From NCBI GenBank assembly GCA_036395115.1, contig DASWDU010000036.1, positions 1-49,663 of the forward strand: DNA of 49,663 nt. The letters are read 5' to 3'. Shown here piece after piece: positions 1 through 49,663 of the stretch (within the stretch, counting starts at the first letter, position 1; each line of letters begins with the position of its first letter). The notes below the pieces were generated by a model that was given only the letters and a program-made list of their open reading frames with translations, was not told the DNA's origin and ran no database searches. The DNA comes from Thermoplasmata archaeon (GTDB lineage: Archaea; Thermoplasmatota; Thermoplasmata; RBG-16-68-12). The translations under genes were made by a program, and so were the position numbers.

Positions 1-1
1 A

Positions 2-523
2 CGGGTGCGGGACATCGGCGTCGTGATGGACCTCGGCGTGCACGACATCGACATCATGCGGTACCTCGTCGGCGTGCCGATCGAGAGCGTCTTCGCCCTC
101 GGCGGTCGGAAGATGCACGAGAAGTTCGAGGACCACGCGAACATCCTGCTCAAGTTCGCGAACGGGGTGAGCGGTTTCGTCGAGGTGAACTGGCTCACGC
201 CGATGAAGGTCCGCCGGCTCAGCCTGACGTGCCTTCGGACCTTCGTCGAGGTCGACTACACGGAGCAGTCGATCACGGTGAGCGCGAGCACCTTGGGACC
301 CCTGGATCCGTTCAACCTGTACGAACTTCCGCTCGAGCACCACTCCCAGCGGATCCACGTGAGGAAGGAGGAGCCGCTGAAGCGGGAACTGGAGGACTTC
401 CTCGCAGCCGTGCGGGACAAACGCCCGCCTCTCGTGACGGGGGACGACGCCGTGGAGACGCTGCGCGTCGCGGAAGCCGCGACGGAGAGCCATCGGAAGG
501 GGAAGGTCGTGGAGCTCCTCTGA
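2..523 (+). CDS. Gfo/Idh/MocA-family oxidoreductase, C-terminal part (gene cut by window start)
   Basis: The reading frame is open from the first bases of the window, so the N-terminal NAD(P)-binding Rossmann domain lies upstream and is missing. About 173 residues of the C-terminal substrate domain remain. The segment DLGVHDIDIMRYLVG near the start is the usual helix of this family containing the conserved GxHDxD-type motif, and the end (DAVETLRVAEAATESHRKGKVVEL) is the typical closing helix and strand. Members oxidise or reduce sugars or sugar nucleotides with NAD(P). The next genes are a UDP-HexNAc 6-dehydrogenase and a WbpI-like epimerase, so a WbpB/WlbA-like role (oxidation at C3 of UDP-GlcNAc uronic acid) is a reasonable inference, but the substrate cannot be read from this fragment. 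The GTG at 5 is probably internal. Confidence 0.8.
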   Translation, partial: RVRDIGVVMDLGVHDIDIMRYLVGVPIESVFALGGRKMHEKFEDHANILLKFANGVSGFVEVNWLTPMKVRRLSLTCLRTFVEVDYTEQSITVSASTLGPLDPFNLYELPLEHHSQRIHVRKEEPLKRELEDFLAAVRDKRPPLVTGDDAVETLRVAEAATESHRKGKVVELL

Positions 524-540
524 GGCGACCCTCGCCGGCC

Positions 541-1839
541 TCAGAACTCGCCCTTGCCGATCGCCCGGTAGACGAAGCCCGCCTTGACGACCTCCGGGCC
601 GTCGAACACGTTCCGTCCGTCGACGATCACGTGGCGGCGCATCGCGCGCCGGAGCCTCGCGAGGTCGAGCCTGCGGTACGCGTCGTGGGCCGTTACGATC
701 GCGAGGCAATCGACGCCTCGGGTCGCCGCTTCGACGTCGCGGACGATCGTGTAGCCGCGTTCCGATCGGGCGAACGGATCGTGGATCACCACCTCCGCGC
801 CGCGGCGTCGCAGCCCCTGCACGATCTCCTTCGCCGGCGTGTTCCGCGCGTCCTCCGTGTCCTCCCGGTACGCGAAGCCGAGGACCGCGACCCGCGCGCC
901 CTTCAGCTTTCGGCCGGACGCGCCGAGCGCCTCCTCGACGAGACGCGCCATCCGGAGCGGCATGAAGTCGTTGACCGCGCGCGCCGTCGGGATGAGCTCG
1001 GGCTTCGTCTGCACCGCGGGCCCGACGAGGAGCCACGGGTCCTTCGGGATGCAGTGTCCACCGACGCCGGCGCCGGGCACGAGCATCATCCGGAACGGGC
1101 ACGTGTTGACAAGCTCCCGCACCTCGTACGCGTCCACGCCGAGTTCCTCCGAGATCAGGGCGACCTCGTTCGCGAAGGCGATCTGCACGTCCCAGTACGC
1201 GTTCTCCGCGGTCTTGACGACCTCCGCGGTCGTCCAGTCCGTCGGATGGATCTCGGCCTTCACGAAGCGGCGGTAGAACGCGAGGCCTTTGCGCAGCGCG
1301 ACCGGCTCGTCCGCCCCGAGGACGCGATGGAGCGTCGTCAGGTTCTCGAGGAGCTTGCCCGCCGTGAGCCGCTCGGGGCAGTGGACGACGTGGAAGTCCC
1401 GGCCCGCCTTCCGGCGTGACGCGCGCTCGAGCGCGGGCCGGACGACCTTCACCATCGTGCCCGGGGCGAGGGTCGATTCGATCGTCACGAGGGCGCCGTC
1501 TTTCAGGTGGCGGCCGACGGCTGCGAGCGCTCCCCGGAGCGCCTTGTACTCCGGGTCGTGGGTCGCGGGGTCGATCGGTGTCTCGACGCACACCGCGACG
1601 ACGTCGGCATCGGCCGCGTCCGCGGGCTCGAGGGACGCGCGCAGGCGTCCCTTCGCGACTTGGACCTTCAAGAGGTCCGCGAGGCCCGGCTCGCGGCCGC
1701 GGAGCGGGCTGCGTCCCGCGTTCACCGCCTCGACTTTCTCCGGGTCGATGTCGATCCCGACGACGGACGCGCGGGTCGCGGCGACCGCCGCCGCGAGCGG
1801 CACGCCGACGTAGCCGAGGCCCACCACGGCGACCTTCAC
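541..1839 (-). CDS. wecC: UDP-N-acetylhexosamine 6-dehydrogenase (WecC/WbpA type)
   Basis: A 432-residue nucleotide-sugar dehydrogenase that oxidises C6 of a UDP-HexNAc to the uronic acid with NAD. It begins with the dinucleotide-binding motif GLGYVG (residues 7-12). The central domain carries GGHCIPKDP near residue 260, whose Cys is the catalytic thiohemiacetal residue. The C-terminal UDP-binding domain has VLGFAYREDTEDARNTP. I chose the GTG at 1839, giving VKVAVVGLGYVG, rather than the ATG at 1851, because the TATA-like box at 1865-1871 is 26-32 bases upstream of 1839 but too close to 1851. It is convergent with the oxidoreductase at the window start and divergent from the WbpI-like epimerase. 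Sequence alone does not separate UDP-ManNAc from UDP-GlcNAc dehydrogenases; the neighbours favour UDP-GlcNAc. Confidence 0.9.
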   Translation of the reverse strand: MKVAVVGLGYVGVPLAAAVAATRASVVGIDIDPEKVEAVNAGRSPLRGREPGLADLLKVQVAKGRLRASLEPADAADADVVAVCVETPIDPATHDPEYKALRGALAAVGRHLKDGALVTIESTLAPGTMVKVVRPALERASRRKAGRDFHVVHCPERLTAGKLLENLTTLHRVLGADEPVALRKGLAFYRRFVKAEIHPTDWTTAEVVKTAENAYWDVQIAFANEVALISEELGVDAYEVRELVNTCPFRMMLVPGAGVGGHCIPKDPWLLVGPAVQTKPELIPTARAVNDFMPLRMARLVEEALGASGRKLKGARVAVLGFAYREDTEDARNTPAKEIVQGLRRRGAEVVIHDPFARSERGYTIVRDVEAATRGVDCLAIVTAHDAYRRLDLARLRRAMRRHVIVDGRNVFDGPEVVKAGFVYRAIGKGEF

Positions 1840-1864
1840 GGGCGCGCGCATGCGACCCAGCCGG

Positions 1865-1871
1865 ATAAAAG
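1865..1871 (-). promoter_or_regulatory. TATA-like box of the wecC/wbpA gene
   Basis: The reverse strand reads CTTTTAT here, 26-32 bases before the GTG at 1839. The spacing fits an archaeal TATA box serving a leaderless transcript and supports the internal GTG as the true start. Confidence 0.55.
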
Positions 1872-1992
1872 TTTCAATCTTGTGCGCTGCAGCACGGGAG
1901 GAGCCGAGCGGAGCGGGGTGACGTCATGGTGTCGACCCAGACGTTGCAGAACCCAACCTCGCGACAAGAGTCGCGACAAGAGACGAGAACGG

Positions 1993-1998
1993 TTATAT
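1993..1998 (+). promoter_or_regulatory. TATA-like box of the WbpI-like epimerase gene
   Basis: TTATAT lies 24-29 bases before the GTG at 2022. It places the likely transcription start at the start codon and argues against the longer reading frame that opens at 1926. Confidence 0.55.
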
Positions 1999-2021
1999 GT
2001 CGTCGCCCGCTCCCTCGGTCC

Positions 2022-3083
2022 GTGAAGATCGCGAGCGTCGTCGGCGCGCGACCGCAGTTCATCAAGGCCGCGCCGGTGAGCCGCGAAGTGCGTCAGCACA
2101 ACGAGGAGATCCTCGTCCACACGGGCCAGCACCACGACGACAACATGTCCGAGGTCTTCTTCGAAGTCCTCGACATCCCGCGGCCCGACTACAACCTCGG
2201 CATCGGAGGCGGGAGCCCGGCGTGGCAGACGGCCGAGATGATCCGCGCCCTCGATGGCGTGCTCGAGAAGGAGCGGCCCGAGTTCGTCCTCGTGTACGGC
2301 GACACGAACTCGACCCTCGCCGGCGCGATCGTCGCGTCGAAGAGGGGCCTGCCCCTCGGCCACGTCGAGGCGGGGCTGCGCTCGTACAATCGAGCGATGC
2401 CGGAGGAAATCAACCGGATCGTCGCGGACCAGCTGTCCGTCCTCCTGTTCTGCCCGACGCAGACGGCCGTCGACAACCTCGAGCGCGAGGGGATCGAGCG
2501 GGGCGTGCACATGGTCGGGGACGTCATGTACGACATCGCGTTGCAGAGCGCGCAGGCCGCCCGGTCGCGCGACGTCGCGGCGCGGTTCGGCGTGACGCGG
2601 GGCGAGTACGTCCTCGCGACGCTGCACCGGCCGGGCAACGTGGACGACCGCGCGGTGCTCACGGGCATCGTGCGCGCCTTCGCGCGCTCGCGCCGGCCGA
2701 TCGTCTTCCCGGTCCATCCCAGGACGCGCAAGAACCTGGAAGCGTTCGGGCTGTGGGACACGCTCCGCGCCCGCGTGAAGGCGATCGACCCGGTCGACTA
2801 CCTCGACTTCATCGCGCTGGTGATGGGCGCGTGGAAGGTCGTCACGGATTCCGGCGGGGTGCAGAAGGAGGCATACTTCTTCGGCGTCCCGTGCGTCACG
2901 CTCCGCGACGAGACGGAGTGGATCGAGACGGTCGAGGACGGGTGGAACGCCCTCGTCGGCACGGAGCCGGAGGACATCCTCGACGCGATCGAGAAGTTCA
3001 ATCCGGCCGGCACGAAGTCGAAGTCGTTCGGGGACGGCCACGCCGCGGAGAAGATCGCCCGGATCCTCGACAAGTTCGTGTGA
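2022..3083 (+). CDS. UDP-N-acetylglucosamine 2-epimerase family, WbpI/WlbD-like
   Basis: A 353-residue enzyme of the non-hydrolysing UDP-GlcNAc 2-epimerase family, GT-B fold. Visible motifs are GARPQFIKAAPV (8-19), HTGQH (33-37), GDTNSTLAG (93-101), HVEAGLR (114-120), PEEINR (127-132) and, towards the end, TDSGGVQKEA followed by RDETEWIET. The RDETEW version, the NMSEVFFE stretch near residue 41 and GDVMYD resemble the WbpI/WlbD branch, which acts on UDP-2,3-diacetamido-glucuronic acid, more than classical WecB. The frame extends upstream to 1926, but that N-terminus is unlike the family. The GTG at 2022 gives the expected VKIASVVGARP start and has a TATA-like box at the right distance. The WbpI-like call is inference from motifs and neighbours; plain WecB activity is the alternative. 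Confidence 0.85.
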   Translation: MKIASVVGARPQFIKAAPVSREVRQHNEEILVHTGQHHDDNMSEVFFEVLDIPRPDYNLGIGGGSPAWQTAEMIRALDGVLEKERPEFVLVYGDTNSTLAGAIVASKRGLPLGHVEAGLRSYNRAMPEEINRIVADQLSVLLFCPTQTAVDNLEREGIERGVHMVGDVMYDIALQSAQAARSRDVAARFGVTRGEYVLATLHRPGNVDDRAVLTGIVRAFARSRRPIVFPVHPRTRKNLEAFGLWDTLRARVKAIDPVDYLDFIALVMGAWKVVTDSGGVQKEAYFFGVPCVTLRDETEWIETVEDGWNALVGTEPEDILDAIEKFNPAGTKSKSFGDGHAAEKIARILDKFV

Positions 3084-3145
3084 TGGGGTCGGGCGACCGA
3101 GACATCCGCTCCGGTGCGCCTCCCGGCGGCGCTTCCGGTCTCGGG

Positions 3146-3862
3146 TTACTCCGCCTCCACGATCGCCTTCGCGAGGAAGAATCGGCCGTCCTCGAAATTG
3201 AGCGAGTACACGCCGGTCTCGTGGTTGACCTTCCGCATCTTCACAATCTGGAGGCGCCGCTGCACCTCGGTCTCGTGGATTTCGAAACGGGTGAGTCGGA
3301 GGATGCCGTCGGAAAGGAACTCGACCCCGTAGTTGTTCGGGGAGGGGCCCGCGAGCGGCACCTCGGAGATCACGAAGTTCGTCGTGCCGAGGTCCCGGAG
3401 GAACCCGAACAGCTGGAAGACCTCCTCGCGCGGCTTCGACGGGTTGACGAAGGCGAGGAGCGCCTCGAGGGAATCCAAGACGAGCGCCTCGTACCGGTTG
3501 CCATCGACCCCTTCGCGCAACAGCTTCCGGAGGATGGTGAGCCAGTTCCCCGAAGAGCCCGCCTTGTCGACCTCCAAGCGGAGCCGGCCGAGGTCCAAGA
3601 TGTCGGGGCCGCGGGAATTCCCCTGGACCTCCTCTGGCATCCCCATCGCCGCCATGGCCTCCGTGATGCTCTCCGTCGCCTCCTCGAGCGAGACGTAGAG
3701 GCACGGGATGCCGCGCCGCTGGTTGTGGTACAGGATGCTGTAGGTGAGCGCGGTCTTCATCGTCCCGGGCCCGCCGAGGACGAGCACCGTGTGCTTCCTC
3801 GGGATGCCCCCGCCGAGCGCGGCGTCTAGCCCACGGACGTACGTGGGCAACGCGGACGACAT
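3146..3862 (-). CDS. KaiC/RadA-like RecA-superfamily ATPase
   Basis: A 238-residue single-domain RecA-fold ATPase of the archaeal KaiC-like group. It has a P-loop GGPGTMKT at residues 30-37, in which Met takes the place of the usual Gly before the catalytic Lys. A conserved acidic segment YVSLEEATESI follows near residue 56, then a Walker B strand ALVLDSLEALL ending at Asp130. There is no second KaiC domain, so it is not a circadian KaiC. Proteins of this group often act in signalling or regulation with membrane or response-regulator partners. It lies 88 bases downstream of the DUF835 receptor gene on the same strand but has its own TATA-like box. A functional link between the two is inferred from adjacency only. 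Confidence 0.8.
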   Translation of the reverse strand: MSSALPTYVRGLDAALGGGIPRKHTVLVLGGPGTMKTALTYSILYHNQRRGIPCLYVSLEEATESITEAMAAMGMPEEVQGNSRGPDILDLGRLRLEVDKAGSSGNWLTILRKLLREGVDGNRYEALVLDSLEALLAFVNPSKPREEVFQLFGFLRDLGTTNFVISEVPLAGPSPNNYGVEFLSDGILRLTRFEIHETEVQRRLQIVKMRKVNHETGVYSLNFEDGRFFLAKAIVEAE

Positions 3863-3888
3863 TTGCGGATGCCTCGTCCTCTGGAGGC

Positions 3889-3894
3889 ATAAGG
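3889..3894 (-). promoter_or_regulatory. TATA-like box of the KaiC-like ATPase gene
   Basis: The reverse strand reads CTTATG, 27-32 bases before the ATG at 3862, the same geometry as the other leaderless genes here. Confidence 0.5.
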
Positions 3895-3950
3895 CTTGTC
3901 CATCTGCAATCGGACCTGATAACGGAGGCGGCTGCGCCGAACACGACGCG

Positions 3951-5936
3951 TCACGGCAGCGGCATCACGACTTCCATCTCCTTCTTGAGACGGCGGAGAT
4001 CCTCGACCGGGATAATCCCCGGGGCCACGGACACGAGGAGCATGTGATCCGTCCGGGCGACCCGATCGACGAGGAGCCGCACCAAGCGAAGGACGCTCCC
4101 GAAGTTGTTGTTGTCGCTCAGGAATTCGAGCCCCTCGAGGAATACGGCGCCGCGCGCCTCGGCCCCCAAGAATTCCTCGATGAGTAGGACGGTCCGCTCC
4201 AGGGAAGGCGTGAGGAGCCCGTCCCCCCGGAGGCTCCCCCGGTCCACGAGCCGGTACGACCGGATCGTCGACGCCTCGCGGGCGGCGCCGTCGAAGCGCA
4301 GGTCGACACGGCTGATCGCGAGGATTGGGCGTGTCCCGCCGTCCAAGTCCTGGAGGAGGTGCAGGGACGCCTCGGGGTGCGGCTCCTCGACGAGGTAGGC
4401 GTGGCCCGGCCGGATTTCCAGCGGGGCGCGAGGTCCTTTCGGCGGCGCGGGCTCGTCACGGCCGCGCCTCCCGCGGATCCAGAACGCGAACGCGAAGCCG
4501 CCCGCGACGATCGCGAGGAGGAGCCCGAGGCCCCACGCGAGCGCCCACGGAGCCCCGCCATCCGGGACGGTGGACACGGCGACGAGGTCGAGCCGGAGGG
4601 TCGCCTGGACCGCGTCGTCGGCGCCGGCGTCGACGTAGCGGACCCGGACGGTCCCGCCGCTCCGTTCGTCCGGAAACAAGGTCGCGTTGTGGTACGCGTC
4701 CGAGGCGCCGAACGGCGCTCCGAGTCGGACGTCCCACGAGGCCGACGTGAAGTTCCACACCTCGACGTTCGCGTTCTCCGGCCCTGCGGAGATCGCGCCG
4801 CGGATTTCGAGGACGGGGGAGCCGCCGGAGATCCCCGTGAGGTTCTGCACGACCGCGAGCCGGTAGCCCGTGACCGTCGTCACGACCGCCGCGTAGTCGA
4901 GCCACAGGGAGGTCGGGCTCGGACTCGAGCCGGCGGCGTCGACGAACCGCACGGCAGGGGAGCCGCTGTTGTACTCCGCCGGCGTGAGGTCGTAGGCGAG
5001 GGTCTGGCGGCTCGTCCCGTTGACTGTCCCGCGGGCGTTCCACGCGGCAGGCGGCGTGAGCACCTCGACGGAGATGTTGTCGCCCAGGATTCGACCGGCG
5101 AGGGTGAGCGTCTGCGGGGCACCCGCCGGGACCGAGGTCCACAGGTAGCGCACGTCGAGCTCGTAGGAGGACGAGTACGTGTAGACGACGCGGATCGCGT
5201 TGGCGTCCAGTTGGACGGACCCCCCGGCGGTCGCCGTGAACCGGGCCGCGACGCGGTTCGCGTCCGAGTACGACCAGGCGCGGCAGGCGGTGAAGTTCGT
5301 GAACGTGTAGGAGGGCGGGTCGGTCTTCGGGAGCGGGCCCGACGATACGCTCGGACACCAGCTCCCGCCGTCGTTCCACGACAAGGAGAGGTAGAACTGG
5401 CCGTTGTTCGAGTACGCCATGTACCCGAGCTCGATGCTCGCGATCGTCGACCCGGCAGGGACCGAGAGCCCGTAGTCGAGGTAAACGCAGGCGTCGCCCC
5501 CGTTGCCCGTCGCGGTGTACGTGTCCGGTTGGATCCCGAGGTTGCCCCACTGGAACGTGCACGTTCCCACGGTCGCCGGGTTGCGGGTGACCGTGTTCGT
5601 CGCGGGGGTCCCCGTGCCGACCTCGGTGTAAAGGATCTCGGAGCCGTCGAGCGACGCGATCCCGGCGGGGAACGTCCCGCTCACCGGTTCGGCGAGGAGG
5701 AGCGTCTGGCTCACAGGGGTCGACGGCACCTGCGTCGTCGTGAGCGACTCCGTGAGGGTCTCGGACTGTCCGTCGGCGGCTCCCGTGGCGGACGGCCCGG
5801 AGGTCGTGCCGACGATCACCTGTTCCTCCGTGACCCCGTACGTCCCCGCCTCGGCGGGCGAGAGGACGAGCGTCGACGCGATGAGGAGGGCGGCGAACAG
5901 CAGTGCCTCTCGATGCCGCCGGCTGTGGAGACGCAT
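3951..5936 (-). CDS. Membrane receptor-like protein: secreted beta-rich ectodomain, one TM, cytosolic DUF835
   Basis: The predicted protein has 661 residues. Residues 1-30 form a signal peptide (basic start, hydrophobic core, cleavage after PAEA). About 450 Ser/Thr/Gly/Val-rich residues follow, probably several beta-sandwich domains outside the cell, then a membrane segment (ALAWGLGLLLAIVAGGFAFAF), an Arg-rich stop-transfer stretch and a C-terminal cytosolic domain. That domain (from about GHAYLVEE to MEVVMPLP) has the DUF835 pattern: a start with YLVEE, SRVDL, then VFLEGLEFLSDNNNF and a closing VEDLRRLKKEMEVV. DUF835 is an archaeal domain of unknown function, frequent in Thermoplasmata, with a Walker B-like hydrophobic strand but no P-loop. 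I chose the ATG at 5936 over upstream codons because it starts the signal peptide and a TATA-like box lies at 5962-5967. The ligand is unknown. Confidence 0.8.
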   Translation of the reverse strand: MRLHSRRHREALLFAALLIASTLVLSPAEAGTYGVTEEQVIVGTTSGPSATGAADGQSETLTESLTTTQVPSTPVSQTLLLAEPVSGTFPAGIASLDGSEILYTEVGTGTPATNTVTRNPATVGTCTFQWGNLGIQPDTYTATGNGGDACVYLDYGLSVPAGSTIASIELGYMAYSNNGQFYLSLSWNDGGSWCPSVSSGPLPKTDPPSYTFTNFTACRAWSYSDANRVAARFTATAGGSVQLDANAIRVVYTYSSSYELDVRYLWTSVPAGAPQTLTLAGRILGDNISVEVLTPPAAWNARGTVNGTSRQTLAYDLTPAEYNSGSPAVRFVDAAGSSPSPTSLWLDYAAVVTTVTGYRLAVVQNLTGISGGSPVLEIRGAISAGPENANVEVWNFTSASWDVRLGAPFGASDAYHNATLFPDERSGGTVRVRYVDAGADDAVQATLRLDLVAVSTVPDGGAPWALAWGLGLLLAIVAGGFAFAFWIRGRRGRDEPAPPKGPRAPLEIRPGHAYLVEEPHPEASLHLLQDLDGGTRPILAISRVDLRFDGAAREASTIRSYRLVDRGSLRGDGLLTPSLERTVLLIEEFLGAEARGAVFLEGLEFLSDNNNFGSVLRLVRLLVDRVARTDHMLLVSVAPGIIPVEDLRRLKKEMEVVMPLP

Positions 5937-5961
5937 TCCTTTGCTCGACGAGCTATGCCGG

Positions 5962-5967
5962 CATATG
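5962..5967 (-). promoter_or_regulatory. TATA-like box of the DUF835 receptor gene
   Basis: CATATG lies 26-31 bases upstream of the ATG at 5936 on the reverse strand. It is a weak match, but the spacing is right. Confidence 0.4.
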
Positions 5968-6096
5968 GGTTTGCCTCTCATTTTCGGGGGCGATAGCCGA
6001 TGCGGTTCGACGCCCCCATGCGATCCGTCGCGGCTCCTCCAGGCCGGCGTGCCGGCTCCCTCATCCGCTTAAGGCCGTGCGCCTTCCCGAAGGGCC

Positions 6097-6966
6097 GTGG
6101 ACGTCTCGTCGGTCGTCGCCCTCGGGATCGTCGTCCTCGCGACCGCGTACGCGTTCGTCCGCAGGGCGCTCTTGTCCCTCACGTACGCCGTGGCGATCCT
6201 GGTGGTGTACGCGCTCGAAGTCGCGTCCGGCTTCGGCATCGTGGACACGCTGGGCCTCGTTTCCGCGCCGGGGCAAGCCCCCGCGCCGTGGTCCTGGGTC
6301 ACATTCCAGTTCGTGCACGCATCGGAGACCCATGTGTTCCTGAACCTCCTCGGCCTCGTGTTCCTCTCGCCGACGTTCGAGGAGCGCGTCGGGAGTCCAA
6401 GGTGGGCGATCCTGTACTTCGCGGGCGGAGCGTTCGGGGCGTTCGCCTTCCTGGTCGTCAACCTGGGCCACCCGATCGTCCTCGTCGGCGCGTCCGCGGG
6501 CATTTCGGCGGTCTTCGGGGCGTACGGGCGGCTGTACCCGCGGGACCGCGTCACGCTGTTCCTCCCGATCCCGGGCGTCCCCGCGATCCCCGTCGCGCAG
6601 CTCGTGGTGATCTTCCTCGTCCTCGAGCTGCTGCTCGGCTTCTTCGGCCCGTCGGGCATCGCGTGGCAGGCCCACGCGGCCGGGATCGCCTTCGGGTTCG
6701 CCGCCGCGCCCGCCGTGATGCGCCTGCCCATGCCGGGCCGAAGGCGAGCGGCGAAGCCGACGCGGATCGACGGCCTCCGGGACCTAGCGACGACGCCGGA
6801 GCTGCGGGCGATCCTGGAGGAGGCCGCCCGCGCGGACCTCCCGGAGACGCGCAACGCGTGGATCGAGAAGCTCGTCGCGAGCGCACGCTGCCCGCAGTGC
6901 GGCGGGACCCTTCGGCTGCGGTTCGGGCGACTCGCGAGCCCTTGCGGGTGGCGGCGTAGCCTTTGA
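6097..6966 (+). CDS. Rhomboid-family intramembrane serine protease with C-terminal zinc-ribbon remnant
   Basis: A 289-residue multi-pass membrane protein. The rhomboid core shows HVFLNLLG (residues 79-86, the HxxxN helix), the catalytic serine motif GASAGI with Ser133, and the catalytic histidine in QAHAAGIAFGF with His193. Rhomboids cleave transmembrane helices within the bilayer. The roughly 80-residue tail is cytosolic and ends with CPQC and a lone CGW, which looks like a zinc ribbon missing its last cysteine. The GTG at 6097 is the first sensible start, with CTTAAGG at 6068-6074 upstream as a possible TATA-like box. The gene stands alone, and the substrate is unknown. Confidence 0.85.
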   Translation: MDVSSVVALGIVVLATAYAFVRRALLSLTYAVAILVVYALEVASGFGIVDTLGLVSAPGQAPAPWSWVTFQFVHASETHVFLNLLGLVFLSPTFEERVGSPRWAILYFAGGAFGAFAFLVVNLGHPIVLVGASAGISAVFGAYGRLYPRDRVTLFLPIPGVPAIPVAQLVVIFLVLELLLGFFGPSGIAWQAHAAGIAFGFAAAPAVMRLPMPGRRRAAKPTRIDGLRDLATTPELRAILEEAARADLPETRNAWIEKLVASARCPQCGGTLRLRFGRLASPCGWRRSL

Positions 6967-7006
6967 CCGGCCCGCCGACTCCCCTCCGACGAAGCCTCCT
7001 CGGTTT

Positions 7007-7024
7007 GGCCTAACATGTTAGCCC
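7007..7024. repeat. 18-base palindrome, copy 1
   Basis: Fits GGNCTAACATGTTAGNCC with a perfect CTAACATGTTAG core, 40 bases after the rhomboid stop. It is one of six copies between 7007 and 11162 and shares the flanking TT and the ...GCCC right arm with copies 2 and 3. Confidence 0.85.
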
Positions 7025-7102
7025 ACGCGCTGACGAGCGCATTCACCCACCCCTGCGAAACATTATTATATGGCCATACACATATATATATCCGGTGACA
7101 GC

Positions 7103-7426
7103 GTGATCGATGGCTACCAAGGAGAGAGGATCTTGCTTTCGTACGACGCCACCGGGACCTCGCGGCCTGCAGCGGTGCAGGTGTGCCGCTTGATCTTCGG
7201 GCGGAGACGGACCGACCGCCACGGACGGGTGCGCGACGAGCCGGGGTTCATCCACAGGCCCGGAGTCGTGTGGATCGGGCAGAGCGTGCTGATCCTTCCT
7301 CCGCGGGATGCGGAGGAACTTGCGGGGAAGCTCACCCGTCTGCGTGTGCGCGTCGCCACGGCGCCCGTAGCGATTGCTCATCCGATGCTCGAACGGTTCC
7401 GTCGGCCCTCCGCGCCGTTGGCCTAA
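7103..7426 (+). CDS. Small protein of unknown function bracketed by palindromes
   Basis: A 107-residue basic protein from the GTG at 7103. An ATG at 7070 in the same frame would add 11 residues, but that codon lies inside the AT-rich promoter-like stretch (ATTATTATATGG, 7061-7072). The central part, GFIHRPGVVWIGQSVLILPPRDAEEL, looks like a folded domain and not shadow coding, but I recognise no family. The stop codon (7424-7426) lies inside palindrome copy 2, and copy 1 lies about 80 bases upstream of the start. No signal peptide or membrane segment is seen. It may be a soluble DNA- or RNA-binding protein because of its many Arg residues, but this is a guess. Confidence 0.55.
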   Translation: MIDGYQGERILLSYDATGTSRPAAVQVCRLIFGRRRTDRHGRVRDEPGFIHRPGVVWIGQSVLILPPRDAEELAGKLTRLRVRVATAPVAIAHPMLERFRRPSAPLA

Positions 7427-7437
7427 CATGTTAGCCC
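7420..7437. repeat. 18-base palindrome, copy 2
   Basis: Same sequence as copy 1 over all 18 bases. It supplies the TAA stop codon of the small gene 7103-7426. Confidence 0.85.
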
Positions 7438-7534
7438 GAAGGCCTCGCGGCGGGAAGGGACGCGCGGCACATGCCGAAGCGTTACGAACGGTTTCCCGGA
7501 GGGACTTCAACACCTTGTCGAGGTCGGGATCGTT

Positions 7535-7552
7535 GGCCTAACTTGTTAGCCC
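7535..7552. repeat. 18-base palindrome, copy 3
   Basis: Matches the consensus with one central change (core CTAACTTGTTAG). It lies in the intergenic space 7427-7592, which holds no gene that I can support, 40 bases beyond the 3' end of the aldo/keto reductase gene. Confidence 0.8.
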
Positions 7553-7592
7553 AGAGCCCGCCTCGGCACCGGCAGCCGACGCGACGTCGGGC

Positions 7593-8630
7593 TCAATCCG
7601 GACGGACTAAGGGGAAGGCGCGGCCCCCGCCCTGCCGCTCGATCATCCATCTCGGGTACGTCGCTTTCGGCTTCGTGAGGGCTTCGAGCTCCTCGAGCTG
7701 CTTCGCGGTCAGATGGACGTCGATTGCGCCGAGGTCCTCGTCCAGCTGCTCGATCGACCGCGCGCCCACGAGGACGATATGCTTGCGTTCGGCGAGCCAC
7801 GCAAGGGCGACCTGCGCGGGCGTGCACCCTTGCTCCTTCGCGACGGCGCGGACCTTCTCGACGACATCCCACCCCGTTGCCTCGTCGAACGGCGGGAAGG
7901 TGAACCCGCGGTCCCCCATCCGACTGCCGGGGGAGGGCGCCTCGCCTTTCGCGTACTTCCCCGAGAGGACGCCGCCGTGCAACGGGCTCCATACGAGCAG
8001 GCTCGTCCCGCTGAACCTCAGGAAGGGGAGGACCTCGTGCTCGATGTCCCGGTTGAGGAGGCTGTAGCTCATCTGCGCGGTTTCGTACCGCGCGTACCCG
8101 CGTTCCTCGCACCGCGCTTGGACCGTCGCGATCTGCCATGCGGCGAAGTTCGAGAGCCCCGGATAGATCACGACGCCGTCGTCGACGAGGTCCTGCATCG
8201 CCTCGATGCTCTCGTCGAGCGGGACCTCCGGGTCCCATCCGTGGAACTGGTAGAGGTCGATCCACGTCGTCCCGAGGCGCTCGAGGCTCTTCCGGACGGC
8301 GTTGCGGATGTGGTGGCGTGACAGCCCGATCTCGTTGACCCCGGGTCCCGTGCGCCCGCGCACCTTCGTCGCGAGCACGACTTGGTCTCGCCAAGGCTTC
8401 AGCGCGCGGCCGAGCGTCGTCTCCGACTCCCCCTCGTCGTACACGTCGGCGGTGTCGAACAGGTTCACGCCGGCGTCGATCGCCCGCGCGACGATCTTGT
8501 CGACGGCGTCTTGCGCGAGGCCGCCAAGCTTCCAGGCGTTCCGCTCTCCGAACGTCATCGCGCCGAGGCTCAGCAGGGAGACATGGACGCCCGTGCGGCC
8601 GAGGGGCGTGTACCGCATGTTCGAGCCCAT
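7593..8630 (-). CDS. Aldo/keto reductase
   Basis: A 345-residue TIM-barrel oxidoreductase of the aldo/keto reductase superfamily, probably NADPH-dependent. The catalytic tetrad is visible: Asp and Tyr in FDTADVYDEGESE, Lys in VLATKVRGR and His in LYQFHGWDP. The cofactor-binding part near the C-terminus has VGARSIEQLDEDLGA. I chose the ATG at 8630 (MGSNMRYTPLGRTG) because a CTTATG box lies 25-30 bases upstream at 8655-8660; the ATG at 8618 is also possible. Two palindrome copies lie between this gene and the divergent zinc-finger gene. The physiological substrate cannot be inferred from context. Confidence 0.9.
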   Translation of the reverse strand: MGSNMRYTPLGRTGVHVSLLSLGAMTFGERNAWKLGGLAQDAVDKIVARAIDAGVNLFDTADVYDEGESETTLGRALKPWRDQVVLATKVRGRTGPGVNEIGLSRHHIRNAVRKSLERLGTTWIDLYQFHGWDPEVPLDESIEAMQDLVDDGVVIYPGLSNFAAWQIATVQARCEERGYARYETAQMSYSLLNRDIEHEVLPFLRFSGTSLLVWSPLHGGVLSGKYAKGEAPSPGSRMGDRGFTFPPFDEATGWDVVEKVRAVAKEQGCTPAQVALAWLAERKHIVLVGARSIEQLDEDLGAIDVHLTAKQLEELEALTKPKATYPRWMIERQGGGRAFPLVRPD

Positions 8631-8654
8631 GCCGCCCGCCACGCCGAGACGCGG

Positions 8655-8660
8655 CATAAG
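8655..8660 (-). promoter_or_regulatory. TATA-like box of the aldo/keto reductase gene
   Basis: Reverse-strand CTTATG, 25-30 bases before the ATG at 8630. It supports that start and a leaderless transcript. Confidence 0.5.
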
Positions 8661-8736
8661 GCTGACGTCGGTTTGCCGGGCCGCAAGGCGGTGCGTGGGA
8701 TCGGATCTCGGTACTTGGATCGGGGACGACCATTGT

Positions 8737-8754
8737 GGCCTAACATGCTAGGCC
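8737..8754. repeat. 18-base palindrome, copy 4
   Basis: GGCC arms are perfect on both sides; the core has one change (CTAACATGCTAG). It lies in the divergent intergenic region between the aldo/keto reductase and the zinc-finger gene. Confidence 0.8.
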
Positions 8755-8785
8755 ATGAATCGCCTCCTCCAGATGTGCGGGTCGT

Positions 8786-8803
8786 GGGCTAACAAGTTAG
8801 TCC
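8786..8803. repeat. 18-base palindrome, copy 5
   Basis: GGGCTAACAAGTTAGTCC. The outer GG/CC and both CTAAC/GTTAG half-sites are kept. It lies 31 bases after copy 4, about three helical turns, in the same divergent intergenic region. Confidence 0.75.
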
Positions 8804-8882
8804 AAGGTCCCATGCGTCGGCAGGCCATGCGGGCCATGGGCGCCACAAACCCTTTTCCACGACCCCGCGTTCGACTCGGACG

Positions 8883-9488
8883 ATGGCGGCCCCGAGCGCC
8901 CTCGTCCTGACGTGCGGACAGTGCGGCGAGACCGCCCCGCATCGCGTGTTGCGCGGCAAGATCGGAGGGGGCGACGAGATCGTCTTCGAGGGCGTCGTCA
9001 AGTGCTCCGCGTGCGACTTCGTTTCGTCCGTGGTGACGCGGGAGCCGAAGCCGATCGACGTGCCGCTCGTCGTGTCGTGGCTCGACCAATCCGAGAAGAC
9101 GTCGCTCGAGTTCTCCCCCGAGGAGGACGTCCGCGTGGGGGAGGAGCTCGACCTCGGCGACTCGCGCATCGCGATCACCGCGATCGAAGTCGGCGGCCGG
9201 CGCGTCGACGGCGCGAAAGCGAAGGAGGTCGCGACGCTCTGGGCGAAGCGGATCGACCAGGTCCGCGTGAAGTTCAGCGTGAACAAGGGGAACCGCACGG
9301 TGCCGCACGAGGTCCTCGCGGCGGCCGACGAAGAGTTCGAGATCGGGGAGATCGTCGACCTCGGAAAGGTCCGGGCGGTCGTGCACCACATCCGAACCCG
9401 CATGAGGACGGTCCGCGATGGCCGTGTCCGCGCGGACGAGATCGTGCGGATGTACGGGCGGGTCGTGCGCGAGCGGACGTCGCGGTAG
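8883..9488 (+). CDS. HVO_0476-type archaeal zinc-finger protein
   Basis: A 201-residue soluble protein. The N-terminus has two CxxC knuckles, CGQC near residue 11 and CSAC near residue 41, forming a probable zinc ribbon. A beta-rich domain follows with repeated VGEELDLGDSRIAITAIEV and IGEIVDLGKVRAVVHHI segments, which look like a duplicated hairpin unit. This pattern fits the archaeal HVO_0476 family, whose function is not established; I assign it from overall pattern, not from an alignment. The ATG at 8883 directly precedes the zinc ribbon. It is divergent from the aldo/keto reductase gene, with palindrome copies 4 and 5 between them. Confidence 0.75.
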   Translation: MAAPSALVLTCGQCGETAPHRVLRGKIGGGDEIVFEGVVKCSACDFVSSVVTREPKPIDVPLVVSWLDQSEKTSLEFSPEEDVRVGEELDLGDSRIAITAIEVGGRRVDGAKAKEVATLWAKRIDQVRVKFSVNKGNRTVPHEVLAAADEEFEIGEIVDLGKVRAVVHHIRTRMRTVRDGRVRADEIVRMYGRVVRERTSR

Positions 9489-9617
9489 TCGGGGACTGCT
9501 GGTGGACTTCGGTCGAGCAAGGCTCAAAGGTTCCCACGCGGTTCCCTCCACTGCGAATGGGAGCGGCTTGAACTGGTCTCCTGGCACGACCCGTTGCAAC
9601 TATCCGCCCTCGAAGCG

Positions 9618-9797
9618 ATGTCGCGAGCGCTCAAGGCTGTCAAGCGCGCGAAGGAGCGCGGCGTTGACGTCCGCCCGGCGCGGGCGACGACTAAGGAATG
9701 CGCGAAGGCGTTCCGGGCGAGGGACTACGATCGGGTGGTCCGACTCGCCGAGGATCTCATCGAACGCATGACGGGTGGGGGAGGATCGCTACCGTAG
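9618..9797 (+). CDS. Small single-repeat helical protein
   Basis: A 59-residue predicted helical protein (an upstream in-frame TTG at 9594 would give 67). The sequence pattern AKERGVDVRPARA, KAFRARDYDRVVRLAEDL matches the unit that recurs in the giant helical-repeat protein at 35731-40218: helix, GxDV turn, helix, FRxxDYxxAxxLA helix. It may therefore be a free-standing one-repeat protein or a fragment of a larger lost gene. The rest of the 9489-9939 interval shows only the TATA-like box of the next gene. Coding status is uncertain. Confidence 0.45.
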   Translation: MSRALKAVKRAKERGVDVRPARATTKECAKAFRARDYDRVVRLAEDLIERMTGGGGSLP

Positions 9798-9905
9798 AAC
9801 GGCGTATGAAGGTCACATCGAACGGATCGCCCGCGGCCATCGCCTTTCCCCATGCGGACGGCCTCTGGCTTCACATCCGTACCCGGCGCGCCCGCGCGAG
9901 GCAAA

Positions 9906-9912
9906 GCGTTAT
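9906..9912 (+). promoter_or_regulatory. TATA-like box of the TraB-like gene
   Basis: CGTTATC lies 28-34 bases before the ATG at 9940. Confidence 0.4.
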
Positions 9913-9939
9913 CGTCGAGGCCGGGATGGTCACGTCCCG

Positions 9940-10626
9940 ATGATCACGCTCCTCGGTGTCGGCCACGTCTTCGACATCGGCCGGGCGATCCGCGCGGAGG
10001 TCCTCGCGCGCCGCCCGCGCGTGGTCGCGCTCGAGCTCGATCCGGCTCGCTACCAAGCGCTCATGGGCCGCGAGCCCCGAGCCCGGGGCCTGTCGCCGCT
10101 CGCGCTGCTCGCTCAATTCCAGATCCGGATCGCACGGCAGTACGGCGTCGAGGTCGGGGACGAGATGGTCGCGGCCGCGAAGGCGGCGCAGGAGGTCGGC
10201 AGCGAGGTCGCGCTCATCGACCAGGACTCCCGTGCCGTGCTCGGACGCGTGTGGCGGGAGATGTCGTTCGGGGAGCGCGTGCGCCTCCTCGTGTCCGCGA
10301 TCGGCGGCCTCTTCACCCGAAAGGAGAGGGTCGAGGCGGAGCTCCAGCGGTTCTACGCGGACGAGCGGGGTTTCATCGAGGAGTTCGCCCGGGAGCTGCC
10401 GACGGCGAAGCGCATCCTGATCGACGAGAGGGACGCGCTCATGGCCTCGACGCTGCGGCAGGTCGCGGACGCGAAGGGCGACGTCGTCGCGGTCGTGGGC
10501 GAGGGCCACATCGAGGGGTTGCGCCGCCATCTCGCCGGCGTCGCGGTCGACGTCGTGCACCTGCAGGACCTGCGGTCCGCCCCGCCCGGCCCGAACGCAA
10601 GCGCGAGCGTGACCGTTCACCTATGA
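9940..10626 (+). CDS. TraB/PrgY-like protein
   Basis: A 228-residue member of the TraB family. The start ITLLGVGHVFDIG corresponds to the family's first conserved strand and GxxH motif, followed by the PRVVALELDPARYQAL segment; VAVVGEGHIEGLRRHL near the C-terminus is the second GxxHxxG motif. TraB/PrgY proteins were first linked to bacterial pheromone shutdown, and related domains belong to the Tiki/EreA-like superfamily of possible metallopeptidases or hydrolases. Unlike longer archaeal TraB proteins, this one ends without the usual C-terminal membrane helices. The ATG at 9940 is chosen because the family motif begins at once and a TATA-like box sits upstream. It overlaps the 3' end of the convergent methyltransferase gene by 10 bases. 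Confidence 0.8.
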   Translation: MITLLGVGHVFDIGRAIRAEVLARRPRVVALELDPARYQALMGREPRARGLSPLALLAQFQIRIARQYGVEVGDEMVAAAKAAQEVGSEVALIDQDSRAVLGRVWREMSFGERVRLLVSAIGGLFTRKERVEAELQRFYADERGFIEEFARELPTAKRILIDERDALMASTLRQVADAKGDVVAVVGEGHIEGLRRHLAGVAVDVVHLQDLRSAPPGPNASASVTVHL

Positions 10627-11120
10627 CGTCGGGGCGGCCGCGGGAGCCAACGTGGGACGCGGGCCGCGTACGCCCGGTAGGCGTCGCCGAACCGGGCCTC
10701 GAGGGTCGCCTCTTCGCGGAGCATCGCGAGGTGGACCGGCACGGCGAGCGCCACGACAATCGCCACCGCGGACACGGAGCCCACGAGGACGGACAGGCCG
10801 ATAAGCGCGGCGGCGTGCGACATCGCAATCGGATTCCGCGTCCACGCGTACGGCCCGACCGTCACGAGGACCGCGGGTGGCGCCGTCGGGTTCGGCGTGC
10901 CACGGCCGACGCGGGCGAAGAGGGCGAAGCACCACGCGAGGCCCGCGACGCCGACCGCGAAGAGCCCGAGGCCGATCCACGGGATCGGCGAGGGCCAGGG
11001 CGCGACACGGAGCCACCGATCCACCTGGAGGCCGGCCCAGGGAACGCCGACGTACAGGAGGGCGAACAGGACCGCCATCTCGGACCACGCGACGATCCGA
11101 CGCCACACGGGCCCACGCAT
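10617..11120 (-). CDS. ICMT-like integral membrane methyltransferase
   Basis: A 167-residue protein with about four membrane segments. The C-terminal half carries the signature of the isoprenylcysteine carboxyl methyltransferase / phospholipid methyltransferase group: GPYAWTRNPIAMSH, the SAM-binding RNP-containing motif, then EEATLEARFGDAYRAYAARVPRWLP. These enzymes methylate prenylated proteins, lipids or small molecules at the membrane; the archaeal members are uncharacterised. It is divergent from priS, and palindrome copy 6 lies 25-42 bases upstream of its ATG, where it could overlap or flank the promoter. It ends tail-to-tail with the TraB-like gene. Confidence 0.8.
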   Translation of the reverse strand: MRGPVWRRIVAWSEMAVLFALLYVGVPWAGLQVDRWLRVAPWPSPIPWIGLGLFAVGVAGLAWCFALFARVGRGTPNPTAPPAVLVTVGPYAWTRNPIAMSHAAALIGLSVLVGSVSAVAIVVALAVPVHLAMLREEATLEARFGDAYRAYAARVPRWLPRPPRRHR

Positions 11121-11144
11121 GCCTGCGGGGTATTTCCGGGATTG

Positions 11145-11162
11145 GGCCTAACATGTTAGGCC
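11145..11162. repeat. 18-base palindrome, copy 6 (perfect)
   Basis: GGCCTAACATGTTAGGCC, the only fully symmetrical copy. It lies between the divergent ICMT-like and priS genes, 25-42 bases before the ICMT-like start and 67 bases before the priS start. Confidence 0.9.
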
Positions 11163-11196
11163 ACGCGCCTCACGGTTCGCGGGCCTGCCGCGAACG

Positions 11197-11203
11197 CTTA
11201 AGG
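11197..11203 (+). promoter_or_regulatory. TATA-like box of priS
   Basis: CTTAAGG lies 26-32 bases before the ATG at 11229, as at the other leaderless starts. Confidence 0.4.
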
Positions 11204-11228
11204 GGGCCCTGCCTATCGCGACCTTCGA

Positions 11229-12509
11229 ATGGCGGTGCTGGACCCCGCGAAGGAAGCGACGACGGCCTTCCTCAAGGTTCACTTTCGCCGCTACTACGAA
11301 TCGACGAAGCCGACCCTCCCGGACCGCTATGCGAAGCGCGAGTTCGGTTTCATGTTCTGGACCCCGGGGATCGTGCAGCGCCACAAGGGGTTCTTGCACC
11401 CAGACGATCTGCGGACGTTCCTGACGGGCCACGTGCCCGCCCACGCGTACTACTCGTCCGCGTACTACGAGAACCCGGCCGCGCCGACGATGGAGGACAA
11501 GGGCTGGCTCGGCGCCGACCTGATCTTCGACCTCGATGCGGACCACCTGCCGAACGCCTCGAAGATGACGTACCCGGAGATGCTCGAGGCGATCCGCCTG
11601 AAGATCCTCCACCTCTACGACGATTTCCTCGTCTCGGATTTCGGCTTCGACGAGAAAGCGATGCGGCTCGTGTTCTCGGGCGGCCGGGGGTACCACATCC
11701 ACGTCTTCGACGAGCGCGTATGGGGCCTCGGATCCCACGAGCGGCGGGAGATCGTGGACTGGATCACCGCGAAAGGGCTCGACGCGCAAGCCGCGTTCCG
11801 CGAATCCGCATTCGATTCGAGTGAATTCAAAGGCCACACGCGCGTCAAGAAGCGGGTCGTCGGGCCTCGGCGCGGCGAGCCGGGATGGCCGGGAAAGATC
11901 GCGCGGGGCATCGATGAGCTCCTCGTCCGGCTTGAGACGATGGGACGGGAGGGCGCGGTCGGCTTCATGACCTCCTTCGAAGGGGTCGATCGCGCGGCCG
12001 CGGAGTCCCTCTACGAGAGCCTCTTCAAGATCCGAGCGACGAGCCCTCGCCCCATCCGGGCTGTCGATCGCGTGCGCGAAGGCCAGCTCGAGGCGCTGCC
12101 GGACCGGGCGAGAGACCTCTTGGTGCGGCTCGTCGTCGACGTTCAACAGATCCGACTCGATGAACGCGCGGGCGTACCCCTCGAGGGCATCGTCCAGCGC
12201 GGCGAGACGGACGAGCCCGTGACCTCGGACATCAAGCGGCTCATCCGCATGCCGTCCTCGCTGCACGGCAAGACGGGGCTGGAAGTGGTCCCGCTGACCC
12301 GCGACGCGATCGACGATTTCCGCCCGCTCCGCGACGCCGTGCCGGCGGCGTGGACGGACGGCCGCGTCCGCGTCCTCCTCAAGACCAAGGTCAATCTGGA
12401 CCTTCGAGACGAAACGTTCGCCTTGGAATCCGGAGCGAGCGACGTCCCGCAGTACCTGGCCGTCTTCCTCGCGGCCCGGGGTCTCGCGACCGTCGCGCCC
12501 GACGCCTGA
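11229..12509 (+). CDS. priS: DNA primase small (catalytic) subunit PriS
   Basis: A 426-residue archaeo-eukaryotic primase catalytic subunit, which makes RNA/DNA primers for replication together with PriL (not in this window). The start has the family's FLKVHFRRYYES helix. REFGFMFW and the catalytic acidic motif LIFDLDADHL near residue 100 are followed by LVFSGGRGYHIHV near residue 150, the nucleotide-binding histidine motif. The C-terminal third has SDIKRLIRMPSSLHGKTGL, the conserved end of the active-site region. The length is somewhat above the roughly 350-400 residues usual for the family. The ATG at 11229 has a TATA-like box at the expected spacing. The gene is monocistronic. Confidence 0.95.
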   Translation: MAVLDPAKEATTAFLKVHFRRYYESTKPTLPDRYAKREFGFMFWTPGIVQRHKGFLHPDDLRTFLTGHVPAHAYYSSAYYENPAAPTMEDKGWLGADLIFDLDADHLPNASKMTYPEMLEAIRLKILHLYDDFLVSDFGFDEKAMRLVFSGGRGYHIHVFDERVWGLGSHERREIVDWITAKGLDAQAAFRESAFDSSEFKGHTRVKKRVVGPRRGEPGWPGKIARGIDELLVRLETMGREGAVGFMTSFEGVDRAAAESLYESLFKIRATSPRPIRAVDRVREGQLEALPDRARDLLVRLVVDVQQIRLDERAGVPLEGIVQRGETDEPVTSDIKRLIRMPSSLHGKTGLEVVPLTRDAIDDFRPLRDAVPAAWTDGRVRVLLKTKVNLDLRDETFALESGASDVPQYLAVFLAARGLATVAPDA

Positions 12510-12601
12510 CCTCCGGCGCGAGCAAGTATACCGGCCGAGAATGGGGCCGAAAACCCTATCCCGCCCCGCAGGGACTCGGTACGAGAGAGGCCGAGCCATC
12601 C

Positions 12602-14743
12602 ATGCTGGCGTACCAAGACCGGCTCCAAGGGACGGACCGTCTCTTGCGCATCCGCCGCATCCGCAAGGCGGCGTTCGGCGGCCTGCTCGCCCTCACCCTC
12701 GTCCTGATCGGCGCACGGCTCGGTAGCGAGGGCGCGAGCCTCAAGCCGTTCTTCCTGCCGATCAACGGCATCATCGAGGTCTCCCTGATCATGGGCCTCG
12801 TCGCCTCGATGCTCGGGCTGTACCTGAGGAACCTCGAGATCCACAACGTCGTGCGCGACAACCAGCGCTACCTCATGGCGAAGTCCTCGATGGCCCGGGC
12901 GTCCCGCGCGGCCGGATTCTCGGTCGGGATTGCGGTCGTCCTCCTCCTGGCCGTAACGCCGTCCGTCGCCGGGGCCCTGTTCTCGGATCCGCCGCAGGTC
13001 GTGTCGCTCGACCGGTTCGCCACCGAGACGATCGCGTTTACGAGCCCGGATGCGCTCGGCGTCTCGTTCGCGACGCGCGCGATCGTCACCGTGACGAACG
13101 GCTCGGTGTACGTCGAGGTGCGGCGGAACAACGTGACGCTCAAGTCGGCGACGCTGACGGCGACGGATCGCGTGCCGTTCGACATCGAGCCGACGATGTG
13201 GGCTTCCCTCGCGAACTGGTCGCTCGTCTTCCGGAATCAGGCGAACGGCGTGACGTACCTGACGTACGTCCTGCAGAAGGGCGTCGTGCCGACCTTCTTC
13301 TCGACCGTGCCCTTCCTCCTCTTCCTGTACGGCGCGGCGCAGCTCGGCTGGTGGGGCGGCCTCCGGCCGATCCGCGAGCGGTCGAAGGCCTCGAGCCTGT
13401 CCGCCGCGCGCCACGTCGATTCCGGCGAACGGGTGTACGACCCCGAGGCGGTGGCGCCGATGCCCGAACCCCCCGAGATGGCGTTCGAGGTCGCGACGGC
13501 TCCGCCGCCCCCGCCTCCCCTTTCCCCGCTCCCTCCGCCGCCCGAGCCCCCGGACATCGCAGCGCCTGCGGCAAGGGTCGAGCCGCCAACGCCCGCGCCC
13601 CGCCCTCCGGTCCGGGAACCCGAGACGCCGGCCGGCCTCGTCGCGAAGGGCGCCTCGGCGATGGGCGCGACCGCGTACGAGACGGCGCTCGCGAGGTACG
13701 AAGAGGCGTTGAGGCTCGATCCAGCGTACGTCCCCGCCGCCGTCGGACGCGCGGCCGCGCTGGCGCGGCTCGACCGCCGCCCCGAGGCCGTCGAGGCGTA
13801 TCGAGACGTCCTGTCGAACGATCCCGGCCACGTCGACGCCCTGCGAGGCCTCGCACGCCTCTCGGCAGCCGACCGCCAATGGCGGGAGTGCCTCGAGGCC
13901 GTCGACGGCCTGCTCCGCTCATGGCCGAGCGACGCCCCCGCGCTCGAGATGAAAGGCGATGCGCTCGCGGCGCTCGGACGCCGACCGGAAGCTCTCGCGG
14001 CTTACGAAAGCGCGGCGGCGATCGATCCGGGGAACGGGATCGTCCACCAGAAGATCGAGGAGGTCCGCGTGGACGTGCCGGGACTCCTGAGCCGCGCCCT
14101 GATCGCGAGTGCGAGCGGGAACTATCCGGCGGCATTGACCCTGTTCGACAACATCCTCGAGGTCGATCCGACGAACGGGAACGCGCTGATCGGCAAGGCG
14201 GTCGCCTACCGGCGAAGCGGCAAGCCGCAGGAAGCGCTGAACTGCCTCGACCTCGTCCTCGGGGTGCAGGCGACGAACGCGTCCGCCCTGTTGAACCGGG
14301 GGACCATCTTGGTCCAGGAAGGCGACCTCCAAGGCGCGCTCGACACGTTCGACCGCCTCACCCATCTCTACCCCGGCGACTCGGAGGCGTGGGCCGCGCA
14401 GGGCGAGGTCCTGGCGAAGATGGGCCGCCATGACGACGCGATGTGGATGTTCACGGAGGCGCTCAAGCTCAGCCCCGGCGACGAAGGAATCCAGCGGCAC
14501 ATCCTCGAGCTCGAGGCGGCGCGGACCGCCCCGGCCGACGTGTCCGATGAGCTGCGCACGATCAAAGGCGTCGGGGCGGCGCGGGCGAAGGCGCTCGTCG
14601 ACGCGGGCTTCAAGACCGCGGAGGACTTCGCGAGGGCGAGCGCGAAAGACCTCATGGCCGTGCGCGGCGTCACGCGGAAAATCGCGGAAGACCTCGTCGC
14701 GCATTTCAAGGCGGCGCTCGAAACCCCGAAGACATCGCGCTGA
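12602..14743 (+). CDS. Membrane protein with TPR repeats and C-terminal helix-hairpin-helix domain
   Basis: A 713-residue protein. Two hydrophobic helices lie near residues 22-40 and 55-80. A third near 100-125 is followed by a beta-rich, presumably external segment, and another membrane helix lies near 220-245. A Pro/Ala-rich linker (about 280-330) leads to roughly nine TPR-like helix pairs, for example ALARYEEALRLDPAYVPAAVG and ALTLFDNILEVDPTNGNALIG. The end is a helix-hairpin-helix pair (IKGVGAARAKALVDAGF and AVRGVTRKIAEDLVAHF), a fold usually binding DNA. Archaeal homologues with TPR repeats exist, but I know no characterised protein with this order. The ATG at 12602 is the first start that gives the membrane segment at the N-terminus; the open frame reaching back to 12350 overlaps priS. 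Confidence 0.75.
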   Translation: MLAYQDRLQGTDRLLRIRRIRKAAFGGLLALTLVLIGARLGSEGASLKPFFLPINGIIEVSLIMGLVASMLGLYLRNLEIHNVVRDNQRYLMAKSSMARASRAAGFSVGIAVVLLLAVTPSVAGALFSDPPQVVSLDRFATETIAFTSPDALGVSFATRAIVTVTNGSVYVEVRRNNVTLKSATLTATDRVPFDIEPTMWASLANWSLVFRNQANGVTYLTYVLQKGVVPTFFSTVPFLLFLYGAAQLGWWGGLRPIRERSKASSLSAARHVDSGERVYDPEAVAPMPEPPEMAFEVATAPPPPPPLSPLPPPPEPPDIAAPAARVEPPTPAPRPPVREPETPAGLVAKGASAMGATAYETALARYEEALRLDPAYVPAAVGRAAALARLDRRPEAVEAYRDVLSNDPGHVDALRGLARLSAADRQWRECLEAVDGLLRSWPSDAPALEMKGDALAALGRRPEALAAYESAAAIDPGNGIVHQKIEEVRVDVPGLLSRALIASASGNYPAALTLFDNILEVDPTNGNALIGKAVAYRRSGKPQEALNCLDLVLGVQATNASALLNRGTILVQEGDLQGALDTFDRLTHLYPGDSEAWAAQGEVLAKMGRHDDAMWMFTEALKLSPGDEGIQRHILELEAARTAPADVSDELRTIKGVGAARAKALVDAGFKTAEDFARASAKDLMAVRGVTRKIAEDLVAHFKAALETPKTSR

Positions 14744-14949
14744 CTCGACGGGATCCAGCAGCCCGGCGGGCAGGCGCCCCTGGGGGCCTTGGACATAGCT
14801 TAACGGCCTAAGCCGATGCACCACAAGAAACGGCCGAATGACATCGCAACGAGCGAACGCCATTCGGTCCCAGCGAGGCGATCTCCGCGTCCGAGCCCTT
14901 CGAAACCGCCGCAGCGGAAGCGTCGGTCCTCCTTCCGCTTCGCCCGGGC

Positions 14950-16050
14950 ATGACGTACGCGGCCCTCTGGACGATTTTCTTTATCTTGCTCGCGGCGGTC
15001 GTCATCATCCCGACGGGGTCGCTCCTCACGGGCCATCTAAACGAGCAGGCCGCAGTTCCGATCACGTTCTTTTCCGTGCTGTCGCTCCTGACGTATCTGG
15101 GAATCCGCCGGTACCGCGTCACGCGCTTCCTCCTCGTCGGCAACATGGGGATCCGCTTGTTCGGAGGTTCTGTCCCGATCCGGAACCTGTCGTGGACCCG
15201 CGTCCGGAAGGTCCGCTTCAACCGGGAGTCCGTCGAAAACCAGAGTGGCCTGGTCCTCCGTATCCTAGCGAGACCTCCCACCCGTAGAATCTCCATCAAC
15301 AACGTTTACTACACAATCCCGGAGTCGGACTTCCTCGAGGCAGCGGACGCTATCCTGAGGATGGCCCGCGAGCGAGGCATCCCGACCGATCGCCGCCTGG
15401 AGGGCAAGCGGGCCCGGACCGATGTGTCGCTCGGCGAGGCAGCAACCTCGCCCGCCGAAACGAGCGCACAGCGCGAGGAACGCCGCAAACTCTATCACGA
15501 AATGGCCCGGAGGGAGATGCGGGGTCAGCCGAGGGCGGCGCGAGCGGTCCTCCCGCTTTCGTGGGCGCAACGCCGAGGAATCCGGTCCTTCCGGCAGATT
15601 TTCGGACCTCGCAATCCGGGATATTTCGTGGCCGCGGTGCTGTTCCTCTTCTTCGCCCTGTTCTCCCTGATCGTGCCCGGGCTGTGGTCCACGCCAGATC
15701 CCGTCCGAATCGTTTTCTATGGGTACCTCGTGACGGCGCTCGCCCTGTGGATCGTTTGGGAAGACGTGCCGAAGACGCCCCATCAGTTCGAGCAGATGCG
15801 ACGGTTCGGGAACAGGGGATTCCGGATTCTCGGAATGGCGGCGCTTGTCCTCGTCCTCGTCGGGGGCGCTGCCTGGGGGACCACGGGGTACTTGGCGGCG
15901 GGTGCGGCCATGTTCGCCGGATTCGCCGCCGGATGCCTCTGGGGATTTCTCGTCTGCCGAATCGACGAGTGCTCGTATTGCGGCGGGCTGACCCCCTTCC
16001 GACGAGAAGCGGACAAGTGGGTTTGCACCCGTTGCGGGCAAGCCCGCTAA
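14950..16050 (+). CDS. Polytopic membrane protein with C-terminal zinc ribbon, function unknown
   Basis: A 366-residue protein. Two membrane helices lie near residues 5-28 and 35-52, followed by a soluble PH-like beta segment (RNLSWTRVRKVRFNRE to YTIPESDFLEAADAIL). A charged region precedes four more membrane helices (about 225-325), and the tail ends in a zinc ribbon with two CxxC pairs, CSYC and CTRC, separated by about 18 residues. The middle soluble part resembles bacterial PH-like membrane proteins in outline only. Codon use is less strictly GC-biased than in the flanking genes. The 206 bases upstream (14744-14949) hold no gene I can support. No function is assigned. Confidence 0.65.
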   Translation: MTYAALWTIFFILLAAVVIIPTGSLLTGHLNEQAAVPITFFSVLSLLTYLGIRRYRVTRFLLVGNMGIRLFGGSVPIRNLSWTRVRKVRFNRESVENQSGLVLRILARPPTRRISINNVYYTIPESDFLEAADAILRMARERGIPTDRRLEGKRARTDVSLGEAATSPAETSAQREERRKLYHEMARREMRGQPRAARAVLPLSWAQRRGIRSFRQIFGPRNPGYFVAAVLFLFFALFSLIVPGLWSTPDPVRIVFYGYLVTALALWIVWEDVPKTPHQFEQMRRFGNRGFRILGMAALVLVLVGGAAWGTTGYLAAGAAMFAGFAAGCLWGFLVCRIDECSYCGGLTPFRREADKWVCTRCGQAR

Positions 16051-16110
16051 ACCGCCGGCCTCGCCCGGCAGCCTCGGGCAATCGGCTCCTTCGCCGTTTC
16101 CCTCCCCAAG

Positions 16111-16118
16111 TTTTAAAG
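16111..16118 (+). promoter_or_regulatory. TATA-like box of the L18Ae-pfdA-ftsY operon
   Basis: TTTTAAAG lies 28-35 bases before the ATG at 16146. It is the only promoter-like site before the four-gene operon. Confidence 0.55.
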
Positions 16119-16145
16119 TAGCCGGGTCCCTTGCCACGCCGTTCC

Positions 16146-16376
16146 ATGAAGGCGTTTCGGATCAGCGGCCGCTTCCGCATGGGGCGTGCATGGCAGGCGT
16201 ACGCGAAGGAGATCGCCGCCGCGGACGAGGCGGCCGCCCGAGAGAAGCTCCTGTCGGTCCTCGGGAGCCAGCACGGCGTGCCGCGGAAGTACATCGCGAT
16301 CCAGACGGTCGAGGAGGTCCCGGCCGACGGGCTGACGGACCCCGCGGTCCGGTACGCCGTCGAGGGGGGCCCGTGA
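16146..16376 (+). CDS. rpl18a: Large-subunit ribosomal protein L18Ae (LX)
   Basis: A 76-residue protein whose start MKAFRISGRFRMG, central AKEIAAADEAAAREKLLS and KYIAIQTVEEV fit the short archaeal L18Ae/LX family of the 50S subunit. The frame opens at 16131, but the ATG at 16146 gives the conserved N-terminus and fits the promoter spacing. It is first in an operon with prefoldin alpha, ftsY and a PIN-domain gene, a gene order common in archaea that couples ribosome, chaperone and targeting functions. Confidence 0.9.
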   Translation: MKAFRISGRFRMGRAWQAYAKEIAAADEAAAREKLLSVLGSQHGVPRKYIAIQTVEEVPADGLTDPAVRYAVEGGP

Positions 16377-16819
16377 GCGGCTCCGAGGCGGACCTGCGTC
16401 GTGGGATGGCGGTGCTCGACCAGTTCCGCGAGCAGATCGAGGCGCTCGGCCAGCAGCAGTCGATCATCCGAATCTCGCTCGAGGAGCACATGCGCGCGCG
16501 GGAGACCCTCTCCCGCTACGAGGACGCGGGCAAGGGCGCGGAGGTGCTCGTGCCCGTCGGCGCGAACTCGTTCCTCGTCGCCGAGTCGAGGGACGTCACG
16601 AAGGCGTTCGTCTCGATCGGCTCGGACCTCGTGGTCTACGACGACATCGCGACGCAAATCGAGCGGCTCGACGGGCGCATCCGGTCGATCACGGACGCGG
16701 CGAACGCGGTCGGCCAGCGCCTCGCGGAGCTGCAGCGGCGCGCGGAGGCCCAGGGCGAGGCGGTGCAAGACCTGTACGAGCGCCTGCAGGGGCAGGCCGG
16801 GTCGGGCGAGCGGAGCTAG
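16373..16819 (+). CDS. pfdA: Prefoldin alpha subunit
   Basis: A 148-residue protein of the archaeal prefoldin alpha (GimC) family, which forms a hexamer with beta subunits and hands unfolded proteins to the thermosome. Two long coiled-coil helices flank a central hairpin region with VLVPVGANSFLVAE and DVTKAFVSIGSDLVVY. The GTG at 16373 overlaps the L18Ae stop codon (GTGA), implying translational coupling, and the following ftsY ATG abuts its stop. Confidence 0.92.
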   Translation: MSGSEADLRRGMAVLDQFREQIEALGQQQSIIRISLEEHMRARETLSRYEDAGKGAEVLVPVGANSFLVAESRDVTKAFVSIGSDLVVYDDIATQIERLDGRIRSITDAANAVGQRLAELQRRAEAQGEAVQDLYERLQGQAGSGERS

Positions 16820-17752
16820 ATGTTCAAGGGGCTCCGGGAGCGGCTCGCGGGCGTGCAGGAGAAGGCGGACGCCGAGGCCGCGCCCGCCGCAATCGGCGAC
16901 GCCGGCCGCAAGATCAACGAGGAGAAACTCGAAGAGGTCCTCTACGACCTGGAGATCGCCCTCCTGGAATCGGACGTGGCGTTCCCCGTGGCCAAGGAGA
17001 TCGTGGACCGCCTCGCCGACGACCTGGCGGGCAAGCGGGTCGCGCGGGACGCGTCCCTCGCGGACGCCGTGGGGGCCGCGTTGCGCGACGCCCTCACGCA
17101 CGTGCTGAGCGTCCCGCCGATCGACTTCTTCGGCCTCATCGAGCGAGGCCCACGGCCGTTCGTCGTCATGTTCGTCGGGGTGAACGGCACGGGGAAGACG
17201 ACGACGATCGCCAAGCTCGCGTACCACATCCAGAAGAAGGGCTACACCTGCGTCGTGGCTGCCGCGGACACGTTCCGCGCGGGGGCGATCGAGCAGCTCG
17301 AGAAGCACGCCGAGGCGGTCGGCTTCAAGCTCATCAAGCACAAGGCCGGCGCCGACCCCGCGGCCGTCGCGTTCGACGCGGTCGAGCACGCGCGGGCGCG
17401 CTCGAAGGACGTCGTCCTCATCGACACGGCGGGCCGCATGCAGACGAACCAGAACCTGATGGACCAGATGAAGAAGATCAAGCGGGTGACGAACCCGAAC
17501 TTGGTCCTGTACATCGGGGACGCCCTCGCAGGCAACGACGCGATCGAGCAGGCGAAGCAGTTCCACGAGGCCGTCGGCCTGGACGGCATCGTCCTGACGA
17601 AGCTCGACGCGGACGCGAAAGGCGGCGCGGCGCTCTCGATGGCGCGGACGATCGGCAAGCCCGTCGTCTTCGTGAACCTCGGGCAGACGTACGAGGACAT
17701 CAAGCGATTCAACGTGAAGTGGATGGTCGACCGGCTCCTCGCGGAGGGCTAG
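16820..17752 (+). CDS. ftsY: Signal recognition particle receptor FtsY
   Basis: A 310-residue SRP-family GTPase. A short charged N-terminus and an N-domain four-helix bundle lead into the G-domain with P-loop GVNGTGKT (120-127), DTFRAGA (the DTFR motif), DTAGRMQTN (switch II region near 200) and TKLDADAKGG (the TKLD G4 motif). It docks SRP-ribosome complexes at the membrane. It lacks the long acidic N-terminal extension of E. coli FtsY, as usual in archaea. The ATG directly follows the pfdA stop and the next gene starts two bases after its own stop. Confidence 0.95.
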   Translation: MFKGLRERLAGVQEKADAEAAPAAIGDAGRKINEEKLEEVLYDLEIALLESDVAFPVAKEIVDRLADDLAGKRVARDASLADAVGAALRDALTHVLSVPPIDFFGLIERGPRPFVVMFVGVNGTGKTTTIAKLAYHIQKKGYTCVVAAADTFRAGAIEQLEKHAEAVGFKLIKHKAGADPAAVAFDAVEHARARSKDVVLIDTAGRMQTNQNLMDQMKKIKRVTNPNLVLYIGDALAGNDAIEQAKQFHEAVGLDGIVLTKLDADAKGGAALSMARTIGKPVVFVNLGQTYEDIKRFNVKWMVDRLLAEG

Positions 17753-17753
17753 G

Positions 17754-18842
17754 GTGACGTTCCGGGAGCTCCTCGAGATGGGCCAGATCGCGGAGTTCCC
17801 GACGATGCAGCTCGCCCTCGGGGCGATCAAAGGCCGCGTCGACCGCATGACGGTCAAGTCGCTCGGCCCCGGTTCGAAGGAGGAGTACCCGATCGTCGAC
17901 ATCGTCGGGTCGCCGACGGACTACCGGCTCAAGGTGCTCGAGAGCAATCCCGATTACCTGGACTGGCTGAACTCGTCCCTGCTGAGCGCGGGCATCGTCG
18001 AGCCGATCGGGCTCAGCGCGATCGCGCGACGCCTCGCGGAATACGAGGACATCATCGTCGGCATCGACACGAACGTGCTGTACGCGTGCATCCTCGGGGA
18101 GCATCTTCTGGACGAGTTCTCCCGCATCCATCCGCGGCCGTACCGGGAGAGCGTGAACTGGATCCTCCTCGTCATCCCCGGCGTCGTGATGAAGGAACTC
18201 GAGAACTCCGCCAACATGCGGAAGGGGAACCGCCTCTCCCACGCGGGCCGTCGCGGGTACCGCGCCTTGCAGGAGATCACGACGCTCAAACGGACGGAAG
18301 GGTTCCAGGGCCTCAGCGTCCTCGTCGTCGGAGCGACGAACCCGGAGCAGCTGCACCTCTCGCCCGACGGCCTGACGATCCTGAACGCGGACTCGATGAT
18401 CCGCGACCAGTTCAAGGCGTTCCTCCGCGGCATCGACTTCCGGAAGGGGATCTTCTTCCTCACGCTCGACAAGACGAACGCCTCCCTCGCCGCGGCGGAG
18501 GGCCTCACGGCGATTCGCATCCAGCACCCCCGGAGGCTGCGGAAGGGGGACGAACTCTCGATGGCGCCCGAGGAGTCGATCCTCCTGGGACGGCTCGTGT
18601 ACGAGCTCGCAATCGAGTTCGGGACGATCCGGGTGGCGTGGGACGACCGCGGGGCGCACTTCATCGACCTGGAAGGCGCATGGCCCTGGAAGTCGATGGA
18701 GCACTGGGAAGCGTCCGAGCTGCTGTGCTCCGAGCTCGACCCGGGGTTCCACAAGGCCCTGAGCCGCTACGTGGACGGGAGCTTCGATCCGCGGCGCTTC
18801 GTGCGCGAGTGGGAGAAGCTCCGCGACGTCCTCGAAGAGTGA
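17754..18842 (+). CDS. PIN-domain nuclease-like protein
   Basis: A 362-residue protein, last gene of the L18Ae operon. The middle part has the PIN-fold pattern: IIVGIDTNVLYACI (first catalytic Asp) near residue 103, VVMKELENSAN (Glu) near 144, NADSMIRDQ (Asp) near 213 and FFLTLDKTNASLA (Asp) near 240, so all four acidic positions of an Mg-dependent RNase site seem to be present. About 100 N-terminal and 110 C-terminal residues are unassigned. The size and operon position differ from small VapC toxins, and no antitoxin-like gene adjoins it, so a housekeeping role in RNA processing or decay is more likely. The GTG at 17754 is two bases after the ftsY stop. Confidence 0.75.
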   Translation: MTFRELLEMGQIAEFPTMQLALGAIKGRVDRMTVKSLGPGSKEEYPIVDIVGSPTDYRLKVLESNPDYLDWLNSSLLSAGIVEPIGLSAIARRLAEYEDIIVGIDTNVLYACILGEHLLDEFSRIHPRPYRESVNWILLVIPGVVMKELENSANMRKGNRLSHAGRRGYRALQEITTLKRTEGFQGLSVLVVGATNPEQLHLSPDGLTILNADSMIRDQFKAFLRGIDFRKGIFFLTLDKTNASLAAAEGLTAIRIQHPRRLRKGDELSMAPEESILLGRLVYELAIEFGTIRVAWDDRGAHFIDLEGAWPWKSMEHWEASELLCSELDPGFHKALSRYVDGSFDPRRFVREWEKLRDVLEE

Positions 18843-19532
18843 TCAGCCGGACCCGGGCATCCACCCGAACCGCTTCCGGACGAGCCAGACGAAGTTGCGG
18901 GTCGCGTCATTCACGCTTCGGATCTTCTTTGAGCCGACCCGGGGCCGGTAGTCGATCGGCACCTCGACGAGGCGGAACCCGCGGCGGATCACCTCGACCT
19001 TGAGCTCCTCCGAGAACGCCATCCCGTCGTGGACGACCCCCAGGTGAGGCAGGATCTCTCGCCGGAACGCCCACATCCCGGACTGGGAGTCGCGAAGCGG
19101 GTGACGATACAGCACGCGGAACGCCACGTTGAGGATCGCGTTCCCGACGCGGTGCATGCCGGTCATCGCGCCGTCCGGGAGACGGGTCATCCGGTCCGCG
19201 GACACGAAGTCCGCGCGACCCTCCTTGAGGAGGGCGAGGAAGTGCGGGAACCGATCCGCGGGATACGTCAGGTCCGCGTCGAGCGCCGCGACGAACGTCC
19301 CGCGGGCCTCCGCGAAGCCCGTCTTGTACGCCCGGCCGTACCCTCGGAGCGGCTGTCCGACGACCCGCGCGCCGTTCGACCTCGCGATCTCGTTCGTCCG
19401 GTCCCGCGACTCCGTGTCGACGGTCAGGATCTCGAAGTCCCATCCTTTGAGGGCCGCCCGGACCTCTTGGAGGACCGCGCCGATCGAGGCTTCCTCGTTC
19501 ATCGTCGGGATGACGACGGAAACCTCGGGCAT
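18843..19532 (-). CDS. Family 2 glycosyltransferase, dolichyl-phosphate mannose synthase-like
   Basis: A 229-residue GT-A enzyme. It shows VSVVIPTMNEEASIG at the N-terminus, the LTVDTESRDRTNEI segment, the donor-metal motif ALDADLTYPAD near residue 85, and DSQSGMWAFRRE, typical of DPM1/DPG synthase-type enzymes that load dolichyl phosphate. It has no membrane anchor. A likely role is making a lipid-linked sugar for N-glycan or exopolysaccharide assembly. A TATA-like CTTATCC sits 25-30 bases upstream (19556-19562, reverse strand). It is convergent with the PIN-domain gene. Confidence 0.88.
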   Translation of the reverse strand: MPEVSVVIPTMNEEASIGAVLQEVRAALKGWDFEILTVDTESRDRTNEIARSNGARVVGQPLRGYGRAYKTGFAEARGTFVAALDADLTYPADRFPHFLALLKEGRADFVSADRMTRLPDGAMTGMHRVGNAILNVAFRVLYRHPLRDSQSGMWAFRREILPHLGVVHDGMAFSEELKVEVIRRGFRLVEVPIDYRPRVGSKKIRSVNDATRNFVWLVRKRFGWMPGSG

Positions 19533-19571
19533 CGGCGCGCCATGCTGGGAATTCCGGATAAGGGTTTCCGC

Positions 19572-20354
19572 TCAAGTGGGAAGGGGCTTTCCGAACGCCT
19601 TGTACCCGACGTATCCGAGCAGGGCCGCACCCAGGCGGAGCAGCGACCAGAACGTCGCCTCGCGCCGCATCATCTCGAACGGACGGTAGTGACGCCAGAG
19701 GGCGCCGTGCTTCAGCGTGAGCTGCTTGCGACCCGCGCCGTTCCACAGCGCCTGGCGGAGGAAGTCGAACATCGAATCGCGCGTGCGGTGGTACACGACC
19801 GCGTTCGCGCGGAATCCGATCGGGTGGCCCGACCGGACCGCCCGCAAGTTGAGGTCGATATCCTCGGCGGTCACGAACCACTCGTCGAACCCGCCGATCT
19901 CGACGAGGACGGACTTGCGGTACGCGAGATTCGAGGACGGATACGTGACGTCCGTCCCGCCGACGATCAGCTCGACCCGCTCGAGTTCTTCGAACGGCCG
20001 GTACCCGATTTGGATCGTCCGCCCTGCGACGACGTCGTGGGAGCGCAAGCCCTCGCGGATCTCCTTGAGCCAGAACGGGTTGGCGATCGCGTCGCCGTCG
20101 ATGAAAGCGACCGCCTCGCCGCGGGCCTTCGCGATCCCGAGGTTGCGCCCCGTACCGCGGGTGCCTCCCTGGCCGAACAGCCGCACCGTGTCGTAGTTCT
20201 TCTCGTACCCGCGGACGATGTCCCGCGTCGCGTCCGTGCTGTCCGAGTCGACCACGAGGATCTCGAACGGCGGCTCCTGCGTCACCAAGCTGTCCAGCAG
20301 AGCGGAGATGTTCCGCGCCTCGTTCCGGACGGTCGTGACGACGGAGATGCGCAA
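19572..20354 (-). CDS. Family 2 glycosyltransferase with C-terminal membrane-proximal helix
   Basis: A 260-residue GT2 enzyme starting with RISVVTTVRNEARNIS, followed by ILVVDSDSTDATRD, AVAFIDGDAIANPFW (the DxD-type motif) near residue 92 and VTAEDIDLNLRAVRSG, the ED acceptor-side catalytic motif. A hydrophobic C-terminus suggests membrane association. The start codon is a TTG at 20354; no better codon lies nearby. It is transcribed towards the previous gene and divergent from the WecB-type epimerase, sharing the AT-richer intergenic region 20355-20452. Confidence 0.88.
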   Translation of the reverse strand: MRISVVTTVRNEARNISALLDSLVTQEPPFEILVVDSDSTDATRDIVRGYEKNYDTVRLFGQGGTRGTGRNLGIAKARGEAVAFIDGDAIANPFWLKEIREGLRSHDVVAGRTIQIGYRPFEELERVELIVGGTDVTYPSSNLAYRKSVLVEIGGFDEWFVTAEDIDLNLRAVRSGHPIGFRANAVVYHRTRDSMFDFLRQALWNGAGRKQLTLKHGALWRHYRPFEMMRREATFWSLLRLGAALLGYVGYKAFGKPLPT

Positions 20355-20415
20355 CGTCCGTCGTAACCTCCGTCTCGATAAGATGGTTTCGGGATTGCGC
20401 GGTCCCGAGGCGACC

Positions 20416-20423
20416 TTTAATAT
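20416..20423 (+). promoter_or_regulatory. TATA-like box of wecB
   Basis: TTTAATAT lies 30-37 bases before the ATG at 20453, the best promoter match in the divergent region. Confidence 0.5.
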
Positions 20424-20452
20424 CGTCTCTCGAATACTCGCGCGTCCTGACC

Positions 20453-21541
20453 ATGGGCCGCATCGTCACGATCATCGGAACTCGGCCGGAGATCATCAAG
20501 ATGGCCCCGGTGGTCAAGGCGTTGGACGGCCTGTCGCACGAGCACATCCTCGTCCACTCGGGCCAGCACTACGACCTGATGATGGACCGGGTCTTCTTTC
20601 GCGACATGAAGTTGCGGGAGCCGGACCGCCAGTTCGAGTTGAAGGACCAACCGCCCCACCTCCAGGTCGCGACGACGATGCGGCAGATCGCCGGCGTCAC
20701 GGAAGACGCGGACCTCGTCATCGTTCACGGCGATACGAACACGACCCTTGCAGGTGCGCTCCTCGCGAACAAGCAGGGCCGCCGTCTTGCCCACGTCGAG
20801 GCGGGCATCCGGTCGTTCGACCGTTCGATGCCGGAGGAAATCAACCGAACCGTCGCGGACCACCTGTCGAACCATCTCTTCGCGCCGACCCCGGTATCGC
20901 GGCAGAACCTCGAGCGCGAGAACGTGCGCGACGGGGTCCATGTCGTCGGGAACAGCGTCATCGACGCGCTCGTCGAGAACGCGCCGATCGCGGAGAAGCG
21001 ATCCGACATCCTGACACGACTCGGCCTCGAGCCGCGAGGGTACCTCGTCCTGACGTTCCACCGCCAAGAGAACGTCGATTCGAGAGAGCGGCTTGCGGTG
21101 GCGCTCGATGCCTTCGATGCCGCCGCAACCGAGGCGGATCGTCCGATCGTATTTCCGATCCATCCGCGCACCGCGAAGCGGTTGCGGGAATTCGGACTCG
21201 AGAAGCGCGCCGCGTCGATGAAGGCCTTGCGCCAAATCGAACCGACGGGCTACCTCGACATGCTCCTCCTCGAAAAGGAAGCGGCGCTCGTGATGACGGA
21301 CTCCGGCGGACTGCAGGAGGAGAGCTGCTTCTTCCGGGTGCCGTGCGTGACGTTGCGCGCCAACACAGAACGGCCCGAAACCCTCGAAATCGGCTCCAAC
21401 GCGCTGGCGGGGACGGAGCCCGAGCGCGTCCGAGATGCCGTGCGGCAGCAGCTCGACCGAAGGCGCGAATGGCCGAATCCGTACGGCGACGGGACGACCT
21501 CCCGCAAGATCGCCTCCATCGTGGATGAAGCGTTGGGATGA
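20453..21541 (+). CDS. wecB: UDP-N-acetylglucosamine 2-epimerase (WecB type)
   Basis: A 362-residue non-hydrolysing epimerase converting UDP-GlcNAc to UDP-ManNAc. Motifs are GTRPEIIKMAPVV, HSGQHYD, HGDTNTTLAGAL, HVEAGIRSFDRSMPEEINR, TDSGGLQEES and TLRANTERPETLEIGSN. The NTERPE version is the classical WecB one and differs from the RDETEW version of the paralogue at 2022-3083, so the two probably act on different substrates. The ATG at 20453 is supported by an upstream TATA-like box. The GT4 gene starts four bases after its stop, so the two are probably co-transcribed. Confidence 0.93.
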   Translation: MGRIVTIIGTRPEIIKMAPVVKALDGLSHEHILVHSGQHYDLMMDRVFFRDMKLREPDRQFELKDQPPHLQVATTMRQIAGVTEDADLVIVHGDTNTTLAGALLANKQGRRLAHVEAGIRSFDRSMPEEINRTVADHLSNHLFAPTPVSRQNLERENVRDGVHVVGNSVIDALVENAPIAEKRSDILTRLGLEPRGYLVLTFHRQENVDSRERLAVALDAFDAAATEADRPIVFPIHPRTAKRLREFGLEKRAASMKALRQIEPTGYLDMLLLEKEAALVMTDSGGLQEESCFFRVPCVTLRANTERPETLEIGSNALAGTEPERVRDAVRQQLDRRREWPNPYGDGTTSRKIASIVDEALG

Positions 21542-21545
21542 CGCG

Positions 21546-22691
21546 ATGGGGGCCCGCGTCGTCTTCCTACGATCCAAAAGCCCGGCAGGAATCGAGCCCC
21601 GTCTCGCGAAGGAAGCGGGAACTTTGGCGCGCGCGGGCTATGAGGTCCACGCGGTCCTCTGGGACCGCACGTGTTCCCACGCGGCCGAGGAGGTCGACGA
21701 CGGTATTCGGATCCATCGATACCGGCTGGCCGCCCCGGAGGGGACGCCCGGACTCGCGGTAAGACTGCCGCGGTGGCAATGGTTCGCCCTACGCAAGACT
21801 TGCCGCCTCCGGCCGGACGTCGTCCACGGCGTCGACCTTGATACGGCTTGGGCGGCCCGCGCGGCGGCGCGCTTCACGGGGGCGATGCTTGTGTATGACG
21901 TCTTCGACTTCTATGCCGACATGATCACCGCCGAGGTGCCGTCGAAGCTCCGCGAGCGGCTCGCGAGCGCGGAGCGTCGGATGATCGAACGGGCCGACCT
22001 CGTCATCGTTCCGGACCTCCGCCGGCAGGCGCAGTTCCGCGGCGCGCGTCCGAGGCGGATCGTCGAGATCATGAACGTCCCCGTGGACCAACATCCCCAG
22101 GTCGGGGCGGCGCCCGACTTCACTCTCTTCTACGGCGGCATGATTGCGAAGGACCGCGGGCTCGTCGACCTCCTCGCCGCGTGCGAATCGACGGGAGCGA
22201 AGTTCATCGTCGCCGGCCACGGCCCTGACGAGGCCGCGTTGCTCCCGCTCCTGGAGACGTCGCCCGCGTGTATGTTCCTCGGCACGATCCCCTACGAGGA
22301 AGTCCTGAGGCAGACCGCCGCCGCGCACGCCGTCGCGGCCCTGTACGATCCGGGGGTGCCGAACAACCGCTACGCCGCCCCGAATAAGGTGTTCGAGGCG
22401 ATGATGTGCGCGAAGCCCGTGATCACATCCAGCGGCACGGCGATCGCGGACCTCGTGCGTACCGTCGGTTGCGGCGTCGTCGTGCCGTACGGGGACCGGC
22501 CCTCGCTGCAACGGGCGCTCGAGGGGCTCATGCTCTCGCCGGACGAATGCGAGCGGATGGGCTCCCGCGGACGCGCCGCGTTCGAGTCCGGGTATCGGTG
22601 GGAAGCGATGGAGGCCCGCTTGCTCGGTGCCTACGGATCGCTGCTCGGATCGGCCGCGACGGAGGCTCCGGGTCGCCCCGCAATCGGATGA
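21546..22691 (+). CDS. Family 4 glycosyltransferase
   Basis: A 381-residue GT-B enzyme. The N-terminal acceptor domain starts VVFLRSKSPAGIEPRLAKEA; the C-terminal donor domain has YGGMIAKDRGLVDLL, VAGHGPDE and the nucleotide-sugar site NNRYAAPNKVFEAMMCAKPVI, with the conserved Glu of the E(x7)E motif. It probably adds a sugar from a nucleotide donor during glycan assembly. The frame is open from 21435, but the ATG at 21546, directly after wecB, gives the family N-terminus. Its last 61 bases overlap the convergent GT2 gene. Confidence 0.88.
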   Translation: MGARVVFLRSKSPAGIEPRLAKEAGTLARAGYEVHAVLWDRTCSHAAEEVDDGIRIHRYRLAAPEGTPGLAVRLPRWQWFALRKTCRLRPDVVHGVDLDTAWAARAAARFTGAMLVYDVFDFYADMITAEVPSKLRERLASAERRMIERADLVIVPDLRRQAQFRGARPRRIVEIMNVPVDQHPQVGAAPDFTLFYGGMIAKDRGLVDLLAACESTGAKFIVAGHGPDEAALLPLLETSPACMFLGTIPYEEVLRQTAAAHAVAALYDPGVPNNRYAAPNKVFEAMMCAKPVITSSGTAIADLVRTVGCGVVVPYGDRPSLQRALEGLMLSPDECERMGSRGRAAFESGYRWEAMEARLLGAYGSLLGSAATEAPGRPAIG

Positions 22692-23602
22692 GCCCGACCC
22701 TCTGCGTAGCCAACCATCTGGGCCAGGTCCACGGCGAGCGCGACGACGATCGAATAGGGCATCTGCGCCGAGAGACGGGCTTGCAAGACCTTCCGGATTC
22801 GATATACGACATACGCCATCGCGCCGGCGATGAGCGGAATCCAAGCGAGCGGCCACCAGAACCCGAGGACCACCAAGACGAAGCCCACTCCGTAGGCGCC
22901 GTACAGATGGGCGTAGTGCGTCTGCGGCGCGCCCAGGAGCCGCGCGCGGCCGTCCGAATACGCGTACTGGCGGTACGTTCGGAAGGCCTCGCGCACATTC
23001 GACGACGTCCAGCAGCGGACGACCGCCGAGGGTTCGAAGACGAACCGCAGCCCGGCCCGGCGCATCGCGAGGACGAGATAGGTGTCCTCCGCCATGTCGA
23101 GTCGTTCCTCGTACCCGCGGACGCGCTCCCACGCCGCCCGTGTGAAGGCGATGCTCCGGGATGCCGGGACGAACGAATCCGTGTCGATCTGCTCAAGGGA
23201 GTACAAGGTCATGAGCCCCATCGCTCGCTCCCGAGCAGTGTCCGCAATCGGCTCGTACCAGCCCGCCACGACGTCGGCCTCGCCGCGTTCCAGCGGGCCG
23301 ACGATCCGTTCGAACCATTGCGGCTCGAGCACATTGACGTCGGTCACCGCAATCGCGTCCGCGTCGGCGAGCCGGATCGCCGCATTCCGGCCGCGAGACC
23401 GGTTCCCCTGTACGAGCTCCCAGCGGAACGCGAGGTGCGTGGACGACGCGAAGTCCTGCAGTACGTCCTGCGTGCCGTCCGTCGAGCCGCCGTCCGTAAT
23501 GACGACGACGTCCGGGTGACGGCTCTGGGCCTCAACCGAGGCGAGGAATTCTCGAACGTGGAGAAGCTCGTTGAGGACCGTAGCGATGATCGCCGATCGC
23601 AC
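22631..23602 (-). CDS. Family 2 glycosyltransferase with C-terminal membrane helices
   Basis: A 323-residue GT2 protein. The catalytic domain has SAIIATVLNELLHVREFL, VVITDGGSTDGTQD, AIAVTDVNVLEPQW (the DxN variant of the DxD motif) and DMAEDTYLVLAMRRAG (the ED motif). Two to three membrane segments follow from about residue 240 (YGVGFVLVVLGFWWPLAWIPLIAGAMAYVVY). It is probably a membrane-bound enzyme elongating a lipid-linked glycan. A TATA-like box TTTAAGC lies at 23624-23630. It overlaps the GT4 gene tail-to-tail by 61 bases, unusually long for convergent genes. Confidence 0.87.
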   Translation of the reverse strand: MRSAIIATVLNELLHVREFLASVEAQSRHPDVVVITDGGSTDGTQDVLQDFASSTHLAFRWELVQGNRSRGRNAAIRLADADAIAVTDVNVLEPQWFERIVGPLERGEADVVAGWYEPIADTARERAMGLMTLYSLEQIDTDSFVPASRSIAFTRAAWERVRGYEERLDMAEDTYLVLAMRRAGLRFVFEPSAVVRCWTSSNVREAFRTYRQYAYSDGRARLLGAPQTHYAHLYGAYGVGFVLVVLGFWWPLAWIPLIAGAMAYVVYRIRKVLQARLSAQMPYSIVVALAVDLAQMVGYAEGRAHPIAGRPGASVAADPSSDP

Positions 23603-23623
23603 GCCGGGTGATTTCTCCCGGTC

Positions 23624-23630
23624 GCTTAAA
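23624..23630 (-). promoter_or_regulatory. TATA-like box of the GT2 gene
   Basis: The reverse strand reads TTTAAGC, 22-28 bases before the ATG at 23602. Confidence 0.4.
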
Positions 23631-23677
23631 CGGTTCGTCTCGATACCCTCAAGTGAGGTCGGCCCGGTCCGGTTTCC

Positions 23678-24850
23678 GTGGGCTCCCGGAAGGCGGTCTT
23701 CCTTCTCCAGACGGACCCGTGGGTCCCGAAGCCCGTGCTGAGGGCGTTGCGGGAGGCGGAATCTCTGAAACGAGCGGACTGGGACGTCTCGTTCGTCTCA
23801 TGGATCAAGGATGCGTCCTCGCCCACCGGCGCGGAGACCGCGTTCCCGACCAAACGGGTGCACAGCCCGGTGCCGACGCTCGGGACCTCGTTCGTGCGCC
23901 GGGCGCTCGCGTACATGCGTGTGTCGTCGCGATTGCGCGATGCGGCGCTGAGCGATTCCCCGGATCTGATTGTCGCGCACGACTTCGAGGTCCTCTCCGC
24001 AGCCGTCTCGGCAGGCCGACGCAAGGGCGTCCCGATCATCTACGACAGTCACGAGGACTGGCCCGAGCTCATCGCAGAGAACTCCCCCTGGGAGGCGCAG
24101 ATCGCGAGAGTTCAGGAGCGGCGGCTGTGTCGTGCCGTGGCCCACGTCCTGACCGTCAGCGATCCGATCGCCGCCAAGTTCCGCGAGCGGGGAACCCCAA
24201 CGACCGTCCTCTACAACGCCCGTCCCTCTTCGGAGGTCGTGTTGGCGGGCCGCGACGCGAGCAGGTCGGGCTTCGGATACGCTCCGGGGGACTTCGTCGT
24301 CGGATTCGCAGGCGCGTTCGGGGCTGGGCGAGGCCTCGATGTCCTCCTCGAGGCCCTGTCGACCCTGCCGACTCCTGTGAAGGGGCTCCTCGTTGGCGGC
24401 CCGGAGGAGGAAGCGCGACGCCTGCGAGCGCGTGCGGAGACGCTCGGGCTTCAAAATCGCGTTCGAGTCTACGGATATCAATCGTTTGGTGAACTGAGTG
24501 CCTTCTACGCCAGCATGGACCTCGGAGCGATCCTGCTCGACCGCCGACCGAACCACGAGCGGGCGCTGCCGAACAAATTGTTCGACTACATGGCGCACGG
24601 CGTGCCCGTGCTCGTCCCAGCCTACCCGGCGATGAGTGCCGTCGTACGCGATTCGAGTGGCGGCACGAGGATTGATTCCGTAGATGTGGAGCATGTCACG
24701 ACCGCTCTCCACGAGTGGTCGAATCGCCGGTCGGAGCTCATCGCGCTCGGGATTCGGGGCCGAGAGGCATACCTGGCCCGATACTGCTGGGAGCGGCAAC
24801 AGGCGACTTTTCTCGGCATCATCGATGGCTTGCCCGGGAGTCGTCGATGA
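23678..24850 (+). CDS. Family 4 glycosyltransferase
   Basis: A 390-residue GT-B enzyme: KAVFLLQTDPWVPKPVLRAL at the start, IIYDSHEDWPEL in the acceptor domain, then VGFAGAFGAGRGLDVLLEAL, LLVGGPEEEARRL and the donor-site segment NHERALPNKLFDYMAHGVPVL. It starts with a GTG at 23678, divergent from the GT2 gene, and overlaps the next GT4 by ATGA, so it heads a run of four overlapping or adjacent genes. The donor and acceptor sugars cannot be read from sequence. Confidence 0.87.
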   Translation: MGSRKAVFLLQTDPWVPKPVLRALREAESLKRADWDVSFVSWIKDASSPTGAETAFPTKRVHSPVPTLGTSFVRRALAYMRVSSRLRDAALSDSPDLIVAHDFEVLSAAVSAGRRKGVPIIYDSHEDWPELIAENSPWEAQIARVQERRLCRAVAHVLTVSDPIAAKFRERGTPTTVLYNARPSSEVVLAGRDASRSGFGYAPGDFVVGFAGAFGAGRGLDVLLEALSTLPTPVKGLLVGGPEEEARRLRARAETLGLQNRVRVYGYQSFGELSAFYASMDLGAILLDRRPNHERALPNKLFDYMAHGVPVLVPAYPAMSAVVRDSSGGTRIDSVDVEHVTTALHEWSNRRSELIALGIRGREAYLARYCWERQQATFLGIIDGLPGSRR

Positions 24851-25857
24851 ACGTTCCTCGTGTTAGCTTGGTCTTCAGCGCGAACGCAAGCTTCGTCGAG
24901 ACCGACCGGAAACTCCTCGGGGCATTGTTTCCGCTACGGATCGTTCATTGGAAGGGAAAGCGAAGCATCGTTCCCCTCGCCGCGGCGATTGCTCGATCCG
25001 ACGTCGTCTTCGCGTGGTTCGCAGCGGACCATGCGTATGTCGCATGTCGGCTCGCGCGCCTACTCGGTCGGAAGAGCATCGTCTTCGTTGGAGGCGCCGA
25101 CGCCGCGAAGCGCGAGGACCTCGGATACGGCATTTACCTCGATCCGGGTCGCGCCTCGCGGAGCCGATACGCTGTCATCCATGCGGACCGAGTCCTTGTC
25201 GTCGACGAGTCGCTAAAAGGAGAACTCCAGCGCAACGGAGGGATAAGCCGCACGGACCTCGTGACGGTCCCCCTCGGCTTCGACACGGATTGGTTCTCGC
25301 CCGATGGCGGCCCCAAGACAGAGGTGCTGACCGTCGGAATCGTGAACGAGGTGAACGTGCTCCGCAAGGGGCTCGACGTGTTCTTGGAGGCAGCTCGCCT
25401 CGTTCCCGAGCTCCCATTCGTCCTCGTCGGATCCCGACCGGGACCCGCAACGGACCGACTGGTCGGTCGCTGCCCACCGAACGTCCGCCTGCTCGGACCC
25501 GTATCCGACCAGGAACTCCGCGAACGATTCCGGCGCGCGCGTGTTTACGCGCAGCTGTCGCGGTACGAAGCGTTCGGCAGCGCGCTCGGCGAGGCGATGT
25601 CGTGCGGGTGCGTCCCGGTCGGCACCCGCGTGGGGGGTATCCGGACGCTGATTGGAGACGCAGGCTTCTACGTCCCGGAGGAGGATCCCGCAGCGACCGC
25701 AATTGCGATACGACAGGCCTTCAACCACGGCAATGCCGAAGCGGCGCGAAATCGGATTGTGACTGGCTTCACCCTCCGACACCGGCAACTCGCGCTACGC
25801 GCGACGATCGAAGACTTGGTCGCCGGGGGTTCGACTGCGAACCCCCATTCGGGCTAG
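24847..25857 (+). CDS. Family 4 glycosyltransferase
   Basis: A 336-residue GT-B enzyme with SIVFVGGADAAKREDLGYG in the acceptor half and EVLTVGIVNEVNVLRKGLDVFLEAARLVP, VLVGSRPGP and AQLSRYEAFGSALGEAMSCG in the donor half. The ATG at 24847 overlaps the preceding stop codon (ATGA), indicating coupling; the frame opens earlier (24715), but that part overlaps the upstream gene. Codon use is less GC-biased than in the housekeeping genes, as often seen in surface-glycan loci that are exchanged between strains. Confidence 0.87.
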   Translation: MNVPRVSLVFSANASFVETDRKLLGALFPLRIVHWKGKRSIVPLAAAIARSDVVFAWFAADHAYVACRLARLLGRKSIVFVGGADAAKREDLGYGIYLDPGRASRSRYAVIHADRVLVVDESLKGELQRNGGISRTDLVTVPLGFDTDWFSPDGGPKTEVLTVGIVNEVNVLRKGLDVFLEAARLVPELPFVLVGSRPGPATDRLVGRCPPNVRLLGPVSDQELRERFRRARVYAQLSRYEAFGSALGEAMSCGCVPVGTRVGGIRTLIGDAGFYVPEEDPAATAIAIRQAFNHGNAEAARNRIVTGFTLRHRQLALRATIEDLVAGGSTANPHSG

Positions 25858-25900
25858 CAAAGTCTTCATCTACGCCGCATCCATCCGACCTCGTCTCTCC

Positions 25901-26899
25901 ATGACACTGGCCGTCCAATACCCCTTGTTCGGCCGCCGCTCAACTGGCGTCGACGTCCGCGCCAAATGGTTTACGGTCTGGTACGACGAGATCCGAAAAC
26001 GGATCCCGACGCATTTTGTCCGGCTTTTCTACGTCCAGCCATCGCGGGCGACGCATTGGATGTACCGCCAACAGCTGCGGCTGCTCGAGCAGCCTGGCAT
26101 GGTGACGCACATCATCTCGCACATGCAGTCCTTTCTCCTTCAACGCCGCGGCCGCTGCCCCACGGTCATCACTTGCTTCGATCTCTCGGTCCCGTGGACG
26201 GCGAAGCGTCTGCCGCTCGCCGACCGCGTCATCGTCACCGCTCGCGGCCTCCGATCAGAGCTGGAGGGTTTGGTCCGACTCGAGCACGAGCCGGAGGTCG
26301 TGTATCTTGCAGTGCCATCGACCTACCGCCCGCGAGACGTCCCGCGGGCTCCGGGACAACTCCTCTACGTTGGGACGGAGTTGCCGCGAAAGAACGTCGA
26401 GGGACTCCTCCGCATCGTCGCACGCATCGCCCGAACTCGCCCCGTGACCCTCGTGAAGGTGGGCGCTTCCTCGCCATCGAGGCCTCGCCTGCTCGCGCTG
26501 GCCCGAGAGCTGGGAATTGCGGATCGCGTGCAGTGGCGGGACTTCGTCCCAGAACCCGAGCTCGTCGACCTGTACCAGACATCCTCCGTCACGATGGTCC
26601 CCTCCTTCCTTGAGGGCTTCTCGATGCCGTGCCTCGAGGCGATGTCATGCGGCTGCCCGCTCGTCGCTTCGAGCCGTTCGGTAATGCCAGAGATCGTCGG
26701 CCCGGGCGGCGAACTGGTTGATCCCGCGGACGAGGAAGCGTGGGCGGAAGCTGTTCTGCGCATCCTTGACGACCCTCGTGTTGCGTCGGACTTGTCGCGG
26801 AGAGGTCTGACGCGCGCGACATTCTTCTCCGCGTCGCGGAGTGCTGATCAGGTCGTCGAGGTCTACGGGCAGGTGAGCCCGGATGTCGCCGGAACGTAG
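25901..26899 (+). CDS. Family 4 glycosyltransferase
   Basis: A 332-residue GT-B enzyme. The donor half has LLYVGTELPRKNVEGLLRIV, LVKVGASSPSRPRLL, VTMVPSFLEGFSMPCLEAMSCGCPLVASS and ALEGF-like placement of the two glutamates. It starts 43 bases after the preceding GT4 and ends inside the first bases of the methyltransferase gene (17-base overlap). It is part of the same transcription unit as its neighbours. Confidence 0.87.
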   Translation: MTLAVQYPLFGRRSTGVDVRAKWFTVWYDEIRKRIPTHFVRLFYVQPSRATHWMYRQQLRLLEQPGMVTHIISHMQSFLLQRRGRCPTVITCFDLSVPWTAKRLPLADRVIVTARGLRSELEGLVRLEHEPEVVYLAVPSTYRPRDVPRAPGQLLYVGTELPRKNVEGLLRIVARIARTRPVTLVKVGASSPSRPRLLALARELGIADRVQWRDFVPEPELVDLYQTSSVTMVPSFLEGFSMPCLEAMSCGCPLVASSRSVMPEIVGPGGELVDPADEEAWAEAVLRILDDPRVASDLSRRGLTRATFFSASRSADQVVEVYGQVSPDVAGT

Positions 26900-27548
26900 C
26901 CCGCGCCCACTACCTGACATCGGGCACCGCCACTATGACTACTGGCGTTACCGAGACCACACCTGGCGGTTCTTCGAGCCGATGCTCGCACGCATGCATC
27001 CCGTTCCCCCCGTCCTCGACATCGGCGCTGGATTGGGCCTATTTCTCGAATGTTGCCGCCACCACGGTCTCGACTCCGTCGGCGTCGAGCTCTCAGTGGA
27101 AGGAATCCGGGCCTGCGGAGGACGCGGCCTTCCGGTCGTTCGAGCCGATTTGACCCTGCCGCTCCCGTTCCGCGAGGCGTCGTTCGGGTCCGCGATGGCG
27201 CATCACGTGCTCGAACACGTTCCCCTCGACCGGGAACGCTCGATCCTTCGAGAGGTTCGCCGCGTCTTGCGGCCCGGCGGATTTCTGTTTGTGGTCTCGC
27301 CGAACGTCCATCAACCCGGGGCGAGGGACGATCCGGACCACATCAACCTCTTCGCCCCTCACGACCTCGCGCTCGAAGCACGCAGGGCCGGATACCGTCG
27401 CGTGGACCTCGGGACGAATTTCTGGCGGCCCATCTGGGAACCGAGACTCCGCCTCGGTCGGGTCGGGACGCTCCTTTCTGGGGCGTTATGGAAGATCGCC
27501 CCGATCGACCGGTTCGCCGGGAGCGCGTCCGTCCTCGCGTGGAAGTGA
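26883..27548 (+). CDS. Class I SAM-dependent methyltransferase
   Basis: A 221-residue methyltransferase. Motif I is VLDIGAGLGLFLE near residue 43; GVELS follows as the acidic end of strand 2; DLTLPLPFREASFGSAMAHHVLEHV contains the post-motif strand 4, and LRPGGFLFVVSPN is motif III. The pattern is the Methyltransf_11/23 type. In a glycan locus it probably methylates a sugar or caps a chain, by inference from context. It overlaps the GT4 gene by 17 bases and ends two bases before the convergent gmd. Confidence 0.87.
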   Translation: MSPERSPRPLPDIGHRHYDYWRYRDHTWRFFEPMLARMHPVPPVLDIGAGLGLFLECCRHHGLDSVGVELSVEGIRACGGRGLPVVRADLTLPLPFREASFGSAMAHHVLEHVPLDRERSILREVRRVLRPGGFLFVVSPNVHQPGARDDPDHINLFAPHDLALEARRAGYRRVDLGTNFWRPIWEPRLRLGRVGTLLSGALWKIAPIDRFAGSASVLAWK

Positions 27549-27550
27549 CT

Positions 27551-28522
27551 TTACCCGGCTTTCGCGAGACGAAGATCGTGCTCTATCATGATCTTGACGA
27601 GCTCGGGCACGCGGACGTTCGCGGTCCAGCCGAGAGTCCGTTTCGCCTTGCTTGGGTTCCCGCAAAGGGTGTGCACCTCAGCCGGCCGAAGGTTCTTCGG
27701 GTCCGAACGGACGAATTGGAGCGGGTCTCCTCGGAGGCCGGCCTCCTTCGCCGCCAATTCCAGGAACTGACGGACCGACCACGTCTCCCCGGTGGCGATC
27801 ACGTAGTCATCCGGATCTTTCTGTTGAAGCATCCGCCACATTGCCTCGACGTACTCGGGGGCGTAGCCCCAGTCGCGCTTGGCGTCGAGATTGCCCAGCT
27901 CGACGAACTTCGCCTTACCGGCGACGATCTGCGCGAGGCCATGGGTGATCTTACGTGTGACGAACTCGAGGCCACGTCGCGGGCTCTCGTGGTTGAACAG
28001 GATCCCGTTGGACACGTGCATCCCATAGGACTCGCGATAGTTCACGCACGCCCAGTACGCGAAGACTTTCGCGACGCCGTACGGGCTCCGCGGATGGAAC
28101 GGAGTCGTCTCCGATTGCGGGCTTTCCTGCACCTGGCCGAACAGCTCGGAGGTCGAGGCCTGGTAGACGCGGGCGTCGGGTGCGATCTGTCGGGCCGCCT
28201 CAAGGATGCGGACTACGCCAAGGCCGTCGACGTCCGCCGTCAACACGGGCTGGCGATAGGACGTCGCAACGAAGGACTGCGCGGCGAGGTTGTAGATTTC
28301 GTCGGGAGCGGCCTCTTTCAAGGCCGTGACGATCGATGACTGATCGGTCATGTCCCCGTCGAGCAGGTGGATCCGATCCATGATCTGCTCGATATTCCGC
28401 GTGTTCGGGGAGCTGAGCCGCCGCACCAGGCCGTAGACCTCGTAGTCTTTCGAAAGCAGGAGTTCCGCGAGATACGAGCCGTCTTGCCCGGTGACTCCCG
28501 AAATGAGTGCTCGCTGCGCCAT
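27551..28522 (-). CDS. gmd: GDP-mannose 4,6-dehydratase
   Basis: A 323-residue extended short-chain dehydrogenase. GVTGQDGSYLAELLL (9-23) is the NADP-binding motif with the QDGSYL signature of Gmd; Thr124 with STSELFG and Tyr148/Lys152 in SPYGVAK form the active site; RRGLEFVTRKI and NLDAKRDWGYA are further Gmd segments. It converts GDP-mannose to GDP-4-keto-6-deoxymannose, the precursor of fucose, rhamnose or perosamine donors. No second enzyme (reductase, epimerase-reductase or aminotransferase) lies in the window. A TATA-like box TCTAAATAGA occupies 28546-28555. Confidence 0.93.
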   Translation of the reverse strand: MAQRALISGVTGQDGSYLAELLLSKDYEVYGLVRRLSSPNTRNIEQIMDRIHLLDGDMTDQSSIVTALKEAAPDEIYNLAAQSFVATSYRQPVLTADVDGLGVVRILEAARQIAPDARVYQASTSELFGQVQESPQSETTPFHPRSPYGVAKVFAYWACVNYRESYGMHVSNGILFNHESPRRGLEFVTRKITHGLAQIVAGKAKFVELGNLDAKRDWGYAPEYVEAMWRMLQQKDPDDYVIATGETWSVRQFLELAAKEAGLRGDPLQFVRSDPKNLRPAEVHTLCGNPSKAKRTLGWTANVRVPELVKIMIEHDLRLAKAG

Positions 28523-28545
28523 CCCGGGCGGACGAAGGAGGACGG

Positions 28546-28555
28546 TCTATTTAGA
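28546..28555 (-). promoter_or_regulatory. TATA-like box of gmd
   Basis: The reverse strand reads TCTAAATAGA, beginning 24 bases before the ATG at 28522. Confidence 0.5.
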
Positions 28556-28663
28556 GTGCACCAGCCCCGGCTGAGGTCGCTCCAGGGCGTCAACGGAGCC
28601 CCCAATCTGGCGAACGCCGAAGATGCCGGAGGCCGTGACCGGCCCTCCGCGTCCATCCGCCAA

Positions 28664-30070
28664 TCACTGAGATGGCCTGCGAGTCCGTGTGGCGAGGAAT
28701 GCAATGACGCCAAACGCGCCGGCTGCCCCCGCGATCAGCCCGAGAACGAGAAGGGCGGGCCTGTAGAGGTCGAACCACGAGGGCGGAGGCGGCGTTCCGA
28801 ACGTTACCGACCAGCGATCGAGAATCGGCGTGGTAGAACCATCTCCGGTCAGCGTTGCTTGCAGGATCAGAGCCCTCAGGGATCTGGAATCCAGAGCCGA
28901 CAGAGAAACCGTCGTCGCGCTCAAACCAGCAAACCCGCTTACGGAGAGTCCGGTCCGGGGATCTAGTATCGTAACGGTGATTGACGTGCCGGGCGGCTCG
29001 CTCTTCTCCACGGCAAGCGTTTGCCACTCGAAACCCGAAGGGAGCTCCACCCGAACGGATATCAACGACCCGATGGTCTGGAAGCCTGAGATTGTGATTG
29101 CCGAGAAAATCTGTGACACGGAACCTCGGGCCGAGTACCAGACACGAAACGAATCGGGGCCGATTGGGTAGGGCTCGGCCATTGCAACAGCTTGGTCCTC
29201 CCCTAGATACCTAGGATCCGGGCCAAGCCAAATCCCGTCCCGAACCCAACCGATGCCGTCCGCGCTGTGCGCCCGGCAGATGGCAGGTCCCGCACACGTG
29301 TACCACATCAGAAACTCGGCGCCGACCCGAACGACCGAGGCCAAACGAGGACCCTCATCGTCGATGCCGTTCGTGGTGGGGGACAACACGGCCCCGGTTG
29401 GAGTCCATGCGGCACCGTCAGGGGACGTCGCCCTGCGAATCCAAGTGTGGATGCCGTCATAGTATTCGTACCACATCGTGTACTGAGTCCCGTCCCAGAG
29501 AACGCTCGGGGCCACAACATCTCCGATAAGTCCATCCATGCTCGCTGTGAGCACGACACCTCCGGGCGCCCAGCTGAGACCGTCTGATGAGGTCGCGTGG
29601 TGAATCGTATAGAAGTCGCCCGCGGGTCTGCCCGAATACCACATGTGGAAGGTCGGACCGACCTGGACCGTGTCTTCGTATGCCACGAGAGAGGAGTCAG
29701 TCGAACCCGTAAAACCAGGTGTAATAACGGTCTGAGGGAACGTCCACGAATTCGCGTCGCTCGAGGTCGTGACTTGAATGGCGGACCCGCCGCTCGCCGT
29801 GACATATAGCAGGTACCCGGTGCTCGTCCGAACAATCGAGGGGGCGTAAACCTCGTAGCCCGGCGCGAGTTGGACCCCCTGACGTACAGCGCCCGGCTCC
29901 ACGAGCTGGACGTGACCGCCTCCCACTGACACACCGCTCGCGAAGGAAACTCGAGACGTGTCGTCGAAGCTATCCGTCCAAGTCTCGGTCGAGGCGTCGG
30001 CTCGGCCAGCGCTGGCAAGAGCGAAGAGGAATACAAGAACGACAACCGTACCTCGGATGAGGACTCGCAT
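28664..30070 (-). CDS. Secreted, C-terminally anchored beta-propeller-like protein
   Basis: A 468-residue protein. The first 25-30 residues are a signal peptide (VLIRGTVVVLVFLFALASAGRADA). The body shows repeated segments such as YLLYVTASGGSAIQV, FHMWYSGRPAGDF, YTMWYEYYDGIHTW, FLMWYTCAGPAICR and FRVWYSARGSV, spaced 50-60 residues apart, as in the five-bladed propellers of GH43/GH32/GH130-like proteins. A beta-sandwich region follows and then a membrane helix (ALLVLGLIAGAAGAFGVIAFL) with a basic tail. It is probably displayed on the cell surface; glycosidase activity cannot be claimed because no catalytic residues are clear. The ATG at 30070 is chosen for the signal peptide and the box at 30101-30107. 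Codon use is less GC-biased than in its neighbours. Confidence 0.75.
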   Translation of the reverse strand: MRVLIRGTVVVLVFLFALASAGRADASTETWTDSFDDTSRVSFASGVSVGGGHVQLVEPGAVRQGVQLAPGYEVYAPSIVRTSTGYLLYVTASGGSAIQVTTSSDANSWTFPQTVITPGFTGSTDSSLVAYEDTVQVGPTFHMWYSGRPAGDFYTIHHATSSDGLSWAPGGVVLTASMDGLIGDVVAPSVLWDGTQYTMWYEYYDGIHTWIRRATSPDGAAWTPTGAVLSPTTNGIDDEGPRLASVVRVGAEFLMWYTCAGPAICRAHSADGIGWVRDGIWLGPDPRYLGEDQAVAMAEPYPIGPDSFRVWYSARGSVSQIFSAITISGFQTIGSLISVRVELPSGFEWQTLAVEKSEPPGTSITVTILDPRTGLSVSGFAGLSATTVSLSALDSRSLRALILQATLTGDGSTTPILDRWSVTFGTPPPPSWFDLYRPALLVLGLIAGAAGAFGVIAFLATRTRRPSQ

Positions 30071-30100
30071 CCCTACCGAGTCGCGAGCGACGACCGAACG

Positions 30101-30107
30101 GATAAAT
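30101..30107 (-). promoter_or_regulatory. TATA-like box of the beta-propeller gene
   Basis: The reverse strand reads TTTATCC, 31-37 bases before the ATG at 30070. Confidence 0.45.
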
Positions 30108-30133
30108 GTTCCCAATCCGAGGGATGCGGCCAT

Positions 30134-30442
30134 GGAGGCTCAGCCGGGCTGCACGGGATTGAACCTTCTTCGGGATGGCTATTCAAAGGAGAATCCTTGT
30201 TGCCCATCGTCGTCCCGTTCTCTCAGTTGCGAACGATCGCCGGACATAGCGGGCGGGCCCAAACCGCAAGGCTCGAATTGCTCGAGGGTCCATTTGTCAA
30301 TCCGGACCGGGCAGTCCCCCGCTACGCTTTTATAGCCACCATCTGCTTCCGCGAGTCTGTCCGACCCTCGTCGGACGCCAGAAGGATATAGGATGGGATG
30401 GATAGTAGCAGATCGCCTTAGCGCTGACCTTCCCCCGCTCAG
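30134..30442. other. Intergenic region upstream of smc
   Basis: I see no convincing gene in these 309 bases. They contain a strong TATA-like box (30328-30334) that would start transcription near 30360, and a hairpin at 30359-30376 (GTCCGA, 6-base loop, TCGGAC) that would form the 5' end of an approximately 80-base smc leader. A GATATAGGATGGGATGG stretch follows at 30382-30400. Confidence 0.5.
30328..30334 (+). promoter_or_regulatory. TATA-like box upstream of the smc-scpA-scpB operon
   Basis: TTTTATA is the best promoter match upstream of smc. Unlike at most genes here it is far (109 bases) from the start codon, so the mRNA should carry a leader of about 80 bases with a hairpin at its 5' end. 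Confidence 0.5.
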
Positions 30443-33400
30443 GTGAGGACCGTGTTTCTCAAAGAAATCCAGATGGAGAATTTCAAGTCATTCGGCCGAA
30501 AGATCTCGATCCCCTTCCTGCAGGGCTACACGTCGATCACGGGCCCGAACGGCTCGGGGAAGAGCAACATCGCCGACGCCATCCTGTTCGTCCTCGGACC
30601 GAAGAGCTCGAAGGCGATCCGCGCGGGGAAGCTCACGGACCTGATCTGGAACGGCGGGAATGACAAGAACGCCGCGGACTCCTGTCAAGTGAGCCTGCTC
30701 TTCGACAACGCGGACCGACAGATCCCCGTCGAGGCGGACGAGGTCAAGCTCACCCGGTACGTCGGCCTGAGCCCGTCCGTTGAGGGCGGCTACAACTCGT
30801 ACTTCTACATCAACGACCGGAAATCCTCTCTGTCCGAGTTCGACTCCCTCCTCGCGCACGCACGCATCTCGGCGGAAGGATACAACCTCGTCCAGCAGGG
30901 GGACGTCCAGCGGATCGTCTCGATGTCGTCCGTCGACCGCCGCCGCATCTTGGACAACATCGCCGGGATCACGAAGTTCGATGACGACATCACCCAGGCG
31001 GAGGGCAAGCGCCGCGAGACGGAGGAGAACCTCGAGCGGATCCGGATCATCCTCGAGGAGATCGACAAGCAGATCAAACAGCTCGAGGCGGACCGCGACG
31101 GCGCACTGAAGTACAAGGAGCTGAACAGCCGCCTCACGACGGCGAAGGCCCAGCTGGCGTACAAGAACCGCGAACTCATCGAGCGGCAGATCGTCGGCAC
31201 GAAGGAGCAGATCGGCAAGCACGAGGCCGACAAGGCGAAGCTCGAGGCCCAGAAGGCCGACCTCCGCACGCAGCTCGACGCGGCGGTCGCCCGGCTCGAC
31301 GAACTCGAGCGCGAGATGGCGGAGCGCGGCGGCGAGGAGGCGAAGCAGCTCAAGGAGAAGCTCGACGGCCTGCGGATCGAGCGGGCTCGCGCGACGGACG
31401 GGATCGAGACGTCGAAGGAGACGCTCAAGGGGATCCGCGCGGAGGCCGCCGAGGCGACCAAGGAGCGGGCGAAAGTCCAGAGGGAGACGGACGCGCTCGC
31501 GCGGGAACGCGGGAACGTCGACACGCGGACCGCGGAGCTCGACGAGCAGATCAAGTCGGCCGACAAGGACCTGCACGAGGTCGACGAACTCGCCTCGAAG
31601 GGCGACGCGAAGGTCCTCGGGATCCAGAAGCGGATCATCGCGCTCAACAACGAGATCGACGCGGTCGAGGAGAGGCTCAAGGGGATCGTCCTCGAGGGCG
31701 ACCGGACGAGGGAGGCAATGGCCCGCCTCGAGTCGGAGATCGCGCAGCTCGAGGACGCCCGCAAGACGTACCAGACGGAGTTCGAGGACGTGGAGTGGCA
31801 GCTGAAGGAACTCCGTTCGACGACGAGGGAATCCGGGAAAGGGCTTCAGAAGCTGCAGCAGGAGTTCCACGACCGGCGGACGGAGGAGGCGAAGCTCGCG
31901 CGGGACCAGGCCGACCTGCAGTCGGCGATCCTCAGCTTGACGCGGCAATACGCCCAGCTCCGGGCCGAGGCGGACGTCGCGGAGAACCTGAAGCGCGGTT
32001 ACACCGCCGCGGTCTCCGCGATCCTCGACACCCGGGAGACCGGTTCGATCAAGGGCATCCACGGCACGGTCGCGCAGCTCGCGCACGTCGAGCCGCAATA
32101 CGAGACGGCAATCGTCACGGCCGCCGGCGCGCGCATGCAGGCGATCATCGTCGACGACGATTCCGTCGCCGCGACGTGCATCGACTACCTCAAGAAGCGC
32201 AAGATCGGCCGAGCGACGTTCCTGCCGCTCAACAAGATGCTCGTGGGCAAGCCGCGAGGCAAGGCCATCCTCGTCGCGAAGGAGTGCCTCGGATTCGCGA
32301 TCGACCTGTGCCATTTCGACGACAAATACCGGGACGCGTTCTTCTACGTCTTCGGCGACACGCTCGTCGTCCAGACGCTCGATGAGGCACGGAAGTGGAT
32401 GGGCGGCGTCCGGCTCGTGACCCTCGAGGGCGAGCTGATCGAGGCATCCGGCGCGATGATCGGCGGGGACATGGAGCGGTCGACGCTCAAGTTCGGAGCC
32501 GGGTCCGCGAACGACCTCGAGAAGATCGCAGAGAAGCTGCGCGAGGCGCAGGCGCAAGCGGAGGCCGTCGCGAACCGCCTCGACGAGGTCCGCAAGGCGA
32601 TCCTGGACCTGGAGGTGCAGATCAAGGACTTCGGCGGCAAGACCGGAGCCGTCGAGGTGAAGACGAGCACCCTCGAAGCGAAGCGGAGGGAATTCGAGGT
32701 GAAGCTCAAGTCGACGGACAAGGACCTGGCCGACCGCAAGGCGCGCTTCGAAGATGCCCGGAAGACCGCGACCCGGATCGAAGAGGACCTCGCGAAGTTC
32801 ACGAAGGGCCTGGATGCGCTCAAGGCGAAGCGGGACGAGCGCAAGAAGGCCGTCATCGAGGCGACGCCCCAGCAGATCTCCTCGCGGATGAAGGAGCTGA
32901 TGGGCCGCCGCGCGACCCTCGCGGAGGAGCTGAGCGGCCTCCGCTCGAAGCTCGAGGCGATGACGACGCAGACCACGTTCCTCGACGAGCGTCGCGGGGA
33001 ACTCGACACGCGCCTCGCCGCCCTCGACGATCAGCGGAAGGACCACGAGGCGCGGATCGAGACGTTCCAGGCGTCGCTCGGCAAGCTCGAGAACGAGATC
33101 CGGGGTCTGGAGAAGATGGAGGCCCAGATGGGCCAGAAGATGAAGGACCTCCAGGACGCGCGGGACGCCGCGTACAAGGAGAAGACGGACCGCGAGGGGG
33201 ACCTCGACAAGGTCGCGCACAAGATCGAGACGAAGGAGGATTTCCTCCTGAAGATGGAGACGGAGCTGAGGGCCCAGCAGGAGCAACTCGCGGACGCGGA
33301 GCGCGTCATGCAGGAGATGGCGGTCGAAGTCCAGGAAGGCCGCCTGCCGACCCTCCAGGAGCTCAAGGCGACGATCGGCGAGTGCGAGGCGGCGATCACC

Positions 33401-34039
33401 GCCCTCGGGCCGATCAACCTGCGCGCCCTCGAGGACTACGACGCCCAGCAGGCCCGGGCCGTCGAGCTGAACGACGAGTTCAAGCGGCTCGAGGGGCAGC
33501 GCGAGGAGCTGATCAACCTCGTGACCCAGCTCACGGACAAGAAGAAGGAAGGCCTCGCGAAGGTCTTCGTGTCCATCAACGAGAACTTCCGGCGCGTGTA
33601 TTCGGAGCTGAGCGAAGGCGGCGAGGCGGAGCTCCTCCTCGAGAACCCGCAAGATCCGTTCCTGGCGGGGCTCGTCATGAAAGTCAAGCCGGCGCACAAG
33701 AAGCCGTTGCGGCTCGAGGCCCTGTCCGGCGGCGAGAAGTCGCTCGTGTCGATGGCCCTGATCTTCGCGATCCAGGAGTACGACCCGTCGCCCTTCTACA
33801 TGCTCGATGAGATCGACCAGAACCTCGACGCGGTGAACGCGGAGAAGGTCGCCCGGATGATCCGGCGGAACAGTTCGACCGCGCAGTTCGTGCAGATCTC
33901 CCTGCGCAAGGTCACGTTGAAGGAAGCGGACCACCTGATCGGGATCACGATGACCCCCGCCTCGACGTCCGAGGTCATCATGCGCGTCAACCTCGCGGAC
34001 ATCGAGGACGAGAAGCCCACGGAGGCGATCTCCGCATGA
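30443..34039 (+). CDS. smc: Chromosome segregation ATPase SMC
   Basis: A 1198-residue condensin subunit. The N-terminal head has the P-loop GPNGSGKS (34-41) and a Q-loop region. Long coiled coils run to about 500 and from about 670, flanking the hinge (about 520-650, from KGIHGTVAQL to EASGAMIGGDME). The C-terminal head has the ABC signature LSGGEKSLVSMAL near 1095 and the Walker B YMLDEIDQNLD. Full length for an archaeal SMC. The start is a GTG at 30443, with a second GTG at 30452 possible. Its stop overlaps the scpA start (ATGA), giving the classic condensin operon. Confidence 0.97.
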   Translation: MRTVFLKEIQMENFKSFGRKISIPFLQGYTSITGPNGSGKSNIADAILFVLGPKSSKAIRAGKLTDLIWNGGNDKNAADSCQVSLLFDNADRQIPVEADEVKLTRYVGLSPSVEGGYNSYFYINDRKSSLSEFDSLLAHARISAEGYNLVQQGDVQRIVSMSSVDRRRILDNIAGITKFDDDITQAEGKRRETEENLERIRIILEEIDKQIKQLEADRDGALKYKELNSRLTTAKAQLAYKNRELIERQIVGTKEQIGKHEADKAKLEAQKADLRTQLDAAVARLDELEREMAERGGEEAKQLKEKLDGLRIERARATDGIETSKETLKGIRAEAAEATKERAKVQRETDALARERGNVDTRTAELDEQIKSADKDLHEVDELASKGDAKVLGIQKRIIALNNEIDAVEERLKGIVLEGDRTREAMARLESEIAQLEDARKTYQTEFEDVEWQLKELRSTTRESGKGLQKLQQEFHDRRTEEAKLARDQADLQSAILSLTRQYAQLRAEADVAENLKRGYTAAVSAILDTRETGSIKGIHGTVAQLAHVEPQYETAIVTAAGARMQAIIVDDDSVAATCIDYLKKRKIGRATFLPLNKMLVGKPRGKAILVAKECLGFAIDLCHFDDKYRDAFFYVFGDTLVVQTLDEARKWMGGVRLVTLEGELIEASGAMIGGDMERSTLKFGAGSANDLEKIAEKLREAQAQAEAVANRLDEVRKAILDLEVQIKDFGGKTGAVEVKTSTLEAKRREFEVKLKSTDKDLADRKARFEDARKTATRIEEDLAKFTKGLDALKAKRDERKKAVIEATPQQISSRMKELMGRRATLAEELSGLRSKLEAMTTQTTFLDERRGELDTRLAALDDQRKDHEARIETFQASLGKLENEIRGLEKMEAQMGQKMKDLQDARDAAYKEKTDREGDLDKVAHKIETKEDFLLKMETELRAQQEQLADAERVMQEMAVEVQEGRLPTLQELKATIGECEAAITALGPINLRALEDYDAQQARAVELNDEFKRLEGQREELINLVTQLTDKKKEGLAKVFVSINENFRRVYSELSEGGEAELLLENPQDPFLAGLVMKVKPAHKKPLRLEALSGGEKSLVSMALIFAIQEYDPSPFYMLDEIDQNLDAVNAEKVARMIRRNSSTAQFVQISLRKVTLKEADHLIGITMTPASTSEVIMRVNLADIEDEKPTEAISA

Positions 34040-34962
34040 GCGACAACTACCAGGCGATCCTGAACCACCTCCTGTTCCACAAGGCGCTCATCAGCGAGTC
34101 GGAGGACGGGCGGAGGATCAACCGCTACATGGCCATGCTCAACGAGATCGACCAGGGCTTGCACGTCGCGGTCCGCGATCCGTTCGAGAAGAGCGTCGTC
34201 GCCGCCTTCGAGCTCGCGCTCGAGAAGCAGCTCGACCCGTGGGAGATCAACCTCGTGCCCTTCACGAAGCTCTTCCTGGAGAAGGTGCGCAAGGACGGCG
34301 CCGTGAACTTCGTCACGGCGGGGAAGCTCGTCTTCCTCGCGTGGTCGATCCTGAAGATGCAGAGCGACAAGGTCCTCCTCGACGCGATGCCGCCGCCCCC
34401 GACGGAGGCGCCGGGGGACGGCTGGGACCTCGACATGTTCCGGGACCCGGCGGATCTCGACTACAACCAGGCCGTCCTCGCGGGCACCGCGACGCCTCTG
34501 ACGGAGGCGATCCGCCGCGAAGGGCGACGCGCCGTGACCCTGATGGAGCTCATGGATGCGTTCGACGAGGCGAGGCAGGAGGCGGAGATCCAGTTGCAGC
34601 TGAACGCCCTGCGCGAGCAGGCGATCCGACGCTTCGCCCCGAACTTCCACCAGAAGGTCCACGGCGAGGATCTCACGGAAGACATCGCCTTCACGTGGCA
34701 GCGGCTCGTCCAGTTCGACGGCGAACCGGTCCCGCTGCGCCGGCTGACCGCGGGCGGCGTGTGGGACGAAGTCACCGTCTTCATGTCCCTGCTGTTCTTG
34801 GCCCACCTCGAGAAGGTGAAGCTGTGGCAGAAAGAATACCCGTACGGGGAGATCTTCGTGAAGCGCCTCTCGGCCGAGGCCGACCTGACGATCGAAGAGT
34901 TGTTGGCGCTCCCGGAGCTCGCGCCGAAACCCGACCCCGCGCCGACGGGGGCCCACCCGTGA
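34036..34962 (+). CDS. scpA: Condensin kleisin subunit ScpA
   Basis: A 308-residue kleisin that bridges the SMC heads. The N-terminal part has DPWEINLVPFTKLFLEKVRK and KLVFLAWSILKMQSDKVL, the conserved ScpA segments binding the SMC neck. The middle is variable, and the C-terminal winged helix (EVTVFMSLLFLAHLEKVKLWQKE) binds the SMC cap. The ATG at 34036 overlaps the smc stop, and its stop overlaps the GTG of scpB, so all three proteins are probably made in step. Confidence 0.93.
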   Translation: MSDNYQAILNHLLFHKALISESEDGRRINRYMAMLNEIDQGLHVAVRDPFEKSVVAAFELALEKQLDPWEINLVPFTKLFLEKVRKDGAVNFVTAGKLVFLAWSILKMQSDKVLLDAMPPPPTEAPGDGWDLDMFRDPADLDYNQAVLAGTATPLTEAIRREGRRAVTLMELMDAFDEARQEAEIQLQLNALREQAIRRFAPNFHQKVHGEDLTEDIAFTWQRLVQFDGEPVPLRRLTAGGVWDEVTVFMSLLFLAHLEKVKLWQKEYPYGEIFVKRLSAEADLTIEELLALPELAPKPDPAPTGAHP

Positions 34963-35576
34963 GCGAGCGCGCGATCGTCGAGGCCGCGCTCTTCTCCGCG
35001 GGCCGGGCCCTGACGGCCGACGAACTGGCGCGGACGACCCGGCTCGACGTCGAGGTCGTCAAGGGACACCTCCGCGCCCTCGCCCGGGAGTACACCGCGC
35101 GGCAGAGCGCCGTCGAGGTCGCCCAGATCGGGTCCAAGTGGACGATGCAGATCCGTTCGGAGTACACGGAACGGGCCCGGACGTTCGCCCCGCCGGAGAT
35201 CGACCGGGACCTCCTCAAGACGGCCGCCCTCATCGCCTACCACCAGCCGCTCCTCCAGAGCGACTTGTTCGACATGATCGGCTCGAAGGTGTACGAGCAT
35301 ACGAAGGCGCTCGAGGACCTCGGGCTGATTTCGCGCAAGCCGTCGGGCCGGTCCTTCGCCCTCACGACGACCCGCTACTTCGCGGAGTTCTTCGGGCTCA
35401 AGTCGTCGAACCGCGAGGAGATCCGGCGGACGATGGCGCGGAACGCGGGGGTGGCGTACACGGAGAAAGGGGACGCGGGCGAGCCGCCGACCGACGCGTC
35501 CGCGCCGTCGACGGAGGCGCTCCCGCCCCCGACGCCAGTCTCAGCGGCTCCGGCCGCGGCTCCGGCGAGCGGCTGA
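34959..35576 (+). CDS. scpB: Condensin accessory subunit ScpB
   Basis: A 205-residue protein with two winged-helix domains (ERAIVEAALFSAGRALTADELA and DRDLLKTAALIAYHQPLLQSDLFDMIG) followed by the RSFALTTTRYFAEFFGL end of the fold. It binds the middle of ScpA as a dimer. The last 40 residues are a Pro/Ala-rich tail, probably unstructured. The GTG at 34959 overlaps the scpA stop (GTGA); the much longer open frame from 34239 is not used. Confidence 0.93.
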   Translation: MSERAIVEAALFSAGRALTADELARTTRLDVEVVKGHLRALAREYTARQSAVEVAQIGSKWTMQIRSEYTERARTFAPPEIDRDLLKTAALIAYHQPLLQSDLFDMIGSKVYEHTKALEDLGLISRKPSGRSFALTTTRYFAEFFGLKSSNREEIRRTMARNAGVAYTEKGDAGEPPTDASAPSTEALPPPTPVSAAPAAAPASG

Positions 35577-35646
35577 GCCGTGCCGTGGCGGCGCTCCTTC
35601 CTCCGGGCGAGGGCCGAATCACGAGTGATAATCACGGGCTAAGTCG

Positions 35647-35653
35647 TTTATAA
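35647..35653 (+). promoter_or_regulatory. TATA-like box of the giant helical-repeat gene
   Basis: TTTATAA lies in the 154-base gap after scpB, predicting a transcript start near 35678 and a leader of about 50 bases. The gene can therefore be transcribed separately from the condensin operon. Confidence 0.55.
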
Positions 35654-35730
35654 CGTCCACTCGCTGAATATCACCGCAATCCTCCGAGGAAGAGCCTTGG
35701 CCTTCCTTCGGGAGAGCGGAGCTTCGGACC

Positions 35731-38700
35731 GTGAGCGGGTACCTGCGCGACAGCCAGCTTCGGCGCCAGCTCGAGGACAAGGTCAAGGAAGCCACCCGCA
35801 CCCGCCAGGCGGCCGAGGACGGGCTCCGGGCGGCGCAGGAGCTGATCGACCAGGCACGCCGGATCGACGCGAACGTCGGAGACGCGGAGAGGGCCTTGGC
35901 CGAGGCGAACGCCGCGATAGCATCGAAAGACTACCAGGTTGCGGTCGACAAGTCGAACGAGGCGCTTGAGCGCGGCAAGAGGATCTACCGGGATCGGGCG
36001 CGGGCGATCGTCGACTCGAGCTCGGCCCTCGCGACCCTCGCCCGAGGCCTCGGCGCGGACCTCGGGGAGACGCAGGCCGGACTCGCCAAGGCGGAAGGGG
36101 CGCTCGCGTCGGACGACCTCGGCACGGCAATCGACCTGGCGAAGAAAGCATGGAAGCGTTCCGAGAAGATCCTCCAAGAGCACCTCTCCTCCTCATTCTC
36201 GACGGCCCAGGCGCTCATCCTCTCCGCCAAGACGATGGGCCGCGACGTCGCCCCGATTGAGGACCTCCTCTCCCGCGCGAGGAGCGCGATGGAGAACAAC
36301 GACTTCCGGAGCGCGCTCGACTTCACGCAGGAGGGGCTCGACACGATCAAGGAGGACCTGACGTCCGCCGTGAACAAGGAAATCCGCGACGCCGAGGACC
36401 TCATGCGGACGGCGCAGGAGCTCGAGGCGGACACGACGAAGCCCGCGGCCTTGGTCGAACGGGCCCGCGGGGACGTCGCGAACCTCGACTTCGAGAAGGC
36501 GAACAACGCCTTGCGGCAGAGCCGCGCGGAATCGGAGAAGTCGCTCCAGCGTTCGCTCGACGGGAAGATCGCGGACTTCTCGCGCTTCCTGCAGGAGGCC
36601 CGCTCGCTCGGCGTCGATCCGGCGGCGGCCCAGGAGTCCTTCGCGAACGCGGAAGCGGCGATCAAGAAAGGCAACTACCGGGAGGGCGCGCAGCTCGCGA
36701 AGCAAGGCTTCCAGGCGCTCCAGCAGGCCCAATACCAACGGGTCGTCGGCGTCATCGCGCAATCCCGCGAGAAGTTCATCGCGGCGACGAACATCGGGGT
36801 CGACCTGCAAGGCCCTGTCGCGGACCTGAACCGCGCGCGGGAGGCGATCAAGCGGAACGCGTTCCGGGAGGCCCTCGACAGCGCGAAGCGGGCCGACGCA
36901 GCGGTCGACGAGATCCTCGAAGGATACCGGAAGATCGAGGGCCGGCTGAGGGACCTCCACCGCGCCTTCGCCGACGCCGAGGCGTTCGGCGTCTCGACGA
37001 TCCGCGCCCGCGAGTTCGCCGGCGCGGCCCGCGACGCGTACCAGGACCGGAACCCGGCCGCGGTCGCGAAAGCCGTCGACCAGGCATTTGACGAACTCCG
37101 CCGCGCGGAGCGCGAGCGGGTCATGCAGGCCATCGAACGCGCGGAATTCGTGCTCACGCTCGGCGAGCAGAACGGGGCGGACCTGTCCGAGCCGTCGAGG
37201 CTCCTCCAGGAAGCGATCGTCGCCACGAAAGCCGACGAGTTCCGGAAGGCGTTGCAGATCACGGCCGACGTCCAAGCGAAGACCGAGCAGGTCCTCACGG
37301 ACCAGGCCGCACAGCGGATCTCGGCGCTCCGCGGTTCGCTCCCGCATCTCGGCGACGACAGCTCGAACCTGAAATCGCTGCTGAACCGCGCCGACGCTGC
37401 GATGGCGTCCCGCGATTTCGACGGGGCCTTCGATGCGGTCATGGAGAGCCAGCGGTTCGTCGAGAGCCGGACCCGGAGCCGCTCCGAGGAACTCGTCGCC
37501 GACCTCGCCCTCGCCGTCCGCCTGAGCGTCGAACTCGGCGTCAACGTGACGGCCCTCGAGGCGATGCACCGCGAGCTGAACGGCCTGCTCCTCGGGGGGC
37601 GCGTCGCGGAGATCCTCGCGGTCCGGGGACGGGCCGCGGAAGCGCTCGGCGCGGCGGCGGAGACCTTGCAGGGACTGGTGATGGCCCGCATCATGACCGC
37701 ATCGGGCCTCAAGATCGACGTCGACGAGATGGGGGACCTCCACCGCCGGGCGCGACTCGCGTTCGGCGTGCGGAACTACCACGAAGGACTCCGCCTCCTG
37801 ATCGAGGCGAACGAGGACGCGAACAAGGCGACCGTGCTGCACCGCCAGGCGTACAACGCGATCGCGAGCGCGGCGGCGTTCGTGGCGGACGCGAAGAAGC
37901 GCAACGTCGACGTGTCGAAGGTCGTCGAGATGCTCGTCGACGCGAAGAAGGCGTTCGAGCGCCTCGACTACGACCGCGCCCTGAAGGTCGCATCGGATGC
38001 GAGGGCGGAGACGGACAAGCTGACGGTCCTCTATTCATCGGCGCAGAAGATCCTCTCGAGCCGCGGTCGCCTCGAACTCGCCGGGAAGCTCGGCATCGAC
38101 GCGCCGCACCTGCGCAACCTGTTCAACGAGGCGAAGGAAGCGATGAAATCGAAGGAATACGACAAGGCGCTCGCGCTCGGGCAGCGGGCCGAGGACGAGT
38201 TCACGTCGCTGATCCGGGAGCGCCTGTCGGGCTCCCTCGCGGCGTCCGAGGGAATCCTCGGTTCCGTCGAAGGGTTGAACCTGGCCCAGGCGAGCAACGC
38301 CGTGATCCAGGCAAGGCAGCGCCTCGATGCGGGCGAGTTTGAGCAGGCCGCCGACCTCACGCTCGGGCTCCGAGACCAGCTCGAGACGCTCAAGCGGCGC
38401 GGAGAAGAGGCCGCGACCGCCTTGCGGCGGACCAAGGAGCTCGTCGCCGACGCGGAGGCGATGAACCTCTCCCTAACGTCGACCGCGAGGCTGCTCGACA
38501 AAGCCGACCGAGCGCACAAGATGGGCCAATTCGAAGCGGCCCTCGACCTCGCGGCGCAGGCGGAGATCGAGGCGACGAGGGAGCGGGACCAAGGCATTGC
38601 CTCGATCATAAAACAGTTCGAAGACGGGATCACGCGGGCGAGGACGCAAGGCACCGACACGCGGTCCGCGGAAAAGCTGTTCGAGCGAGCCCGTGAGTTC

Positions 38701-40218
38701 TTCCGCGCGAAAAAGTACCGCCAGGCCGTCGCGACCGCGATCCAGAGCGAGGCGGAGGCCGAGCGGGTCGCGCTCCAGCAGGCGATGGCGAAGCAGGCCG
38801 TCGAGACGGTCGAGCGGAAGCTGCGCGCCCTCGGCAAGGCCTCGGAGGACGTCATGGGGCTCGCCGCGGACGCCCGCAACACGTACGACGAGGCGGACTT
38901 CGTCAAGGCGCTCGACACCGCGATCCGCGCGTCCGACGCGATCGCGGACTTCCGGATCCTCGTCGAGGAGACGCAGGGCATCCGGGACCGCGCCCAGCGG
39001 CTGCTCCAGACCGCGTATGCGGCCGGCGCGGACGGGGCGAAGATCGAGCGGTCGTTGCAGGAGGGGGAGTCGGCGCTCGAGTCCGGGAATGTCGGGCGCG
39101 CCCGGGCCGCGTTCTCGGGGAGCATCGAGTGGGCGATCGGCCTGTTGCGATCCCACCTCGCGGCCGAACTCGCGAAGGCCGAACCGCTGATCGAGACGTG
39201 CCGCAAGATGGAGGTCGACCCGACGCGAGCCCAGAACAAGTTCGCGGAAGCGCGCTCTTACCTGGAGGCCGAAGACTTCCCAGCCGCCACGGCGAGCATC
39301 CACGCGGGCCGCGATGCCGCGCAGACGTCGCTCGCGGCGAAGCTGAACCACGCCCTCCAGGAGGCGGCGGAGAACGTCGCCCATGCGAAGAAGCTCGGGT
39401 CCGACGCGAGAGATGCGGAGGCGCTGCTCCGCCAGGCGAACGAGCGAATCCTCCAAGGGGAATTCGACGGGGCGATGGACGTCGTCGAGGCCGCGCTCGA
39501 GCGCGTCGAGTCCGCGAAGGTCGTCGAGAAGCGCTTCGTCGATCTCACGTTCAAGGCGGAGACGACGGTCCGGAACGGCCGCAAGTTCGGGATCGACATG
39601 AAGGCCGCCGAGGCGAAGCTCGCGCGGGCGGTCCAGCTCCGGAACACGGACTTCCCGGAGGCGATCAAGGTCGCGGAGGAAGCGTACCGAGTCGCCTGGG
39701 ACGCGACGGAAGCGTTCGCGCCGAGCATCCGGGGATCGCTCGAGGTCGGTCCGACGACGCGGAACGAATGGACCGAGGCGACGCTCACCCTGGAGAACGT
39801 CGGGAAGGGGCTCGCGAAAGACGTCCGCGTACGGATCCTCGGCGACGCGGAGACCGACGGCGCGACCGAACTCCCGGCCGTCCGGGCGCACGCGACCGAG
39901 GTCCTGCAGTTCCGCCTCAAGATGACCGCCTCCGGGAGCGTGCCCCTCGCGATCCAGATCGTCTCACACCGGGTGTTCGACGAGAAGGAATACACGCAGG
40001 AGATGATCGCCCAGATCGACGTCTCCGAGATCCGCGCGGAGAAGGCGAAGCGGCTCGTCGCGGACCTCGAGACCCGCTGTCCGACCTGCAAGGGCCTCAT
40101 CAAGATGGGCTTCAAGGTCACTCGTTGCGGCTGCGGCCGCGACTTCCACGAGCTGTGCGCGAGCCGCGTTGGGCGGTGCCCCGTTTGCTTCCGCTCGCTC
40201 CAGGGAGCGACGGAGTAG
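35731..40218 (+). CDS. Giant helical-repeat protein with Ig-like domain and C4HC3 zinc finger
   Basis: The predicted protein has 1495 residues. From about 10 to 1330 it consists of roughly 16-17 degenerate units of 75-80 residues, each a long helix, a GxD(V) turn, a helix of the type LxxAxxAxxxxDFxxAL and a further helix, as in AKKRNVDVSKVVEMLVDAKKAF...LDYDRALKVASDA. Residues about 1335-1430 form a beta-sandwich (EVGPTTRNEWTEATLTLENVG onward, CARDB/NEW3-like). The end is a zinc finger with spacing C-x2-C-x12-C-x-C-x4-H-x2-C-x6-C-x2-C, the C4HC3 order of RING-CH/PHD fingers. There is no signal peptide or membrane helix, so it is probably a long cytosolic rod. The GTG at 35731 is the first start in the frame. 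Function unknown; its position after smc-scpAB suggests, but does not show, a role in chromosome or cell organisation. Confidence 0.8.
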   Translation: MSGYLRDSQLRRQLEDKVKEATRTRQAAEDGLRAAQELIDQARRIDANVGDAERALAEANAAIASKDYQVAVDKSNEALERGKRIYRDRARAIVDSSSALATLARGLGADLGETQAGLAKAEGALASDDLGTAIDLAKKAWKRSEKILQEHLSSSFSTAQALILSAKTMGRDVAPIEDLLSRARSAMENNDFRSALDFTQEGLDTIKEDLTSAVNKEIRDAEDLMRTAQELEADTTKPAALVERARGDVANLDFEKANNALRQSRAESEKSLQRSLDGKIADFSRFLQEARSLGVDPAAAQESFANAEAAIKKGNYREGAQLAKQGFQALQQAQYQRVVGVIAQSREKFIAATNIGVDLQGPVADLNRAREAIKRNAFREALDSAKRADAAVDEILEGYRKIEGRLRDLHRAFADAEAFGVSTIRAREFAGAARDAYQDRNPAAVAKAVDQAFDELRRAERERVMQAIERAEFVLTLGEQNGADLSEPSRLLQEAIVATKADEFRKALQITADVQAKTEQVLTDQAAQRISALRGSLPHLGDDSSNLKSLLNRADAAMASRDFDGAFDAVMESQRFVESRTRSRSEELVADLALAVRLSVELGVNVTALEAMHRELNGLLLGGRVAEILAVRGRAAEALGAAAETLQGLVMARIMTASGLKIDVDEMGDLHRRARLAFGVRNYHEGLRLLIEANEDANKATVLHRQAYNAIASAAAFVADAKKRNVDVSKVVEMLVDAKKAFERLDYDRALKVASDARAETDKLTVLYSSAQKILSSRGRLELAGKLGIDAPHLRNLFNEAKEAMKSKEYDKALALGQRAEDEFTSLIRERLSGSLAASEGILGSVEGLNLAQASNAVIQARQRLDAGEFEQAADLTLGLRDQLETLKRRGEEAATALRRTKELVADAEAMNLSLTSTARLLDKADRAHKMGQFEAALDLAAQAEIEATRERDQGIASIIKQFEDGITRARTQGTDTRSAEKLFERAREFFRAKKYRQAVATAIQSEAEAERVALQQAMAKQAVETVERKLRALGKASEDVMGLAADARNTYDEADFVKALDTAIRASDAIADFRILVEETQGIRDRAQRLLQTAYAAGADGAKIERSLQEGESALESGNVGRARAAFSGSIEWAIGLLRSHLAAELAKAEPLIETCRKMEVDPTRAQNKFAEARSYLEAEDFPAATASIHAGRDAAQTSLAAKLNHALQEAAENVAHAKKLGSDARDAEALLRQANERILQGEFDGAMDVVEAALERVESAKVVEKRFVDLTFKAETTVRNGRKFGIDMKAAEAKLARAVQLRNTDFPEAIKVAEEAYRVAWDATEAFAPSIRGSLEVGPTTRNEWTEATLTLENVGKGLAKDVRVRILGDAETDGATELPAVRAHATEVLQFRLKMTASGSVPLAIQIVSHRVFDEKEYTQEMIAQIDVSEIRAEKAKRLVADLETRCPTCKGLIKMGFKVTRCGCGRDFHELCASRVGRCPVCFRSLQGATE

Positions 40219-41736
40219 TCAGGCGAGCGATCCGGCGGCGCCCTCCGCGGCCGCGACGAGCGCCCCATCCCGCATCCACGCCAGGACGCGTTCGACGTCG
40301 TCCGCCATCGACCGGTCGGCCTCGAGGGTCGCGATCTCGCGCCGGATCGCGGCGTGCGCCGCCCGCGGGCCGAGACCCGGCCGCAAGGGCCGGAGGAACT
40401 CCACGCCTTGGGCCGCGGCGAGGTACTCCATCGCGACGACGTGGCTCGCGTTCTCCGTCGCCTGCCGGAACTTCAGGGCCGCCGCCATCCCCATCGGCAC
40501 GAAGTCCTCCTGGTTCGCCGACGTCGGGATCGAGTCCGCGGAGGCCGGATGGGCGAGCACCTTGTTGTCGCTCGCATACCCGGCGGCGACGTACTGGAGG
40601 ATCATCATGCCGGAGTTCAGGCCGCTCTCCCTCGTCAGGAAGGGCGGGAGCTCGCTGAGCCGCGTGTCGACGAGCCGGGCGATCCGACGCTCGGAGAAAC
40701 CGGCGAGGACCGCCATCGCCAGCGAGGCGTAGTCCAAGGCCATCGCCAGCGACTGGCCGTGGAAGTTCCCGCCGCTCACGCTCTCGTCCGGGAAGATGAG
40801 CGGGTTGTCCGTCGCGGCGTTCATCTCGATGCGCAGCGCCTTGGCCGCGTGGTCGAGCGCGGCGCGGCATGCGCCGAGGACTTGCGGGATGCACCGCAGC
40901 GTGTAGGCGTCCTGGACCTTGTGCGGCCCCTTGTGGGACGGCACGATCTCGCTGCCGCGCAGCAGGCGACGGAGATTCGACGCGACCTCGCGCGCGCCGG
41001 GTTGCGGCTTGAGGGCGATTAGGCGGTCGTCGTACGGTCTCGGCGAGCCGCGGAGCGCCTCGAACGAGAGGGAGGCAGCGACCTGCGCATCCTTCAGGAG
41101 CCGCAGGCCGTCGTGGAGCGCCAGCGCCCCGACCCCCGCCATGACGGCGGTCCCGTTGACGATCGCCAGGCCCTCTTTCGTCTGCAGGACGAGCGGGTCC
41201 ACGCCCGCTTCCTTCAACGCCTGCCCGCCGGACATCGTCCGCCCGCCGAATTCCGCGCGGCCTTCGCCGACGAGCACAAGGCCGAGGTGCGCCAGCGGCG
41301 CGAGGTCGCCGCTCGCCCCGAGCGATCCGCGGGACGGGATGACGGGATGGACGCCCCGATTCAGGAGGTCGAGGAGACGCGTGACGACGATCCTCCGCAC
41401 GCCGGAATAGCCCATCGAGAGCGTGTTCGCCCGCAAGAGGAGCGACGCCCGCACCTCGTCCGTCCGGAGCGGCTCGCCCTGACCGACCGCGTGGCTCCGG
41501 AGCAAGTTGAGTTGGAGCCGCTTCGCGTCCGCCTCGGAGATCGCGACGTTCGCGAGCTCGCCGAACCCCGTTCGGATGCCGTACGCCAGCGGGCCGGACC
41601 CCGCGAGCTTCTCGAGGGATTGCCGGCTCGCGTCCACGCGCCGCGCGGCCGCCGGCGCGAGCCGGACGCGCTCTCCGCGCCGGGCCACCGCGACGACGTC
41701 GGCGAGGTCGAGCGATCGGCCGTCGAGCGAGTGCAT
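40219..41736 (-). CDS. hutH: Histidine ammonia-lyase
   Basis: A 505-residue aromatic amino acid lyase. Ala141-Ser142-Gly143 in GSLGASGDLAPLAH form the MIO cofactor. YGIRTGFGELAN holds the catalytic Tyr, LLRSHAVGQGEPL has the Ser-His pair typical of histidine-specific enzymes, and QDAYTLRC and NPLIFPDESVSGGNFHGQ are further active-site parts. It deaminates histidine to urocanate. No hutU, hutI or hutG lies nearby. It ends one base after the convergent giant repeat gene. A possible TATA-like box (reverse strand TATATC, 41767-41772) lies upstream. Confidence 0.93.
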   Translation of the reverse strand: MHSLDGRSLDLADVVAVARRGERVRLAPAAARRVDASRQSLEKLAGSGPLAYGIRTGFGELANVAISEADAKRLQLNLLRSHAVGQGEPLRTDEVRASLLLRANTLSMGYSGVRRIVVTRLLDLLNRGVHPVIPSRGSLGASGDLAPLAHLGLVLVGEGRAEFGGRTMSGGQALKEAGVDPLVLQTKEGLAIVNGTAVMAGVGALALHDGLRLLKDAQVAASLSFEALRGSPRPYDDRLIALKPQPGAREVASNLRRLLRGSEIVPSHKGPHKVQDAYTLRCIPQVLGACRAALDHAAKALRIEMNAATDNPLIFPDESVSGGNFHGQSLAMALDYASLAMAVLAGFSERRIARLVDTRLSELPPFLTRESGLNSGMMILQYVAAGYASDNKVLAHPASADSIPTSANQEDFVPMGMAAALKFRQATENASHVVAMEYLAAAQGVEFLRPLRPGLGPRAAHAAIRREIATLEADRSMADDVERVLAWMRDGALVAAAEGAAGSLA

Positions 41737-41766
41737 GCGCGGACCGCCGCGGCATCCCGCTCCCGC

Positions 41767-41772
41767 GATATA
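41767..41772 (-). promoter_or_regulatory. TATA-like box of hutH
   Basis: Reverse-strand TATATC, 31-36 bases before the ATG at 41736. Confidence 0.45.
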
Positions 41773-41796
41773 GCCTTGGCGCGGACGTACAAAAGG

Positions 41797-41803
41797 CGTT
41801 AAG
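41797..41803 (+). promoter_or_regulatory. TATA-like box of rnz
   Basis: CGTTAAG, 29-35 bases before the ATG at 41832. The hutH and rnz promoters lie back to back within about 40 bases. Confidence 0.4.
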
Positions 41804-41831
41804 ACTCCGCGGCCGTTCGGGACCCGAACCC

Positions 41832-42740
41832 ATGCAGATCGTCTTCCTCGGCACGTCGGGATCGTGGCCGACGCCGAAGCGGAACGTGAGTGCGGTCGCG
41901 ATCAAGCGCGGTCCCGAGGTCATCCTGTTCGACTGCGGCGAAGGCACGCAACGTCAGTTCATGCAGAGCAAGCTGAGCTTCATGCAGGTCTCCCGCGTCT
42001 TCATCTCCCACTTCCACGGCGACCATTTCCTCGGGTTGCCGGGGATGGTGCAGAGCATGTCGATGAACGGCCGCGAGGCGCCCCTCGACGTCTACGGGCC
42101 GCGGGGGATCGAGCGGCTCGTCACGGACCTCCTCTCGCTCGGATACTTCACGCCGGGCTTCGCGGTCCGAGGGAAGGAGCTGCCTCCGGGCGGCGAGGTC
42201 GATTGCGGGGAGTACGTCGTGCGGGCGTTCGAGGCCGTGCACACGGTGCCTTGCCTCGGCTACGTCCTCGAGGAGAAACCCCGCCCGGGGCGGTTCGGCC
42301 TCGAGCGCGCGGAGGCTCTCGGGGTGCCGAGCGGGCCGCTGTTCAGTCGCCTCCAGGAGGGACAGTCGGTCTCGGTCGGCGGACGCGCGGTCCGTCCGGA
42401 GGACGTCCTCGGGCCTCCCCGCCGCGGCCGCAAGGTCGTGTACACCGGCGACACGATGCCGCACGACGCCCTGATGGACGTCGCCCGGAACGCGGACGTC
42501 CTGATCCACGACGCGACGTCCGATGCCGCGCTCGAGGAGAAGGCGAACCGGTACGGACACTCGTCCTCCCGGCAGGCCGCGGAGATCGCCGCGAAGGCGA
42601 ACGTGGGACTGCTCGTCCTGACCCACCTGAGCCCGCGGTACGAGGATCCGACGACGATCCTCGAGGACGCGAAGAAGGTCTTTGAGGACGTCCGGGTCGC
42701 CGAGGACTTCATGGAGATCGAGGTCCCGTACCCGGAGTAG
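41832..42740 (+). CDS. rnz: Ribonuclease Z (tRNA 3' processing endonuclease)
   Basis: A 302-residue metallo-beta-lactamase-fold nuclease of the short RNase Z type, which cuts 3' trailers from tRNA precursors. It has FLGTSGSWPTPKRN at the start, FDCGEGTQRQ, the zinc-binding motif HFHGDH (60-65), HTVPCLGYVLEEK in the exosite region, YTGDTMPHDAL (bridging Asp) and LTHLSPRY (last His). The length and motif set are complete. Monocistronic. Confidence 0.94.
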   Translation: MQIVFLGTSGSWPTPKRNVSAVAIKRGPEVILFDCGEGTQRQFMQSKLSFMQVSRVFISHFHGDHFLGLPGMVQSMSMNGREAPLDVYGPRGIERLVTDLLSLGYFTPGFAVRGKELPPGGEVDCGEYVVRAFEAVHTVPCLGYVLEEKPRPGRFGLERAEALGVPSGPLFSRLQEGQSVSVGGRAVRPEDVLGPPRRGRKVVYTGDTMPHDALMDVARNADVLIHDATSDAALEEKANRYGHSSSRQAAEIAAKANVGLLVLTHLSPRYEDPTTILEDAKKVFEDVRVAEDFMEIEVPYPE

Positions 42741-42778
42741 GAGTAGGAGTAGGCGATGAGCCTCCGCCACCAGGTTCT

Positions 42779-42800
42779 GTTATCGTGGAATAACGATAGC
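42779..42800. repeat. 22-base imperfect palindrome, left copy
   Basis: GTTATCGT, six bases, ACGATAGC: eight-base arms with one mismatch around a six-base spacer. It directly abuts the stop codon (42801-42803) of the small reverse-strand gene and shares both arms with the copy at 43083-43104. Confidence 0.8.
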
Positions 42801-43046
42801 TTACCTCCATGAGCCGGAAGCCATCTCGGCCTGAGCGAGCCGGACGAAACGCGCCATCTCGGTCTGGGCGCGGTTGGCATACGCCGCGACCCGTCGCGCG
42901 ACTTCCTCCCGCGCCCGCGAATCCTTCGACGGACCGACATATTCTTCGACCTGTGCCCTCCGACCGCCCCGATCCTCGTAGTGCCAGAAGTACAGGTATC
43001 GCCCCTTTCGAATTGTCTTCACACAGTATCCGCAGCCCACCATCAT
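42801..43046 (-). CDS. Small basic protein between two palindromes
   Basis: An 81-residue protein from the ATG at 43046 (the next ATG, 43043, is equally possible). The open frame reaches back to 43190, but that part would translate the palindrome. The segment KTIRKGRYLYFWHYEDRGGRRAQVEEYVGPS resembles the small beta-hairpin module at the N-terminus of some transposases and of stand-alone archaeal proteins (KGxxYYY...GGKxxxxYLGP). A long charged helix follows. The lower GC content and the two flanking 22-base palindromes suggest a mobile or independently acquired cassette. The function is unknown. Confidence 0.6.
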   Translation of the reverse strand: MMVGCGYCVKTIRKGRYLYFWHYEDRGGRRAQVEEYVGPSKDSRAREEVARRVAAYANRAQTEMARFVRLAQAEMASGSWR

Positions 43047-43082
43047 AGCCGGATCACCGAAACGTCCAGTGAGTTGTAGGTC

Positions 43083-43104
43083 GTTATCGTTATTTAACGA
43101 TAAC
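43083..43104. repeat. 22-base perfect palindrome, right copy
   Basis: GTTATCGT, six bases (TATTTA), ACGATAAC. The symmetry extends through the spacer to ten-base arms around a TT centre. It lies 37-58 bases before the ATG at 43046 and contains a TATA-like TTAAATAA on the reverse strand, so it may also be the promoter or operator of the small gene. Confidence 0.85.
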
Positions 43105-43169
43105 AGCCGGGTCCGCGAACCTGCTTGCAGGAAAGTACTTGGGCCCTGTCGCGCGTTCCTACGCGACCC

Positions 43170-43577
43170 ATGCTCACCGCACTCAGGCATCTGTTGGCCG
43201 AGAATCCGATGGCGGTTGTCGTTGGGATCGTAACGGTTTTGTCTCTTTCGACTCTAATCGCGTTCCAAGCCACAGTCCCAGCGACCTTCAGCTTTCTGGG
43301 GCTGCTCGCTGGCGGCGCCGCGGTTGGATGGTGCTGGAGAGAAACAAGAAACGCGATAGCCGCCGCCTTCCTTGCCGGCTGGACCGCCTACTTCCTCGGC
43401 AGCGTCGCATTCGTCTCGAGCAGCTCGATTGCAGCGGGATATTCGGCGGACCGGGTTGCAGCTGAGATTGGCGCCGGGGTGTTCGTGGGTCTCGTCTTCG
43501 GCATGGTCGCAGGTGGATGGGCCGCCGGCGGAGGCATACTGGGGACGTTTTTCCGCCGCCGGCTGCGCGCCCGTTGA
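43170..43577 (+). CDS. Small four-helix membrane protein, function unknown
   Basis: A 135-residue protein with four hydrophobic stretches: AVVVGIVTVLSLSTLIAF, FSFLGLLAGGAAVGW, AIAAAFLAGWTAYFLGSVAFV and IGAGVFVGLVFGMVAGGWAAGGGILG, the last Gly-rich. It ends in a basic FFRRRLRAR tail. The ATG at 43170 begins the first helix cleanly; the longer frame from 43125 adds a non-hydrophobic extension. It is divergent from the small cassette gene. I recognise no family. Confidence 0.6.
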   Translation: MLTALRHLLAENPMAVVVGIVTVLSLSTLIAFQATVPATFSFLGLLAGGAAVGWCWRETRNAIAAAFLAGWTAYFLGSVAFVSSSSIAAGYSADRVAAEIGAGVFVGLVFGMVAGGWAAGGGILGTFFRRRLRAR

Positions 43578-43653
43578 GGCGGCCGGGTGCAAACGCGACT
43601 CACGACTTAGTTAGGTAGGAATAACGCGCCGGATTCAAGGTCGGTCGCCCCTC

Positions 43654-44214
43654 TCACAGGAGCTTCATCAGGTCCGACTTCGTGACGATGCCCGTGACCT
43701 CGCCCCGCGTGGTCACGAGGACCGCGTTGTAGTGGCGCAACAGGCTCGCGGCGAGCTCGACCGGGGCTTTCGAGTCGACCTGGGGGAACGCGGGCTCCAT
43801 GACCTCGTCGACGCGGATCCGTGCGAGGTCTTTCGGGTCCCGACCGCTCAAGATCAGGTTGTTGATCACCTTGTCCGAGATCGAGCCGACCGGATGCCCG
43901 TTGTGCATGACCGGCATCTGAGAGAACTTCCAATGTTGCATCTCGCCGACCGCCGTCTGCAGGGGCAGCCTCGCCTCGACGTACTGGACCTTCCGCGTCT
44001 GGATCTGGTCCACGAGCGCTTTCTTCTCCTGCTTCTTCAGCTCCGCCTCGAGCGAGTTCATGATCCGCCGCACGACGTCGTACGAGGGATTCATCTGCCG
44101 CTTCTCGATCTTCACGATCGTCGACTGGCTGACGTTCGCGAGGCGGGCGAGCGCAGTTTGCGTGAGGCTCAGGGCCTTGCGGAGGCGCGGGATCTCCTCC
44201 AGGTCGGGCATCAT
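43654..44214 (-). CDS. HTH-XRE regulator with paired CBS domains
   Basis: A 186-residue protein. Residues 1-60 form a Cro/XRE helix-turn-helix (LRKALSLTQTALARLANVSQSTIVKIEKRQMNPSYDVVRRIM). A linker helix and two CBS motifs follow (VGEMQHWKFSQMPVMHNGHPVGSISDKVI and PVELAASLLRHYNAVLVTTRGEVTGIVTKSDLM). This HTH-CBS architecture is widespread in archaea; CBS pairs bind adenosyl ligands such as AMP or SAM. Start codons at 44214, 44211 and 44241 are possible; the first is preferred because homologues start close to the LEEIPRLRK segment and a GAATATGT box lies about 24-32 bases upstream. It is divergent from the methionine adenosyltransferase gene. Confidence 0.85.
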   Translation of the reverse strand: MMPDLEEIPRLRKALSLTQTALARLANVSQSTIVKIEKRQMNPSYDVVRRIMNSLEAELKKQEKKALVDQIQTRKVQYVEARLPLQTAVGEMQHWKFSQMPVMHNGHPVGSISDKVINNLILSGRDPKDLARIRVDEVMEPAFPQVDSKAPVELAASLLRHYNAVLVTTRGEVTGIVTKSDLMKLL

Positions 44215-44299
44215 CGGCCGGGAGAAGGTGCGGGGGTACATATTCCTGCCGGAATTTTCGGGTCAATCGTATATTATTAGCCAATCGAACGTCCGGGGG

Positions 44300-44330
44300 G
44301 CGCCGCGTCACGTTTCCATTGATGCGGCGC
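44300..44330. promoter_or_regulatory. Imperfect inverted repeat between the HTH-CBS regulator and mat
   Basis: Eleven-base arms (GCGCCGCGTCA and TGATGCGGCGC) match at ten positions around a nine-base spacer. It lies upstream of the mat TATA-like box (44360-44365) and of the regulator's start, so it is a candidate operator. The assignment to the HTH-CBS protein is inference. Confidence 0.45.
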
Positions 44331-44359
44331 TCGGTGGCCGCACTCGTGCGAAAAAAACC

Positions 44360-44365
44360 ATATAT
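44360..44365 (+). promoter_or_regulatory. TATA-like box of mat
   Basis: ATATAT at 44360-44365 predicts a start near 44387, giving a short leader with a Shine-Dalgarno-like GGGAGG at 44392-44397 before the GTG at 44406. Confidence 0.5.
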
Positions 44366-44405
44366 GCACCCAGGCATCCACGCGGCACAGCCGGGAGGGC
44401 TCTCC

Positions 44406-45602
44406 GTGGCACGCAACATCTACGTCGAGGAACTCATTCACACGCCGATCGAACAACAGGGCACGGAGATCGTCGAGCGGAAAGGGATCGGCCATCCGGA
44501 CAGCGTCGCCGACGGGCTCGCGGAAGCCGTGTCTCGGGCGCTGTGCAAGATGTACGTCGCGCGGTTCGGACGGATCCTCCATCACAACACGGACCAAGTG
44601 GAGGTCGTCGGTGGGCAGAGCGCCCCGAAGTTCGGCGGGGGCGTGTTCCTCGAGCCCGCGTACATCCTCCTCGTCGGCCGCGCGACGACGATGGTCAACG
44701 GCGAGCGACTCCCGTACCGCACGACGGCGATCGAGGCCGCGCACGACCACCTCACGCAGACGTGCACGAACCTCAACGTCGACGCGGACGTGACGATCGA
44801 CTGCAAGATCGGCCAAGGCTCCATCGACCTCCGGGGGCTGTACGACACGCAGAAGCAGCTCGCGAACGACACGTCGTTCGGCGTCGGCTTCGCGCCGTTC
44901 TCCGAACTGGAGACGGTCGTCTTGCAGACGGAACAGCTCATCAACGGGCCGCTGAAGGACGACCTGAAGGCGGTCGGGCAGGACATCAAGGTCATGGGGG
45001 TCCGCCACGGGGACGCCATGCGCCTCACGATCGCCGCCGCGATCGTCGACAAGCACGTGCCGGACGGCGATGCTTACGTCGGCGTTATCGAGGAGCTTCG
45101 CGAACGTGTCCTCGACAACGCGGTCAAGTACACGGACCGCGAGGTGAAAGTCGACATCAACACGGGAGACAATCCCGAGGCGGGGATCTACTACCTGACG
45201 GTCACCGGCCTGTCGTGGGAGAACGGGGACGATGGCAGCGTCGGCCGCGGGAATCGGGTGAGCGGACTCATCACCCCGTACCGACCGATGTCCATGGAGG
45301 CTGCCGCCGGAAAGAATCCCGTGACGCACGTCGGCAAGCTGTACAACATCCTCTCGTTCGACATCGCGGACCGCCTCGTGAGAGAGCACCCGGGCAAGGT
45401 GAAGGAGGTCTGGGTGCGCATCGTCTCGCAGATCGGGAAGCCGATCGACGAGCCGCAGGCGGCCACCGCGCAGATCATCCCGGAGAAGGGGACAAAGATC
45501 GGTTCGCTCCAAAAGGACGCCGAGGCCCTCATCGACGAGGAACTCTCGAAGATCTACAAACTCACGGATCGGATCGTCGCGGGCAAGGCGCGTTGCTTCT
45601 GA
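44406..45602 (+). CDS. mat: Archaeal methionine adenosyltransferase
   Basis: A 398-residue enzyme of the archaeal MAT family, distinct from bacterial MetK, which makes S-adenosylmethionine from ATP and methionine. Recognisable segments are ERKGIGHPDSVADGLAEAVS near residue 23, HHNTDQVEVVGGQS, FGGGVFLEPAYILLVGRAT, DCKIGQGSIDL and YRPMSMEAAAGKNPVTHVGK. The start is the GTG at 44406, which has a strong GGGAGG ribosome-binding site eight bases upstream; the longer frame from ATG 44319 would run through the promoter. It is divergent from an HTH-CBS regulator and followed by glyA with its own promoter. Confidence 0.95.
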   Translation: MARNIYVEELIHTPIEQQGTEIVERKGIGHPDSVADGLAEAVSRALCKMYVARFGRILHHNTDQVEVVGGQSAPKFGGGVFLEPAYILLVGRATTMVNGERLPYRTTAIEAAHDHLTQTCTNLNVDADVTIDCKIGQGSIDLRGLYDTQKQLANDTSFGVGFAPFSELETVVLQTEQLINGPLKDDLKAVGQDIKVMGVRHGDAMRLTIAAAIVDKHVPDGDAYVGVIEELRERVLDNAVKYTDREVKVDINTGDNPEAGIYYLTVTGLSWENGDDGSVGRGNRVSGLITPYRPMSMEAAAGKNPVTHVGKLYNILSFDIADRLVREHPGKVKEVWVRIVSQIGKPIDEPQAATAQIIPEKGTKIGSLQKDAEALIDEELSKIYKLTDRIVAGKARCF

Positions 45603-45628
45603 ACGTGGGCCGGGCCCATCGGCCGAAC

Positions 45629-45637
45629 TTATTTATC
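45629..45637 (+). promoter_or_regulatory. TATA-like box of glyA
   Basis: TTATTTATC lies 32-40 bases before the ATG at 45669. Confidence 0.5.
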
Positions 45638-45668
45638 TCGACGCTCGGTTCTCACCGCGGTCGGGACG

Positions 45669-46946
45669 ATGGACGAGGACGTCGCATTCATCGAAGAGCA
45701 GGTGGACCGCCACCACGCCTGGTTCTCCAAGTGCCTCCCGCTGATCGCGTCGGAGAACATCATCAGCCCGATGGCGCGGGAGATGCTCCTCACCGATTTC
45801 GGAGACCGCTACGCGGAGGGCCTGCCGCACGAACGGTACTACCAGGGCAACACGTTCGTCGACGAAGTCGAAGACCGCGTCGTCGCCCTCGCGAAGAAAA
45901 TCTTCCGCGTTCGGCACGCAGACCCGCGGCTGATCAGCGGCACGGTCGCGAACATGGCCGTGTACTTCGCCTTGCTCGAGCCGGGCGACATCATGACGTC
46001 CGTCGCCCTGAGCCACGGCGCCCACATCAGCTCCGCGAAGTTCGGCGCGGCCGGGATGCGGGGCGTGCACAACGTCAACTATCCCTTTGATGTCGACCGA
46101 ATGAACATCGACGTCGACGAGACGGCGAAGCTGATCAAGCAGGTCCGCCCGCGTGTGGCCGCCTTCGGCCAGAGCGTCTTTCTCTTCCCGACGCCTCTGC
46201 GGGACCTCCGGGACGCGTTCCAGGAGGCCGGGTGCGACGTCTGGTACGACGGCGCGCACGTGCTCGGCCTGATCGCCGGCGGCAAGTTCCAGGACCCGCT
46301 CCACGAAGGCGCCGATGTGCTCACGGGATCGACGCACAAGACGCTCCCGGGGCCGCAGCACGGCATCCTCCTGTCCGACTCCGACGATGAGAAGTTCGTC
46401 AAGAGGCTTCAGCGGGCCGTCTTCCCTGGCGTCGTGTCGAACCACCATCTGCATGCGATGGCGGCGCTCGGAATCGCGCTCGCGGAGTGCGCCGAGTTCG
46501 GCCGCGCTTACGCCGACCAGATCGTCCGGAACTCGAAGGCCCTCGCGCAGGCGCTCCATGAGAGAGGCGTGAAGGTCCTTGCCGAGAAACACGGATTCAC
46601 GGAGAGCCACGCGATTGCGCTGGACGTCGGGGCGCTCGGCGGCGGCGCGAAGGTCGCCGCGGACCTGGAGAAGGCGAACATCATCACGAACAAGAACCTC
46701 CTGCCGTGGGACACGTCCCCGGTGAAGCCGAGCGGCATCCGGCTCGGGACGCAGGAGCTCACGCGCCTCGGGATGACGGAAGCGCAGATGCGGGAGGTGG
46801 CGGACCTGTTCGCCCGCGTCGCCGTGAAAGGGGAGCCGGCGGAGAAGGTCGCGGCCGACGTCGCCTCGATGCGTGCGGAGTTCAACACGGTCCACTTCTG
46901 CTTCACGGAAGGCGCGGAAGCCCACCGCCGATGGCGGATCGCATGA
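45669..46946 (+). CDS. glyA: Serine hydroxymethyltransferase
   Basis: A 425-residue PLP enzyme interconverting serine and glycine with a pterin one-carbon carrier. LPLIASENIISP (23-34), GNTFVDEVE (60-68), the PLP-binding Lys224 in TGSTHKTLPGPQ and Asp194/His197 in YDGAHVLGL are visible. The first-residue segment and the C-terminus differ somewhat from bacterial GlyA, as in other archaeal forms. It follows mat and supplies one-carbon units to methionine and SAM metabolism. Confidence 0.93.
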   Translation: MDEDVAFIEEQVDRHHAWFSKCLPLIASENIISPMAREMLLTDFGDRYAEGLPHERYYQGNTFVDEVEDRVVALAKKIFRVRHADPRLISGTVANMAVYFALLEPGDIMTSVALSHGAHISSAKFGAAGMRGVHNVNYPFDVDRMNIDVDETAKLIKQVRPRVAAFGQSVFLFPTPLRDLRDAFQEAGCDVWYDGAHVLGLIAGGKFQDPLHEGADVLTGSTHKTLPGPQHGILLSDSDDEKFVKRLQRAVFPGVVSNHHLHAMAALGIALAECAEFGRAYADQIVRNSKALAQALHERGVKVLAEKHGFTESHAIALDVGALGGGAKVAADLEKANIITNKNLLPWDTSPVKPSGIRLGTQELTRLGMTEAQMREVADLFARVAVKGEPAEKVAADVASMRAEFNTVHFCFTEGAEAHRRWRIA

Positions 46947-47492
46947 TCAGTCGCGGCCCACGAGGACTTGCGTGACAAGCCCTTGGAAGATCTCCTCGAC
47001 GCCGCGACCGCTCCTCGCGCTCGCGTACGACCACGCCCATCCCCGCGCGCGGAAGAACGACTCGACCTCCGCGGACGTCATCGCGGCCTGGGGATGCAGG
47101 TCTTCCTTGTTCACGACGCCGTACGTCGGGATGTTGCCCGCCACGGAGCGGATCGAGGCCGCCCACGCGTCCAGCGCGTCGAGGGTGCCGCGCCGGGTGA
47201 CGTCGGCCACGGCGAGGATCCCCCGGGCCCCGTGGTAGTACGCCTCCTTGAGGAGTTCCCGCAAGGTCGGGGTCCCCATGATGTCCCAGATGATCACGTC
47301 GACGGGCACGTCGCCGGCGCCGGACGGGTGCCGGACCGCGACGCTCTTCTTCGTGACCTTCGTGCCGAGCGTGGCGACGTATCGGTCGTCGAACGCGTCC
47401 TGGACGAACCGTCGGATGAGGGAGGTCTTGCCGACGCCCGCCTCGCCGGCCATGCAGATCTTCACCTTCGCGAGGACGCCGGGCGCGCTCAT
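46947..47492 (-). CDS. Ras/Rab-like small GTPase
   Basis: A 181-residue P-loop GTPase with G1 GEAGVGKT (16-23), a switch I Thr near 43 in VATLGTKVTKK, G3 WDIMG (69-73), G4 NKED (128-131) and a G5-like YASARSG near 157. The residue after the G3 glycine is Thr, so the Gln that activates water in Ras is absent, as in several prokaryotic MglA/Arl-like GTPases. The C-terminus lacks a prenylation CaaX box. It is the last gene of a three-gene overlapping unit with a TPR protein and a membrane receptor, and ends next to the convergent glyA. The role is probably signalling or polarity at the membrane, by inference. Confidence 0.88.
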   Translation of the reverse strand: MSAPGVLAKVKICMAGEAGVGKTSLIRRFVQDAFDDRYVATLGTKVTKKSVAVRHPSGAGDVPVDVIIWDIMGTPTLRELLKEAYYHGARGILAVADVTRRGTLDALDAWAASIRSVAGNIPTYGVVNKEDLHPQAAMTSAEVESFFRARGWAWSYASARSGRGVEEIFQGLVTQVLVGRD

Positions 47493-47908
47493 CGCTCCGC
47501 CTCATCCGCCTTGCGCTGCGCCGACCGCTCGGCGTCGTCCTGGCCTTGCATCCGGTGCAGGGTCGCCTTGAGCCGCCACCCCCCCGGATACCTGGGGTCG
47601 ATCTTCAGGACGCGGTCCAGGATCGTGATTCCCTCCTCCACCTTGCCGTCGCGGACGCGGATCACCGCAAGGACGAACAGCGCGTCGACGTCGTCCGAGT
47701 CCTCCGAGAGGCGTCGCCGCACGAGCGCGGCCGTGTCCGGGTTCTTGAACTTCGCTTCCGGAAGCTCCTCGCGTCGCGCGCGCGGCGCCGACCCGTGCGG
47801 GATCGCCTTGGGACGCGAATCCGGTCTCGCCGATGCAACGGTCCTTGCGCGCCGTCGGCGGCGCGGTGGCTCGGGTTCCCGGACCTCCGACGTGTCGGGG
47901 TTACGCAC
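47489..47908 (-). CDS. Small TPR-like protein
   Basis: A 139-residue protein. The N-terminal 60 residues are rich in Arg, Pro and Ala and probably disordered. The C-terminal part has a TPR-like helix series (DSDDVDALFVLAVIRVRDGKVEEGITILDRVLKIDPRYPGGWRLKATLHRMQG). It overlaps the upstream receptor gene by eight bases and the downstream GTPase gene by four, so it is probably an adaptor made together with them. Confidence 0.75.
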   Translation of the reverse strand: MRNPDTSEVREPEPPRRRRRARTVASARPDSRPKAIPHGSAPRARREELPEAKFKNPDTAALVRRRLSEDSDDVDALFVLAVIRVRDGKVEEGITILDRVLKIDPRYPGGWRLKATLHRMQGQDDAERSAQRKADEAER

Positions 47909-49289
47909 CGTGCCACCCCCGGACCCGGCGGAAACCCCCGCGGAGGAACCGCTGGAGGATCGGATCGACGTGATCGAGGCCCGTCAAGCGCCCATCCCAG
48001 TCGACGAGGGCGGGCCCGTGCGCCCGCTCGAGGGCGCGCTCGGCCGCCTTCATCTGCGGGAACAGGTAGCGGGGGTTCCCCCTCGAAGTGAGCGCGGCCA
48101 AGATGACGTGCTCTCCGCGGAGCACCCCGGCCCGGCGGCCGCCGAACGACATCTCGTCGAGGGTCGCCTTCGTGTCGAACGAGTCCCGGACGAAGTCCTG
48201 GATCGCGACGAACATCGAGGCCACGAGGTCGTCGTCTTTCCGCAAGTCGGGGCCTCGGCTCATGTGTTGGATCAGGATCCCGCTCCGGTGCATCAGGAAG
48301 ACCTCGTCGATGACGATCCGCCGCTCGCCGAGGCCCGCGCTGAGCCCGACCGCGATGACGATCGCGAGGATCCCGAACGCCACGATCACGATGACGTTCG
48401 TGAAGTTCGGCTGGAACGGTGGCGGCGCCGCGACGGTCAGGATGCCCCGCGCGAACCTTGGTCCGATCGAACGGTTCGTGGCGTCCTCGTACACGAGAGA
48501 CGCGTTGAGCCAAACCTGGGTTCCGATCGGCGCACCCTCGCTGACGATCGCCGTGATGTTGACGCTGACCGAGCTCCGAGGAGTCAGGGTGTAGTTCCGG
48601 TAGACGAGCGGGGTGCTCGCGTTGACCCCGAGGTAGGGACCGGGCTCCACGGTCACGGTGACGTTGTGCGCTGTCAAACGGGTCTCGTTCTGGGTATCGT
48701 TCGCGTCCATGAAGTTCGTCACGTTGATCCCGAACTCCGCGAGCTCTCCCGGGTGGACGGACGTCGACGGTTTCGGTTCGATGCTCACGGCGAGCACGCC
48801 GATCACGATCCAGACGTCGACCCGCGAAGTGCGGGGGGTGGCCGAGCCGCCGCCAACCTCCAACGCGGCCGCAGAGGCGGTCCGGTACCGACCGGCCGTC
48901 GCGGTCGCCGCGACCGTGGCCGGGATCGACCACCCGTAGCTCCGGCCCACGCGGAGCGCCGTGCACTGCCATTCGACGAAGGTCCCGGACGCCGTCAAGA
49001 GGGAGCAGTCCGGCGGCATCCCGAGCGCCGCGGTGTCGATCGCGAAATCCGAATCGACCGTGAAGTTCACGCGCGCGAGCTGGAGTTGCCCGCCGCCCGT
49101 GACGTTCAGGTAGAGCGCGAACGCGATCGTCTCGTTCCGCTCCGCGGAGGACCGGTCGGCAGTGAGGGCGAGCGTGAAGCTCGAGGCCTGCGGCCGCACC
49201 GCAAGAGACGCGGCCGCGATGGGGACGACCGACGAAAGGCCGAAGAACATCAGGGATAACCATGCGAGCGCAGCGGGAGGGCGGCCCAC
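47901..49289 (-). CDS. Membrane receptor with Ig-like ectodomains and roadblock/longin-like cytosolic domain
   Basis: A 462-residue protein with a signal peptide (ALAWLSLMFFGLSSVVPIAAASLA). An ectodomain follows, made of two or three Ig-like beta-sandwich domains of the CARDB/NEW3 kind (for example HPGELAEFGINVTNFMDANDTQNET). A membrane helix lies near residues 295-320 (VIVIVAFGILAIVIAVGLSAGL). The cytosolic domain (about 325-455) starts IDEVFLMHRSGILIQHMSR and contains LVASMFVAIQDFVRDSF and LDEMSFGGRRAGVLRGEHVILAAL, a strand-helix-strand pattern resembling roadblock/longin domains that bind small GTPases; this fold call is tentative. The start is a GTG at 49289. The unit is completed by a TPR protein and a Ras-like GTPase. 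Confidence 0.7.
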   Translation of the reverse strand: MGRPPAALAWLSLMFFGLSSVVPIAAASLAVRPQASSFTLALTADRSSAERNETIAFALYLNVTGGGQLQLARVNFTVDSDFAIDTAALGMPPDCSLLTASGTFVEWQCTALRVGRSYGWSIPATVAATATAGRYRTASAAALEVGGGSATPRTSRVDVWIVIGVLAVSIEPKPSTSVHPGELAEFGINVTNFMDANDTQNETRLTAHNVTVTVEPGPYLGVNASTPLVYRNYTLTPRSSVSVNITAIVSEGAPIGTQVWLNASLVYEDATNRSIGPRFARGILTVAAPPPFQPNFTNVIVIVAFGILAIVIAVGLSAGLGERRIVIDEVFLMHRSGILIQHMSRGPDLRKDDDLVASMFVAIQDFVRDSFDTKATLDEMSFGGRRAGVLRGEHVILAALTSRGNPRYLFPQMKAAERALERAHGPALVDWDGRLTGLDHVDPILQRFLRGGFRRVRGWHGA

Positions 49290-49380
49290 GGAACCGCGTT
49301 CCGATTGGCCTGACGCTATTTGAGCTTGCGACCTCGTTATCGCAACTGGTCTTTCCCGCGCCGGACGTCGATGCCCGAAG

Positions 49381-49388
49381 TTTTATAT
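49381..49388 (+). promoter_or_regulatory. TATA-like box of the terminal coiled-coil gene
   Basis: TTTTATAT predicts a start near 49411. A perfect seven-base inverted repeat (GGCAACG ... CGTTGCC, 49403-49427) straddles that position. Confidence 0.55.
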
Positions 49389-49438
49389 GGGGACCGCCTC
49401 TTGGCAACGACCCTACAGCCCGTTGCCAGAGGGTTTCG

Positions 49439-49663
49439 TTGCTCGATGAGTTGCAGCTGAAGCGGGAGCGCGAGAACCAAGAAGCGGAACGGCACCGCCG
49501 GCGGCGCGACGAGCTGAACGATAAGACGCGGGAATGGGTCGAGAAGCGGGATGCGCTGAACGCCCAGGTGCGGGCCCTCGTCGACGAGGCGACCCAGCAT
49601 CGGATCCTGCGGGACGAGTTGAACGGCCAGGTCAAGGCGGCGAAGGAGGAGCGGGACAAGTTC
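49439..49663 (+). CDS. Coiled-coil protein, COG1340-like, N-terminal part (runs off the window)
   Basis: The frame is open from a TTG at 49439, preceded by a GAGGG ribosome-binding-like site (49429-49433), to the last base of the window. The 75 residues visible are a highly charged heptad-like helix (LDELQLKRERENQEAERHRR, then DELNDKTREWVEKRDALNAQV). The repeated DELN/DALN phrases fit the uncharacterised archaeal coiled-coil family COG1340. It is divergent from the receptor gene. The C-terminus is missing. Confidence 0.7.
   Translation, partial: MLDELQLKRERENQEAERHRRRRDELNDKTREWVEKRDALNAQVRALVDEATQHRILRDELNGQVKAAKEERDKF

Follow-up and report, generated by a model that had tools for sequence, protein, structure and literature searches.

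Can a single archaeal membrane protein connect the cell surface directly to a Ras-like GTPase? The question is raised by three overlapping genes at the end of a Thermoplasmata contig (C36, from a genome of 2.4 Mb that is 98% complete), the whole of which, 49,663 nucleotides in length, is the window analyzed here. A first-pass annotation had read these genes as encoding a receptor, a TPR adaptor and a GTPase, and the open reading frames, their minus-strand orientation and both overlaps are present as it had described. By ORF calling, the receptor gene (47901-49289, minus strand) starts with GTG and encodes 462 amino acids. The second gene (47489-47908, minus strand), also with a GTG start, yields a 139-residue protein with a Pfam TPR match, and the third (46947-47492, minus strand), starting with ATG, encodes a Ras-like GTPase of 181 residues that matches PF00071. 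Receptor and TPR genes share 8 bp (47901-47908), TPR and GTPase genes 4 bp (47489-47492). Against the nearest relative, G017, the receptor has a dN/dS of 0.28, the GTPase one of 0.22 and the core of the TPR protein one of 0.18, ratios that indicate evolution as proteins under purifying selection for all three genes. A serine hydroxymethyltransferase gene is convergent with them. Only the start of a further gene, for a conserved DUF7121 coiled-coil protein of 287 aa, falls inside the window (49439-49663, plus strand); throughout the genus it is divergent from the receptor or the TPR gene. Note that the sample consists of metagenome-assembled genomes, that genes were called with a simple codon model and that transmembrane (TM) segments were called from hydropathy.

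Architecture and topology of the receptor

The full-length AlphaFold model of the receptor, built from ten orthologs, consists of an N-terminal helix, two beta-sandwiches, for the most part with pLDDT values around or over 90, a single TM helix and a cytosolic domain. A putative signal peptide or N-terminal hydrophobic helix occupies residues 1-27 (49209..49289, minus strand); the model places a helix at residues 6-18 with low confidence, and a hydrophobic start is retained in the orthologs. The first sandwich spans residues 36-144 (48858..49184, minus strand; pLDDT about 90 or more) and the second, likewise modeled, residues 153-286 (48432..48833, minus strand). They are followed by the TM helix at approximately residues 299-320 (48330..48395, minus strand), recognized by hydropathy and modeled as a helix from 296 to 323, and then by the motif GERR. 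The Cys95/Cys109 pair in the first sandwich is invariant among orthologs, while the cytosolic part is free of cysteine, and 13 N-x-S/T sequons are found in the ectodomain (2.7 expected), with none in the cytosolic part. Model, hydropathy and the distribution of sequons and cysteines thus agree on a secreted Ig-like ectodomain with a single TM helix, the topology originally proposed.

Searches with the receptor sequence in PDB, Pfam and NCBIfam returned no useful match. For the sandwiches, Foldseek pointed to the alpha chains of integrins and to bacterial adhesins; as the alignments are long and multi-domain and the TM-scores low, this likeness is one at the level of the fold only. Between orthologs, identity is 56-92% in the cytosolic part and 28-83% in the ectodomain, and where the latter falls to 28-48% the former is still 56-81%, a pattern that we count as receptor-like selection.

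The cytosolic domain adopts a predicted longin-like fold

Residues 324-455 (47925..48320, minus strand) form a cytosolic domain for which AlphaFold, Foldseek and a profile match all point to a longin/roadblock-like fold. The AlphaFold run, which included 28 relatives, gave a pLDDT of 84.5, a pTM of 0.81 and the order b-b-a-b-b-b-a-a; the domain opens with a strand right after the TM helix and carries an extra helix at its C-terminal end. As set out in the accessible passages of PMC10933270, roadblock and longin domains are told apart by an N-terminal helix in the one case and an extra C-terminal helix in the other. The predicted arrangement, devoid of the N-terminal helix and with an additional C-terminal one, is longin-like.

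The 50 PDB matches listed by Foldseek are longin/roadblock domains, or else chains from complexes assembled around such domains, and the complexes listed include AP2/COP small chains, AP/COP, Mon1-Ccz1, Ragulator/LAMTOR, dynein light chain and MglB. Several of these structures were solved together with small GTPases (Mon1-Ccz1:Ypt7, MglA:MglB and Arf1:gamma-zeta-COP). TM-scores to single entries are modest, at 0.3-0.7, which we count against the receptor reading. An hhalign comparison of an 80-domain alignment with the genome's own Robl_LC7 proteins scored 37.9, at a probability of 85%, versus 19.0 for the best of 60 column-shuffled controls. In single-sequence Pfam searches the domain in the window did not match Robl_LC7 (PF03259), and one of 28 members did (E 2e-4). 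With its b-b-a-b-b-b-a core and profile relationship the domain belongs to the roadblock/longin superfamily; it does not qualify as Robl_LC7 proper, having neither a helix before strand 1 nor a Pfam match over the cut-off. The fold prediction, one of the two tests that the first-pass annotation had set, came out in favor of the roadblock/longin-like domain claimed initially.

The GTPase, the TPR protein and conservation of the locus

The GTPase matches PF00071 over its whole G domain with an E-value of 5.2e-27 (94.8 bits against a cut-off of 21.6), and its closest PDB entry is the Thorarchaeota Rab 7ezb. Motifs G1 to G5 are intact (the P-loop GEAGVGKTS, T41, DIMG at D70-G73, NKED and SAR), in columns that are invariant or nearly so. 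At the position of Ras Gln61 the protein has Thr74. The first-pass annotation had correctly pointed out this missing glutamine and had suggested a partner requirement for hydrolysis, a conclusion that does not generalize: 41 of 73 relatives have Gln at this position, 18 have Thr and 7 Glu. Threonine is typical of the ortholog group of the window, and glutamine is present in most or nearly all receptor-adjacent GTPases outside it, so that partner-dependent hydrolysis is no general feature and the missing glutamine is ruled out as a general sign of receptor-dependent hydrolysis. None of 74 GTPases has a cysteine within its last 8 residues, the feature expected for prenylation of eukaryotic Rabs. 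A lipid anchor of the eukaryotic type is therefore unlikely, and recruitment to the membrane would need to come from a partner.

One group of receptor-adjacent GTPases carries a C-terminal extension of about 100 aa with no Pfam match (L065:8542-9369, L026:8576-9394 and about 20 others); tested as a further roadblock/longin domain, it proved unrelated. Elsewhere in the genome under study (L039:7983-11932, contig C18), three tandem Ras-like GTPase genes are followed by a gene for a LonB-type membrane protease.

Seventeen genomes of the genus are informative, and 12 of them, that of the window included, have the order receptor-TPR-GTPase; G010 stops at a contig edge and G013 is without an ortholog. 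G001, G002, G005, G009 and G016 have kept the TPR and GTPase genes with the receptor gene absent. As these form one nested group on the GTPase tree, a single loss is probable, and the GTPase can evidently work without a receptor of the window type. The TPR-GTPase pair is the stable core in the genus, and its 4-bp ATGA overlap is kept in nearly all relatives. The 8-bp overlap is a different matter: in most relatives the receptor is separated from the start of the TPR gene by in-frame stops or a gap. Conservation in the TPR protein is confined to a core of about 89 aa (47489-47758), with the N-terminal 50 aa not conserved (dN/dS 0.72, 38% identity). Lacking conservation, the 8-bp overlap was no longer taken to argue for a unit. 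In the other groups inspected no TPR gene stands between receptor and GTPase, which adjoin directly. Of the proposed three-gene unit, the gene order thus holds in the genus, whereas the longer overlap does not, and the TPR component is limited to the genus locus.

A probable family of receptors linked to GTPases in Thermoplasmatota

In the genome under study, the cytosolic domain is encoded by at least 14 genes, and there are 16 Ras-like GTPases. For five of the 14, a GTPase gene is found no more than 1 kb away, versus 0.39 expected, and across 11 genomes the same holds for 28 of 96 domain genes, versus 2.9 expected, with 27 of the 28 pairs on the same strand. Orthologs across the 11 genomes are not independent of each other; the count within the single genome is. 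The neighborhood of receptor and GTPase in relatives, on which the initial proposal depended, is consequently far above chance. The remaining 68 of 96 domain genes, about 70%, are without a GTPase neighbor, and any action of their products on GTPases would be in trans, a point that counts against the receptor reading.

Domain and GTPase also go together at the level of the phylum. Among 69 genomes, 12 have both, one has the domain only, two have the GTPase only and 54 have neither (Fisher p 1.3e-10), and the copy numbers of both are correlated. The search for matched divergence turned up 48 domain-GTPase pairs. For 14 representative pairs, domain and GTPase distances correlate with r 0.64, not reached in any of 5000 Mantel permutations, a correlation that partly reflects shared ancestry. 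The receptor-adjacent GTPases are spread over about six clades of the GTPase tree. A collection scan with a three-row alignment over 84,980 species, reaching close relatives only, returned 89 relatives; the 80 that were kept are labeled Thermoplasmata, Thermoplasmatota, Euryarchaeota, Methanomassiliicoccales, DHVE2 or unnamed archaea. A Ras-like GTPase is present at 40 of these 80 loci, in one group directly upstream of a receptor of about 1430 aa. We also considered classical Robl_LC7 proteins as GTPase partners in the genome under study; none of its 8 matches lies within 1 kb of a GTPase, so that location lends this idea no support.

A TM segment precedes the domain by 60 residues or less in 84 of 124 ORFs, the usual linker being about 10 residues. 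The outer parts comprise FG-GAP propellers, CBM96, Ig domains of the Big_9/Big_5 type, PKD, NosD, Disaggr repeats and CARDB. Exchange of the outer part above an inner part that stays the same is characteristic of receptor families.

Other architectures occur as well. Two predicted polytopic proteins of the same genome (L038:6435-7571, plus strand, with about 6 TM helices, and L030:7458-8585, minus strand, with about 3) end in the longin-like domain and would be sensors of the same family without a large ectodomain. A soluble protein of this genome (L032:7759-8562, minus strand, contig C48) is a natural roadblock-longin tandem, with Robl_LC7 immediately preceding the longin-like domain. L137-L141, L143 and L145 contain soluble AAA_16 and TPR proteins of about 1000 aa (for example L139:5668-8583 and L141:41-3232, both plus strand), with the longin-like domain at residues ~110-240, where it seems to split the AAA_16 match into two stretches. 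The 2385-aa product of L028:6511-13668 (minus strand, contig C7 of the genome under study) combines two longin-like domains with CARDB, Ig-like parts and a DUF5915 end, and proteins with two such domains are present in many relatives. Given the soluble, tandem and AAA-TPR-inserted members, the domain is not solely a receptor tail.

Proposed mechanism and alternative explanations

The computational observations concern topology, fold prediction, linkage and co-occurrence of the genes, and their parallel divergence. We consider it probable that the unit in the window is a member of a Thermoplasmatota receptor family whose cytosolic longin/roadblock domain serves as a platform for Ras-like GTPases. 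The glycosylated Ig-like ectodomain would sense a surface ligand or a neighboring cell, and the single TM helix with its short linker might pass the change on to the longin domain, probably via dimer geometry. The latter would recruit the soluble, lipid-free GTPase to the membrane by physical binding and alter its nucleotide state by GEF or GAP action, possibly both, so that signaling would run inward to a downstream output. Translationally coupled to the GTPase, the TPR protein may be a genus-specific GTPase-binding accessory or an effector adaptor. Longin domains have roles besides GTPase regulation, and one subclade keeps the TPR-GTPase pair after loss of the receptor; we count both against this reading. 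According to the accessible part of PMC10933270, longin/roadblock domains are mainly GEFs and sometimes GAPs.

The main rival reverses the direction: a GTP-loaded GTPase upstream would bind the longin domain as its effector or scaffold and so control clustering, localization or turnover of surface adhesins. The ectodomains (FG-GAP, PKD, Ig, CBM96, CARDB) have the look of adhesive or carbohydrate-binding parts and resemble integrin alpha legs, the GTPase-TPR pair persists without a window-type receptor, and longin domains can be effectors of GTPases as well as their regulators, as in SRX/SRbeta. Parallels exist in the action of Rap1 on integrins and of SRbeta on the longin-like SRX of the SRP receptor. 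Nevertheless, we judge this inside-out scheme unlikely, as no other GEF or GAP candidate was seen beside most of the GTPases, whose neighbors are only partly annotated, and in the closest prokaryotic longin/roadblock-GTPase pair with a solved structure, MglB-MglA, the partner regulates the GTPase (PMC10933270 and PMC11016934, in the passages available).

More improbable still is a role of the domain as a generic dimerization or protein-interaction module that clusters with GTPase genes in evolution and does not interact with their products directly. The many domain genes that are not beside a GTPase are in line with it, as is the occurrence of the domain in soluble AAA-TPR proteins and in tandem; it is at odds with the ten-fold excess of adjacency, the agreement in strand, the involvement of several GTPase clades, the tight co-occurrence in the phylum, the correlated copy numbers and a fold known for GTPase platforms. 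A chance neighborhood or gene-calling artefact at the window locus, finally, is hardly credible: the species-specific 8-bp overlap and the unconstrained N-terminus of the TPR protein would fit it, but it is contradicted by the conserved gene order, the purifying selection on three genes and further paralogous receptor-GTPase pairs in the same genome.

Relation to known systems

The proposed receptor-GTPase system works like plexins, MglA/MglB and conservons, but belongs to none of them. Plexins are eukaryotic receptors that span the membrane once, with Ig-like domains outside and, in the cytosol, a GAP acting on Rap-type GTPases. They share with the receptors described here a small-GTPase regulatory domain on the inside; their GAP domain, however, is RasGAP-like, unrelated to longin and exclusively eukaryotic, and the archaeal receptors have no RasGAP domain. 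In the SRP receptor, the SRX longin domain of SRalpha works with the GTPase SRbeta, again a longin-fold domain and a Ras/Arf-type GTPase at a membrane, although there the anchor is on the GTPase, the function is protein targeting and an ectodomain is absent. MglA/MglB resembles the present case in that a Ras-like GTPase is encoded near a partner of roadblock/longin fold, and MglB is among the structural matches. MglB, however, forms soluble homodimers, carries the N-terminal helix of roadblock proteins and has neither ectodomain nor TM segment, whereas the Thermoplasmatota domain is longin-like, is C-terminal to a TM helix and has expanded into numerous receptors within a genome. Actinobacterial conservons (AGPS, CvnA-D) lead from a sensor via a roadblock-family protein to a small Ras-like GTPase and, as here, are present in multiple copies per genome (available passages of PMC13343842 and PMC4316618). 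Their components are four individual proteins, among them CvnC and a sensor that is a histidine kinase, while sensor and longin domain are here one polypeptide; neither the histidine kinase (CvnA) nor the CvnC family was detected in the receptors or the tested neighbors. The arrangement had been put forward as new. In functional terms it has precedents in plexins and conservons (PMC13343842); its construction does appear to be new.

Regulation of archaeal small GTPases is mostly discussed for Asgard archaea, which likewise have Rab-like GTPases and the same regulatory folds, as described in the accessible passages of PMC10933270. There, GTPase genes of MK-D1 are said generally not to be in operons with roadblock/longin genes, which makes partners hard to match, and that paper uses neither the word transmembrane nor the word receptor. 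In Thermoplasmatota, by contrast, the pairing is systematic and fused to receptors. The open-access passages of papers on archaeal Rab-like GTPases (PMC4915359, PMC4316618, PMC10933270 and PMC2651865) and of one on the soil Thermoplasmata order Ca. Angelarchaeales (PMC9038741) contain no such receptors. The genome under study is probably a member of that order, judging by a 1440-aa receptor with 82% identity to a genome of the EA_ series.

The recurring pairing with varied outer domains across one archaeal phylum suggests a receptor class that we have not found described so far. We give an even chance to the broader proposition that Thermoplasmatota possess a large class of single-protein TM receptors, with about 14-27 domain copies per genome at most, whose longin domain directly controls Ras-like GTPases: an archaeal form of receptor-to-small-GTPase signaling that would parallel bacterial two-component sensors and would either predate the eukaryotic arrangement or be independent of it. 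The genome organization of Thermoplasmatota directly names pairs of GTPase and partner and ties them to the cell surface. If these pairs work as proposed, they would illustrate how a single protein can carry a signal from the cell exterior to a Ras-like switch in prokaryotes, and they would offer biochemistry defined GTPase-partner pairs. They would also bear on whether the pairing of longin/roadblock domains with GTPases served signaling before it served membrane traffic.
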